A stretch of DNA of 43,395 nt from a virus. The stretch lies in IMG/VR virus record IMGVR_UViG_3300044499_000059, positions 1-43,395 of that record; one strand, 5' to 3'. The notes under the pieces are model-generated. The model was given only the letters and a program-made list of their open reading frames with translations, was not told the DNA's origin and searched no databases. The position numbers were made by a program, and so were the translations under genes. Positions 1-43,395 of the stretch are shown one piece after another; position 1 is the stretch's first letter; the number at the start of each line of letters is the position of its first letter.

Positions 1-579
1 TATAGCTTCATCGCTTCCGCATTCCGGACAACGCATATTCCATTCCTGGGAGACGGTCTTGGCGCCGGCCGGGACGTCCATGGCGGCAGCTCGCTCGCGC
101 AAGTGGACCTTCTGGTGGGTTTCACAGAAGCCCTCAGTGTTGATCTTGCAATCGTCCGTGCCGATCGCCGCAAGCTTTTCCGCTTCGATGTCTTCGTCAG
201 ACACCCACACCCAGGCCTGGACGTAGGCGCCGGCGTCCTCGCCCTTCGAGACGATCGCGACGTCGTCGACTTCGAGCTCGCCCTCGCGATGGTGCAGCTT
301 CTTGGCCGCGTCCCGGTATTTGTCGTGTCCGGCGGCGCGCGCCCATTCCTTGAGGAGGGTGAAGCATGCTTTGTAAAAGCAATCCTTCGTCACCCGCAGG
401 CCGCCGCGGATCGTCATGCCGCGCTTGGCGCCGATGCCTTCGAGATAGACACGCACGCGATCGTGGCTTTCCCACACGCGCAGCGCTTTGATTAGGAAGG
501 TGCCGTTCCTGCCTTCGACAATCGACAAGTCAGATTCCGTCGGGATAGTAAAGTCAATCATTTCATCCCGCTTGGGCAT
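1..579 (-). CDS. Conserved hypothetical protein with Cys/His zinc-ribbon-like C-terminus, runs off left edge
   Basis: An open frame of 193 codons starts at ATG 579 behind a strong ribosome site (GGAGGAGGT) and is still open at base 1. The N-terminal 100 residues look like a mixed alpha/beta domain rich in charged residues. The C-terminal part carries Cys/His pairs (DDC, FCETH and CPEC near the end) that could bind zinc. The function is not recognised. If the window is circular, the next codon, made from the last three bases of the window, is TGA. The protein would then end only a residue or two after the CPEC motif and overlap the ATG of the gene at 43393. It overlaps the 75-aa gene upstream by 17 nt. 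Confidence 0.8.
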   Translation of the reverse strand, partial: MPKRDEMIDFTIPTESDLSIVEGRNGTFLIKALRVWESHDRVRVYLEGIGAKRGMTIRGGLRVTKDCFYKACFTLLKEWARAAGHDKYRDAAKKLHHREGELEVDDVAIVSKGEDAGAYVQAWVWVSDEDIEAEKLAAIGTDDCKINTEGFCETHQKVHLRERAAAMDVPAGAKTVSQEWNMRCPECGSDEAI

Positions 580-790
580 GGGACACCTCCTCCGGTTCGA
601 AGAACATGACCGGATAGCTGCCGGCGCTCGTGTTCCTGCCACGGAAGTCGAGCCAGAATAGGGAGTCCAGGGAGTCGAGGGTTTTATGTAGCTCGAGCGC
701 GCGGCGATCGCGGGCATTGGCCGAATAGAACGGGCCAACCTTTTCAATCTCCACAGCGCCGTAAATGATCAGCAAATAGAATCGGTGCAT
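563..790 (-). CDS. Hypothetical 75-aa protein
   Basis: A small gene starting at ATG 790, preceded by AGAAAGGAAAACGACT, a clear ribosome site. The N-terminus (MHRFYLLIIYGAVEIEKVGP) resembles a beta strand pair more than a membrane segment. The C-terminus (FFEPEEV) is acidic. No family was recognised. Its 3' end overlaps the next gene by 17 nt, so the two are probably translationally coupled. A GC-rich hairpin lies just upstream of it. Confidence 0.65.
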   Translation of the reverse strand: MHRFYLLIIYGAVEIEKVGPFYSANARDRRALELHKTLDSLDSLFWLDFRGRNTSAGSYPVMFFEPEEVSHAQAG

Positions 791-818
791 AGTCGTTTTC
801 CTTTCTCTGAAAACACGA

Positions 819-854
819 AGGGCGCCGGCAGCCGATCCGGCTGCGCGACGCCCT
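819..854 (-). terminator. Two-tier GC-rich hairpin between two small genes
   Basis: An outer 6-bp stem (AGGGCG/CGCCCT) encloses a perfect 7-bp stem (GCAGCCG/CGGCTGC) with a 3-nt loop. In the minus direction it is followed by TCGTGTTTTC, a weak U tract. It may be a partial terminator or a 5' leader structure for the 75-aa gene. The stems are seen directly; the terminator role is inferred. Confidence 0.5.
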
Positions 855-879
855 CGCGCTCGTTTGGGTTTGGCACCCG

Positions 880-1284
880 TTAGTGAAGACTCGGGGAGGC
901 TACGCCGAGCTTGTGATGATTGACGGCGAGCACGCCGGCGGGCTCTTTGCGCGGTTCGATCTGGGCGACATCGCGCCCGGAGTACCCTCCCATGGCTGCG
1001 GTGACGAGTTGGCTCCGCGGTTCACCCTGTAATTGCGGTGCCTTCTCCGTGACGCGATGCTCGGCCAGGAGCCGGCACGCGTCTTCCTTCGTCGGGGCAA
1101 CAACCAGGTGCTCATAATCGTTCTCGTGCGTATGCAGTGACGGAATCGAAAAGAGGAAATTCTTAGCCGCGGTCTTCGCCGGCGCCGGGGTGGCCTGGGC
1201 CTCGGCTGCCTTCGCGATCGCTGCTGGCTTCTTTGCCTCGGTCGCTTGCTTCGATTTCGCTTTCAAGGTCTTTTTGCTGTCCAT
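880..1284 (-). CDS. Hypothetical 134-aa protein with Lys/Ala-rich N-terminus
   Basis: It starts at ATG 1284 with ribosome site AAGGAAAGG. Residues 1-40 are a low-complexity Lys/Ala/Pro tail that looks disordered and could bind nucleic acid. Residues 42-134 look folded (NFLFSIPSLHTHENDYEHLV, then an Ala/Glu helix and a Gly-rich turn). No family was recognised. It lies downstream of the phosphatase gene in the same transcription direction. Confidence 0.6.
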   Translation of the reverse strand: MDSKKTLKAKSKQATEAKKPAAIAKAAEAQATPAPAKTAAKNFLFSIPSLHTHENDYEHLVVAPTKEDACRLLAEHRVTEKAPQLQGEPRSQLVTAAMGGYSGRDVAQIEPRKEPAGVLAVNHHKLGVASPSLH

Positions 1285-1353
1285 AAAATTTCCTTTCCTT
1301 CGTTTTTGTGAGTCGGCCGCTCGGCCTACGGTTGATAATCAATCGGGTGATTT

Positions 1354-1908
1354 CTAGCTCGCACCTCCATTCTCGGCTGGCGCCGTCATCCTTCGCACAT
1401 AGTCTTCCTGTCCTTTGGTTTCGATGGCCCGTTTGCAGTAGCCGTCCCGGATTGCCCGGATGGCCTTGCCGCCGTGGATCCCGAGCATGACGGTCATCAT
1501 GCTGGCGACGCACGTGCCGGTCCGGCCATGGCCGCCGACGCAGAAGATGACGACATTTTTCTTTTGGTTGTCTTTGATGAGCCGAAAGAACTGCGTCCAA
1601 AAGAATCGGTCGGCGTTGATCACTCCCATGTCGGGCCAGTCGATCACGATTTCTTCGACCGGGCTCGGCTGAAAATATTCGCGAAGCTCTTTCCATGGCT
1701 CAGGCGCTTTTTTGATCGGCTGTCTATGACCGTCATAGAGCGAAGCGCCGGTCAGATTGATCAACAGATCGGCCTTGACGGCAGCGAGGCTCCTCGCATT
1801 CAGCCGGATGCGCGACGCGCCGTAAAAGCGCACGCCGTCGATCTGGCTGATGAGCGTCGGATCGTGACGGCAAGCCACGAGCGAATCTACTTCTTTGTCC
1901 CACACCAT
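1354..1908 (-). CDS. Cys-based (PTP/DSP-like) phosphatase
   Basis: A 184-aa protein starting at ATG 1908 after GAAAGGGGGAATGCG. It has the two hallmarks of protein tyrosine/dual-specificity phosphatases in the right order: a WPD general-acid loop (WPDMG, residues 91-95) and the P-loop C-X5-R (CVGGHGRTG, Cys123 to Arg129). The usual His before the Cys is Phe, which may alter the Cys pKa. The substrate is unknown; such enzymes act on phospho-Tyr/Ser/Thr, nucleotides, RNA caps or phosphoinositides. It follows directly after the large phosphohistidine-motif gene (19-nt gap), which suggests the pair adds and removes phosphate on a common target. That pairing is inference. Confidence 0.8.
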   Translation of the reverse strand: MVWDKEVDSLVACRHDPTLISQIDGVRFYGASRIRLNARSLAAVKADLLINLTGASLYDGHRQPIKKAPEPWKELREYFQPSPVEEIVIDWPDMGVINADRFFWTQFFRLIKDNQKKNVVIFCVGGHGRTGTCVASMMTVMLGIHGGKAIRAIRDGYCKRAIETKGQEDYVRRMTAPAENGGAS

Positions 1909-1927
1909 CGCATTCCCCCTTTCTTGG

Positions 1928-3685
1928 TTAGGCGGCTTTCTTCGTGATTTGAGGGATGATCCACGTGTCTTTGTTCTTGCCGCAGCCTTTGGTTTTTCCA
2001 AGCACGCTTTCAATATGCTTGAAGACTTCTTTTCGACTTGCATCGGTGACCTCCATGTTATGAGCCTCGAGATACAGCTTGGCGACTCCCCACAGTCCGG
2101 CGCAGCGCTTGCGCGAGCCGTCCGGGTAGGAGACGAACCACGGTTTGCCGCTTGGCACGTGGACGATCTTGAACGACCCATATTCCGCCGGCGCGTCTTC
2201 GGTAGGCTTATTGACGACGGCCTTCGCGCGTTTCGGTGAAGCGCTCTCGCTCTCGCCAGACTTTGCAATGTCGGCAACCAATCCCTCGATCTTCGCGTCC
2301 GCGGTCTGGATTTTATAGACATGGCGCATGGCGACGATCAGCGGCGACGCCGGCGACTTGACGGCGATATCGAACCACGAAGCGCTGATGAATTTATTGA
2401 ACCACCAGCCGTTGTTGTGGGCTTGATTGATGACGACGTTCAGCGCGTCGACGACAGCCGACAAGCTTTCTTTCGTCCTGAGCCGGGCGAACTGAACGGT
2501 CGCGTTCCAGAGATCGGCGGTCGCGTCGGCGCAGCTTCCCCATTTCTTGCCGCCGAATCCGGGACTCCATTTCTTGTTGTAAAACTTCTCGCGGGTTTCG
2601 TTGAACCGTTTAACCTGGCTGGCGACGTCGGCCCAGGCCTTTTCATAGACCTGATGCCGCGCCAGGCCGCTGTGTTCTTTATGCCGCGCTTCCCCGAAGC
2701 ACGCAGCGAAGCCGAGCTTCAAGGCGAGCATGACGGCCGCGCCGAACAGCCGGCTGTCATCCTTATCGAAGCCCACCGAGTTATGGAGCGCGCCGAGAAC
2801 GATCAGCACGGCGCTTTCATAATCGATCGGCAGCGTGACGCCGATCGCGAGACCTTTGAGGACGCTCTCGATATCCTTTTCCGGCTTGGCAAAGGGAATC
2901 GCTTCCAGGATCTCGCCCACGGCCGGGACTTTGCCTTGCGTGATGATCGGAATGTCGTGTTCCACGCAGTGGACGGCGTAGTGGGACGACATGGTGCCGC
3001 CGTGATGTACGACGACGGTGCCGGGCTTGAACTTCGAGCACGCTTCCTGCCATTCCAGTAAATCGCCCTTAGCATGCACCACGTGCTGGACCTTGATCTT
3101 CTTGGGAAAGAAATTCGGTCCGAGGCAGCCCACCTTGGGACCGCCGCGAAGCTGCACGAGATAGAGAGTCTCACGCTTGCTGCCGTTGACCGGATCGCGT
3201 CCGACGAATTCCAGGTACGGCGCCGCGCCGGGCTTCACGCCGGCGGCCGCGGCGACGGCGTGCGCGTCGATGAGGGGAACGGTTTCGGTCGTGTGGACCG
3301 ACACGCTTTTGTGGCCGTTGGTCGCGCCGTCGTTTCCTGGACCAACGGAGAGCAGCCCGGGAGTCCAGATCGAGCTGAAATCCGCCTTGATGTACGGCAT
3401 CAGGAGAAGCTCGGCCTGGGGGTCCACCTTCTGCGCCTGGCGGAATAATTTCATCGCGGCTGCTTTGTCTTTGACCGGGCGGGAGTCCACGAAGCCGTGC
3501 TGCGGTGTGACCGGACACGGCCGCGCGAAGAGTTCTTCCTGGATGTAAAATAGCGGGTCGTTGATATCGCCCGCGCTGCCGATCAGTTTGAACGGCAGCG
3601 TCTGCACTCTGCCAGCGAACATGAATTGGTCCTGGTGCGCTTTAAGGGCCTCCAGACCTTTTGCCTTCTGCGTTCTTGGTTCCAT
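1928..3685 (-). CDS. PEP-synthase/PPDK-like protein with phosphohistidine (swivelling) domain
   Basis: A 585-aa protein; the start at ATG 3685 was chosen because it follows CGAAGGAAGGAAACAGCA. Residues 221-249 (GTVVVHHGGTMSSHYAV onwards, then DIPIIT) match the mobile-domain signature of PEP-utilising enzymes (GG-x-T-SH-x-A), with His235 in the place of the phosphorylated His. Upstream, LYLVQLRGGP (174-183) resembles the end of the PEP synthase ATP-binding part (lyivQaRP). The order ATP-grasp-like region then His domain fits the PEP synthase/rifampicin phosphotransferase superfamily, but the ATP-grasp part is weakly conserved. The C-terminal 330 residues are not the PEP-binding barrel and are unrecognised. 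Phosphotransfer to a small molecule or protein is a hypothesis. Confidence 0.6.
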   Translation of the reverse strand: MEPRTQKAKGLEALKAHQDQFMFAGRVQTLPFKLIGSAGDINDPLFYIQEELFARPCPVTPQHGFVDSRPVKDKAAAMKLFRQAQKVDPQAELLLMPYIKADFSSIWTPGLLSVGPGNDGATNGHKSVSVHTTETVPLIDAHAVAAAAGVKPGAAPYLEFVGRDPVNGSKRETLYLVQLRGGPKVGCLGPNFFPKKIKVQHVVHAKGDLLEWQEACSKFKPGTVVVHHGGTMSSHYAVHCVEHDIPIITQGKVPAVGEILEAIPFAKPEKDIESVLKGLAIGVTLPIDYESAVLIVLGALHNSVGFDKDDSRLFGAAVMLALKLGFAACFGEARHKEHSGLARHQVYEKAWADVASQVKRFNETREKFYNKKWSPGFGGKKWGSCADATADLWNATVQFARLRTKESLSAVVDALNVVINQAHNNGWWFNKFISASWFDIAVKSPASPLIVAMRHVYKIQTADAKIEGLVADIAKSGESESASPKRAKAVVNKPTEDAPAEYGSFKIVHVPSGKPWFVSYPDGSRKRCAGLWGVAKLYLEAHNMEVTDASRKEVFKHIESVLGKTKGCGKNKDTWIIPQITKKAA

Positions 3686-3739
3686 TGCTGTTTCCTTCCT
3701 TCGTTTTTTGCTGCGCTCTCCCACGTCGGGGTGTAGCGC

Positions 3740-3982
3740 TCAGGCGGCGCGATCGCCGTCTTCGTCTTTGATCTGCTGCTCCAGCGCCGTCATGGCATCG
3801 CTCAGAATGTCTTCGGCGAGTCGCAGATGATCGAGTTGTAGGTTAAGCGCGATCAGTTCTTGGCCGGCGGACCATGTGGCCTCGCCGGTGAGGAGCTCAG
3901 CCTTCCGTCGATTCATCGATGCGCGCCGTTCATCGATGGCGGCGATCAATTTGTCCAGCCCTTCCTTGATCGCCGGCGTCAT
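3740..3982 (-). CDS. Small coiled-coil hypothetical protein (80 aa)
   Basis: It starts at ATG 3982, overlapping the stop of the upstream 59-aa gene by 4 nt (ATGA). It is almost entirely helical, with heptad-like Leu/Ile spacing (LDKLIAAID, LIALNLQLDHLRLAEDIL, ALEQQI), and fits a small dimeric coiled coil. Function is unknown. It sits directly before the phosphohistidine-domain gene. Confidence 0.65.
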   Translation of the reverse strand: MTPAIKEGLDKLIAAIDERRASMNRRKAELLTGEATWSAGQELIALNLQLDHLRLAEDILSDAMTALEQQIKDEDGDRAA

Positions 3983-4158
3983 GAGAGCACCCGCGTCCTT
4001 CGATAGATCGATTGGATTTCCTCGCCCAGATCGTCATACCGTTTGAAGAGCCGCCAGAATTCGGCTGACTTGCGGGGCACGGCGGCGAAGCGCTTTTCGA
4101 TCTCGCTGTGCTCGGTAGCGGCGAGAAATAATTTCATCTGCATGTACTGGCTTTTCAT
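3979..4158 (-). CDS. Hypothetical 59-aa protein
   Basis: A short gene from ATG 4158 behind CTTGAAAGGAGAGAACC, an excellent ribosome site, ending in an ATGA overlap with the 80-aa gene. The peptide begins MKSQYMQMKLFLAATEH and is helical and rich in Arg/Lys/Glu. It looks soluble. No family was recognised. The strong ribosome site and the coupling at both ends support it being expressed. Confidence 0.6.
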   Translation of the reverse strand: MKSQYMQMKLFLAATEHSEIEKRFAAVPRKSAEFWRLFKRYDDLGEEIQSIYRRTRVLS

Positions 4159-4170
4159 GGTTCTCTCCTT

Positions 4171-4269
4171 TCAAGAATCAGCGATCTCAATCAGCACGTA
4201 GAGCAACGCGCCGAAGCCAATAAAGATTTTGATTGCCAACATCAGACCCTCTGGATCGACATAGAACAT
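4171..4269 (-). CDS. 32-aa single-span membrane peptide
   Basis: A mini-gene from ATG 4269, preceded by GGAAAGGAACGCACCC. The peptide starts MFYVDPEGLMLAIKIF and continues with a Gly/Ala/Leu/Val/Ile stretch, giving one transmembrane helix of about 20 residues flanked by Asp and Glu. It ends just upstream of the ribosome site of the 59-aa gene. Phages encode many such peptides, but no role can be assigned. Confidence 0.5.
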   Translation of the reverse strand: MFYVDPEGLMLAIKIFIGFGALLYVLIEIADS

Positions 4270-4294
4270 GGGTGCGTTCCTTTCCGCAGCGTGC

Positions 4295-4612
4295 TTACGC
4301 TGCCTTCTTGAGTTTGATTTGTTCGATATGCTTGCAGTCGGTCTTGTGCTTGCTGAAAATCCAGCGCGGGCAACTGCACCGAAACGCCGCGCCCTTTTTC
4401 GTGACGACGTAACTTTTCTTCGGGTCGGTAAAACTGCGGATGGTGAAGCGGTCGCCGGCGCCGGTGACCTTGGGAGTTGCTGCGCGTGGAGCGCGCCGGC
4501 TGCATTTGTGGCAATTCGGAATGTGAATATTCTTGAACCATTCGACGGCCTCGGGGCTGTCGGCTGCGGCCTTGAACTTCTGCGCGGTCTTACATTGAGA
4601 ATTGAACTTCAT
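4295..4612 (-). CDS. SWIM-type zinc finger protein (105 aa)
   Basis: The start at ATG 4612 was chosen because it follows GATGAAAGGAAACGAAACG. The C-terminal half carries a SWIM signature, C79-S-C81 ... C93-K-H95 (CSCP..., CKH), within RCSCPRWIFSKHKTDCKHIE. There is an extra Cys pair at 34-37 (NCHKC). SWIM fingers bind DNA or protein in transposases, kinases and recombination mediators. Here it stands alone with a short N-terminal helix. The frame stays open far upstream, but the ribosome site argues for the short form. Confidence 0.7.
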   Translation of the reverse strand: MKFNSQCKTAQKFKAAADSPEAVEWFKNIHIPNCHKCSRRAPRAATPKVTGAGDRFTIRSFTDPKKSYVVTKKGAAFRCSCPRWIFSKHKTDCKHIEQIKLKKAA

Positions 4613-4639
4613 CGTTTCGTTTCCTTTCATCGGCGCGCG

Positions 4640-4659
4640 GTCTCGCGTTCGGGCGAGAC
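4640..4659 (-). promoter_or_regulatory. Perfect 7-bp hairpin upstream of the SWIM gene
   Basis: GTCTCGC and GCGAGAC form a perfect stem around a 6-nt loop, 28 nt upstream of the SWIM start. No U tract follows, so a leader structure is more likely than a terminator. Confidence 0.35.
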
Positions 4660-4764
4660 GCACGCGCCGGCCTGGGTTTGTTTTGGGAATTTGAGGAAGA
4701 GTGAATCTGCGATCGCGCGCGCCGGCTTTCATCTCGGCGACATGCGGGCAGCAGCATTCGTAGT

Positions 4765-4998
4765 TCAGCGATCTTTTTTTGTTGGGATGGCCGATCGCCT
4801 GGCCAGATCGTTCTCGATCAGCGAGCCATCGATGATGGTCTGATTCTGTTTTTCGTTTCGCGGATTGAATGGGTTGCAACGTGTCCGCGCCCACTCGAAA
4901 CCTTTTTCGAGTCCGGCCTTGCCTTGCGGCGTGCCGGTTGTCGGGGGTCCAGGAAAATCGTGCTTGCGAACATACAGAGTTTCGGCCTTTTTTTTCAG
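4765..4998 (-). CDS. Possible 77-aa gene with non-standard start, or fragment of a disrupted gene
   Basis: This frame is open and protein-like (LYVRKHDFPGPPTTG, GLEKGFEWARTRCNPFNP), but has no ATG, GTG or TTG. The only candidate is CTG 4998, which overlaps the preceding stop in a CTGA arrangement like the ATGA/GTGA joins elsewhere. Near its end, ACA AAA AAA G forms an in-frame A_AAA_AAA heptamer. A -1 slip there would enter another frame (RSLNYECCCPHVAEMKAG) that stays open into the SWIM gene. It could be a real gene with unusual decoding, or a gene broken by homopolymer changes. The sequence alone does not decide. Confidence 0.35.
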   Translation of the reverse strand: MKKKAETLYVRKHDFPGPPTTGTPQGKAGLEKGFEWARTRCNPFNPRNEKQNQTIIDGSLIENDLARRSAIPTKKDR

Positions 4999-5057
4999 GC
5001 GTCCGTGGCTCGGTTTTTCATTGCGTCGAAATAGGTCTGGCCTTCCGTGATCCTCAT
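4995..5057 (-). CDS. Possible 20-aa leader ORF
   Basis: ATG 5057 (MRITEGQTYFDAM...) overlaps the stop of the 37-aa ORF by 4 nt (ATGA), and its own TGA overlaps CTG 4998. The peptide looks like the natural N-terminus of the frame that follows it, so it may be the start of a frameshifted gene. However, the stop comes before the A-run, so simple slippage in that run cannot join the two. Confidence 0.25.
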   Translation of the reverse strand: MRITEGQTYFDAMKNRATDA

Positions 5058-5167
5058 CGGTTTATTTTCCGATGGAAAAAAGACGGCGCAACGGGTTCGG
5101 TTCCGTATTTCCTGCCGTAGGGTCGAAGCTTCTTTTTTCCGTGCAGCGTTTTTTCCGCTGCGTGCAT
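5054..5167 (-). CDS. Possible 37-aa basic peptide, first ORF after the promoter
   Basis: ATG 5167 lies about 24 nt after the predicted transcription start. The peptide (MHAAEKTLHGKKKLRPYGR...) is strongly basic and ends in ATGA with the next ORF. The ribosome site is weak (GTAGG). The tight join and basic composition are the support; the function is unknown. Confidence 0.4.
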   Translation of the reverse strand: MHAAEKTLHGKKKLRPYGRKYGTEPVAPSFFHRKINR

Positions 5168-5189
5168 AGCCTACGGTTTTATTTTCTAT

Positions 5190-5219
5190 CTATACTAATT
5201 CTATACTATTCCTATACTA
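5190..5219. repeat. Three CTATACTA direct repeats with 11-bp period
   Basis: CTATACTA occurs at 5190-5197, 5201-5208 and 5212-5219, one helical turn apart, exactly across the promoter spacer and -10. The layout suits cooperative binding of a regulator, or iterons. The surrounding 5168-5370 stretch is AT-rich and otherwise gene-free. Confidence 0.65.
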
Positions 5220-5226
5220 AAATCAA
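5191..5226 (-). promoter_or_regulatory. Sigma70-like promoter reading left
   Basis: On the minus strand, TTGATT (5226-5221) and TAGAAT (5203-5198) are separated by 17 bp, a good match to -35/-10 consensus. It would drive the small-gene cluster that runs to the left edge and, if the genome is circular, on through the terminase genes. Three phased repeats overlie it. Confidence 0.55.
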
Positions 5227-5307
5227 GCGAATAAGGGCTTGAAAAGTAAAGGTTTTTTGGCAGATAGGCTTATAAGTGGGCGATTTTTAAAGGGATTTTA
5301 TGGCAGT

Positions 5308-5337
5308 TTCGGGAGGCTTCGGGAGGCTTCGGGAGCA
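5308..5337. repeat. TTCGGGAGGC repeat, three copies at 10-bp period
   Basis: Copies start at 5308, 5318 and 5328; the third differs at its end (TTCGGGAGCA). They lie in the non-coding space between the RarA-C-like gene and the leftward promoter. They could be regulator sites or a slipped duplication. No gene is seen in 5227-5370. Confidence 0.6.
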
Positions 5338-5370
5338 TTACGGCGGGGAAAAGCCTGTAAAATCGGTGGT

Positions 5371-6030
5371 TTATAGTGGGAGTTCACCGGTTCCTGCTGG
5401 GGTCTTGTCTTCTGCTAGGGCTTGCTTGCCGCCGTTCTTTTTGCCGAGCTTGCGGTTATCGATCGACCCAGCTTTGAAGCGCTCGACGTTCTGGTAGGTC
5501 AGGCGGAGCTCATCGGCGCGGACTTTGTAGATGTCCTTGAATTTGTCGGTCTTGTTTTCGATCATGCTGGAGACCTTGTTGAAAAACTCCCATCCTCTGC
5601 CCTTCTGCTTGCCTTTGAGCGTGTGCTTGTCCAGCGCATAATCCGGGACTTCAAGCTTGAGTCCCTTCTGGGCGCGTTCCTGGAGGACCACGGTCAGGAA
5701 GTTGTCGGCGAGGCGGCTCTTCTCGGCTCGGCACATGGCGAGGATGGCGTTGGAGAGACAGAGGAGCTCGCTGGCCTGGCCGGGGCGCGCGATCATGTCC
5801 ATGTACTGCTGCTTGAGCGAATGGACCAGGACGATGACTTCCGGGGCCGCGGGTCCAATGTCTTCGTTGACGATGACTTCGAGGCGGTGCCACAGGTATT
5901 GGGGATAACCGTTCTCCAATTCCAGGGCCCAGTACATGGCGGCTTCTTCGTTCCCCCGGCGGATCTCCTTCTGTAGGGCCGAGATGGCTTCCGACAAGTG
6001 GTAACCGTGATCCTTGGTCAATAGGTTCAT
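5371..6030 (-). CDS. Standalone RarA/MgsA C-terminal-domain-like protein
   Basis: A 219-aa protein from ATG 6030 (ribosome site AGAAAGGAATTGACCCT). Residues 8-60 (YHLSEAISALQKEIRRGNEE, AAMYWALELE, LWHRLEVIVNEDIG) match the start of the C-terminal tetramerisation domain of the RarA/MgsA/WRIP1 clamp-loader-like ATPases. There the motif reads hYdliSAlhKs.RGsdpdAAlYWlar and is followed by a conserved sEDIG. The AAA+ ATPase module is absent, and no other gene in the window supplies it. The last 50 residues are basic and probably disordered. It may bind host RarA, SSB or fork DNA. Family assignment is by motif recognition; the role is inferred. Confidence 0.65.
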   Translation of the reverse strand: MNLLTKDHGYHLSEAISALQKEIRRGNEEAAMYWALELENGYPQYLWHRLEVIVNEDIGPAAPEVIVLVHSLKQQYMDMIARPGQASELLCLSNAILAMCRAEKSRLADNFLTVVLQERAQKGLKLEVPDYALDKHTLKGKQKGRGWEFFNKVSSMIENKTDKFKDIYKVRADELRLTYQNVERFKAGSIDNRKLGKKNGGKQALAEDKTPAGTGELPL

Positions 6031-6051
6031 AGGGTCAATTCCTTTCTGTGA

Positions 6052-6094
6052 GTATCTATATAGATACGCTATGGGATTAATATAGGAATGTCAA
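6052..6094 (-). promoter_or_regulatory. Promoter with 16-bp perfect palindrome upstream of RarA-C-like gene
   Basis: A perfect -35 (TTGACA, 6094-6089) is followed after 17 bp by a weak -10 (TAGCGT, 6071-6066). A perfect palindrome GTATCTATATAGATAC at 6052-6067 abuts it, where transcription would start. This is a typical layout for a repressor operator over a start site. No matching repressor is identified, though the window encodes an RHH protein. Confidence 0.55.
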
Positions 6095-6122
6095 GGGAAA
6101 AAGAAGCGGGAACAGGGGGGGG

Positions 6123-7076
6123 TCATCCGGTGGCCGTCTGGGTCTTTAGGAGCCAGTCCGCATAATGGGCGAGTCCCAGGTCCAGGTCGATATCCGGCTG
6201 CCAGCCCAGCTCGGCGCGGGCGAGATCGATGGCCGGATAGCAGTGGCGAACGTCCCCAGGCCGATAGCAGTGGGTGACTTCCGGCATGATGCGCCCGTGG
6301 GAGATCAGATCGCAGAGTCGAGCGGCCAGATAGTAAACCGTGATGGGCCGGCCGCTGCCGATGTTAAAGATCCCCCGGGCCTGCGAGTCGAGGGCCTGCT
6401 TGAAAGCGCGGGCTACGTCTGAGACCTGGACGAAATCGCGGGTCTGCATGCCGTCCTCATGGACAAGCGGCGCCTGGCCGGCGAGCAAGCGAGCGGCGAA
6501 GATGGCGGCGACCCCAGTTTCGGCGTTGGTCAGGGATTGGCCGGGTCCATAGGTGTTCCAGAGGCGGAGCGACGTCACGCCGACCCCGTACAGATGGCCG
6601 GCGAGAAGCGAGAGCTGCTCGGTGTCATACTTCGACCAACCATAAATTGACATCGGCCGGCACGGATCGTTTTCATTGACGCCGCGGTAATCCCAGCCTC
6701 CCCCATAGACCGACATGCTGGAGGCGACGATAACGTTGTGAACTGTGCCTTCACGATGGATGGCTTCCCAGAGAACGGCAGTTCCAAGAGAGTTGGTACG
6801 GACAAAGCGCGAGGGTTCGTCGAAGCTGGCCTCGACGCTCACGCCGGCGGCCAGGTGGATGATGGCTTCGCAGTGCTGGACAGCGTAGCGGCAGGCATCG
6901 AGATCCTCGATCGGCCGAGCGACCACCAGCCCGGCGCCTTCGACGGCCTTGTTCGGCGTAGGCCCATGGACGATCTCTTCGAAGGAATCGAGCACGATGA
7001 TATCGTGGGACGGAGCGAGCAGCTTGACGAGATGGCGGCCAATGAAGCCGGCGCCGCCGGTGACGAGCACTTTCAT
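6123..7076 (-). CDS. NAD-dependent nucleotide-sugar epimerase/dehydratase (extended SDR)
   Basis: A 317-aa protein, the usual family length, starting at ATG 7076 after AAGGAGTTGAACCC. The N-terminal Rossmann loop is VTGGAGFIG (residues 5-13) and the catalytic Tyr-x3-Lys is in SIYGWSKYDTE. Further sugar-binding regions follow (LRLWNTYGPGQ, FVQVSDVARA, GIFNIGSG). Such enzymes convert UDP- or GDP-sugars, for example UDP-Glc to UDP-Gal or UDP-GlcNAc to UDP-GalNAc; the exact sugar cannot be read from the sequence. It lies just downstream of two glycosyltransferase-like genes and may supply or alter their donor sugar. A leader with three inverted repeats precedes it. Confidence 0.9.
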   Translation of the reverse strand: MKVLVTGGAGFIGRHLVKLLAPSHDIIVLDSFEEIVHGPTPNKAVEGAGLVVARPIEDLDACRYAVQHCEAIIHLAAGVSVEASFDEPSRFVRTNSLGTAVLWEAIHREGTVHNVIVASSMSVYGGGWDYRGVNENDPCRPMSIYGWSKYDTEQLSLLAGHLYGVGVTSLRLWNTYGPGQSLTNAETGVAAIFAARLLAGQAPLVHEDGMQTRDFVQVSDVARAFKQALDSQARGIFNIGSGRPITVYYLAARLCDLISHGRIMPEVTHCYRPGDVRHCYPAIDLARAELGWQPDIDLDLGLAHYADWLLKTQTATG

Positions 7077-7094
7077 GGGTTCAACTCCTTACTA

Positions 7095-7137
7095 CTGAAA
7101 ATACTTTCAGCATCACTCAAATGAGTGGTACACCACT
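7095..7137 (-). promoter_or_regulatory. Leader of epimerase gene with three inverted repeats
   Basis: Three perfect 6-bp inverted repeats sit in tandem: CTGAAA/TTTCAG (7095-7110), CACTCA/TGAGTG (7114-7127) and AGTGGT/ACCACT (7124-7137). The last two share bases, so their hairpins exclude each other. They precede the ribosome site AAGGAG. An attenuator or operator is possible. Confidence 0.5.
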
Positions 7138-7336
7138 AAGGAATGTGTCTGTTTTTACAGGCGCGCTTGTAGTGCTCGCCTCCGAACGAGCTAAACCAGC
7201 CCGCTAAAGGCAGCACGCCATAGATCACCCGCCATCGATCGCCATAGGCCAGACGAAAGCCGAACCACTGAAGCAATACCGTGTTCACCCAGCCGACCCA
7301 GGTTAGCCCCCAGAACTTTTTTGTCGGATTCTTCAC
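7136..7336 (-). CDS. Small membrane-associated protein (66 aa)
   Basis: It starts with GTG 7336 inside a GTGA overlap with the glycosyltransferase-like gene. The sequence is rich in Trp, Phe and Gly, with hydrophobic stretches (GWVNTVLLQWFGFRLAYG, VIYGVLPLAGWF). It ends in a basic Lys/Arg/His tail. One or two membrane passes are likely. Its role is unknown; coupling to the glycosyltransferases suggests it belongs to the same module. Confidence 0.6.
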   Translation of the reverse strand: MKNPTKKFWGLTWVGWVNTVLLQWFGFRLAYGDRWRVIYGVLPLAGWFSSFGGEHYKRACKNRHIP

Positions 7337-8073
7337 ATCGAGAGTTTCTGCCGGCGCGTAACATCACTGATGACTGTGCGGGTTACGCCGCCAGAGGTTT
7401 GCTCCTTCACGTAGCACCCCCACTTGCGCTTGAGATACTTCTGATCGGCGGCCCATTTCTCCGTGGTTATGAAATGGCGGTTGCCGCCGCTGTTCGTCAT
7501 GATCTTGTGCTCGAAACAAAAACGGGTGTCCTGCCAGACGATGCGGTATTTGAGCAGCGCCTGCAGTGCCATGTCGGCGTCGGTGGAATGGTTGAGATGA
7601 GGATCGGGATAGATGCGCCGGCCGACAAAGCCGAGAACGGGACCGAACGCTTTCAGAAACGCGAACGGGTCGTAAGGGAAAAAACTCAAGATATTGGCGG
7701 TGACGGCGTAGCCGAAAAGCGGCGCTCCGATCTCCTTGGCGATCGCCGCCGAATTCCGGAGCACGCGCAGGACGGCCGCGGGGTCCATGATGTTCCTTGG
7801 CCGGCGCCCGACCAGGCAGACCAGGCGCGATACGTCGTCATCGAAGGTGACCACGCATTCTTCGTCGTAGTGATCGAGAATCCAGGTACGGATCGCGGCC
7901 ATGCCGGTCACTTCATCCGGGTGGGTGGTCAGGCGCTTGCCAAACTCGGCGTAATCCCCCTTCTCGCTCTCGGCCACGCAGACGTCTGCAGATGGGACCA
8001 GCGCCGCGGCCACCCGGCAGCTCTCCAAGCGCTTTCGGCTGGGGATCACGATGCGGAGATCCTTTTCCGTCAC
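7333..8073 (-). CDS. Glycosyltransferase-like protein, TET-associated (TAGT) type, copy 2
   Basis: A 246-aa paralogue of the gene upstream. The start at GTG 8073 was chosen because it sits in a GTGA overlap with that gene and aligns the N-terminus (TEKDLRIVIPSRKR) with the paralogue (TAKDLQVVIPSRRR). Shared features: IPSRxR at residues 10-15, THPDEVTG, the run TWILDHYDE, an acidic DDD (78-80) in the place of a GT-A metal-binding DxD, GRRPRNIMDP, DADMALQALLK, WQDTRFCFEHK, and KRKWG near the C-terminus. TAGT enzymes are known from phages that glycosylate oxidised pyrimidines. The assignment is by motif recollection, and the target here is unproven. Confidence 0.65.
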   Translation of the reverse strand: MTEKDLRIVIPSRKRLESCRVAAALVPSADVCVAESEKGDYAEFGKRLTTHPDEVTGMAAIRTWILDHYDEECVVTFDDDVSRLVCLVGRRPRNIMDPAAVLRVLRNSAAIAKEIGAPLFGYAVTANILSFFPYDPFAFLKAFGPVLGFVGRRIYPDPHLNHSTDADMALQALLKYRIVWQDTRFCFEHKIMTNSGGNRHFITTEKWAADQKYLKRKWGCYVKEQTSGGVTRTVISDVTRRQKLSM

Positions 8074-8813
8074 AACAATAGGTCCTGGTGCCTTTCGACC
8101 TTCACTTTGAGCGAGATGGTTTCCTTCGAGTAGCCCACGCCCAGGTAGGGCCCCCATTTCCGCTTCATGTATTGCAGCTCGCGATTGGTGTTCTCCAGTC
8201 CGCGCGAGATCGTGTTGCCGCCGCCTTTGGTGATGAAGTTGTGTTCGGCGGCGAAACGCGAGTCCTGCCAGCAGAAGCGCTCCTTGAGGCAGCACTCGAG
8301 AGACAGATCCACGTCGTCGAACTGCGCCACCTTGGGATCGTAGCGCAGCTTGCGATCGATGATGCCGAGCATGGCGCCCTCGAGGCGCGTCAAGCTGAAG
8401 GGCTTTTGCGGCCGGAACTTGCGCACATCGTCTTGAAAGGGCGAAAAGGAAAAGCAGCTAACGCCGAGATCGGCGCAGATGTTGGCGCTGTTGAGAATGA
8501 TCCGCTCGATCGCTTCCGGATCCACAATCTTGCGCGGCCGAAAGCCGACCACGCAGTAGAGGCTCCGCACGTCGTCATTGCACTGGAAGACCAGGCGCTG
8601 CTTGAAATGGTCCAGTATCCACTGGCGCAGCGGCCCCAGCCCGACGATATCGTTCGGATGCGTCATCACCAGCGCGCCCACGTCCTTGTAATCTCCGGCT
8701 TCTTCCTCGGCGATACACACGATCGGGTTTTTGAAAAGCCGCACGGTCCACGTGCAGCTCTCCACGCGCCGGCGGCTTGGGATGACAACCTGCAGATCCT
8801 TCGCGGTGATCAC
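8070..8813 (-). CDS. Glycosyltransferase-like protein, TET-associated (TAGT) type, copy 1
   Basis: A 247-aa protein starting at GTG 8813 in a GTGA overlap with the ParB-like gene. Motifs: VVIPSRRRVES (9-19), THPNDIVG, QWILDHFKQ, the acidic NDD (79-81) for metal/nucleotide-sugar binding, GFRPRKIVDPE, DDVDLSLECCLKERFCWQDS, and KRKWGPYLGVG. It is co-linear with copy 2 over its whole length, pointing to a tandem duplication followed by divergence. The two may transfer successive sugars or act on different bases. No TET/JBP-type 2-oxoglutarate dioxygenase is visible in the window, so the hydroxylated base must come from elsewhere or the target differs. Confidence 0.65.
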   Translation of the reverse strand: MITAKDLQVVIPSRRRVESCTWTVRLFKNPIVCIAEEEAGDYKDVGALVMTHPNDIVGLGPLRQWILDHFKQRLVFQCNDDVRSLYCVVGFRPRKIVDPEAIERIILNSANICADLGVSCFSFSPFQDDVRKFRPQKPFSLTRLEGAMLGIIDRKLRYDPKVAQFDDVDLSLECCLKERFCWQDSRFAAEHNFITKGGGNTISRGLENTNRELQYMKRKWGPYLGVGYSKETISLKVKVERHQDLLL

Positions 8814-9481
8814 TTCTTCTTCTCGGTTTGGATTTTCTTGACGTAACCGCCGCCGTCGACGACGCGGCCGAGACCGATGGTCTTCTTGCCGACGTATCCG
8901 GGCACCTTCATTTTCTGGAGGCCGAAGTGATCGGCCGCGGCGAGAAAGTCGCGGCTGTCTTTGAAGAACAGAACGATATAGTCGTAATGCTCGTAGGGCA
9001 GGAGCTCCATTTCCGGCGGGCCAATCCCCTCTTCCAGGTCCGGCTCCTCTTCTTCCATCCCACCGCGCAGTGGGAGATCCACTTCCTGGGTCAGCGGCGC
9101 CATGTCTAATTCGTCGTATAGGTCGGGCATCCCCTGCTCGATCTCGCGCAGCAGGGCGGCGAGTCCCACATCATCCCACTTCCCGCCGACGTTCGGATTG
9201 TTGAGCGTAATGTTGAGGGCCTTCTCTTTGTCCGGCGGCAGATCGACGATCACGCAGGGTGCGCTCTTCTCGCCATCGGCCTTGAGAATGTCGAGGCGAG
9301 TATGGCCCGCAACGAGATTGCCGGTCCGTTTGTTCCAAACCGGAAGCTCCACCAGACTGAATTCGTGGATCGAGTTTTTGATCGTCTGATATTCGTGATC
9401 GGCGGGAGTCAAGCGCTGGCGCGGGTTATAGGGCGCAGGATTGATCTTCGAGAATGGGATCTCCTGGATGATAGGCTTCAT
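8810..9481 (-). CDS. ParB-like nuclease/sulfiredoxin-fold domain protein
   Basis: A 223-aa protein; ATG 9481 follows AAGGAG at good spacing. Residues 6-95 form a ParB N-terminal-type domain: IPFSKINPAPYNPRQ, then SLVELPVWN and LVAGHTRLDILKA, the equivalent of the family G(x)HR motif. The C-terminus is acidic (MEEEEPDLEEG) and then basic. Phage single-domain ParB-like proteins often sit beside DNA-modification genes, and here it heads an operon with two glycosyltransferase-like genes. It is unlikely to be a partition protein because no ParA is present. A perfect inverted repeat lies directly upstream. Confidence 0.8.
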   Translation of the reverse strand: MKPIIQEIPFSKINPAPYNPRQRLTPADHEYQTIKNSIHEFSLVELPVWNKRTGNLVAGHTRLDILKADGEKSAPCVIVDLPPDKEKALNITLNNPNVGGKWDDVGLAALLREIEQGMPDLYDELDMAPLTQEVDLPLRGGMEEEEPDLEEGIGPPEMELLPYEHYDYIVLFFKDSRDFLAAADHFGLQKMKVPGYVGKKTIGLGRVVDGGGYVKKIQTEKKK

Positions 9482-9492
9482 CAAGTCGGCTC

Positions 9493-9520
9493 CTTACGAA
9501 GTGATTTCGTAAGTGCTTAC
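9493..9520 (-). promoter_or_regulatory. Nested perfect inverted repeats upstream of the ParB-like gene
   Basis: CTTACGAA (9493-9500) and TTCGTAAG (9506-9513) form an 8-bp perfect repeat with a 5-nt spacer. GTAAG/CTTAC (9509-9520) overlaps it. In RNA, one arm covers part of the ribosome site AAGGAG. It may be an operator, a parS-like site or an SD-masking hairpin. Confidence 0.6.
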
Positions 9521-9550
9521 CACACGGGAGATCGAAATCAAAGAATAAAT

Positions 9551-10192
9551 TCAGATTGCTTCATAGCTTTTTGCCTCGGGGGCTGGCGCAGGAGTTGCGG
9601 TTCCCGTTGGTTTCTTTTCCTGGGGTGGCGGCTTCATCGTCTCTAACTTCGCTGTGATCGCGACCAAATCATCCTTGGATGGCCGGACATGATTGAGCAT
9701 ATCGTTGGTCACTTTTTTAATGAGACCGAGTTTCCGTAGGAGAAACGCCCCCTGTTTGGTGTACCCCTTTATCGGAACTTCCGTTGTTCCCGTGTCCGGC
9801 GAAGTTGCGTCCATATAGTCGGCAATCGCCAGTTCGATGTCACTGGCTCCTGCATCGTAGATGATGGCGCGCTCGGTGGGTTCGAAGATGCCTATGGCCT
9901 GGCCTAGAAAATTGCCAATAGTAATGATCATCGACATCACTCCAACCGAGGCACCGCCTTGGGCAGCGCTAGCCCCGGCGGTCGCGATTCCCGCCAGCCC
10001 AATGGCCCCGCTGGTCCCGATGATCTTCGCCTTGCCGGATCGAGAGACATAGAAATTTTGCACGACCCTGGCTGACTCGATCACAACTTCATCTGAGAGT
10101 TTACTCGTCGGCAGCGTAGGTGCTGACGGAAGAAGGGCGGCGCAGCCGGCCAGGCTCAGCGTGCAAATGCAGGCGATTAGAAATTTCTTCAT
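9551..10192 (-). CDS. Phage-encoded lipoprotein
   Basis: A 213-aa protein from ATG 10192, in an ATGA overlap with the muramidase gene. It has a lipoprotein signal peptide: MKKFL, a hydrophobic core, then the lipobox LAGC with Cys at residue 17. Residues 55-105 are Gly/Ala-rich and hydrophobic (GAIGLAGIATAGASAAQGG), possibly membrane-interacting. The C-terminus is Pro/Lys-rich. Downstream of a lysin it could act in outer-membrane disruption (spanin-like) or superinfection exclusion. The position of a charged Pro-rich tail is reminiscent of o-spanins, but the protein is much longer. Envelope location is well supported; function is inferred. Confidence 0.7.
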   Translation of the reverse strand: MKKFLIACICTLSLAGCAALLPSAPTLPTSKLSDEVVIESARVVQNFYVSRSGKAKIIGTSGAIGLAGIATAGASAAQGGASVGVMSMIITIGNFLGQAIGIFEPTERAIIYDAGASDIELAIADYMDATSPDTGTTEVPIKGYTKQGAFLLRKLGLIKKVTNDMLNHVRPSKDDLVAITAKLETMKPPPQEKKPTGTATPAPAPEAKSYEAI

Positions 10193-10719
10193 AATTGTAT
10201 TCTCCTCAGCCAGCCGCGCAGGAAAGTCCTGTGCATGGCCAGCCGCGCTTTAACGAGATCGATCAATTCCTTTTCGCCCTTTATCCCGACGAGCAGCTCC
10301 ACCAGCTGGAGGCCGTTCATAAGCTTCAACAATGCTTCTCGATGTGGATATTGGTTGAGCGCGTAGATGGTCTTGGGTCCGATCCTGCCGTCCAGGGCGA
10401 GCGGTTGGCCGAACAGGATTAGAGCGCCCTGGGCGATCATCACCGCGCGGCGCGGAAAACCGGGCGGATCGAAATTGACGGAGCATTCGAACATCTCGAA
10501 ACGCAGATCATCTTTGAGATCATCGAGCCTCAGCGGCAGCCAGTAATCGCGATAGTAAAGTTTTTTCGCCCGCTCCACGGTCATGCCGGCGATGTCTTCG
10601 TTGGGGTAACCCAGCTTGGAGATGCCGAACTTGGTCTCGCCGCCGGGGTCCATGGGGTGGTCGGTGAGATCAACGCCTTCCAGATCCATCAAACTCGCAT
10701 AGGCTTCGTCGAAGGTCAT
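10189..10719 (-). CDS. GH108-family muramidase (endolysin)
   Basis: A 176-aa protein from ATG 10719 after GGAAGGAGAAGCCG. The N-terminus has the family signature around the catalytic Glu: LEGVDLTDHPMDPGGETKFG (canonical EGGYxxxPxDPGGxTxxGIt), then AKKLYYRDYW. The C-terminal half (NFDPPGFPRRAVMIAQ, LDGRIGPKT) matches the peptidoglycan-binding domain that follows GH108. It cleaves the MurNAc-GlcNAc bond in peptidoglycan for host lysis. There is no signal peptide, so export through a holin is expected, and a small membrane protein is encoded immediately upstream. Confidence 0.9.
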   Translation of the reverse strand: MTFDEAYASLMDLEGVDLTDHPMDPGGETKFGISKLGYPNEDIAGMTVERAKKLYYRDYWLPLRLDDLKDDLRFEMFECSVNFDPPGFPRRAVMIAQGALILFGQPLALDGRIGPKTIYALNQYPHREALLKLMNGLQLVELLVGIKGEKELIDLVKARLAMHRTFLRGWLRRIQL

Positions 10720-10732
10720 CGGCTTCTCCTTC

Positions 10733-11008
10733 CTACTGCGTTGGATCTTTCCACGGCTCGCAATCCACGCGCTCTTGCGCATCGGTGGAAAGTCGATAAC
10801 AAATGGCCCGCAAAATTCGACTTTGCTGCCAGGCCTGATATTCCATACGCCCCATGGTCTGCATCATGGGACTGGGTATCCATCCAAACAGCGCAGCGAG
10901 CAGCATGATGGCAACGGCGCTCGGAAATCCCACATGGAGGAATAGCCGCGCCCACGAGGGCAACGGCACCTTCAATTCTTTGCCCACATCGTCGTTTTCC
11001 GATGGCAT
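10733..11008 (-). CDS. Single-span membrane protein, candidate holin
   Basis: A 91-aa protein from ATG 11008 with ribosome site GAAGGAG. One transmembrane segment (residues 23-44, LFLHVGFPSAVAIMLLAALF) follows a charged N-terminus and a short amphipathic stretch. The C-terminus is soluble, with two Cys. Its place directly before the endolysin is typical for a holin or lysis regulator. No holin family can be named. Confidence 0.6.
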   Translation of the reverse strand: MPSENDDVGKELKVPLPSWARLFLHVGFPSAVAIMLLAALFGWIPSPMMQTMGRMEYQAWQQSRILRAICYRLSTDAQERVDCEPWKDPTQ

Positions 11009-11220
11009 CGAAACTCCTTCACACTTGCCAACCGTTTTTGCTTTCTCACGTTCGTGAGCGGCGGCGGCAATAACTCAAGCCAATGGAAGAGCGCGGCCCG
11101 ATCGATCTGTGCGAGCCGTCGTTCGACGGGTTCGAACCTCGATACGGCGTCCGCGAAGCCGGTCAAGTCGATCGGTATCTCATTGCGGTTCATCTTTGTG
11201 AGATCGTCGAGATCGGTCAC
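10972..11220 (-). CDS. Hypothetical 82-aa protein
   Basis: A GTG start at 11220 with little ribosome site; an alternative ATG is ten codons in (MNRNEIPIDLTGF). It is soluble and helical (ADAVSRFEPVERRLAQIDRAALFHWLELLP), with a basic tail. It overlaps the candidate holin by 37 nt. A long overlap and weak start make it less certain than its neighbours, but the middle looks like real protein. Confidence 0.5.
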   Translation of the reverse strand: MTDLDDLTKMNRNEIPIDLTGFADAVSRFEPVERRLAQIDRAALFHWLELLPPPLTNVRKQKRLASVKEFRCHRKTTMWAKN

Positions 11221-11238
11221 CGACTTATTTTTTCTTCG

Positions 11239-11646
11239 CTACTGTGCAAGTAAGCCTAAGCCGGCTGGCGCTCCTGGCACAGTTCCAGCGAAAAAACTTA
11301 TCTCGTTCGTCGGCGCCGACTCGCCGACCGGATTGCCGGCCAGCACAATGCAAAAGTAAGTCCCCGGTGAGCTGGCCGTCGCGGCGCTGACCGGGATCGT
11401 ATAGACGTCCGTGCTCGACTGAGAGAAGGCTTGACTGAATGACGTGACATAGTTTCCCGACGACAGCCCGCATTTTGATTTGAAATAAGTCGGTAATCCT
11501 CCCGAGCCCTGAACCCACGAGAACTGGAGCTTGGCCTTGGTGATATCGGCAGCGGTTACCGTCTGCGCGCGCGCCGACGCGGCGAGCGCACAGAACGCCA
11601 CCGTGCAGACAAGAACCGTCAACCATCCTCTGAAACAAGTTTTCAT
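11239..11646 (-). CDS. Secreted fibronectin-type-III-like protein
   Basis: A 135-aa protein from ATG 11646 with ribosome site AAAGGAGG. It has a clear Sec signal peptide (MKTC..., hydrophobic core VLVCTVAFCALAA, cleavage after ASARA). The mature part reads as one beta-sandwich: KLQFSW, then TYFCIVLAGNPVGESAPTNE, the FN3-like Y.C...A.N..GeSapSNe pattern. Two Cys could form a disulfide. A phage-encoded exported Ig-like protein might act at the cell surface or periplasm, for example in exclusion of other phages or in lysis. The location is supported; the role is unknown. Confidence 0.7.
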   Translation of the reverse strand: MKTCFRGWLTVLVCTVAFCALAASARAQTVTAADITKAKLQFSWVQGSGGLPTYFKSKCGLSSGNYVTSFSQAFSQSSTDVYTIPVSAATASSPGTYFCIVLAGNPVGESAPTNEISFFAGTVPGAPAGLGLLAQ

Positions 11647-11721
11647 GTAGCCTCCTTTGACTTCGTTCGATCACGCCATGATAGCATGAACGTTGACAAA
11701 AAAATCCCCTCTCACCCCTGT

Positions 11722-12915
11722 CTACACGGTCGCCGAACTCGCAAAGCCGCGCCCGATCATCGCATTCATCTGATAGATCACAATGTTCACCGATGCGGGC
11801 GGCGAGCCAAAATCTGTGGTCTGCTGCGCGGCCGTATAAACTACGGATGGGCTCGTGGACGTCAGAGTCCGGAGAACAGCAGTTTTGGCCGCGTTCAAAA
11901 TATCGATCTCATAGGATTGGCTCGCCTCGCCGAGGGGAACGTCCACATAATCGGCCCAGTGGCCGCCGATCCGCGTGCGGCGAATCCAGGTGAGGGTCAG
12001 ATTGCTCGATCCGTCCCGGGTCCCCTTGATGTGAACGGCGGTATAGGGCCGCAGTGTGTTCCCCGTGTGTGTGAAGCGCTTCACCACGGCGAGCTCGAAG
12101 GGTGTATTGATCGACACTGCGCGGTAGAGCCGCTCGAGATTGATCTCGCTTGCCGACACTTCGACGAAGGCCGACGCAGTGGGCATCATCCAGGTGCAGA
12201 TTTCGTTGTTCACATGGGTTCCGACCGCATACTCGGTGCCGCGCCGGCCGCGCAGCAAGGTCGATAACCGCCAGGTCGAGTTGCCGAGGTCCGTGGCGGT
12301 CAGGTACTGGATGATTTCCTTTCCCACGTTGACCGCATTGGCGCCGTTCAGCACATTGATCTCGCTGTCGCTCAGCGGCACGCCCGCGGAAAAGATCTGC
12401 ACATCCAGAGTATTGACGCGGTCCCAGGTTTCAGGATTCGGAGTGACGGCGAGCTTCACCGGCGCTGTGCCGCGGATCGCGCTCACCGTCAGCGTCAGAA
12501 TCACATCGTAGGTAGCGCCGCCATCCCCGGACTTGAACAGCACACCGCCGCGCCACTGCGAGCCTATCCCCGCCATCGCCACGTAGTAGCCCGGGGCATC
12601 GTCCTGGTCCCGGAGCATGGGGATATCCATGAGCGAGAGCTGCGTCGATCCGATCACTCCGATCTGGCTCGTCTGCCCGGTCGCCGGCACTCCGGCGATG
12701 GCGTCCGAGACGTAGATCTGCGGGTCGTCGTCGAGCAGCGTGAGAGCGATCAGACCTGGCGGACCGTAATGGGCCTCGACGACCCGCGCCAAAATATTCC
12801 TAAGCGCGGCCGGCGGGGGCGCCGGCAGCGTCGAGAGGCTCTGGATCGGCGTTACCGCGGTGAAGTAAGACCGCCCGCTAATCTGCCGGGACTGAAAATC
12901 TTGGTCGAGAATCAT
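11722..12915 (-). CDS. Tail hub protein, C-terminal part (GTA g15-like)
   Basis: A 397-aa protein. Its sequence corresponds to the C-terminal third of the long hub/megatron protein of gene-transfer-agent-type tails: LMDIPMLRDQDDAPGYYVA, QWRGGVLFKSGDGG, and STWRLSTLLRGRRGTEYA followed by an H. The matching N-terminal part is the 704-aa gene at 16057-18171, so the hub appears split into two proteins with four other tail genes between them. The start at ATG 12915 follows GAAGCGAAGCGA, a poor ribosome site, and a heptamer-repeat region. Recognition is from family motifs; the split is inferred from order and content. Confidence 0.7.
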   Translation of the reverse strand: MILDQDFQSRQISGRSYFTAVTPIQSLSTLPAPPPAALRNILARVVEAHYGPPGLIALTLLDDDPQIYVSDAIAGVPATGQTSQIGVIGSTQLSLMDIPMLRDQDDAPGYYVAMAGIGSQWRGGVLFKSGDGGATYDVILTLTVSAIRGTAPVKLAVTPNPETWDRVNTLDVQIFSAGVPLSDSEINVLNGANAVNVGKEIIQYLTATDLGNSTWRLSTLLRGRRGTEYAVGTHVNNEICTWMMPTASAFVEVSASEINLERLYRAVSINTPFELAVVKRFTHTGNTLRPYTAVHIKGTRDGSSNLTLTWIRRTRIGGHWADYVDVPLGEASQSYEIDILNAAKTAVLRTLTSTSPSVVYTAAQQTTDFGSPPASVNIVIYQMNAMIGRGFASSATV

Positions 12916-12929
12916 TCGCTTCGCTTCAG

Positions 12930-13003
12930 TCCTGAGTCCTGAGTCCTAAGTCCTAAGTCCTGAGTCCTGAGTGTCCGATCTCAGGACTCGTTACTCGTTA
13001 CTC
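12930..13003. repeat. Heptamer tandem repeat with hairpin
   Basis: Six contiguous 7-mers, TCCTGAG or TCCTAAG, run from 12930 to 12971. The last copy pairs with CTCAGGA at 12980-12986 (7-bp stem, 8-nt loop). A second heptamer, ACTCGTT, then repeats from 12986 to 13003. This fills the only sizeable gap in the tail operon, exactly where the hub sequence resumes. Confidence 0.8.
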
Positions 13004-13013
13004 AGCACTTGTT

Positions 13014-13874
13014 TCATGGTTCCGTGATGATGCCGATGCTCCTCTGGTCCGCGCCCGTCGCCGTGAATTTGAGCGCGATGAAGTCCCCGTTCACGTCGGT
13101 CGCCGCCAGATTGACTTTGTACCAGCCATTGCCGATCTCGGTGACGCCGTTGGCGAGATTCGCGAATACGCCGCCGTCGATGGAGCGCTGCCCGGAGACG
13201 CTGAGCCCCGTAGCCGGCGTGCGCCCGTCCGTCGCGAGCACCATCAAGAAAGCGAAATTGTTGAACGGTGCGTTCTTCTGGATTCCGGGGGCGCTCAGCA
13301 GCGAGTATCCGGTCTTGTCGGCGACGACCTGCGCGTTGGCGTCCACGCGGCCGGCGATGAGATCCGCGGGCACGCTATCTTTCCAACGCACCGCGTTGGC
13401 GTCCACCACGCCGGCGATGCTGAAGCCGAGACTGTCGGTTTTGGTTTTGACATCCTGGAGCTGGCCGCCCGTGGCCGCGGTTTTCGTGCCGTCGATGCCG
13501 AGCGCGCTGCGGATTTGTTGGATCTCAGCCGAGCTAAAGGTAAACTTTAATTTATCGATCGTGAAATGCGCGATCACATAACCGACGACGCTCACGCCAT
13601 CGACCGTGCCCGAGGTAATCATCACATCGAAATCGCTACCAGCGGCATAGAACGTACCATCGGCGCTGAGATCGATAGCAACGTGATGCATCCCGGTCCG
13701 CGCATCGAAATCGTTGGTGATGGTGATGCCGGCGGTCGCCTCCACCGTGCCGCCGTCCTTGTACACGCTGATCGCCGGCGTGCCGACCCAGGAAAAAGGC
13801 GCGCCGGAAATAGTGACGGTGGTGATCTTGAAATGGATCGTGCTGCCGGCTGCCCGGTCTCCGAGGTTGATCAT
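13014..13874 (-). CDS. Phage tail/baseplate structural protein (286 aa)
   Basis: It starts at ATG 13874 in an ATGA overlap with the LamG-like gene. The N-terminal half is a beta domain (HFKITTVTISGAPFSW, GTPAISVYKDGG, TFYAAGSDFDVMITSGTVDG), typical of phage upper-baseplate or receptor-side proteins. The middle holds a helical linker (FSSAEIQQIRSALG). The end is a second beta domain with LMVLATDGRTPATGLSVSG and GWYKVNLAATDVNGD, a fold common in phage fibre proteins. It is probably a tail-tip or fibre component; the specific role is unknown. Confidence 0.7.
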   Translation of the reverse strand: MINLGDRAAGSTIHFKITTVTISGAPFSWVGTPAISVYKDGGTVEATAGITITNDFDARTGMHHVAIDLSADGTFYAAGSDFDVMITSGTVDGVSVVGYVIAHFTIDKLKFTFSSAEIQQIRSALGIDGTKTAATGGQLQDVKTKTDSLGFSIAGVVDANAVRWKDSVPADLIAGRVDANAQVVADKTGYSLLSAPGIQKNAPFNNFAFLMVLATDGRTPATGLSVSGQRSIDGGVFANLANGVTEIGNGWYKVNLAATDVNGDFIALKFTATGADQRSIGIITEP

Positions 13875-14665
13875 ATACGCACTCTCCGGTTCCTTTCATC
13901 GCTTAGGATCCGCCCAAAGCCAGTAATCACCAAGGGCGGCGCGGTGGACAATAGATCGAGAAACGGCGCGCGGAAAAACGCCCAGGGGTGGGCCGAGAGA
14001 TGCTTGATGTCTCCCGGCTCGAGCTGGCGGCGCCACAAATGAAAGCCGCCGAAGTTGGCCAGATCGGAAGCTCCACCGCCATAGGTTCCTAGCTGAAATT
14101 CCTTATTGCTTGCGGATGTGCGTGTGGGATTGGCGGAATTGGCAGCGACTAAAATACCATTTTGCCAGATCTCCATCCCGCGGGCCCCGGTCGTGAAAAA
14201 CCAAATATCAGCTCCGAACGTGAGGCCGCTCACCGACAGTCGTGTCGTTCCCTCGGTCTGGCCGCCGAAATCCCAATTGGCGATGCCAGTGTTAGTCGGC
14301 AAACGTACGTCGCAGAGCTGCGCTACCGTAGCGCCGCTGATTCCGAAGGCTCCGGAGATTCGATTGATCGCATCCCTTTTTTGATAGAGGAGCATTGCGC
14401 TGAAATATTGAGTTGGAAGCACGAAAGGCGAGTTGATGTCCAAGTTCGATTTGTCCCCGGTCGCGGTGTGCGCGAGCGCCAGGCCGAACGGGCTGGTAAC
14501 GAATTGTCCGCCGCGCAGATCGCTAATCCCGAACTTCCGCCCGAAATTCCTGACCACGCCGGTCTCGGTGAGCGGCCATGAATGGTCGGGCACGAGGGGA
14601 TGCTGCACATTCAAGAATGTGCCGGCTGGGGGTTTTCGAAACCCGACTCTTCCGCGAAAGGGCAT
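13871..14665 (-). CDS. LamG/concanavalin-like tail protein
   Basis: A 264-aa protein from ATG 14665 behind TAGGAAACAACC. The body reads as a jelly-roll lectin-type domain: LALAHTATGDKSNLD, FSAMLLYQ, IWFFTTGARGMEIWQNG, then EFQLGTYGGG, NFGGFHLWRR. The C-terminal phrase HLSAHPWAFFRAP is the usual ending of phage LamG-like proteins (NPWxlF). Such proteins bind carbohydrate or assist receptor contact. It sits in a block of tip proteins between the two parts of the hub. Confidence 0.75.
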   Translation of the reverse strand: MPFRGRVGFRKPPAGTFLNVQHPLVPDHSWPLTETGVVRNFGRKFGISDLRGGQFVTSPFGLALAHTATGDKSNLDINSPFVLPTQYFSAMLLYQKRDAINRISGAFGISGATVAQLCDVRLPTNTGIANWDFGGQTEGTTRLSVSGLTFGADIWFFTTGARGMEIWQNGILVAANSANPTRTSASNKEFQLGTYGGGASDLANFGGFHLWRRQLEPGDIKHLSAHPWAFFRAPFLDLLSTAPPLVITGFGRILSDERNRRVRI

Positions 14666-14674
14666 GGTTGTTTC

Positions 14675-15286
14675 CTACGTCGTCGTCAGTAAATCCAGGG
14701 TCGTCATGCGCGCATAACCCACCACGCTCCGCCCGGTCGCCGAGCAGTCGTACACCACGCGGATGCGCGACATCGAAGCGAGGTCGAGTTGCGCGTTGAA
14801 AAATTCCGCCTGGTTGTAGATCGTCGAGCCGGTCTGCGCGTTCTTGATCGCATCCATCACCGTGATCGAGACATTCGCCGCCACGGCGATGATGCGCGCG
14901 AACTCCGAGTTTGCGAGCGTGGTGTTCTTAAACAAAATCTTTTGCCCGACGAGGAGGTTGGTTGTCGACGCAGCGCCGATCACGGTTTCGCCGGCGGCCT
15001 CCGTTCCAGAAACGGCTTCGGCTTCCGGGACGGTGACACCGCTCGCAAACGTCGCCAGGTCCTGCCACGTGTCATCGCCGGAGGATTCCGGCGAGCCCTG
15101 GATCAGGATCAGAGCCGCAGCGGCGAGCACTCCGCCGACATCATCCCGGCCGAGCCAGCAGAAAATGCTCGCGGCGAATTTCCCGGAGACGTCAATTGCG
15201 CTCGACTTGACGACCGTGTTCGAGGCGATCGCGGTCATCGCGAGAATCGAAACGTTGCTGGTTTTGCTCGGAGCAATGCTTCCCAT
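14675..15286 (-). CDS. Tail-tip structural protein (203 aa)
   Basis: ATG 15286 follows GGAGAACCC. It is Ala/Ser/Thr/Val-rich with alternating hydrophobics (beta) and a segment that resembles a base-plate spike domain: TTNLLVGQKILFKNTTLANSEFARI. An acidic SPESSGDDTW loop is present. No family name is recognised. Position and composition place it with the other tip proteins. Confidence 0.65.
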   Translation of the reverse strand: MGSIAPSKTSNVSILAMTAIASNTVVKSSAIDVSGKFAASIFCWLGRDDVGGVLAAAALILIQGSPESSGDDTWQDLATFASGVTVPEAEAVSGTEAAGETVIGAASTTNLLVGQKILFKNTTLANSEFARIIAVAANVSITVMDAIKNAQTGSTIYNQAEFFNAQLDLASMSRIRVVYDCSATGRSVVGYARMTTLDLLTTT

Positions 15287-15295
15287 GGGTTCTCC

Positions 15296-16057
15296 TCAAG
15301 CCGCCGTTGGCTCGTATTCGATGAGCAGCATGAACGGCGGCGGGTTGGCGGTGGTCCCGTTGACCACGTCGATGCGCAGATCCTCGCCGGCCGCGAACAC
15401 ATTGTTACTGAGCGAGCCAAGGTCGGATTCCGCGTGGTTGGCAGGAAACGGCGTTCCCGTGTTGTAAGTTTTCGTGACGATCGCATTGGTTCCCCGATAG
15501 CATTTAACGGCGCAAGTGTTCGTGTCGTCGATCCCCGCCGGCGTCCCCTGGGATAGGATCGACATTTTACGAATCGCCAGCGCCTGCTGCGCCATGAAAA
15601 TCGAGCGCGCATTGGCCGCCGTACCATCGCCGATATCGGCGTCCGCCGCCAGATCCTCCACCTGGTACCCGAAGCTTTTCCGGTTGGCGATCGCGAGCAC
15701 TACGTTGGTCCCATCGCAATAGAGGAGTGCCTTCTGCGGAAACACGAGTGGGATGCCGCCGCCGGCAGGGGTCTTCACCGTGATCTGGAATCCCCCCGAC
15801 GAGCCGTGCTCGAACATGAACAATTTCTTCCTGGCGGGAACGATCAGGTTGCGGGCCGCGCTCAGCGTCCCGGACGATTGAAAATAAATATTCTGATTGT
15901 ACTCGGCATCCGTCAGCGTCACATCGGCGCCGGAAATCGATGTCACCAGGCGCGCCGTCAAGGCCGCGTCGAAGCGATCGAACGCATCGTTCGCCGTGAC
16001 TTCTTTTTGCGCCTGGCTCGCGGAGATATATGGGACTTGAAGATTGGTTGTCGGCAT
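15296..16057 (-). CDS. DUF2793-like tail protein
   Basis: A 253-aa protein. The start is ATG 16057, overlapping the hub stop by 1 nt (TGATG); a longer frame exists but would lie inside the hub gene. The N-terminus, VPYISASQAQKEVTANDAFD, is the DUF2793 signature (PYIaasQAQKhvThNeAl) common in phages and GTA-like elements of alphaproteobacteria. The C-terminal half is beta-rich (AGIDDTNTCAVKCYRGTNA, NPPPFMLLIEYEP) and may form a carbohydrate-binding or trimerising head. Confidence 0.8.
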   Translation of the reverse strand: MPTTNLQVPYISASQAQKEVTANDAFDRFDAALTARLVTSISGADVTLTDAEYNQNIYFQSSGTLSAARNLIVPARKKLFMFEHGSSGGFQITVKTPAGGGIPLVFPQKALLYCDGTNVVLAIANRKSFGYQVEDLAADADIGDGTAANARSIFMAQQALAIRKMSILSQGTPAGIDDTNTCAVKCYRGTNAIVTKTYNTGTPFPANHAESDLGSLSNNVFAAGEDLRIDVVNGTTANPPPFMLLIEYEPTAA

Positions 16058-18171
16058 CAATCCACCTGTAATGTGACCACGTCGGTGGGCTCCAGCTCGA
16101 TATACTTCCGCGTGAGCGAGATCTCGCGCTGGTTGCGCGTGAGCCATGACTCCGTCAAGAGGACCACCGCGGTTTGTTTTGCCGCGTTGTCGGACATCGA
16201 GAGTGCCAGCGGCACGGTGACGATGTTGCGCGACTGGGTGATCAGCCGCTCATCGTATTGGTTCCCCTGCTCGTAATCCTTGTCTCTCTGCAAATAATTG
16301 ACTTCGAGCCGCGCCGGCAACTCGCGTTCCTGCACCTGCGTGGTGATGACGGATTGGGGGACATCGGACCCCACCTCGTGAGCTCCGAGCTCGCTTTTCG
16401 GAATCGTGACCACAGGGCTCCTGCCGCGCTTGCGAAATTTCAATTTGCCGTCCGACTCCACCGTATCGAAAAAGAAGCGCATCTGGAGCTGCGCGATCAG
16501 ATCGCGCGGCGTCATGGGCCGCCCTCGCGCGTAGCCGTCGACGATATCGACCAGTTCCGCAACATCGATCTGGGTGGTTTTGAGACCGACCATCTGGCAA
16601 ATTTCGGAGACCACGATGGAGAGCGGGATCCCCTGCACAGCCAGGCCCCCACCGTAGACATAGATTTCGATCCCGCCGCCGCCGATATTCCCCGTGACTC
16701 CCCAGAAAAAGAGACCGTTCTTATAAATCAACGTATGATCGAACGATATGAACATCGGGGTCGGGGGCACTTCGCCGATCTGCGTGATCGTGGAGAAATT
16801 GTCCACCCGCCAGAATTTCTGGTTCTGTCCTGCGCCGGCCCAGGAGACAAAATATATTTCGTCGTCGGATACTACCGAGATGTTCATCACCGAGTTGAGC
16901 CCGGTGTCCAGGCTGCCCACCAGGGCAAAGGAGCCTTTGTCGAATTTTTTAATAAAATGGTTGCCGGCGATGATGCTCAGCGCGTAGAGGTATTGCGTGC
17001 CGATGCCGTCGAGATCGTCCGTGAACCAGGTCGTGAGCGCGCTGGTGGATTTGACGAATGTATCGGGAAACTGGAAATGCACCAGTTCGCCGTGGGGCGA
17101 TCCAAACTCCAGGCTGTAATTGTTGATCATCATATAGACATCATCATCCTCGACGACGATCCGGTCGGGAATCATGGAGCCGAACGCCGGAGGTTTAGAG
17201 AGATGGTAGACGCTGCTGTTCAGATAATCGAAGAGGGTCACCTGCGGATCACCCGACTGCGCAGTGAAATACATCGGACGGTCGGCATGACCGCCGATGG
17301 GAGTGAAACCGGTCTGTGTCGGGTCTGGATCTAAGAGTTTTTCCTCGCGTATGATGCCGGCGAAAGTGAAGCGCGTCACCCAGAAGGCATCGTCAGCATA
17401 GCCGTCGAACGGCTGGCCGGCGTCCCGGTTCAAAATCACAATCTCGCCGTTATCGTCGACGTGGCTCCATGAGGCTCTCATATTTCCCGCAATGAGCGGT
17501 GGAAACGTCCCCAACAATGCGAATTGGCTTTGGCCGTCGTCGAACACTTCGAATGAGAAATTGGGGATGCGATTGCCGAAGTTGGTTAGCTTGAAATTAT
17601 CGGTCACCGCGGTCACCATGCCGCGATAGGCGGGAACCTCGCCCACGCCATGCAGCGCCTCCATCACCGGGTTGGGGAGTTGGTCCTCGGCGCCGAGGTA
17701 AAAAACGAACCGGCCTCCTTTAACCTTGGATTCGCTGGCGAAAAGTTCTTCGAGGGTGGCATCCGCCGAAAACTTACGGATCATTTTCGTGTCGGCCCAG
17801 ATCCGCCGGATGCCATCCGCCGGCGCGCGGCAGATCAGAAACTGCGCGTCCACTGTGTAAGTGTACGTCACCTGCGTGCCCGACGCTCCGCCCATGCCTT
17901 TGCCGCCCACCTCGTGTGCGTGCTCTTTTATATTTTGCGAATCCACCAGTTGCCCGGCGATCCGCATCGTGCCCCAATTATCCGCGATCGGTTCGCCGAA
18001 AGCGGAGGTCACTACCTTGAGATCGCTCAGCCGCGGGCCTTGGACGGGAGGGGCCGGAAAGAGCATCCCGCCGATGAACGAGCCGATAGTCCAGCCGATC
18101 GAGGCTCCGACGCCTCCCCCGAGCCACCCGCCGATCGCGGCGCCAACGAGCCCTATGGCCAACCGCGCCAT
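16057..18171 (-). CDS. Tail hub protein, N-terminal part (GTA g15-like)
   Basis: A 704-aa protein from ATG 18171, overlapping the NlpC/P60 stop by 1 nt. The N-terminus is a Gly-rich hydrophobic stretch (LVGAAIGGWLGGGVGASIGW), followed by GPRLSDLKVVTSAFGEPIAD and WGTMRIAGQLV, the hallmark of g15-like hub proteins. The middle (residues 215-510) has repeated beta blades with Trp/Gly, where GTA g15 carries a TIM barrel, so this part differs. Residues 520-704 contain SEICQMVGL, ARGRPMTPRDLIAQLQ and ELPARLEVNYLQRDKDYE. It stops at LEPTDVVTLQVD, in mid-course of the normal hub; the rest is at 11722-12915. Confidence 0.8.
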   Translation of the reverse strand: MARLAIGLVGAAIGGWLGGGVGASIGWTIGSFIGGMLFPAPPVQGPRLSDLKVVTSAFGEPIADNWGTMRIAGQLVDSQNIKEHAHEVGGKGMGGASGTQVTYTYTVDAQFLICRAPADGIRRIWADTKMIRKFSADATLEELFASESKVKGGRFVFYLGAEDQLPNPVMEALHGVGEVPAYRGMVTAVTDNFKLTNFGNRIPNFSFEVFDDGQSQFALLGTFPPLIAGNMRASWSHVDDNGEIVILNRDAGQPFDGYADDAFWVTRFTFAGIIREEKLLDPDPTQTGFTPIGGHADRPMYFTAQSGDPQVTLFDYLNSSVYHLSKPPAFGSMIPDRIVVEDDDVYMMINNYSLEFGSPHGELVHFQFPDTFVKSTSALTTWFTDDLDGIGTQYLYALSIIAGNHFIKKFDKGSFALVGSLDTGLNSVMNISVVSDDEIYFVSWAGAGQNQKFWRVDNFSTITQIGEVPPTPMFISFDHTLIYKNGLFFWGVTGNIGGGGIEIYVYGGGLAVQGIPLSIVVSEICQMVGLKTTQIDVAELVDIVDGYARGRPMTPRDLIAQLQMRFFFDTVESDGKLKFRKRGRSPVVTIPKSELGAHEVGSDVPQSVITTQVQERELPARLEVNYLQRDKDYEQGNQYDERLITQSRNIVTVPLALSMSDNAAKQTAVVLLTESWLTRNQREISLTRKYIELEPTDVVTLQVD

Positions 18172-18596
18172 CAGTCCACGACCCCCCGGAAGCGGTGATA
18201 GCTTAGAAAAAAACGCCGCTGTTCGGGCGCCAGCGTGTGCTCAACGCATTTTCCCCGGCGCATATCGGCATGGATGATCGTGCCGTCGGGAGTAAAAAAA
18301 CCGAAGTGCCGCGGCGCCCCGCCAATCAGAAAGTCCCTGCTGTAAAAAAAATCGCCCGGTTTTACATCCTCAGCCGAGACTCGATCGAAATACTCATCCA
18401 ACACCGGTTTCAGCCACTGGGGCATGGGAAAGCGGCCGTAATTCGTTTGTAAAGGCACGTTGAAGCCGAGCGCGCGGCCCACCTCCACGATCAGGCCGGC
18501 GCAATCCACGCGCACACCCTTGGCCCGTCCCTGGTGGCAAAAGGGTGTACCCACCCAACTGCGGGCCTCGGCGACTATGTCAACGCGGGTTGCCAT
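18171..18596 (-). CDS. NlpC/P60-family tail peptidase
   Basis: A 141-aa protein; ATG 18596 follows AAAAGGATCTGCC. The catalytic Cys is in VRVDCAGLIVEVG, and the His is probably in APRHFGFF or IIHADM, the usual order for NlpC/P60 (Cys, His, polar). A WVGTPFCHQGRAKG start matches phage cell-wall peptidases of the GTA g14 kind. It cuts peptidoglycan stem peptides during DNA entry and is carried on the tail tip. Its neighbours (DUF2163 upstream, hub downstream) follow the order of GTA g13-g14-g15. Confidence 0.88.
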   Translation of the reverse strand: MATRVDIVAEARSWVGTPFCHQGRAKGVRVDCAGLIVEVGRALGFNVPLQTNYGRFPMPQWLKPVLDEYFDRVSAEDVKPGDFFYSRDFLIGGAPRHFGFFTPDGTIIHADMRRGKCVEHTLAPEQRRFFLSYHRFRGVVD

Positions 18597-18916
18597 GGCA
18601 GATCCTTTTCGCGCATCATAAATTGCGCCACGGTCGTGAATTCTTTTTTCTCTTCGAACAGATAGCACTCCCGGCCGGCCAGGTAGTGACCATTTTGCCA
18701 GTGGAGTTCGACGGTCCCCAACAATCCAAACTTGTTTCCCACCAGCGGCTGGACCTCCCAATCCCAGCGCTCATTATAGTAATGCGATCCCGTGTGCCCG
18801 CGCGGCTTCTGGCAGCGGCAAAAACTCGTGAGCGGGAAATCGCGCGCCGCCACTTCCACGAATCGATCGCACCCCGTGGAGTGTTCGCTCAGGCGTAATT
18901 TTGTTGCTTCAGACAT
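18575..18916 (-). CDS. Hypothetical 113-aa protein between DUF2163 and NlpC/P60 genes
   Basis: ATG 18916 follows GGAGTAACGCC. The N-terminal half has a Cys-rich patch (TSFCRCQKPRGHTGSHYY) and the C-terminal half aromatic residues (WDWEVQPLVGNKFG, HWQNGHYLAG). It is not present in the standard GTA order. It overlaps the NlpC/P60 gene by 22 nt. Its ribosome site lies inside one arm of a 12-bp inverted repeat that recurs near 26150. Function is unknown. Confidence 0.65.
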   Translation of the reverse strand: MSEATKLRLSEHSTGCDRFVEVAARDFPLTSFCRCQKPRGHTGSHYYNERWDWEVQPLVGNKFGLLGTVELHWQNGHYLAGRECYLFEEKKEFTTVAQFMMREKDLPWQPALT

Positions 18917-18936
18917 GGCGTTACTCCACGGGGTCA
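18871..18936 (-). repeat. Inverted-repeat cassette, copy B
   Basis: ACCCCGTGGAGT (18871-18882) and ACTCCACGGGGT (18923-18934) are perfect 12-bp arms 40 nt apart. The 19-bp string at 18918-18936 recurs exactly at 26167-26185. In mRNA the 5' arm contains the ribosome site of the 113-aa gene and the 3' arm lies in its coding region. Confidence 0.75.
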
Positions 18937-20478
18937 TCCGGTCGGGGCATCAGGATATAAAAGCGCCTTGTCGAATCCCGGCAGCCAGGGCTCGCCGCGG
19001 AAGTTATAAATATTTTTGAACTTCTTGCACGTCTCCAGTCGCTTGTCGCAGCCGGCTTCGATCTCGTAAGCGTCGCTCGGCTGAATGGTTTCCGGCATCT
19101 TGTCCCTGAGCTCGAACCGCGCCGGCTTCCAGGAAATCACTCCGTTCGCCGTCGCGCTTGGGATCGCCTCGAGCACGACGATTTCCGTGTGGTTGGTGCC
19201 GCCGTTGTACGCGTCGGTATCCACGGTATAAAAACCGTCATTGCCAGTGGATCCTTTCACTTCGAACAGGTCCCCGGGGGAGAAAAACGCCGTGCCGTCG
19301 CCGATGAACTCGAACCGCTTGGCGCCCTGGTTGATCGCCACGATCGCACGATCGGTGAGCGCGTATTTTTTTACCTCGGTCTCCACCCCTTTGTTATCGC
19401 CGCTAAGCCAGGTCAAAAGGCCGAAGGTGAATCGGTCAGTCGATTCCGCGCGCGTATGGTCTTCGAAATTGCGGTTGTCGATCGGCAGGGATACGGCTCC
19501 GGTCTTGGTCATCGCGTCGACTGTGGTCCACTCTGCGGTGCCATCAACGCTCACGGCGCCGATCGCCATGTCCCAGACCGGCTCGGTCGCGCCCGACGTG
19601 CCGGCGAGCGTGCATTGAAAATGCCGGCCATTATAGGTCGTGGGTTTGACCACGGACCCCAGCGCTGCATCGTTCGGATCGACGACCGTGTAGGCAGTCG
19701 ACGCCTGCCAGAGCGGTGGATTGAGCCTCACCTTGCAGCCAAAGCGTTCGTTCAGGGAATCCGTCACTTTGTTCCCGAACTCCGCGCGGCAGGTGACCGA
19801 AATTAACGGTCCGAACGTCACGTGCATTTTATTCGACAGTCCCAGACCCTCGGCGAAAAAAACCAGGTCCTGGCTGCGGATCTCGCCGACCTCGCCGGTG
19901 CGCAGGACGAGCGATCCCATGGCGGGGTCGGCATAATTGACCTCGAAGATCTCGTAACTCGCGCCGGAAAAAAGACCGCGCTCGATCTCGGCCTGCTTGA
20001 TGCGATCGCTGTCGATAAACGCCTGCACATCGATATTGTCGAGCGACAGGTTGAGCCGGCTGGCCACCGCCGAGCGTTCGAAGCCGGCGGCCGGCTCATA
20101 GGTGATATTCCCGATCGCGATCTCATCTTGATGGTCGGTAAACGCGAAAACCTTGTGCGCCCGGCCGTACCACGCCCCCGCCAGGAAGGCGGTGAACGCG
20201 CTGGTGTCCAGATCGATGGAAAAGGTCATCGATGTCAAAAAAGTCACGCGGTAAAAATTGTCATTGACCTGGGTCATGCCTTCGACGCCGGCGAGCTGGA
20301 CGATGTCGCCCGTCACCAGCCCGTGCTCCCACAGCGTGGCGACGACCCCGGGATTGGCCTTCGTGATGTTGGTGATCCGCGGCTGGAAGCGGCGCAGCAC
20401 CACGCGCACGCAGGTCGCGATGCTCGTGAACGGCCCGGCGTAATGATCTTTCAGCGCGCTAGGAATGGAACGCGTCAT
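18934..20478 (-). CDS. DUF2163 / phage_BR0599 tail protein (GTA g13-like)
   Basis: A 514-aa protein; ATG 20478 lies in an ATGA overlap with the DUF2460 stop. The N-terminal domain (VFAFTDHQDEIAIGNITYEP, then RLNLSLDNIDVQ) is DUF2163. The C-terminal end AGCDKRLETCKKFKNIYNF, then RGEPWLPG, is the phage_BR0599 signature with its paired Cys. It is longer than typical g13 (about 300 aa) because of an insert (about residues 60-110) and a middle block (PPLWQASTAYTVVDPND) that looks like a carbohydrate-binding module. It forms part of the tail hub. Confidence 0.88.
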   Translation of the reverse strand: MTRSIPSALKDHYAGPFTSIATCVRVVLRRFQPRITNITKANPGVVATLWEHGLVTGDIVQLAGVEGMTQVNDNFYRVTFLTSMTFSIDLDTSAFTAFLAGAWYGRAHKVFAFTDHQDEIAIGNITYEPAAGFERSAVASRLNLSLDNIDVQAFIDSDRIKQAEIERGLFSGASYEIFEVNYADPAMGSLVLRTGEVGEIRSQDLVFFAEGLGLSNKMHVTFGPLISVTCRAEFGNKVTDSLNERFGCKVRLNPPLWQASTAYTVVDPNDAALGSVVKPTTYNGRHFQCTLAGTSGATEPVWDMAIGAVSVDGTAEWTTVDAMTKTGAVSLPIDNRNFEDHTRAESTDRFTFGLLTWLSGDNKGVETEVKKYALTDRAIVAINQGAKRFEFIGDGTAFFSPGDLFEVKGSTGNDGFYTVDTDAYNGGTNHTEIVVLEAIPSATANGVISWKPARFELRDKMPETIQPSDAYEIEAGCDKRLETCKKFKNIYNFRGEPWLPGFDKALLYPDAPTG

Positions 20479-21101
20479 TGCAGCAGCACCTCGCGCACGC
20501 GCACGTCGGCCGTGCCGACTTTCCACGCTTGAAACGATCCGTTCCACTTGTCGATGGCGAACCTGACGGGGAAAAAATATTCATAGCCGGCTTTGACTGT
20601 CTGACCGCCGGAGAGCCCCGGCGTGCGCGTGATGACCCCGCTTGTGCTGTTCATCACCCAGCCGGTGGCCTCCTCCACGTCGTTGACCGAAACGCGGAGC
20701 GTCCCCGCTTTGGGCTTCTTGATCGTGCGCGTGTAGCTCGCGCTGCCGATCTGATATTTTTTGATCAACTGGAAGGCGGTCTGGCCCGCGCTCGCCACGG
20801 CGATCACCTGGTCCAGGGGCGTGACGGCAGCCTCCGGAGCGCCGCTCTTATAATCGAGCCAAAATTTGAACAGAAACTGATGCCCCTGTCCGGCCACCGC
20901 GAGGAACAATTGGTAAAGATCGTAAATTTTCCCGATCTGGCGCGCCCCGTAGCCGACGTCCCATTCGTAGATCGGGTTGGGGCGGTCGATATTGCTGATC
21001 TCAAATCCGGATTTCGTGGACACGATCGCAGTCAGAAATTCCGGGCCGCCTGGGGAATTGAAAGAGATGTCGGTCGGAAAAATCACGTCATCGAAGAGCA
21101 T
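20475..21101 (-). CDS. DUF2460 distal tail protein (GTA g12-like)
   Basis: A 208-aa protein, usual family length. ATG 21101 overlaps the tape-measure stop by 1 nt (TGATG). Signature stretches: FPTDISFNSPGGPEF, RPNPIYEWDVGYG, LYQLFLAVAGQGHQF, FWLDYKSG, then FQLIKKYQIG, the IKKPKAGTLRVSVN segment and VRFAIDKWNGSF. DUF2460 proteins form the distal tail ring that joins the tube to the hub in GTA-type tails. Confidence 0.9.
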   Translation of the reverse strand: MLFDDVIFPTDISFNSPGGPEFLTAIVSTKSGFEISNIDRPNPIYEWDVGYGARQIGKIYDLYQLFLAVAGQGHQFLFKFWLDYKSGAPEAAVTPLDQVIAVASAGQTAFQLIKKYQIGSASYTRTIKKPKAGTLRVSVNDVEEATGWVMNSTSGVITRTPGLSGGQTVKAGYEYFFPVRFAIDKWNGSFQAWKVGTADVRVREVLLQ

Positions 21102-23551
21102 CAGTATCCTCGGTTGAGCGCCCGCTGCGTGGCGGTGGCGAGCGTGGCGACGACGTGCCCCTGGGATCGCCGGAAGGAGCCGGGATCGTTGGCCTGGATG
21201 ATGACGCTGCCGGGACCGAAGACCACGCCGCGCCCGGCCATCCTTTGATCGTTCGGCACAACCCGCCCGGCCATGTCGGGAATGAATAATTCCGGCCCAG
21301 CTTCGCCGACAACAGCCGGCTCGTTCCTCATCAGATGCCCGCCGTGCTGCAACCCCATCCCTTCCACCAGGTCGCCGATTCCCATGTCCCCGCCGCCTGA
21401 GTCCAAACCGCCGAAAAGTCCGCCGAGGCCTCCCGCCGATCCGCCATTTGCGGCCGCGGCTGCCTGAATGGCCGCGATCGCGGCGGCCTCCACGGCCTGA
21501 ATGCCGGCGATCGCCGTGGCGCTCTCGGTTTGCAATCCGGTCAGGCTGGTTGCGGAAATGGTTTCAATCGCGCTCGTGGCGGTGGCGCCGGCCGTTTCGA
21601 TCGTCGCCACGCCGGTAGTCGACAGCGCCTCGATCGCGGCGGGGGTGAGATCGGCGACTTTCCCCAGTCCGACCTTAGCCGCGGCATCGCTTACATCGAG
21701 GTCAACCCCTGGGAGTTTGGGCGCCTCCTTTTTGATCTTCCCAAGCAGTTGATCCAGTAGTCCCCCGCCTTCGCCGCCGACTCCAAACACTTGGTCCTTG
21801 AGCGCCTTGGTAAGAATATCGGCGAAAACTTTATTGAGCGTTTTACGGATATTCTCGGCGAAATCTTCGAGCGAGGTAAATCCCTTATCCAGAAATTCCC
21901 CGACGGCGTCCGCGACGCTGTCGAACACGCGCTCGAACACGTGCTGCATCAGCTCGCTCGTGTCTTCGGCGGATTTTTTCATTTTCTCGCCGGCGGATTC
22001 CCAGGCCAGCGCCGTGAGATCAGCAGCCCGAGCGTTGACCTGCTCGACGTCCTGACCGGCCGTAATCATCGCAGCCCGCCAGTCCTCGATCGCCTTGAGC
22101 CGATCAGCCAGCTCGATCTTGATGGCGGCCACGCGCTTGGCAGTCTCCGTCATGACATCGAGCGTCATCTGCCGCTCGAGTTGGAGCATCGTCTGCGCCG
22201 CGGTTTCAGCCGCTTTAATCTGATCGACGCGGACCTGATCGAGCTCGCTTCGAGTGGGCGGCCGCGCTTCGGCGAGATCGTCGATGAGCGGCCGGGTGCG
22301 CTCGATTTCCAATTGCAGATCGCGCAGATTGATCGTCGCCGTGTCGATTTTTTCGTTCCACTGCCTCTGTTTTTCCGCCGCAGCCTCGATCTCAGGGGTG
22401 AGACTCGCAAGCCCGGTATCATGAAGCTTAAGCTGCAGCGCCAACTCGCGCCCCGCCTTGGCGCCCTGGGTCATCGTGACGAATTGCACCTCCAGGGCGT
22501 GCGACTGTTTCTCAAGGGCATCGACGACGTTGGCCTGGGCGAGCGCTAGTTGGCGCTGCTGTAAAACCGCAATCTCTTTCTTGATGGCGTCTGTGAGCCC
22601 GACTTCGGAGGCTTTCACGCGCAGCAGGGCGGCGCCTTGCGCGATCGCGGCTTCCGTCCCGGAATTCAAAGCGATGAGCTGGATGCCTAACTGATCGTTT
22701 TGCTCGCTTAATCCCTTGGTAAATTCCCGTTGCGCGCCGCCGATTTGCGCCGCGGTGAACTGTTTGACGGCATCTGTAGCGGTCTTGATCTGCGGGCCAG
22801 TAGCACCCAGTTTACCGAGCGCCACGGTAAGATCCTCCGCGGCATGTTTTCCCTCGGTCATAAATTTGGCCATCTGGTTGTCGCCGGCGCCGAGGATTTC
22901 AGTTTGACGTTTGATCTGAACGGGAGCTTCTTTGATCCGGAAGGCGCTGACCACATCGCGCTGTGCCTGAGCATCTTCCAGTTCCTTTTTCATATTTGAA
23001 GCCAGGATGGTCTGCCCGCGTAGAGCGTTGCCGATCGCCGCCAGGCTGCTCTCGAAAATCCCGGCCCCCTGCCGCTCGGCGAGCGTATCCTGGAGCTCCT
23101 TCACCTTGCTTCGGAAAAACTCCAGATCCCGGGTGTGCAGCGCTCGGTCAAGAGCTTCCTTCTTCTCCTTGGCGTTGCCCATCGCGGCGACCACGCTCGT
23201 TATCGCGATGACCGCTCCGGTTACACCCAGGGTCAAGACCGAAAATCCCTGGCCAAGGCCGAAAATAACGTTATTCAGTAGATTCCCGACGGGTCCCATC
23301 GCCCCGAACTCGCTGGCCAATTGCGCAACGGCGGCGCGGGCCGGTCTAATCGAATCGCCGAGTTTCTTGCTTGCATTACCGGCTCCCTCGACGGCGCCGG
23401 ACATTTTCTTGGCTGAACCCTCGACGGCGCCGGCAGTGGAATTGGCAGCACTCTCCACCTCATCCAGGGCGGAGACAGCCGCCGCCGCGCCACTGTCCAT
23501 GTCCGCGGCATCGATCCCCAATCTAACAACAGCGTCGCCAATCAGCGCCAT
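21101..23551 (-). CDS. Tape measure protein
   Basis: An 816-aa protein from ATG 23551 after GGAAGGTGTAATGAC. The N-terminus (VRLGIDAADMDSGAAAAVSA) is typical of tape measures. Two hydrophobic stretches lie near residues 85-125 (VGNLLNNVIFGLG, GVTGAVIAITSVVAAMG), and long Ala/Gln/Glu coiled coils fill 130-560. Residues 640-715 have an Ala/Ile/Thr helix repeat (TAAIEALS, ATAIAGIQAVEAAAIAA), and the C-terminus is Gly-rich. It sets the tail length and is ejected with DNA; at about 1.5 angstrom per residue this predicts a tail near 120 nm. No sheath gene is present, consistent with a siphovirus. Confidence 0.92.
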   Translation of the reverse strand: MALIGDAVVRLGIDAADMDSGAAAAVSALDEVESAANSTAGAVEGSAKKMSGAVEGAGNASKKLGDSIRPARAAVAQLASEFGAMGPVGNLLNNVIFGLGQGFSVLTLGVTGAVIAITSVVAAMGNAKEKKEALDRALHTRDLEFFRSKVKELQDTLAERQGAGIFESSLAAIGNALRGQTILASNMKKELEDAQAQRDVVSAFRIKEAPVQIKRQTEILGAGDNQMAKFMTEGKHAAEDLTVALGKLGATGPQIKTATDAVKQFTAAQIGGAQREFTKGLSEQNDQLGIQLIALNSGTEAAIAQGAALLRVKASEVGLTDAIKKEIAVLQQRQLALAQANVVDALEKQSHALEVQFVTMTQGAKAGRELALQLKLHDTGLASLTPEIEAAAEKQRQWNEKIDTATINLRDLQLEIERTRPLIDDLAEARPPTRSELDQVRVDQIKAAETAAQTMLQLERQMTLDVMTETAKRVAAIKIELADRLKAIEDWRAAMITAGQDVEQVNARAADLTALAWESAGEKMKKSAEDTSELMQHVFERVFDSVADAVGEFLDKGFTSLEDFAENIRKTLNKVFADILTKALKDQVFGVGGEGGGLLDQLLGKIKKEAPKLPGVDLDVSDAAAKVGLGKVADLTPAAIEALSTTGVATIETAGATATSAIETISATSLTGLQTESATAIAGIQAVEAAAIAAIQAAAAANGGSAGGLGGLFGGLDSGGGDMGIGDLVEGMGLQHGGHLMRNEPAVVGEAGPELFIPDMAGRVVPNDQRMAGRGVVFGPGSVIIQANDPGSFRRSQGHVVATLATATQRALNRGY

Positions 23552-23555
23552 GTCA

Positions 23556-24280
23556 TTACACCTTCCTGAAAACGCCAGGCATCATATGCGTCAGAGCGAG
23601 AAACTTTGCGGCCACACCCGAGCGTTCCTCTCCGTCTTGGATTTGCTGGATCTGCGGGAGCCAATCCGCCGTGTCGGTCCGCTTGCGGTAGACATGATGG
23701 GCGAGCAGCCGCGTCTGGATCGCAATCGTCTTGTTGGAATAATCCGAGCCCCACGGTTCCAGTCTGAAATAAGTTTCCCACTCGGTCAGCATGCGAGCGG
23801 GAATCTGGCGCAGGAACTCGTCAACGTCGGGAAAGCCCAACTGGAGAGCTAGGCGGAAATAGAACCGCCGCCGCGCTCCGGCTGGGCCTGCAAGTTTTTT
23901 TCGAGCCGCGCTCGTTCTTCCTTGGTCATCCCGGAGAGCCGCAGCGCCACCGTGAATATTCGATCCAACGCGGCCGCGCTCCTGTCCCCGAGGGTCTCGG
24001 CATCGTCGTCCGAAAAAAGCCTGAGCCCGCTGTCATCGACGATCGCTTTGGCGGCCACCTTGCCCCGCACGTTTTCGAAACGGTTGACGGGAACCTGCTC
24101 TTCGCTGTCGGCCGTCTTGCGGGTGATCCACGACTCCACCTCGTCGCGCTCGGCGCCGGTGAGCTCGCGCACGTTGACAGCCCCGTCCCACTCCGGAATT
24201 TCCACGCGCTCAGTTCTGAGAATTTTTTTGACGATGATTTCGTCGCGCGTCAGCATCGCGCTTTTGCCATTGTTACTCAT
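23556..24280 (-). CDS. Tail assembly chaperone fusion made by -1 frameshift (G-T)
   Basis: A -1 slip at 23894-23900 extends the G-like frame into a second frame that starts LAGPAGARRRFYFRLALQLG and runs through FPDVDEFLRQIPARMLTEW to the stop at 23556. The RxLTEWxxYxxLEPWG string is a hallmark of the T-like extension in many siphoviruses. The G and G-T products bind the tape measure and recruit tail tube subunits. The stop lies 4 nt before the tape-measure start. Positions before 23894 are read in the frame of the 143-aa protein and positions after it in the shifted frame. Confidence 0.85.
23849..24280 (-). CDS. Tail assembly chaperone, unshifted product (G-like)
   Basis: A 143-aa protein; ATG 24280 follows GGAGGTTTGTTC. 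It is mostly helical and acidic: LTRDEIIVKKILRTERVEIP, VNVRELTGAERDEVESW, RIFTVALRLSGMTKEE. The latter resembles the tail chaperone motif in which 'lsGmt.eE' precedes the frameshift. Without slippage it ends 14 codons after the heptamer. It lies between the tail tube and tape-measure genes, as expected. Confidence 0.85.
   Translation of the reverse strand: MSNNGKSAMLTRDEIIVKKILRTERVEIPEWDGAVNVRELTGAERDEVESWITRKTADSEEQVPVNRFENVRGKVAAKAIVDDSGLRLFSDDDAETLGDRSAAALDRIFTVALRLSGMTKEERARLEKNLQAQPERGGGSISA
23894..23900 (-). promoter_or_regulatory. Programmed -1 ribosomal frameshift site A_AAA_AAC
   Basis: On the minus strand the codons read GAA AAA AAC TTG, giving the slippery heptamer A_AAA_AAC in the correct phase. 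A -1 slip leads straight into the T-like frame with no stop. It follows the known tail-chaperone decoding rule. Confidence 0.88.
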
Positions 24281-24310
24281 GAACAAACCTCCAGCCGATT
24301 GTTTACGTCC

Positions 24311-24745
24311 CTATGGGATTGTCACGGAGCCCGTAGGTTTCAAGGTGATGTCGGCCTCCAGGAGTCCGGCCACCGGGCCCAAAATACTCACACCGACGAC
24401 GTAAGCGGCAAAAGCATAGGTTGGGGTCCCCGAGAATTGCGGGATCGCAAGCTTCCAGTTTCTCAGCGTCTTGGTCTGCGCTATGCTCTGATAGCCGGTG
24501 GCGCCATTGTGGGTCGCCGCGTTGGGCAAGAAATTCACCTTGAACGTTACTTCGGGATGCCGGAGAATCGTCGGAATGATTTCTTCCCAGTCGTCAGGGC
24601 TGTCATGGTTGGTGGCGTCGAGCTGGTCGACGCTCATCAGCGGGAAGGTGAGATCCTTGACCTCCGCGATCGTGGTGAACTGTTCGGGTCCCCCGCCATC
24701 GCCCATTTGCAGCCGCAATCCTTTCGCCCATTTGCCAAGTGACAT
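24311..24745 (-). CDS. Major tail tube protein
   Basis: A 144-aa protein; ATG 24745 follows CAGGGAGGAATAAAACT. It reads as the standard small tube protein: FTTIAEVKDLTFPLMSVDQL, then DATNHDSPDDWEEIIPTIL, a signature of the phage tail tube family, followed by VTFKVNFLPNA and KLAIPQF, and a C-terminal beta half. It polymerises into the tail tube. It sits between the neck genes and the chaperones. Confidence 0.9.
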   Translation of the reverse strand: MSLGKWAKGLRLQMGDGGGPEQFTTIAEVKDLTFPLMSVDQLDATNHDSPDDWEEIIPTILRHPEVTFKVNFLPNAATHNGATGYQSIAQTKTLRNWKLAIPQFSGTPTYAFAAYVVGVSILGPVAGLLEADITLKPTGSVTIP

Positions 24746-24749
24746 AGTT

Positions 24750-24968
24750 TTATTCCTCCCTGATTCTTAATGGTTGGCCGCGCCCGTCCACCAAGCCGGT
24801 GTCCCGCTCCCTGGGGGGTTGCAGCACATGATCGTCTTGTACGTGATCGATGAGCGTGGACAGTTCCGTGGAGCTGTAGCCGCAGCCGGCCGGACAATGG
24901 TAGTTGTCGAGCCCAGCCCACTTCGTCACGTCGACCTCTCCAAACTTTTCGAATCCTTTGATCCTCAT
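24750..24968 (-). CDS. Small C2H2-like zinc finger protein in the tail operon
   Basis: A 72-aa protein from ATG 24968, in an ATGA overlap with the tail terminator gene. It has the arrangement C-x3-C ... H-x4-H (YHCPAGCGYSS, then DHVQDDH), like a C2H2 finger. The N-terminus is a short beta/helical segment (MRIKGFEKFGEVDVTKW). It resembles small zinc proteins sometimes found between terminator and tube genes. The C-terminus is Arg/Glu-rich. Role unknown. Confidence 0.65.
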   Translation of the reverse strand: MRIKGFEKFGEVDVTKWAGLDNYHCPAGCGYSSTELSTLIDHVQDDHVLQPPRERDTGLVDGRGQPLRIREE

Positions 24969-25363
24969 ATTTTTTTGTATGGCACCACCACGTCGAAATT
25001 CACCGAGAACATTTGCCGCTCGTTTTCATCCGGGCCGATATGGAACGGGGACTGCCGCGGGCTAACGGCGATGAAATCCGTCGCTCCGATCACGACGTTT
25101 TTGAGCGGCACCAAAGCATCGAACGCCTGGCGGATCAGCAGCGCTGCGCGGTTATAATCGAGCGCGCGGCTGAGCACCTGCAGGCCGCGTTGCTCATAGG
25201 CAACGCCGTTGTCATCGTGGGTTTCCAGCGGCGCCAAGCCAGACGACTCCAGGAGCGCTACTCCTTCGGCCTCGATGGCGAGGGGGAAGCCGCCGGCGAA
25301 CAGCGTTTGCCCTTGGATGCCGACGCCGAGTTGGTGCAAATATGCGAGCAAATCACCAATCAC
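24965..25363 (-). CDS. Tail terminator / minor capsid-like neck protein
   Basis: A 132-aa protein starting with GTG 25363 in a GTGA overlap with the gp10-like gene. Patterns typical of tail terminator proteins are present: an N-terminal helix (IGDLLAYLHQLGVG) followed by TLFAGGFPLAIEAEGVALLE. The strand LQVLSRALDYNRAALLIRQA ('qvlvRa.d...A...i..a') and the C-terminal FSVNFDVVV also fit the minor capsid protein/terminator group. It probably caps the tail tube and joins it to the neck. Confidence 0.75.
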   Translation of the reverse strand: MIGDLLAYLHQLGVGIQGQTLFAGGFPLAIEAEGVALLESSGLAPLETHDDNGVAYEQRGLQVLSRALDYNRAALLIRQAFDALVPLKNVVIGATDFIAVSPRQSPFHIGPDENERQMFSVNFDVVVPYKKI

Positions 25364-25791
25364 AAACCGAGATCCTCCTTGACCGCTAAGGCGACGCGCT
25401 CATCCATCCCCTTGATCTTCAGGTTGTAGGGCTTCTCCAAATACTTCCAACCGCCGACTTTCGCCCAGTGCTTGTACTTTTTTCCCGAGGGCGACACGCC
25501 TCCGGTTTTTCCGGCCCTGGGATTTTCATGGACCGCGAGCGCGTATGGAGCGGCCGGACCGCCGAATCCCAGATCGAATCCGAAGTGCTTGGGTCCGCCG
25601 ATCGGAAGAACAAAGCCGCTCGATCTCAGATTTCCAAGATCGACCGGAACGTATTTTTCTTTCGCATCGCCGATGATTTCCTCCGCTTCCATGAACAACT
25701 GCTGCTTGGCAGCGATTGCGGCTTTCGCAGGCATCAATTTGATGAGCGCTTTCACTTCCGTGAACTCGATGTTTTTAAACTTGGTCGCCAT
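25360..25791 (-). CDS. HK97 gp10-like neck/tail-completion protein
   Basis: A 143-aa protein; ATG 25791 directly abuts the preceding stop. The family pattern is clear: helix AAIAAKQQLFMEAEEIIGDA, then KYVPVDLGNLRSSGFV ('vPvdtG.Lr.S...'), YALAVHENPRAG ('Ya..vHen..g') and GGWKYLEKP ('.kyLekp'). It is a head-tail joining component. Confidence 0.88.
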   Translation of the reverse strand: MATKFKNIEFTEVKALIKLMPAKAAIAAKQQLFMEAEEIIGDAKEKYVPVDLGNLRSSGFVLPIGGPKHFGFDLGFGGPAAPYALAVHENPRAGKTGGVSPSGKKYKHWAKVGGWKYLEKPYNLKIKGMDERVALAVKEDLGL

Positions 25792-26118
25792 CTAAACCAA
25801 CAACGCAACATGATGCGCGCCGCTCTCATCCCGGACCGGCGAGACGGACAGGATCGGCGGCTGCCGCGGGCTGAAATTGTCCGGCAGCGTCAACTGGTCC
25901 TCGACGTTGATCGCATCGGTCGTAGCCAGGATAATTTTCCTCGAGCTCCCCACCTCTTGACCCTGGGCCGTAGTCACCCGCCGGTTGTATCCCATGATCC
26001 TGCCGCGGTAGGACTTCGCCGTCCCATAAGTCGGCTTGCGAAAGGCATCGAGGCCCGTCCGTGGCGCGATCGTCACGGTATCGGCCATCATATCCGTCCA
26101 GGCTTCGATGTCGGACAT
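25792..26118 (-). CDS. Head-tail connector (stopper-like) protein
   Basis: A 108-aa protein; ATG 26118 directly follows one arm of a 13-bp inverted repeat. Residues DTVTIAPRTGLDAFRKPTYG, then SYRGRIMGYNRRV and SSRKIILATTDAINVEDQLT, match the small beta-barrel stoppers (HK97 gp7/SPP1 gp16 type), which begin with 'v.v....Dd.Gkpt'. It would close the head exit after packaging. The assignment rests on pattern and position. Confidence 0.65.
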   Translation of the reverse strand: MSDIEAWTDMMADTVTIAPRTGLDAFRKPTYGTAKSYRGRIMGYNRRVTTAQGQEVGSSRKIILATTDAINVEDQLTLPDNFSPRQPPILSVSPVRDESGAHHVALLV

Positions 26119-26119
26119 C

Positions 26120-26183
26120 ACCCCGTGGAGTACTCCCTTCGATTATGATTTCTAGCTTCGAACGTAGCGTTACTCCACGGGGT
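26120..26183 (-). repeat. Inverted-repeat cassette, copy A
   Basis: ACCCCGTGGAGTA (26120-26132) and TACTCCACGGGGT (26171-26183) are perfect 13-bp arms 38 nt apart. In mRNA the 5' arm starts at the stop codon of the upstream gene and the 3' arm ends one base before ATG 26118, covering the GGGG that would serve as ribosome site. It shares 19 bp with copy B near 18930. Confidence 0.75.
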
Positions 26184-26512
26184 CACACCTTGATGACCGC
26201 AACGGTCAGGTTGGTCACCGCGTCATAGGTTATCTGCACCTTGCCATTGACATCGTTGAACCGGCTCGGAGAAAAAGGACCCACGATCCGTTCTCCGGTG
26301 GTCAGGGGCACGTTGACTAACACATCATGGTCCGAGCCCTGGTCGCAGGCTTTGACGGAATTGATGGTCGCGTTCCGGGCAGCGGCGTTGGTATTCCGGT
26401 AATGCAGCAGGATGCGCCCATCGTTGGCGAACGAATCACCGGCCACGTCGCAGGCGACGAAGGTCGGAGCCGCTGGATTCAGGCCCGGTTGCTGCGGGGT
26501 AATTTCAGCCAT
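26183..26512 (-). CDS. Small beta-sandwich head/neck structural protein
   Basis: A 109-aa protein; ATG 26512 follows GAGGAGGTTTTTT. Composition and strand spacing (TFVACDVAGDSFANDGRILL, HYRNTNAAARNATINSV, VGPFSPSRFND, KVQITYDAVTNLTVAVIKV) fit a small Ig-like or capsid-decoration fold. Proteins with 'Ga.DG...fantG...l...N....v.vt' occur next to head-tail adaptors in many phages. The precise role is not known. Confidence 0.7.
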   Translation of the reverse strand: MAEITPQQPGLNPAAPTFVACDVAGDSFANDGRILLHYRNTNAAARNATINSVKACDQGSDHDVLVNVPLTTGERIVGPFSPSRFNDVNGKVQITYDAVTNLTVAVIKV

Positions 26513-26549
26513 AAAAAACCTCCTCGTTAATCCGATTCAAAAACAATGT

Positions 26550-27191
26550 TCACACAAGCCTTTTCCACTTTTGCAACCGGGTCAGCGCCCGCGGCGGGAT
26601 GGAAAACTTCGCGGCGTCGCCGGTGACGTAAGTGATCGACAGATCGCCCACCGATTTCGATTGAATGTCGGCGGCGCGGCCGGCCGACTTGAACCAATCG
26701 ATCACGGTCTCCCGGGCGGAGCGCTGGACTTCCGGCGGCATATCGCTGTTTGCCTGATCCGCGGCCAGGTACCCGGCGACATAATCCACGGTGAAGTCGG
26801 GATGCTCGCTGTTGGGAATCACGTAGCCGGTCATTTTCCAGCCCACGGATGCGGTCCAGCACCAGCCGAGCTTGCGATAGAGATGGCCGGCGTCTTTGTC
26901 CTCGATCGTATAATCGATGATCGGTTCAGAGTTGTGTGTCACCGACGACACACTGACGATGGGCGTGCGCTTGAGCTGGAGAATGTTGTTCCCGTAGCCG
27001 GGCAGCGTCTCGCGATAGGTTTGCCGACAAAGGAACTGATATTCGCGCTGGATTTCGTCGGACGCGTCGCGGATGAGGTCGTTTAGGACGACGTCCTTAG
27101 AAGTATCGGTGGTCAGGATCCCGAGATCCGCTTTGACGGCATCCAGGATCGTGAGCAGCACTGAGGCGGCAGGGGTGAGAACCTCGAGCAT
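26550..27191 (-). CDS. Head-tail adaptor (connector, HK97 gp6-like)
   Basis: A 213-aa protein from ATG 27191. The N-terminus is helical with the adaptor pattern: LGILTTDTSKDVVLNDLIRD, ASDEIQREYQFL, then LKRTPIVSVSSV ('l...Pi.sv.sv') and DFTVDYVAGY ('i.v.Y.aGy'), and a C-terminal helix with PPEVQRSARETVIDWFKS. It attaches to the portal and provides the platform for the stopper. Confidence 0.88.
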   Translation of the reverse strand: MLEVLTPAASVLLTILDAVKADLGILTTDTSKDVVLNDLIRDASDEIQREYQFLCRQTYRETLPGYGNNILQLKRTPIVSVSSVTHNSEPIIDYTIEDKDAGHLYRKLGWCWTASVGWKMTGYVIPNSEHPDFTVDYVAGYLAADQANSDMPPEVQRSARETVIDWFKSAGRAADIQSKSVGDLSITYVTGDAAKFSIPPRALTRLQKWKRLV

Positions 27192-27197
27192 GACACG

Positions 27198-27308
27198 CTA
27201 CTTCTCCCTCACGGCGCCGCGGATCATCTTGTCGACGGGCGGCCCCTTGAGATCTTTCTCCTTATTTTCGGCCGGTTTTTTTTCCGGCTGCGGTCGTTTC
27301 GGATCCAC
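27198..27308 (-). CDS. Possible 36-aa charged protein overlapping the neighbouring gene
   Basis: GTG 27308 has AGGAG at 7 nt; ATG 27314 is an alternative. The peptide is Lys/Glu/Pro-rich and ends with GPPVDKMIRGAVREK, stopping 6 nt before the adaptor start. It overlaps the end of the 156-aa gene by 47 nt in another frame, across an A8 run. It could be a separate gene or a frameshifted extension of the 156-aa protein. Confidence 0.4.
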   Translation of the reverse strand: MDPKRPQPEKKPAENKEKDLKGPPVDKMIRGAVREK

Positions 27309-27732
27309 TCGCATTCTCCTGGGCGCCGCCGTCACTTTTGCTCGTAGCATCGATCGGCGCTGCGCTCGCATCCACGGGCCCGGCCGGCGCTGGATTGTCC
27401 ACTTCCGGCTTTGTAGACGTCTGCGCGAGCGCTTGGGCCAAGAGACCCTCGAGTTCGGCGACACGGGCCTTGAACTGGTCGCGTGCTGTCTCTGCCTCGA
27501 TCAGAAGAACGCGCAGATCTTTGATTTGCTTCTCGTGGTAGTCAACGCACTCGCGGAGCAGTTGCTCCCATTCAGCCGGGTTTTGGGGCCGTTCGGCGTG
27601 ACTCGGAACCGAGGAAGAAACAAATTCAGCGACCTTGGCGCTCACATATTTCGTGGCGAGATCGTCGGGGAAGCCTGCGATCTCGCCGGCGTTATAGGGC
27701 GACTGCTTCTGGAGAAAACGAACGGTTTTCAT
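27262..27732 (-). CDS. Hypothetical head-region protein with coiled coil (156 aa)
   Basis: ATG 27732 follows AAGGAGTAGGTGGAT. The N-terminus, KTVRFLQKQSPYNAGEIAGF and then PDDLATKYV, is a widespread motif in short proteins after the major capsid gene ('vrflk.y..gevagf......a..lv'). Residues 60-105 form a coiled coil (LRVLLIEAETARDQFKARVA) and the tail is a Pro/Ala/Ser-rich linker. Function is unknown. Confidence 0.7.
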   Translation of the reverse strand: MKTVRFLQKQSPYNAGEIAGFPDDLATKYVSAKVAEFVSSSVPSHAERPQNPAEWEQLLRECVDYHEKQIKDLRVLLIEAETARDQFKARVAELEGLLAQALAQTSTKPEVDNPAPAGPVDASAAPIDATSKSDGGAQENASGSETTAAGKKTGRK

Positions 27733-27778
27733 ATCCACCTACTCCTTGAAATGGCCGGCTGCCATCACCAAAGCGACA

Positions 27779-28291
27779 TTAGGGATTTGAACCGACCGGG
27801 GCTTCTTCCGGAGCGCCGAGTACCCAGGCCCCGCCGGCCGCGACGGTATCGACGGTGGCCGCGCTGAGATTCAAAGTGACAACCGATCGGATGTAGCGCT
27901 TGGCGCCGCCCAACGCGATTGACACTTCGATGACCCCGCGCACGGTTCCACCCCCGCCCGGTCCGGTTGCAACGATGGTGGCCGGTTTCCCGTTGACGCC
28001 GAGTTCGTCGAGATAAGTCGCGGCGTCGGACAAATTCGCGGCCGAACCATGCTGCACGACCACGGTCGCCGTCAATGTCGCAGCGGCAGCCAGGACTGCC
28101 GTGAACGGAATCATGAGCTTTGCCGAATGAAATTTCTTTTTCCCCTGATTCTGCAAAGTCTGGAGGTCGATAATATTGCCGTTCACGGCAACGCCGTCGT
28201 TGCCGGCACCGGCCGTGATCACCGCTGCGTCCAGAGCGTTCTCGCCGTGGAGCCAGGCGCCGACGTTCTTCGATAAAGCTGGACCGTTCAT
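27779..28291 (-). CDS. Structural protein after the capsid gene (170 aa)
   Basis: ATG 28291 follows AAGGAGGAATTTTT. It is Ala/Gly/Val-rich and beta-patterned, with NVGAWLHGENALDAAVITAG, NGNIIDLQTLQNQG, FTAVLAAAATLTATVVVQ and an AGGAWVLGAPEEAP end. It resembles phage proteins encoded beside the major capsid protein that are thought to be decoration or minor capsid subunits. No catalytic motif is present. Confidence 0.65.
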   Translation of the reverse strand: MNGPALSKNVGAWLHGENALDAAVITAGAGNDGVAVNGNIIDLQTLQNQGKKKFHSAKLMIPFTAVLAAAATLTATVVVQHGSAANLSDAATYLDELGVNGKPATIVATGPGGGGTVRGVIEVSIALGGAKRYIRSVVTLNLSAATVDTVAAGGAWVLGAPEEAPVGSNP

Positions 28292-28348
28292 AAAAATTCC
28301 TCCTTGGCGTCGAATGAGCCGTTAAATAGCCGCTCGCTAGAATTCCGT

Positions 28349-29539
28349 TTACGGAATCCACTTGACCGCGGTCAGCACCGCGACGGAAGCGTCATGGCGC
28401 ATGCCGAGATCGTGCTGAACGATTGCGCGCACCACGGTTTGATCCTGCGAGAACGCAGCAACCACCTGAGTACCGTCGTGGTAGGCCGCTTCGGTGGACG
28501 CATCGATGATGATCGAGGTCGCATCGCCGATGACCACGTCGGCCATATCGGTGAAATAGACTTCGCTCTCGTCCGTGCCGCCGCCGAGATTGATCGGGAT
28601 TTGCGTGGTCGCGCCGAAGGGGAAATTCCACAGCCGCCCCAACAGCATTTCGTCGCGGAAGGCGAAGTTCCCATTGCCGTCGCGGACGGTCATGAGATAC
28701 ATCATCGTGCGCGGCGCGAACATCCAGCCCGGCCGGAGCATGCGCACGTTGGCGTTCATGAGCTGGAGAATTAGCTTGGCGAGATCGCTCGTGACGTTGG
28801 CCAGGTTCACGGTCCCGTTGGCGGGAATCAGATTGGCCGCCGGCGCCCAATAACGGAGACCCTTGGGCGTGAACTGGCTGCCGTCGTCGCGGATAAAGGC
28901 GATGTCTTCGCGCATGGCGATCCCGGAGACCAGATCATCCCGCACGATCGCGTCGACGCCGTAGGCGTTATAGCGAAGCAGATCGTTGGAGACCGGAACC
29001 AGCGCGGCGAGCTTCTTGTAGGTCAAGCGCAGCGAGCCGAATGAAGGCTGGCCCTTCGGGATGTTGACGTTTTCGCCGATGTACTGCGCCGTGACGCCGC
29101 CGGTGATCTTCGGGAGCGTGAGCGTTCCCATCGGCATCGGCACTTGAAGTGGATTGAGCTTGCGCACGACGGATTGGGCGCGCAAGAGCTCGATGATGTC
29201 GGCGGAATACTGGTCTGGGATCAAAAAACCGCCGGCCGCGGCATCACCGGCAGCCAGGGCTTTCGAGACCACGTCGTCGCCCCAGTTCTTTTGCGCGAAG
29301 GCGGCCGCACGCTGGGGATCCCCTTTGCCGGCGGCGAGCGCGCGGATGAACCGAGCGATCACCAGCCCCTTCTCCATCGCGGGTTTTTCTTCCTTGTGCC
29401 CGCCGGAAAGCAGCTCCTTCATCCAGTTTTGGTGCTGGACTTGCTGCGCTTTCCACTGTGGCTCGAGCTCCAGATTCCAGACGTCCTTCAGAAGCTCTTT
29501 GATGAGAGCCTTCAGTTGATCCGTGGTCATTTGAGACAT
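28349..29539 (-). CDS. Major capsid protein, HK97 fold
   Basis: A 396-aa protein; ATG 29539 follows AAGGAGGAATCCCTT. Residues 1-95 are helical and charged, like the HK97 delta (scaffold) domain. The mature part starts near AAGGFLIPDQYSADIIELLR (a family signature), followed by VPMPMGTLTLPKITGG, YKKLAALVPVSNDLLRYNA, FIRDDGSQFTPKGL and the C-terminal VRAIVQHDLGMRHDASVAVL. It forms the head shell. Confidence 0.95.
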   Translation of the reverse strand: MSQMTTDQLKALIKELLKDVWNLELEPQWKAQQVQHQNWMKELLSGGHKEEKPAMEKGLVIARFIRALAAGKGDPQRAAAFAQKNWGDDVVSKALAAGDAAAGGFLIPDQYSADIIELLRAQSVVRKLNPLQVPMPMGTLTLPKITGGVTAQYIGENVNIPKGQPSFGSLRLTYKKLAALVPVSNDLLRYNAYGVDAIVRDDLVSGIAMREDIAFIRDDGSQFTPKGLRYWAPAANLIPANGTVNLANVTSDLAKLILQLMNANVRMLRPGWMFAPRTMMYLMTVRDGNGNFAFRDEMLLGRLWNFPFGATTQIPINLGGGTDESEVYFTDMADVVIGDATSIIIDASTEAAYHDGTQVVAAFSQDQTVVRAIVQHDLGMRHDASVAVLTAVKWIP

Positions 29540-29606
29540 AAGGGATTCCTCCTTTGATTTCGTTGCGGCACGCGATCAATTCGTGACCGCGGATAAAATT
29601 TTTGTT

Positions 29607-29864
29607 CTACTCGGCGATCTGACCGAGCACTTTCACTTCGACAATGCAGTTTCCATAGGTCTTCACGCCATCCTGAAATGTCGCATGCCCGCTCGCGCTC
29701 AACATCACCGCGCCATTGCTCACGTTCTGATCGAGCACCGTTTCTAGCGCTGGACGCACAGCGTCGAACTCAGACTTGCTTTGACCGGATAGGTTTGCGC
29801 TATGCTCGGCGAGCTTGCGCTTGACGGCGTCCGGCTTACCAATGACTGAAATTGAAAAACTCAT
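29607..29864 (-). CDS. Small hypothetical protein between protease and capsid genes
   Basis: An 85-aa protein from ATG 29864 after AAGGAAAGGGATCTCAAA. It starts with a strand (FSISVIGKPDAVKRKLAE), has a helix, and ends in two strands (AVMLSASGHATFQDG, NCIVEVKVLGQI). This looks like a ferredoxin-like fold. Small genes at this place are often decoration or assembly proteins. Confidence 0.65.
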   Translation of the reverse strand: MSFSISVIGKPDAVKRKLAEHSANLSGQSKSEFDAVRPALETVLDQNVSNGAVMLSASGHATFQDGVKTYGNCIVEVKVLGQIAE

Positions 29865-29909
29865 TTTGAGATCCCTTTCCTTTTCGATTAGAGAGAAGCT
29901 CCAAAATTT

Positions 29910-30965
29910 TTAGAGCACTCTACCGGTTCGCTGCATGATCATGGGCGCCAGCGCTTCGCGGATCCCCTGGCGCAGCCCCTCCGGATCGATCTCATAGACG
30001 GGCTCGGCGGTCCTCTCCTCTTCGTCGGCGAGGTCCAGCACTAAAATATCGGTCTGCTTGGGGCCGGCCACAGGTTTAGGCTCGGGTTCCGGCTCGGCGG
30101 CCAACCGTTTGCAGACGGGACAGTCCTCGGCGGCGCCCGTGAATGACTCGGTTTTCGTCCGGTCGTCAACACCGTGGGTCAACGAGTGGGAATGGAGCGC
30201 GGGAATTTCAGGCGCGGGCTCGGCGTCATCTTCCTTCTCGCCCTTCGCGGTGCCGGCCAGCATCTCGTCGAGCTGGCTCTTCTCGAAAATCACAAATACC
30301 CGATCGCCATCACCGACCTTCGCGGACTTCTCCAGAATCGATCGAGGAACGAAGACGCCCTTCTCTTCGCTCCATTCATCGAGGGCGCGGATCGCCCACT
30401 GCCTGATGGGATCGAAATCGAGATTCATGGTTTTGGCGAGCTGGAGGGCTTCGGCATTGGCGGGAACCGGAACGATGGACCATTCAAGGAGCTCGTGCTC
30501 GACGAAGTCGTAGCCGCGGCGCTCCTCGTTATACATCCACTTCATCGGATCGAAGCCCACGGAAGAGGCGCGCAGCACCTTCGCCTTGACGTACTGGCGC
30601 ACGGTTTCGGCAAAGGCATCGACGCGAGACGCGGAAAAGTCAGCATTGGAGAGCACCCGGTCGCCTTCGACGCTCGGCGCGGAGCCGACGGCGACCGGAA
30701 GCGCGCGGTAATTGTGGCCGAACAAAACGACGGGGTTCTTATTGTAGTTTGCGAACCGCCAGCCGTCGACATGGATCACGTCCTTATCGCGGTCGGGATT
30801 CTGGGTGGAGATGACGAAGCGGTAGACATTGCCGTCCTCGTCAATCTGTTTCGTCTCTTCGACATCGGCGCTCACGAGGACCAGGCAGTCCTTGGGCGCC
30901 TCATTCTTGGCGGCGAGTTCTTTCCACTTGGCGAGGGAGAAGATTTTCCGTTGGGTGAGTTCCAC
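29910..30965 (-). CDS. Prohead (S78-type) protease with C-terminal extension
   Basis: A 351-aa protein. GTG 30965 was chosen because GAGGAGTCAGGCGC precedes it; an upstream GTG at 31031 would lie in a structured leader. The protease motifs are the His in NPVVLFGHNYRALPVA and the Ser in LRASSVGFDP, with LEWSIVPVPANAEAL, all standard for HK97-type prohead protease. Residues 230-351 add a CPVCKRL pair and a Pro/Glu-rich linker. The final helix (GLRQGIREALAPMIMQ) may serve as scaffold or protease delta domain. It cleaves capsid and scaffold during maturation. Confidence 0.9.
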   Translation of the reverse strand: MELTQRKIFSLAKWKELAAKNEAPKDCLVLVSADVEETKQIDEDGNVYRFVISTQNPDRDKDVIHVDGWRFANYNKNPVVLFGHNYRALPVAVGSAPSVEGDRVLSNADFSASRVDAFAETVRQYVKAKVLRASSVGFDPMKWMYNEERRGYDFVEHELLEWSIVPVPANAEALQLAKTMNLDFDPIRQWAIRALDEWSEEKGVFVPRSILEKSAKVGDGDRVFVIFEKSQLDEMLAGTAKGEKEDDAEPAPEIPALHSHSLTHGVDDRTKTESFTGAAEDCPVCKRLAAEPEPEPKPVAGPKQTDILVLDLADEEERTAEPVYEIDPEGLRQGIREALAPMIMQRTGRVL

Positions 30966-30981
30966 GCGCCTGACTCCTCGG

Positions 30982-31065
30982 CGCGGGGCAAAAAAAGCAA
31001 AAGCCCCACGCAAAAACCTTTCGGTCTCCACGTGAGGCCCTTACCGATGAGGCAGGCCGCCTCAC
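30982..31065 (-). promoter_or_regulatory. Structured leader upstream of protease gene
   Basis: An 8-bp stem (30982-30989 with 31003-31010, one G-U) lies just before the ribosome site. GCCTCAC (31059-31065) can pair with TGAGGC (31048-31053) or with GTGAGGC (31032-31038), so two folds compete. This is the largest gap in the head operon. Confidence 0.45.
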
Positions 31066-31095
31066 AAAAACGAAAACGAAGGAAACGATTCCTTA

Positions 31096-31467
31096 TTACG
31101 GCGATTGCGGGAGTTTGTCAACTCCTTTTTTGCGCTCGGGGCTGAGACGGACGTAAAAGCGAACGGCGGCGATCATCCCTTGCTCGAACAAAAGGGTCAC
31201 CCGGCCGTTTTTTTTCTGCGCCATGATCCAGCGCACTTTGCGCATGGCGAACAGCGCGGATCGCTGGGGCGCAAACGCTCCGACCTCGTGCCCGGGCGAA
31301 CAATTCTCGCAGTTCTCACTGACCTCCACGCTGGCAAGCGCGCCCTGGGAAAAATGGAGATCGATCTGGCCGTTCTTCTTCTCCTCGCGGAAATCGCGGA
31401 CGCAGAATTCAGTCTCCTCCGAGAGGAGTTCCAGAAAACCCGTGCCGTTCCCGTCTTCGCAGCTCAT
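31096..31467 (-). CDS. Hypothetical 123-aa protein with internal duplication
   Basis: ATG 31467 overlaps the portal stop (ATGA). Two similar segments, KKNGQIDLHFSQGALASVEV (about residues 30-50) and KKNGRVTLLFEQGMIAAVRF (about 84-104), each resemble the beta hairpin of DUF2292/YezD-type proteins (yGsitl.iqdGkvv.ie). A Cys cluster lies between them (NCENCSPGH). It may be two RNA- or protein-binding hairpins. Role in head assembly is unknown. Confidence 0.6.
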   Translation of the reverse strand: MSCEDGNGTGFLELLSEETEFCVRDFREEKKNGQIDLHFSQGALASVEVSENCENCSPGHEVGAFAPQRSALFAMRKVRWIMAQKKNGRVTLLFEQGMIAAVRFYVRLSPERKKGVDKLPQSP

Positions 31468-33773
31468 TTCTTAAAGCGCAACCTCATCGAACAACGGCAC
31501 TGGGGATGCGCCGTCGGATGCTGGACGCTGCGGCCGTCGCCCGTGGTAAACGGTTCCTCGAGGCCACGCTGTTGACCGTCCATGGGCTCGCAGACGTTCA
31601 GGTCGAGACGGTCATCGTCGGTCACCAGCCACTCGCGCACCGTCTTATCCGGATTGAGGTAGCCGGCGTCCTTCGCTTCGAGCCAGAGCGTTTGTTGCCC
31701 GCCGTTGGAAGCGTTGAGAGTTTCAGTCCTAGCGATATTGAGCGATCGCTGGCGCTCCAGCGCCTTGGCGTACTTGGCCACGCGGTCCTCGATGTTCGAC
31801 GCCTCTTCTTCGATCAACTTCTTCTGAAACGCGGCCAGGGCCTTTTCCTGCTGCTTGGTCAGACCGATCTGGAGGTTTCTGAGATCCCGGGCCGCCTGCT
31901 CCGGTGGGCGCCCCTCGATGATGGCGCGCTCGATCGCCTGCACGATGGCGGCGCGGGTCTGCTCGGTCACGTTTGTGACTAGCTGGGCCCCGTTACGCCG
32001 GATCCACGACACGGCCCGGATATTGGTCAGATCGAAGGATACCGGGAGCCCGGTCTCTTTCGCCAGAACCTTCGCAGCGTACTCCCCGGCGAGCGTCAAG
32101 GTCTGCTTCAAGACCTTGTCCGACTTCTCGCCGAACTGGGCTTCAAAATCGGCGAGGGGAATCTTGGAAAGCACCACCGAGGCGGACCGGGTCTCGAAAG
32201 CCGCGACGATCTCAGAGATCGACATCTTTTTCTTCGCGCTATTGACGGCGAACAAAAACGCCTTGCGCATCTCCGGCTGCATCCGGCGCGCGATCCTCTG
32301 GATCATCACCAGGGCTTCGATCTCCCCGGCCTTGAGACCCTTCTCTTGGAGGCGGCGGCGCGTGATCGATTCCTCGACGGCGCCGGTATCCTCCGTCGTG
32401 TCGTCGGTTTCATCGCCGACATCCGGAATCTCAAGTTCGGGAAGAAGAAACGTATCGGCTTCCTGGAGCGGTACCGGATTGAGTCCGAAGGGCATCATGA
32501 AGACTTTGCCCTGATCGTTGGGGAGCGCCTCCTCATCGCGCAGCGCGCGCCATTCATCGATCATCGTCGACCACGGCGCCGCGGTGGCCACCTTGAGGTT
32601 GAACTCTTTGTCTTCCTGGACCGGCGAGACGTAATCCAGAATCAAGCGCTCGTCGAAATCCGGAACGAACCGCTCCTGCATGGTGGCCCGGAGAAACTCC
32701 AGCCGCGGGACCAGCGTCCAGCGCGCGAAGAGATAGCCCGCGCTGTCGATCGTCGCGCGGTTGGAATTTTCGATGACGCCGAAGATCTCGGGCGGGACGC
32801 CCGGGACCTGCATCACGGTATCGCGCACGTGCTTGCGCAGTTCCATGAGTTGCAGATGCTCAAAATTCTGCGCGATGACGTCGACCTTCACTTCGCCGGA
32901 AATAAAGTAAGGCTTGAATACGCGCCAGAAGCCTTGGAGCTTACTCAGCCAGTCCTGCTCGAGGCGCTTGGTCTCGGTCTCGCGCAGTCCTTTGCCGGAG
33001 ACGATGATGTCCGGCCGCGCGCGGTTGTAGAAGAACGCCTTCATGTGCTTGGCCGCGTACTCATCGGTTTCGAGCTCGTCGGCGAGAGACTTGGCCACGC
33101 CGACGCCGCGGCCGTAGGGATTGGACGGGTCCGGATGGATGAACCATACGATTTCGCTGGTAGGAATGTTTCCCTGCCAGCCCATAAATTTCACGTCGAA
33201 GAAGGGTTTCGATGGCGTAGGCGTGGCCAACACCCAATGCGGCGGCAAGGGCCACAGGCCGATCGGCATACCGAACTCGTTTCGCTCCTTGATCCAGTAG
33301 GCTTCGCCGACGAGTTCGAGATAAATCTGGGTCAAACGTTTGGTCGTAAGCCCGAGCACGAAGGAATTGGAGGCCTCCATGACCTGGGGCAGCGGGTGGT
33401 CGACCACCTCTTCGAGCTGGCGGTCTTTTTGGAGGCGCTTGAAGATTCGCTGGCGGGTATCGAAATCGGCGCGCTGGAGATCTCGCCGCCACTTTACCTC
33501 GCCGGCGTCGGACCTGACCACGAAGACCTTCCATTCGACGCAGGCGATGCTCGAGGCGATCTTGCCGACCACGGCATTGACCCAGGGCATGTCGGCATAG
33601 CTCTTGATGAGTTCGGCGATCCCTCGAGGCGGTGGCGACCCCGGACCGCCTGGGAAAAGGCCGGCATAAACGCCGAGGATGTCCTGGGGAGTCGGTTGCT
33701 TGAAAAGGCCGCGGAGCGCGCGGCCGGCGACGCGAACGCGATCGCCGAGACTGATTTGCATAGTGCCTTCCAT
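31464..33773 (-). CDS. Portal protein fused to MuF-type minor head protein
   Basis: A 769-aa protein; ATG 33773 follows CACGGAGGACGCTG. Residues 30-430 are an HK97-type portal: PWVNAVVGKIASSIACVEWK, ANSFVLGLTTKRL, GNIPTSEIVWFIHPDPSNPY, and KHVRDTVMQVPGVPPEIFG. Residues 600-769 are a MuF/SPP1 gp7 domain: ARDLRNLQIGL, RSLNIARTETLNASNGGQ, EWLVTDDDRLDLNVCEPMDG and PQCRCSMRLRF. Portal and MuF are usually separate genes, so this is a fusion. The portal is the DNA gate, and the MuF part is ejected or stabilises packaging. Confidence 0.92.
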   Translation of the reverse strand: MEGTMQISLGDRVRVAGRALRGLFKQPTPQDILGVYAGLFPGGPGSPPPRGIAELIKSYADMPWVNAVVGKIASSIACVEWKVFVVRSDAGEVKWRRDLQRADFDTRQRIFKRLQKDRQLEEVVDHPLPQVMEASNSFVLGLTTKRLTQIYLELVGEAYWIKERNEFGMPIGLWPLPPHWVLATPTPSKPFFDVKFMGWQGNIPTSEIVWFIHPDPSNPYGRGVGVAKSLADELETDEYAAKHMKAFFYNRARPDIIVSGKGLRETETKRLEQDWLSKLQGFWRVFKPYFISGEVKVDVIAQNFEHLQLMELRKHVRDTVMQVPGVPPEIFGVIENSNRATIDSAGYLFARWTLVPRLEFLRATMQERFVPDFDERLILDYVSPVQEDKEFNLKVATAAPWSTMIDEWRALRDEEALPNDQGKVFMMPFGLNPVPLQEADTFLLPELEIPDVGDETDDTTEDTGAVEESITRRRLQEKGLKAGEIEALVMIQRIARRMQPEMRKAFLFAVNSAKKKMSISEIVAAFETRSASVVLSKIPLADFEAQFGEKSDKVLKQTLTLAGEYAAKVLAKETGLPVSFDLTNIRAVSWIRRNGAQLVTNVTEQTRAAIVQAIERAIIEGRPPEQAARDLRNLQIGLTKQQEKALAAFQKKLIEEEASNIEDRVAKYAKALERQRSLNIARTETLNASNGGQQTLWLEAKDAGYLNPDKTVREWLVTDDDRLDLNVCEPMDGQQRGLEEPFTTGDGRSVQHPTAHPQCRCSMRLRFKK

Positions 33774-33905
33774 CAGCGTCCTCCGTGGAAAGTAAGATTG
33801 GGACACGCTGTCATAGCGTTGGCATCATACATGATTTCGTAGCGAGTTCAAAAAAGAAACATTGCTAGGAAACGAAAGCGTTTTTTGATAATATTTCCGG
33901 TCGTT

Positions 33906-34370
33906 ATGCCGGAAGCCGCCGACGACCCGCATCGCTTCGATTTTGACTTAGATCGAGGCATTCGTGTGCAGGTTGTTGAGAAACTAGAAGCAAGTCCGCC
34001 TCTCTCCTTGACCAGAGGTGTCGGACCGCAGCTCAGTGGAATTTACGCCCTCTATTTCAAAGGGGATCTTGTGTACGTCGGCAAGGCGTCCAAGGCAACA
34101 ACAAAGAGTAACCGAACCTTACGTAGCCGGCTCAGTGAACACGCAATCAAGATTGATGGCCGCCAAAATATCACGCTCGCCGACATGCAATGCCGGTATC
34201 TGACATTTGCAAGCGAGTGGTGGGTGTTTGCTGCTGAGTTCGCCCTAATAAGTCACTATAAGCCGACTTGGAACGCGAGTGGGTTTGGCAGCAAGATGCC
34301 CGGAGCGGGTCGCCCGGGAACACATCGGGTTAGTTCATGGAACGAGCTTTTCCCGCCGAAGAAGCCTTGA
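33906..34370 (+). CDS. Eco29kI-family GIY-YIG restriction endonuclease
   Basis: A 154-aa protein on the opposite strand to the head genes. All six catalytic positions of the family are in order: GIY (Tyr47), YVG (Tyr57), Arg75 and His79 in RSRLSEHA, Glu111 in FAAEFALI, and Asn123 in PTWNASGFG. The ending GSKMPGAGRPGTHRVSSWNE matches the Eco29kI C-terminal region. Type II enzymes of this group cut GC-rich palindromes; the exact site here is unknown. GC is lower than in the neighbouring genes. Its 3' end overlaps the methyltransferase on the other strand by 41 nt. Confidence 0.85.
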   Translation: MPEAADDPHRFDFDLDRGIRVQVVEKLEASPPLSLTRGVGPQLSGIYALYFKGDLVYVGKASKATTKSNRTLRSRLSEHAIKIDGRQNITLADMQCRYLTFASEWWVFAAEFALISHYKPTWNASGFGSKMPGAGRPGTHRVSSWNELFPPKKP

Positions 34371-35121
34371 GTTCTCGTTCGCAGTTGTCACTGTTGCGGC
34401 ACACAATCCAGAAACAATGACGCTTTCGGGCGTGATGGGCCTCTTTCCACTTGTTCGAGATCATTGGGCCGTTGCGAATCTTGATGATCAGGTCGCAAAC
34501 GGTAAACCCAGCTTCCTCTGCCATCCGCATGAAATCACAGTGTGGCCATTTCGATTTGTGATTGTTCACCATGTCGGTAATCTTCGCTAACAGCAGGCCG
34601 TTGGGCTTCAGAACCCTCTTGGCCTGTTTTAAGAATGGCGGATAAAGATAGCTGAGATTCCAGTCGTGCTCCTTGCCGCATTCGATTGTGGCGCCGAAGT
34701 CGACATCGAACCGCTTCTTGCTCTTATCTCGACCTTGGGGTCCAACGTGGGGCGGATCATACACCACCGTCCCAAACCGTCCGGATCGCACGTCCTTCAT
34801 TTCCCGATTGTCGCAGATGATCATCGGCTTGTGTCGGGGATCAATATCCATCGATACAACGCGCCAGTCTGAGTTCTTCCAGAATCGACCCGCGTTATAG
34901 GTGGCGTCCAAGATTGGCTCTGGCGGGATCGTCGCATAGAACTGAAGCATTGCTTCGAGCAAGTGCCCGTCGCTTCCTTCCCATATGCTACTCAGAGGCT
35001 CGTAACCGGAAGCCTCATTCGGAGACAGAGCGGGCGTAATCGCGGTCTTGGTTTTCAGCACTGGCCAATCAGGGAGAACAGTGGCGGTGATTTTATCGGC
35101 TGCTTTTGACTCTAGTTTCAT
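34330..35121 (-). CDS. DNA amino-methyltransferase (N6-A or N4-C)
   Basis: A 263-aa protein. The SAM-binding motif I is ILDATYNAGRFWK (about residues 70-82) and the catalytic motif IV is VVYDPPHVG (about 120-128), in that order. NGLLLAKITDMVN follows and may be motif VI-like. DPPH replaces the common DPPY/F. It should protect the site cut by the overlapping Eco29kI-type enzyme, although Eco29kI itself pairs with a 5-methylcytosine enzyme. The pairing is inferred from position. It lies 19 nt after the RHH gene. Confidence 0.8.
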   Translation of the reverse strand: MKLESKAADKITATVLPDWPVLKTKTAITPALSPNEASGYEPLSSIWEGSDGHLLEAMLQFYATIPPEPILDATYNAGRFWKNSDWRVVSMDIDPRHKPMIICDNREMKDVRSGRFGTVVYDPPHVGPQGRDKSKKRFDVDFGATIECGKEHDWNLSYLYPPFLKQAKRVLKPNGLLLAKITDMVNNHKSKWPHCDFMRMAEEAGFTVCDLIIKIRNGPMISNKWKEAHHARKRHCFWIVCRNSDNCERELKASSAGKARSMN

Positions 35122-35140
35122 ACCTTCATTCGGCCTTTGC

Positions 35141-35344
35141 TCACGATTCCTTAGTGGGCATCTCGAAACTCAAGGGTAACTGTTTTTCTGCGTACTCATC
35201 TAAGAGCCTTCGAACCGCGTATCTGCCGAGCCAGCTCATAGAGCGTTCCGACGTGGTCGCCATTTTCTCCAGTTGGGTGTATTCTGGGCCGGAAAGCAGG
35301 ACACTCACCCGAGGCGGCTTCTTCTTATTACCCTTTCGTGGCAT
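35141..35344 (-). CDS. Ribbon-helix-helix (CopG/Arc-type) regulator
   Basis: A 67-aa protein. ATG 35344 was chosen over 35383 because the promoter implies a start downstream of 35365. After a basic tail (MPRKGNKKKPP), the strand RVSVLLSG is followed by EYTQLEKMATTSERSMSWLG and RYAVRRLLDEY, the RHH pattern. Three phased repeats cover its promoter, so autoregulation is likely. Being the first gene of the methyltransferase operon, it may act like the C protein of restriction-modification systems. The role is inferred. Confidence 0.72.
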   Translation of the reverse strand: MPRKGNKKKPPRVSVLLSGPEYTQLEKMATTSERSMSWLGRYAVRRLLDEYAEKQLPLSFEMPTKES

Positions 35345-35400
35345 GCTGCACCATGCTGCGCTATGCTGCTTTTCTATCACCATAGGATTTCACGTGTCAA
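35343..35400 (-). promoter_or_regulatory. RHH promoter with three 10-bp-phased ATGCTGC repeats
   Basis: A perfect -35 TTGACA (35400-35395) and a -10 TAGAAA (35376-35371, spacer 18) lead into ATGCTGC at 35343, 35353 and 35363. The repeats span the expected transcription start and the ATG. RHH proteins typically bind such short direct repeats. Confidence 0.6.
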
Positions 35401-35491
35401 GGGGCTGCTGGCACAGGGGGTTCCTAAACCTCACCCAACCATTGAAACTAATTAAGCAAGAATGAACGAGTGTTTCTCAATTTTCGACGTC

Positions 35492-36211
35492 CTACAGTTT
35501 CTCCGTCAGGCCGCATAGCTTGCACCACACGCGCAGCGGGGGCGGCGTCATATTGAGGTTAAGATCATTGAGCTCACAAACTTGGAGAGGCGCACCGTCT
35601 TCAGGGCAGTCGATGACATGCTTCGTGAAGTATTGCCGCCGCAGTTCACTTCTTTCACGCTCAGTAAGCGATCCAGGAGTTGGAAGTTTCCTCTCCGGGC
35701 TACGGGTCTTCTCTTTGGGAGGCTCCGGTTCACCGAAAATCCGAACGAGATTGCGACCCCTGTTCTTGGCGTCGTAAAGAGCGACATCGGCGCACCGAAT
35801 GATCCCGGCAGAATCCATTGCATGGTCAGGGTAGGTACCTACCCCGAGGCTCGCGGTAACGTTGACGCCGGCAATTGGACCGGCCTCGATCTGTCGCCGG
35901 ACGCGTTCAGCCACGGCGACGGCTTCCTCTGCGGTGTGGTTAGGGAGCATCATAAGAATCTCTTCGCCGCCGTACCTGTAAACCTTTCCTTTCCCCGCAG
36001 CGACGGAGTCGATGCATGCTCCGACTGCCGACAACACAGCATCTCCCGTCTGATGGCCATGCGTGTCGTTGACACGTTTAAAGTGGTCAAGATCGATCAT
36101 AACCACGCTGAAAGGACGCTTGTCGGTCGCGGCATGAGAAAGACTTACCGGAAGCTCGGCGTCAAGATTTCCACGTGTCCAGAGCCCAGTGAGCACATCG
36201 CGATCTGCCAT
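35492..36211 (-). CDS. Standalone GGDEF-domain protein with C-terminal zinc-binding-like tail
   Basis: A 239-aa protein; ATG 36211 follows AGAAGGGCTCTATTC. Signature: DVLTGLWTRGNLD (5-17), metal-binding VVMIDLDHFKRVNDTHGHQTGD (in two parts around Asp40-Asp42), and the active loop YRYGGEEI with GGEE at 81-84. ADVALYDAKNRGRN follows (141-154). Catalytic residues for diguanylate cyclase are present. The inhibitory I-site (RxxD before GGEEF) is absent. No membrane or sensor domain exists. Residues 200-233 carry four Cys (DCPEDG, VCEL, WCKLC). A phage-encoded cyclase or other nucleotide signal enzyme is plausible. Confidence 0.85.
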   Translation of the reverse strand: MADRDVLTGLWTRGNLDAELPVSLSHAATDKRPFSVVMIDLDHFKRVNDTHGHQTGDAVLSAVGACIDSVAAGKGKVYRYGGEEILMMLPNHTAEEAVAVAERVRRQIEAGPIAGVNVTASLGVGTYPDHAMDSAGIIRCADVALYDAKNRGRNLVRIFGEPEPPKEKTRSPERKLPTPGSLTERERSELRRQYFTKHVIDCPEDGAPLQVCELNDLNLNMTPPPLRVWCKLCGLTEKL

Positions 36212-36231
36212 GAATAGAGCCCTTCTGTTAC

Positions 36232-36357
36232 CTAGTATTCTGCGCTATTGCGTATTTCGATCAGATTCTTTAATTGCTTCGAGTACGTCTGTGCAAGGAA
36301 CCGGATTCTTTGTTCAGTCGTCTGAGTAGGTGAAACGCCCTGTGGTTTTTGGATCAT
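36232..36357 (-). CDS. Possible 41-aa protein upstream of the GGDEF gene
   Basis: ATG 36357 opens a helical, Gln/Arg-rich peptide (MIQKPQGVSPTQTTEQR...) ending 20 nt before the GGDEF start. The ribosome site is poor, but codons and composition look natural. A promoter (TTGTAA, 16 bp, TAAATT) lies just upstream on the minus strand. It may be a leader protein or partner. Confidence 0.45.
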   Translation of the reverse strand: MIQKPQGVSPTQTTEQRIRFLAQTYSKQLKNLIEIRNSAEY

Positions 36358-36371
36358 GCTAGCGTATGAAT

Positions 36372-36399
36372 AAATTTACACTAAAACCCAAAATTTACA
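36372..36399. repeat. AAATTTACA direct repeat in divergent intergenic region
   Basis: AAATTTACA occurs at 36372-36380 and 36391-36399, 19 bp apart (about two helical turns). It lies in the AT-rich space between the leftward 41-aa/GGDEF genes and the rightward HNH gene. The 36358-36433 stretch holds likely promoters for both directions and no gene. Confidence 0.5.
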
Positions 36400-36433
36400 A
36401 AGAAAACCGGTAGAAAGAAAAACTGTATGAGGG

Positions 36434-36823
36434 ATGCGTCCGGCCATGACCCTCTGGCAAAAACTCATCCGCAACTGCGTCAAGACGCCATCCGGCTGCT
36501 GGCGCTGGCAGGGCGCCGTCGACAAAGACGGCTACGCGATCGTGCGCGTCGGGAAGAAGGTCCGCCGCGGCCATGACGTCACTTGGGAGATCCACAACGG
36601 CCGCCCGATCCCGCCCGGCCATCAACCAGATCACACTTGCCGGCTGACTTCTTGCATCAGGCCGCATCATCTGGAGCTCGTGACCTGCGGGGAGAACAAG
36701 AGGCGGGCCTGGCTCTACCAGAAGCGGGCGAGTCATTGTCCGAAGGGGCATGCGATGACGCCGGCGAACACGTACCGGAGGCCGGGGCGGAAGTTCCGGG
36801 AGTGCCGGAAGTGCCAGAGTTAG
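36434..36823 (+). CDS. HNH endonuclease (homing type)
   Basis: A 129-aa protein on the plus strand. The HNH core runs from HDVTWEIHNG to GHQPDHTCRLTSCIRPHHLE ('H..D..C.....C..P.HLe'). N-terminal GCWRWQGAVDKDGYAIV is typical of phage HNH_3 enzymes. A C-terminal zinc ribbon is suggested by HCPKGH and CRKC. ATG 36446 is a possible shorter start with GAGGG at 12 nt. It is a mobile gene in many phages and can also cut DNA during packaging. It is not next to the terminase here. Its 3' end overlaps the convergent gene by 4 nt. Confidence 0.88.
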   Translation: MRPAMTLWQKLIRNCVKTPSGCWRWQGAVDKDGYAIVRVGKKVRRGHDVTWEIHNGRPIPPGHQPDHTCRLTSCIRPHHLELVTCGENKRRAWLYQKRASHCPKGHAMTPANTYRRPGRKFRECRKCQS

Positions 36824-37164
36824 CCGGCAGCCTGCCGGCGGGGCTCGATAATCGCGCCCAAGCAGTCGTTATGAAAGCGGAGTTCAAGGGTTTTACCGAT
36901 CGCCTTATGTCTCACGTCCCACATGCGCGCGGCGATTTCGCAGATCTCGCAGCCGATGCAGTATTCGATGTGATCCTCCCAGACCGGATCTCGCTCGTGC
37001 CGGCCGATCATCTTGCCGCACCAACTACAAACACAGTCTTCAGTGCCTTCCTGTGGAGAGATGTCGGACCAACGATCTTCGAGAATTTTCATGGCCTCGG
37101 GCTTGATTGTAAACTGCATGGCCCGCGCGCCTTTCAACATTTCCATCGCCTTCACCTCATTCAT
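36820..37164 (-). CDS. Cys-rich zinc-binding hypothetical protein (114 aa)
   Basis: ATG 37164 follows GGGAGTTGATTTCC and overlaps the upstream gene by 8 nt. The middle holds a dense Cys/His set (DCVCSWCGKMIGRHERD, then EYCIGCEICE and FHNDC), probably two zinc sites. No family was recognised. It may bind nucleic acid or act as a host-takeover protein. Confidence 0.68.
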   Translation of the reverse strand: MNEVKAMEMLKGARAMQFTIKPEAMKILEDRWSDISPQEGTEDCVCSWCGKMIGRHERDPVWEDHIEYCIGCEICEIAARMWDVRHKAIGKTLELRFHNDCLGAIIEPRRQAAG

Positions 37165-37582
37165 GGAAATCAACTCCCAGCGCCCGGAGCTCGGCCAAGC
37201 GTTGATCGAACGCACCTTCCAGGCGCTTCGCTTCGATCAATAGCGCTTGCTTGCCAGTCTTGGCCGCATAGTAATTCTTCTGCGCCCGGCGCATGTAGTA
37301 GCCCACCGTTAGGGCGGCCTCGAGCTTGAGCAGCAGCTTCGCCTTGGCGTTGGTGATCGCTTCTTTGAGATCGGCGGCCGCTTCGAGAATCTTTTCCGAG
37401 GAATTGGAATCCACCACGTCGGCCTCCACGGATGACTCTTCCCTTTTCAGCGCGAGACCGTGGAGATCTATCACCCCGTCCTGGCCGTCGATAGCGTGCT
37501 CTTGCCCAGCGACCCTCAGCTTTTCCTTGATCGCGTCGTAAACAAGCGGAGAAACTTCGAGGATCGCATAGGTGTGAGTCAT
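37157..37582 (-). CDS. Hypothetical 141-aa helical protein
   Basis: ATG 37582 follows GAATGGAGCGAAC. The N-terminal 40 residues (THTYAILEVSPLVYDAIKEK, then GVIDLHGLAL) form a small alpha/beta unit common in phage hypotheticals. The rest is a long helix (ILEAAADLKEAITNAKAKLL, AKRLEGAFDQRLAEL). Function is unknown. The sequence around its start is nearly identical to that at 37902. Confidence 0.68.
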   Translation of the reverse strand: MTHTYAILEVSPLVYDAIKEKLRVAGQEHAIDGQDGVIDLHGLALKREESSVEADVVDSNSSEKILEAAADLKEAITNAKAKLLLKLEAALTVGYYMRRAQKNYYAAKTGKQALLIEAKRLEGAFDQRLAELRALGVDFHE

Positions 37583-37626
37583 GTTCGCTCCATTCTCGGC
37601 TTCAGATCTAATCATGGTACAATTCC

Positions 37627-37815
37627 TTACTTTTTCGTCATTGCGCTTATGATCGCCAGTTGCATCGCCTCAGCCGATACGACTGCATCTAACGTCCTCG
37701 TAGCTGCCTCAAGGGCCGCCCTGTTCACCATGATATCTGTCTCGCCGCGTTCCTTCAAAAACCGCAGCAAGAGACCGGATAAGTCAGACACTTTCAAGAA
37801 GTCCATAGCGGCCAT
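37627..37815 (-). CDS. Hypothetical 62-aa protein
   Basis: ATG 37815 directly abuts the previous stop and has AAGGAA upstream at 10 nt. The peptide is helical (VSDLSGLLLRFLKERGETDI, then an Ala/Thr-rich helix). No family was recognised. Confidence 0.6.
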   Translation of the reverse strand: MAAMDFLKVSDLSGLLLRFLKERGETDIMVNRAALEAATRTLDAVVSAEAMQLAIISAMTKK

Positions 37816-37902
37816 TTACGGCATTTCCTTACGGGTTAGGCCAGGCAGCCTTTGATCAAAACGACTCGATGGATCTTTCGGGCCCTCGCCCGGTCCTGTC
37901 AT
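37816..37902 (-). CDS. Possible 28-aa peptide
   Basis: ATG 37902 is in an ATGA overlap with the 65-aa gene and follows GGAGCGAAG. The peptide (MTGPGEGPKDPSSRFDQR...) is polar and disordered. It ends exactly where the 62-aa gene begins. Tight spacing on both sides is its main support; otherwise it is only a spacer. Confidence 0.4.
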   Translation of the reverse strand: MTGPGEGPKDPSSRFDQRLPGLTRKEMP

Positions 37903-38096
37903 CTTCGCTCCATTCTCGGCCGCTTGGATTTTTTGATGTTGCGCACGGCCTCTTTCTGCCGATCGGTGGCATGCTGCACGAGCTTGACGCGGTCATGGAT
38001 GCCGGTCAGTGGCCGGTCGGCGAATTCATAACCGCCCTCGGCGCACATCTCTTCGATCGTCTCCACGAGTTTCTTCCAGTCGCAGGTATCACACAT
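37899..38096 (-). CDS. Hypothetical 65-aa protein
   Basis: ATG 38096 follows GGAGTGACC. It starts MCDTCDWKKLVETIEEM, with a C-x2-C and a Cys-Ala-Glu-Gly later (CAEGG). The C-terminus is very basic (RNIKKSKRPRMERR). The compact Cys motif and basic tail suggest binding of metal and nucleic acid. The role is unknown. Confidence 0.62.
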   Translation of the reverse strand: MCDTCDWKKLVETIEEMCAEGGYEFADRPLTGIHDRVKLVQHATDRQKEAVRNIKKSKRPRMERR

Positions 38097-38098
38097 GG

Positions 38099-38647
38099 TC
38101 ACTCCGTTAGTTGCCGGTAAAGGCGTTCGACGCGGAAGGCGGTGCGCACCAGCACGCGAGTCTTTCTGAATTGGATTGCGCGGTGCGTATAGCCGAGTTG
38201 CCGGGCGAGCTGCTCCGTCTTGTAGCCCTCGGTCTTGAGCATCCGGAGGAGCTTCCACGTCGGGCGCGCCGGAACGTATGAATGATCGCGAGCGTCCGCC
38301 TTCGTCACTGAGAGAATCCGGCGCTCGCTGCGCGCGCGAATCTGTTTCTTTCTTTTCGATTTGATTGCGCCGATGAGGTTTTCGCTCACATCGGCAGCGA
38401 TCGAGACAGCTCGCCGGCCAATGCCTTGCCGGGAGAGTTTGAGGAGGTGCCGGCGCGCTGTGTCAGCCGGCACTAACCCGTTCCAGTCGCCGTTCTTGCG
38501 GGCCCGGGCACGGGCGGTTTCGTAAAGCGAGTTTGCCCGCCGGCAGTCTCGGCATTTGCAGCCAGCCATGTAGCGTAGCCTATCGCCGTGGGGCCGATTC
38601 GCAGCGAGAACGGTGACCGGCTTCAAGCCGCGGGATGCCAAACTCAT
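38099..38647 (-). CDS. Helix-turn-helix DNA-binding protein with CxC-DCRRA motif (182 aa)
   Basis: ATG 38647 lies in an ATGA overlap and follows CCGGAGCTGTC. The N-terminal MAGCKCRDCRRANSLYETAR is a known phage motif ('yvaGCrCddCraAn'), followed by a first HTH (IGRRAVSIAADVSENLIGAI). A second HTH-like region is at the C-terminus (TEQLARQLGYTHRAIQFRKT). This family is found in many actinophages and proteophages and is thought to be a transcription regulator. The duplication of HTH units is clear. Confidence 0.75.
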   Translation of the reverse strand: MSLASRGLKPVTVLAANRPHGDRLRYMAGCKCRDCRRANSLYETARARARKNGDWNGLVPADTARRHLLKLSRQGIGRRAVSIAADVSENLIGAIKSKRKKQIRARSERRILSVTKADARDHSYVPARPTWKLLRMLKTEGYKTEQLARQLGYTHRAIQFRKTRVLVRTAFRVERLYRQLTE

Positions 38648-38961
38648 GACAGCTCCGGATCGTTCTCGTTGGTCAGCGGATGTTCGAGGCTCCGGGTCAG
38701 CGTCGCGATCGCCATGCGCATCAGTTCCTTGCGTACTTCCACCTTGTCGGTGCCGGGATGCTGCTCGGCTATCTCCGCGGCAATGTGCCAGAGGATGAGC
38801 TTGTAAAAGTTGTGGCCGATCATCTGGCCGTCGATGAACTTGAAATCGACGCCGGCGTCCTGCTGTTCATGGATAAACGCTTCGTAAGCAACGCGCAGCC
38901 GCTCCACGCCGGCGGTGACAAGTTCTCGCTTCGCGCTCCCGAGTTTCTCCCACTGTGCCAT
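38644..38961 (-). CDS. Hypothetical 105-aa helical protein
   Basis: ATG 38961 (MAQWEKLGSAKRELVTAGVE) follows GGAGACTGAG; ATG 38976 is possible but has no ribosome site. It is alpha-helical with a conserved-looking FIDGQMIGHNFYKLILWHIA and EHPLTNENDPELS. No family was recognised. Confidence 0.68.
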   Translation of the reverse strand: MAQWEKLGSAKRELVTAGVERLRVAYEAFIHEQQDAGVDFKFIDGQMIGHNFYKLILWHIAAEIAEQHPGTDKVEVRKELMRMAIATLTRSLEHPLTNENDPELS

Positions 38962-38962
38962 C

Positions 38963-39121
38963 TCAGTCTCCGTCATCTTTGTAACCGACCACAGTAAAGT
39001 GCTTCGCCAAGTCAGAGTCGAGGGATTGGAGAATCTCCATCTCTTGGAATCCATGTGCCCAAAGATCCGTGAGCACGCGGTGCAAATCGTCGATTCCAAT
39101 GGCTTCCTTGACTTCGAACAT
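38963..39121 (-). CDS. Hypothetical 52-aa protein
   Basis: ATG 39121 follows GGAGACTGAG, the same ribosome site string as the gene after it. The small acidic protein (MFEVKEAIGIDDLHRVLTDL, then HFTVVGYKDDGD) looks like a compact alpha/beta unit. ATG 39133 would overlap the ASCH gene and is less likely. Confidence 0.6.
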   Translation of the reverse strand: MFEVKEAIGIDDLHRVLTDLWAHGFQEMEILQSLDSDLAKHFTVVGYKDDGD

Positions 39122-39122
39122 C

Positions 39123-39668
39123 TCAGTCTCCATAGCTCCTGCAGGTTTCACACAAACACCCGGGACAGCCGGAGGCCTCGCCCCACCATTCCGGGCATTC
39201 GTCCCACTGCTCGGTGGCGAGCAGCACGCTGCGCGCCGGCACGTCGAAGAACCGTTGCCATCCCTTCCAGAAGAACGGCTCCTTGAAGCGCACCGCATCC
39301 GGACACTCCCAGGCGAAGCGCCCAGGTCGATAATCGCCGAAATGTTCCTCGTGCGGGCGTCCGGCGAGAATCTTTTCCTTGACCCCATTGAGGAGGATAT
39401 GGGTCTTCGACAGATTGACGGCGCCGAGGACGTGGCCGCGGCGGATCGACCAGAGAGGGTCGTCTTTGAGCGCGGTCTCGAACGGCTCTTGCTTGGCCAG
39501 CTTTAAAGCTTCGGGCGGAAGACGTTGCGCCGCATGGATCAACAAAACGCCGCGGTGACTCGTGTCAAAGCTCCGGGTCTCGAAGCGCTTTCGATATTCG
39601 GTCGAGAGCAGCATCAACGACGCCCAGGGCTGCCAAAGGGAGATCGCTTTGACGACTTGGTCAGCCAT
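39123..39668 (-). CDS. ASCH-domain protein
   Basis: A 181-aa protein; ATG 39668 follows AGGAGGGCCTCCG. The ASCH signature is VVKAISLWQPWASLM (residues 5-19), with FETRSFDTSHRGVLLIHAAQ next. RGHVLGAVNLSKTHILL and GRFAWECPDAVRF follow, the typical 'G.vla..l' and 'gryaW.l.d...l' parts. ASCH domains are RNA/nucleic-acid-binding folds related to PUA, and some hydrolyse modified nucleosides (N4-acetylcytidine). A C-terminal Cys set (SGCPGCLCETCRSYGD) is extra. The substrate is unknown. Confidence 0.88.
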   Translation of the reverse strand: MADQVVKAISLWQPWASLMLLSTEYRKRFETRSFDTSHRGVLLIHAAQRLPPEALKLAKQEPFETALKDDPLWSIRRGHVLGAVNLSKTHILLNGVKEKILAGRPHEEHFGDYRPGRFAWECPDAVRFKEPFFWKGWQRFFDVPARSVLLATEQWDECPEWWGEASGCPGCLCETCRSYGD

Positions 39669-40434
39669 CGGAGGCCCTCCTGCTCGATGCCAAGCTGTCA
39701 GTGGACAACGCGCCGCTCCTGATGATCTTCATTCCGTGTTTATCGACCTGATGATCCTCTAGCTGGAAATTGTTATTGAAGGTAAGGCCGCAAGTTGAGC
39801 AGAACGGCTCTCCCGCCTTACCTCCATGGTAAGCGAGCTTCTGGCGCGGAGTGAATTTCTTTTTGCCGGCGCCCTGGACTTTTTCCCTCTCGTCGCCCTT
39901 GAATTTTTCCGGGTGCGCCGATCGCTCGTGTCTTCCTTTGCCAGCGGCCTTCTTGAACCGGCGCTCGCAGTAATCGCAGGGATACGGCCATTGCTCCGGC
40001 TTCACCGCGGACGTTCGCTTTCGCTCGGCCGCCGCCTTGCCCTTTCGCCGCGCCTTAGCGATCTTCGATTTGTCAGGATGCTTATACCGGGAATGCGCTG
40101 CCGCGGCGAAGCGGTTGTCGAAGGATTCTCCGCAACCGTACTTGCACGGATACTTCCGTTGCGGCTTCGCCGATCGTTTGGCAGCTTTAATTTTCCTTGT
40201 CCGCTTCGGACCGGCGCGTTTCCGGTATTTCCTCTTTGGCCGCTCTTCAACAGCCGACGACAATGAAGCAACACCAGCGGCCGGCGCCAGCGCTCTCAAT
40301 TCCTCCGGGATGTCCCGGACGAGACCCCGCAATATGAGAGACTCGCCGCCCTCGATGTCTATTCTGAAACCATCGTCGCTGAAGATGGCCAGAATCTCTT
40401 TTGTCTCGATCTCATAAAGAGTGACTTTTCTCAT
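39661..40434 (-). CDS. Protein with three C2H2 zinc fingers
   Basis: A 257-aa protein from ATG 40434. Three eukaryote-like fingers are visible: YPCKYGCGESF...H-x4-H (Cys97, Cys101, His114, His119), YPCDYCERRF...H-x4-H (153, 156, 169, 174) and FCSTCGLTFN...H-x4-H (212, 215, 228, 233). Residues 65-95 and the linkers are Lys/Arg-rich. The N-terminal 50 residues form a separate small domain (VTLYEIETKEILAIF). Multi-finger C2H2 proteins are rare in phages; bacterial Ros/MucR proteins have one finger. DNA binding is very likely; the target is unknown. Confidence 0.8.
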   Translation of the reverse strand: MRKVTLYEIETKEILAIFSDDGFRIDIEGGESLILRGLVRDIPEELRALAPAAGVASLSSAVEERPKRKYRKRAGPKRTRKIKAAKRSAKPQRKYPCKYGCGESFDNRFAAAAHSRYKHPDKSKIAKARRKGKAAAERKRTSAVKPEQWPYPCDYCERRFKKAAGKGRHERSAHPEKFKGDEREKVQGAGKKKFTPRQKLAYHGGKAGEPFCSTCGLTFNNNFQLEDHQVDKHGMKIIRSGALSTDSLASSRRASDG

Positions 40435-40461
40435 GGCCTGCTCTTTCTTTGAACTCGCTCA

Positions 40462-41823
40462 TCACCACACCCTCACGCCACTTGACTTCGATGCCCGGTA
40501 CGCCATGGCGCCGGCGACGATGGAATCCGGCGCATGGCCGCTCCCATACAGATCGTCGACGGTCGCGTACTTGTGCTCGCCCTCCATGAAGGTGATGAAC
40601 GGGGCTTCGATCTCGCCCTTCTCGATCGCCAGAATGTAATCCGTAAACAATGAATCTCGATCCCTGCCGGTCATCACCACGCCCTGGGCATCGCTTTTGA
40701 TGTAATCGTCGATGACCGTCCCCAGACCGGTCGCGTCATGGCAGGACGTTCCGCCATAGCGATCCACGCGATCGTCGAAGAATTTGATCATAAACGGCCA
40801 CGGCCGCCGGCCGGTTCTCAGGAAAGCGACCACCCGATACGGGAAAACATCCGTGCGCAGCGTGACGATGATGGTCCAGTCCACGTCCCGGGCCCAGTCG
40901 GCGCCGGTGGCATACGTCGCGCCTTCCACCGGCGCTTCGATCTCGATGTACTGATTGACTCCTCCTTCGAAGATCCCGAGCTGCTTGTCGAACATCGCCT
41001 CGACGGCTTCGGTCATGATCGCGCGCGATTCGTGCGACGGTTCGCCGAGCTCGTATTCGACGTCCCACTGGAGCTTGGTCGTTTCGTTCTTCTTGCGCGC
41101 GATCTCGTCGGGATCGAGCCAGCCGTGCGGCTTCATGGTCTCCCGGTAGCACCATTTGTAGACCGGCCAGCCTTTCTCGGCCGAGCGCTTGAGGACCTCG
41201 GTCATGGTGCCGATCGCGTTGTGATGCGTGGAGCTCGCCACGGTCTGGGCCCGGCAGCCCTCGATCGCCATCGTTTGTCCCATGGCGGCGTCGAAAATCT
41301 CCAATGCCATTTCGTCCACTTCGTCGAGCCGAAGCCGCGGGACGTGCGGACCGCGCACGCTGTTCTGCGAGGCGAGCAACGCTTGAATCGAATTCCCCCA
41401 GGAGAGATCGGTCTTCATCTTCTGGGGATCGGTTAGCAAAAGATTTTTCGGCGACGAATTGCGCAACCAGAAGCGCTGTTGATAATCGTGAACGCGTTTC
41501 GACTGCAGACCGCTCCCGCCAAGGATATTGACGTCGCCCTTGAGCGTCACGGCCTCCGTGAGACCGAGGGTCGCCAGGAGAAACGATTTGCCGGCAAAGC
41601 CGCGGCTCCCATGCCACACCGCCATCGAATGGCGCGCGAAGTAGGCATCGGCGAACGCGCGCCAGGGCGTCGTGTGATCGGGACAGACTTGGAGCTCCGG
41701 GATCTTCACGCCCCAGGTCTTGCGGACAAAGAGCTTGAGCGTCGATTCCTTGCGGATCGGCAGGTGAAAATCGATCTGCTTCGGTCTTCGCGGCTGCAGG
41801 GGTGCGGGCTGTTGATGTTCCAA
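40462..41823 (-). CDS. terL: Terminase large subunit
   Basis: A 453-aa protein starting at TTG 41823, which has GAGGAGAG 8 nt upstream; there is no better ATG. The ATPase has Walker A HGSRGFAGKS (71-80) and Walker B RLRLDEVDE (163-171). The RNase H-like nuclease has Asp309 (TGADWARDVD), HDATGLGTVIDDY (362-374) and a C-terminal Asp in GHAPDSIVAG. It drives DNA packaging into the portal. The portal gene is 7 kb away, separated by accessory genes. Confidence 0.95.
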   Translation of the reverse strand: MEHQQPAPLQPRRPKQIDFHLPIRKESTLKLFVRKTWGVKIPELQVCPDHTTPWRAFADAYFARHSMAVWHGSRGFAGKSFLLATLGLTEAVTLKGDVNILGGSGLQSKRVHDYQQRFWLRNSSPKNLLLTDPQKMKTDLSWGNSIQALLASQNSVRGPHVPRLRLDEVDEMALEIFDAAMGQTMAIEGCRAQTVASSTHHNAIGTMTEVLKRSAEKGWPVYKWCYRETMKPHGWLDPDEIARKKNETTKLQWDVEYELGEPSHESRAIMTEAVEAMFDKQLGIFEGGVNQYIEIEAPVEGATYATGADWARDVDWTIIVTLRTDVFPYRVVAFLRTGRRPWPFMIKFFDDRVDRYGGTSCHDATGLGTVIDDYIKSDAQGVVMTGRDRDSLFTDYILAIEKGEIEAPFITFMEGEHKYATVDDLYGSGHAPDSIVAGAMAYRASKSSGVRVW

Positions 41824-41836
41824 TCACAAACTCTCC

Positions 41837-42067
41837 TCACTGAACGCTGTCGATCAACTCCCGCATCTTCTTCGGAGTGTCGAGCTTGCCTTCCATCCAT
41901 TTCACGATGAGCGACTCCGAGCAGAAGAAATGATCTGTCTCCGGATGCTCGCCGAGGTCAGAGATCAACGAGTCGAGAGCGCGCTGCAGCTCGCCGCGAT
42001 CGCAATACTCGAGCGCGCGCTTCTTGGCCCAATCCAGGTGTTCTTGCCGGGTCATTCGTTCATCCAT
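41837..42067 (-). CDS. Hypothetical 76-aa protein between terminase genes
   Basis: ATG 42067 follows GAAGGAAGAAAACA. It has EHLDWAKKRALEYCDRGELQ, then SLISDLGEHPETDHF, a motif set found in many phage small proteins near terminases. It is helical and acidic. Its function is unknown. Confidence 0.72.
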   Translation of the reverse strand: MDERMTRQEHLDWAKKRALEYCDRGELQRALDSLISDLGEHPETDHFFCSESLIVKWMEGKLDTPKKMRELIDSVQ

Positions 42068-42234
42068 TGTTTTCTTCCTTCTTCGTCGAGGGGCTCAGTC
42101 TCGGCGAAACACGCATACTTTATCGCGTCGCCCTTCATATGGGCGATGCACGCTTTGTCGGCTTCCGTGAGTTCCGCCATGATCGGGAACCCAGGCGCGA
42201 CCTCGTACCAGCAATGGCCAATTTTGACTCTCAC
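42052..42234 (-). CDS. Hypothetical 60-aa protein
   Basis: GTG 42234 overlaps the small-terminase stop by 1 nt and follows GAGAGGAGGACGATTA, a strong ribosome site. It begins RVKIGHCWYEVAPGFPIMAE and then LTEADKACIAH. It ends 16 nt inside the next gene. The compact length and strong signal support it, though no family is recognised. Confidence 0.62.
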   Translation of the reverse strand: MRVKIGHCWYEVAPGFPIMAELTEADKACIAHMKGDAIKYACFAETEPLDEEGRKQWMNE

Positions 42235-42686
42235 TAATCGTCCTCCTCTCCATCGTCGACGATCGAAATCACGTCTCTTATCGGGATCGGCTTCCCGCCC
42301 GGGCCGCTGTGTTCGAGCTGCTGCTTGAAGCCGTAGCGGTGCGCCTGCAGGAGGAAGATGAGAAGTTTGTCGGAGTTCGAGATCGCGCGCCGGCGTCCGG
42401 TCCATTCGAGCAGATCCGTGGCGTCCTCCATGGCTTCCTTCCATGCCGCGGCAAAGTTCGGGTCTTCCTCTTGCCACTTGTATGCGGTCTTGCGCGTGAT
42501 CCCGGCCTGGCGGCAGGAGAGATACACGTTGGCCGTAGTGCTGAGAGTCGTCAGAAACGCGGGAATCCACTCGCCGGCGTCTGCACGCTGTTCCTTTTGG
42601 CCGTCCACCTGCGGCTGCAATTTGAATTCTTCCTTGTCACTCGGAGCCTTATCACCGCCCGCGCGTTTTGTTTCTCTCTGCGCCAT
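42234..42686 (-). CDS. terS: Terminase small subunit
   Basis: A 150-aa protein; ATG 42686 follows ATAGGAAACGT. An N-terminal charged stretch is followed by the HTH (FLTTLSTTANVYLSCRQAGI, TRKTAYKWQ) and the helix pair KEAMEDATDLLEWTGRRRA and LLIFLLQAHRYGFKQQLEHS. This pattern is typical of phage small terminases. It recognises the packaging site, probably within or near its own gene. Confidence 0.85.
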   Translation of the reverse strand: MAQRETKRAGGDKAPSDKEEFKLQPQVDGQKEQRADAGEWIPAFLTTLSTTANVYLSCRQAGITRKTAYKWQEEDPNFAAAWKEAMEDATDLLEWTGRRRAISNSDKLLIFLLQAHRYGFKQQLEHSGPGGKPIPIRDVISIVDDGEEDD

Positions 42687-42748
42687 ACGTTTCCTATATC
42701 AATCCCATGACCAGATTTTTACGAGGGTGTTTCCTTTAGGAAAACAAA

Positions 42749-42937
42749 TCACAGCAACTTCCACAGCTTGGAGAGCGCACACGTTGCCAGTCCTCCATTA
42801 ACCGCTGTCATGACGATATGAGCTGCGCACCAGGCGTAAAGTCCGGCGTCCAGACAATGCAGCGCAGTAGCGAAAAAATACATTGCGAACGCAAAATTCG
42901 TTGCGATCAGCGCCAGCGCAGCCAGCCATTTAGGCAT
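42749..42937 (-). CDS. Small membrane protein (62 aa)
   Basis: ATG 42937 overlaps the RMF-like gene by 8 nt. Two transmembrane segments: LAALALIATNFAFAMYFFA (5-23) and a second at residues 32-54 (LYAWCAAHIVMTAVNGGLA). Its role is unknown. It precedes the small terminase and is separated from it by a small inverted repeat near 42731-42745. Confidence 0.6.
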   Translation of the reverse strand: MPKWLAALALIATNFAFAMYFFATALHCLDAGLYAWCAAHIVMTAVNGGLATCALSKLWKLL

Positions 42938-43133
42938 TGCGATTCAGCTCTCCGACCGAATGGCCGGACAGCCATGCCTCGCCAAGCTCAAAGTCCTCGT
43001 AGGGACAGTCCTCGGCCTGTTTACCCGCCTCTCCTGCGGCGAGGCCGGAGTCGAAGGCGATGTGCTCATCATCGGTATGGTCGCAGCCGCCCGGGCAGGC
43101 CTCCGGCCGCGAGGTTAGACTTTGCGAGGTCAT
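42930..43133 (-). CDS. Ribosome-modulation-factor-like protein (Rmf/CrpP group)
   Basis: A 67-aa protein; ATG 43133 lies in an ATGA overlap and follows CAAGGAAT. The C-terminal 40 residues (AFDSGLAAGEAGKQAEDCPY, then EAWLSGHSVGE) carry the RMF-type pattern 'aye.G..Ag..g....cPy......W..Gw..G'. The N-terminus adds a Cys pair (EACPGGCDHTDDEH), possibly zinc-binding. RMF dimerises and silences ribosomes in stationary phase, and phage relatives are known (CrpP-like). Assignment is by motif; activity is unproven. Confidence 0.6.
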   Translation of the reverse strand: MTSQSLTSRPEACPGGCDHTDDEHIAFDSGLAAGEAGKQAEDCPYEDFELGEAWLSGHSVGELNRNA

Positions 43134-43393
43134 ATTCCTTGCGACTCTATCTTTTCGTAAACCCAGTAACCGCCGGTCGGTCCTCCCTGCTTGAACGTGA
43201 TCACACCGAGATCGCCAGCCTTGGCCCCCACTGGTCCGCGCTGCAGCAGCACATAGCCCTCGCCGGTCTCGTCGTCTTTGCATGCGAGCATGAACCTGCC
43301 GGTGCTGGACAGTCTCCCGGCCGTGATGACCGTGACTTTTTTCTGCATGCCATAGGGCCACGTGCGCCGGGGTAGATTCGCTAAACAGTTCAT
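43130..43393 (-). CDS. Hypothetical 87-aa protein, first after the circular junction
   Basis: ATG 43393 would overlap the stop of the gene at 1-579 if the genome is circular. An internal start (MQKKVTVITAGRLSSTGRF) is possible. The C-terminal 70 residues look like an SH3-type beta barrel: KVTVITAGRLSSTGRFMLAC and DLGVITFKQGGPTGGYWVYE. Its ribosome site is not clear because upstream sequence is at the window edge. Confidence 0.6.
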   Translation of the reverse strand: MNCLANLPRRTWPYGMQKKVTVITAGRLSSTGRFMLACKDDETGEGYVLLQRGPVGAKAGDLGVITFKQGGPTGGYWVYEKIESQGI

Positions 43394-43395
43394 CA

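Follow-up and report, generated by a model that had tools for sequence, protein, structure and literature searches.

The virus record examined here, analysed at its full length of 43,395 bases (hereafter the window), encodes a compact fusion protein, P0001, which is probably a self-contained dikinase-type phosphotransferase with a mechanism like that of rifampin phosphotransferase (RPH), in which a helical domain, named X, would act as the acceptor domain and the neighbouring gene product, P0002, as a dedicated phosphatase. The donor, X and the phosphatase recur together as a conserved module: about 40 records of cultured phages, about 70 IMG/VR loci and Acidobacteriota PRTRC operons contain it. 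With this module recognized, culturable phages (of Vibrio and Stenotrophomonas) offer an enzyme system that is defined and can be tested, at the centre of which lies a confidently modelled helical domain without a matched fold.

Gene layout in the window

The window is a whole virus record in which portal, capsid, protease and tail genes are present, and the P0001/P0002 pair is therefore phage-encoded. Both ORFs are present as described in an earlier reading made from the letters alone (the sequence-only reading): P0002 begins 19 nt downstream of P0001, and a strong Shine-Dalgarno-like sequence precedes each of them (GGAAGGAAA ahead of the ATG of P0001; Table 1). That reading had recognized the ATP-grasp/His half of P0001, which stands, and had overlooked the separate conserved domain X that follows it. 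At the C-terminus of P0001, a small domain is preceded by a low-confidence linker in the model and, according to the alignment, is kept in some relatives, not in all.

Table 1. Positions of the module genes and of the P0001 domains in the window, and of the fully split module in two other loci
Feature	Position	Strand	Basis
P0001, compact ATP-grasp/phosphohistidine/X fusion, 585 aa	1928..3685	minus	ATG at 3685; AlphaFold model, alignment
P0002, Cys-dependent DSP/PTP-type phosphatase, 184 aa	1354..1908	minus	ATG at 1908; profiles, motifs
Predicted ATP-grasp domain, P0001 residues ~1-190	3116..3685	minus	VIA-align of model to RPH and PPDK; invariant columns
Predicted swivelling phosphohistidine domain, P0001 residues ~195-265	2891..3103	minus	Model-to-PPDK/RPH alignment
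His235 codon, predicted phospho-accepting histidine, start of helix 235-242	2981..2983	minus	Invariant 10/10; DSSP of model
X domain, P0001 residues ~272-476, all helical	2258..2872	minus	hhalign E 8.5e-12; invariant residues; weak phrog_20946 match
Small C-terminal beta-beta-beta-alpha-alpha domain, P0001 residues ~503-565	1991..2179	minus	Model; alignment
Fully split module	L102:4742-9414; L103:449-5121		

Elsewhere in the window, all on the minus strand, are two overlapping TET-associated-glycosyltransferase (TAGT)-like ORFs with a ParB-like ORF (7333-9484), which are possible DNA modification genes; a phage-encoded GGDEF (diguanylate cyclase) domain protein (35492-36211; Pfam E 4.9e-39); a phage protein with C2H2-type zinc finger matches (39661-40434); an MgsA C-terminal domain standing alone, without the AAA+ part (5371-6030; Pfam E 7e-11); and one ORF with both portal and head-morphogenesis (MuF-like) PHROG matches, likely a fusion (31464-33806).

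Predicted ATP-grasp and swivelling phosphohistidine domains of P0001

The P0001 family was assembled stepwise, starting from a Manatee Spring phage protein, followed by six IMG/VR loci (L017-L022) and then by three bacterial loci (L023-L025). An exact-pattern search of viral contigs with P0001 as a single sequence gave no match, and a two-sequence alignment was required as the query to find its relatives there. In the resulting alignment of ten sequences, the relatives are 29-35% identical to P0001, and K7 (within TQKAKG), R55, E92, E159, Q178, R180 and H235 are invariant. The sequence-only reading had pointed to LYLVQLRGGP followed by GGTMSSH with His235, and both motifs are found at these places; they are not chance resemblances, because His235 is present in 10/10 aligned sequences as well as in the Manatee Spring phage protein, and because of the predicted fold of residues 1-264. 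None of the homologues examined lacks His235, the loss of which in relatives the sequence-only reading had named as grounds for rejecting its view.

The AlphaFold2 model of P0001, built on the ten-sequence alignment (pLDDT 77, pTM 0.74), was compared with known structures by VIA-align. RPH (Z 13.4, 232 residues, rmsd 3.5 Å) and PPDK (Z 13.3, 233 residues) rank first, and the best other ATP-grasp protein reaches Z 10.9. Model residues 1-264, comprising the ATP-grasp and His domains together, align to PPDK 6-500 and RPH 6-860. The region around His235, where an unlike fold would also have counted against the sequence-only reading, is predicted to be a swivelling domain with the catalytic His at the start of a helix (DSSP of the model). 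The ATP-grasp domain preceding it is unusually short. The PEP/pyruvate barrel is absent from P0001 according to Pfam, the alignment and the model, and no RPH-type rifampin-binding domain lies between the ATP-grasp and His domains; instead, the His domain comes directly after the ATP-grasp domain and is followed by X. At the level of the model, P0001 is confirmed as an ATP-grasp and swivelling phosphohistidine protein without a PEP barrel, in keeping with the resemblance to PEP synthase and RPH noticed earlier.

Curated profiles gave a different picture. The search with PPDK and PEP synthase families that had been recommended came out negative, as neither PPDK_N (PF01326) nor PEP-utilizers (PF00391) matched P0001 in Pfam or NCBIfam, and nothing useful came from searching P0001 by sequence against Pfam, NCBIfam and the PDB. 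The profile of the whole fused protein was not significant against phage PPDKs by hhalign, and a BFVD fold search gave no significant match. When residues 1-268 were compared with 75 phage PPDK-type proteins, the two best local matches were the His motif and the E...LQ.R motif, recovered in order, though weakly (P 0.023 and 0.054, hhalign). Because the curated profiles miss P0001 and these motif matches are weak, sequence profiles alone are insufficient to show kinship with PPDK or RPH, and we place P0001 with PPDK, PEP synthase and RPH as a fold-level relative and assign it to no curated family.

The X domain

The part of P0001 assigned to X has a homologue in a phage protein of about 330 aa that stands alone (hhalign over residues 322-432). 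The motifs E.RH, GG..W and HNNG..FNK lie in one helical domain, and E332, R334, G378-G379, W382, H423, N424, G426 and K431 (P0001 numbering) are invariant. One histidine is invariant in both the fused and the standalone forms, namely His423 in P0001 and His212 in A6, in the context HN..G..NK. A model of standalone X from 61 sequences (pLDDT 93, pTM 0.88) comprises a helical domain and a C-terminal beta hairpin. Its comparison with the PDB gave only noise-level helical matches (best Foldseek E 0.63, best VIA-align Z 4.0), with no relative among the matches listed; in these searches the model of X was thus matched to no known fold, and this absence of a match is not proof of a new one.

X-like domains also occur in giant phage proteins without a detected donor (L101, L104 and L105); X may therefore itself be active. 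The giant X-like proteins are located at L101:8-6316, L104:3285-7841 and L105:6470-9481, and in the jumbo phage LR756511 at 419161-422894; read by eye, the L104 protein contains, in addition, a region resembling a nucleotidyltransferase and possibly a HAD-like motif.

The Cys phosphatase

The sequence-only reading of P0002 as a phosphatase with a WPD loop and a CX5R motif was borne out. The WPD aspartate is D93, CX5R runs from C123 to R129, and an AIE..Q..Y motif is present. Pfam matches above the cut-offs were obtained to PTP-SAK (3.2e-7), Tc-R-P and Y_phosphatase, and P0002 matches PHROG 17568 at 8e-14. Using tblastn, the window phosphatase finds 24 of 50,697 phage records, every one of which carries the module. 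In GenBank and PHROGs, some Cys phosphatases of the module go under the name 'thymidylate synthase', among them SIO-2 VPEG_00063 (L011:10521-10997), DLP3_141 (L014:10590-11366) and PHROG 17568; the module proteins under this label carry the CX5R loop and match phosphatase profiles.

A conserved module of donor, X and phosphatase

X was found in 40 of 50,697 phage records (INPHARED), and a PPDK-type ATP-grasp+His gene accompanies it in 39 of them, the 40th being a 5.8-kb fragment of phage VHS1. Donor, X and phosphatase lie within a few kb of one another in 70/80 IMG/VR X loci; the remaining ten comprise seven truncated by contig ends (six with X and phosphatase on a contig cut before the expected place of the donor, and one 4-kb fragment) and three in which X is inside giant proteins. 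The phosphatase is close downstream of the fused kinase gene in 12/12 fused loci, with one small ORF between them in L021. The kinase-phosphatase pairing proposed by the sequence-only reading is upheld by this linkage and by the confinement of window phosphatase matches to module-bearing phages. Its remark that phage genomes seldom carry either gene puts the frequency of the module too low: the module is found in about 40 phage GenBank records, and the pair is not rare.

Three architectures of the module were observed: a PPDK-type ATP-grasp+His donor with a separate X; a fusion of X to a compact donor, the form found in the window; and a fully split form (L102 and L103), in which ATP-grasp, His domain, X and phosphatase are all separate. 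In the split form the phosphohistidine domain is a free-standing protein of 105 aa (PF00391, 84 bits) and the ATP-grasp is encoded by an ORF of its own (PF01326, 73 bits); the X and phosphatase of L102 are confirmed by tblastn as relatives of the cultured-phage versions. In the phages inspected, the donor gene is followed by small ORFs, the phosphatase and X, in many cases by a second phosphatase, and then by genes toward the DNA polymerase. The best evidence that donor, X and phosphatase act together is that X and the phosphatase stay the same when the type of donor paired with them differs.

The fused kinase-X gene and the phosphatase also occur among PRTRC operon genes in three Acidobacteriota genomes (L024, L025 and L114), with ThiF, PRTRC_E, PRTRC_F-like and small ubiquitin-like ORFs as neighbours. 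The fused family is rare in this phylum, being found in 2/297 sampled genomes. A search of the plasmid collection gave no match. Apart from the phosphatase, it was chiefly the members of close pairs of fused loci that shared neighbours, with one ligase pair in addition. P0001, P0002 and the X proteins matched no PADLOC defence model at E up to 0.01, and a weak DpdG match (1e-3) appeared in one split donor only. Each part of the module belongs to, or resembles, a known class. In the open-access literature, to which the search was confined, we found no description of a kinase-X-phosphatase phage module, nor of the compact donor-X fusion, of a phosphatase subfamily confined to module phages, or of the three parts as a mobile unit.

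Phage genes labelled pyruvate phosphate dikinase

The existing labels of the module's parts include 'pyruvate phosphate dikinase', 'hypothetical protein' and 'tyrosine phosphatase', and in some cases 'thymidylate synthase'. The dikinase label has led to published claims on phage manipulation of glycolysis, which the domain content does not support. One study assigned a TIM barrel to residues 524-691 of the vB_VneS_J26 donor, took the protein for a PPDK with a part in carbon metabolism, and reported a DALI Z of 45.7 for ORF98 of this phage (PMC12038007); the 'PPDK' of Vibrio phage Virtus was given a similar metabolic reading (PMC9229204). According to these studies, the donor would be an auxiliary metabolic gene, a pyruvate-phosphate dikinase boosting host carbon metabolism. 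The reported DALI score speaks for this, as do the split phage relatives, which carry the PPDK signature and align with PPDK structures from residue 1 to residue 579 (E to 7e-187). However, their PDB matches end at query residue 579-588, they match TIGR01828 (PPDK equivalog) only at positions 2-531 of 865 with 466-583 bits in full-length proteins, which is below its cut-off of 843 bits, and Pfam found PPDK_N and PEP-utilizers in them but not the C-terminal PEP/pyruvate barrel family. The PPDK barrel has about 340 residues, and 160-190 residues are too few to hold one. In addition, P0001 is without any barrel-like region, and the donor gene travels with X and the phosphatase. Because the barrel is missing, the published carbon-metabolism claims are unsupported for the split relatives, and the metabolic reading is extremely improbable. 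Phage 'PPDK' genes that have been termed auxiliary metabolic genes and are without the C-terminal PEP/pyruvate barrel include L005:7586-9649 and L010:7986-10061, among others.

Proposed mechanism and alternative readings

For the RPH-like phosphotransferase, we infer catalysis and the order of transfer as follows. The ATP-grasp domain (residues 1-190) would phosphorylate His235 using ATP, and the swivelling domain (195-265) would carry the phosphoryl group to an acceptor held by X (272-476). X may fill the position that the PEP/pyruvate barrel has in PPDK and the rifampin-binding domain has in RPH. P0002 could act in the same pathway, most likely stripping phosphate from the product or an intermediate. 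The combination of an ATP-grasp domain and a swivelling His domain with an interchangeable acceptor domain has precedent in RPH and HpeHI (PMC4844700, PMC12167813). What counts against the dikinase reading is that the relation of the ATP-grasp/His part to PPDK is weak when judged by sequence without the fold, and that X is also found in giant phage proteins in which no donor was detected. The neighbour genes in 30 module-bearing virus records gave no clear hint of the substrate, with TAGT in 0/30 and the RNA_ligase family in 3/30.

The phosphoryl group could also remain on protein, passing from His235 to a residue of X (e.g. the invariant His423) in the manner of Enzyme I and HPr, so that phospho-X regulates or signals and the phosphatase resets a downstream target. 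The single X histidine that is invariant across fused and standalone forms is consistent with such a phosphorelay, and so is the separation of donor and X into two proteins in most phages, as in Enzyme I and HPr. However, the invariant polar set (E332, R334, K431 and N424) together with the W/GG motif resembles a binding or active site more closely than it does a carrier, and X occurs in giant proteins without a donor; Cys phosphatases are not generally the enzymes that dephosphorylate phosphohistidine. A phosphorelay is unlikely on this evidence. The module might alternatively serve DNA hypermodification by phosphorylating a modified base, a DNA-linked sugar, or an intermediate toward either. 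In DLP3, one of the phages with the split module, the DNA was resistant to 15 restriction enzymes, and the authors of that study suggest modified DNA (PMC7326821), which together with the TAGT-like and ParB-like ORFs of the window favours this idea; but the restriction behaviour comes from one phage and may have other causes, TAGT is missing from all 30 module-bearing records, and the TAGT/ParB genes of the window were not found near the module elsewhere, so that we regard hypermodification as distinctly unlikely.

Nucleic-acid end processing or RNA repair, with RNA or DNA ends phosphorylated by the kinase half and with the phosphatase acting on RNA, as some DSP-fold enzymes do, seems very unlikely. 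A T4 Rnl1-type ligase lies directly before the module in L022, KxDG-motif ligase-like ORFs lie 1-6 kb from it in L017 and L023, and in split phages the module adjoins the DNA polymerase gene. Nevertheless, the RNA_ligase family is limited to the three records mentioned above, no relatives of the L022, L017 and L023 ligases occur near the module in other fused loci, and DNA polymerase and terminase form the backbone of the split phages, so their proximity may be inherited. A broader proposal would make X a previously undescribed fold and an enzyme or acceptor domain, and would make donor, X and phosphatase a mobile reversible-phosphorylation system, common to unrelated phages and PRTRC elements, that acts on nucleic acid, a DNA-linked group or a host macromolecule; we put it forward as tentative and rather doubtful.

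Comparison with known systems

RPH (e.g. of Listeria monocytogenes, PDB 5HV1-5HV3 and 5HV6) is the best structural match to P0001 and likewise combines an ATP-grasp domain, a swivelling His domain and a dedicated non-PEP acceptor domain in a single chain. The domain order differs, being ATP-grasp, rifampin-binding and His in RPH and ATP-grasp, His and X in P0001. The ATP-grasp domain has about 190 residues in P0001 compared with about 310 in RPH, and X showed no sequence or fold match to the rifampin-binding domain in the searches made. PPDK and PEP synthase share the order of ATP-grasp then His with P0001, and the split phage relatives retain the nucleotide-binding and His domains of PPDK; on the other hand, P0001 and the split relatives are without the PEP/pyruvate barrel and have X and a Cys phosphatase instead.

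P0002 resembles the PTP-SAK and Tc-R-P DSP-PTPase families (PF22784 and PF22785), whose cut-offs it passes, and the PHROG 17568 family that it matches. It is unlike them in that its tblastn relatives in sequenced phages are confined to genomes with donor and X. In plants, alpha-glucan water dikinase, which has a phosphohistidine domain, shares a pathway with a SEX4-type dual-specificity phosphatase. This is a comparable pairing of a phosphohistidine dikinase with a DSP-type phosphatase, but no carbohydrate-binding domain or glucan link was found in the module, and the two systems are not homologous as a whole.

The two-component dikinases HpeHI, CreHI and PpsAB (PMC12167813) are alike in that parts split over several proteins still transfer phosphate to a small hydroxyl compound. 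In these dikinases the His domain travels with the acceptor domain, whereas in most of the phages studied here it travels with the ATP-grasp domain, and in L102 all the parts are separate.
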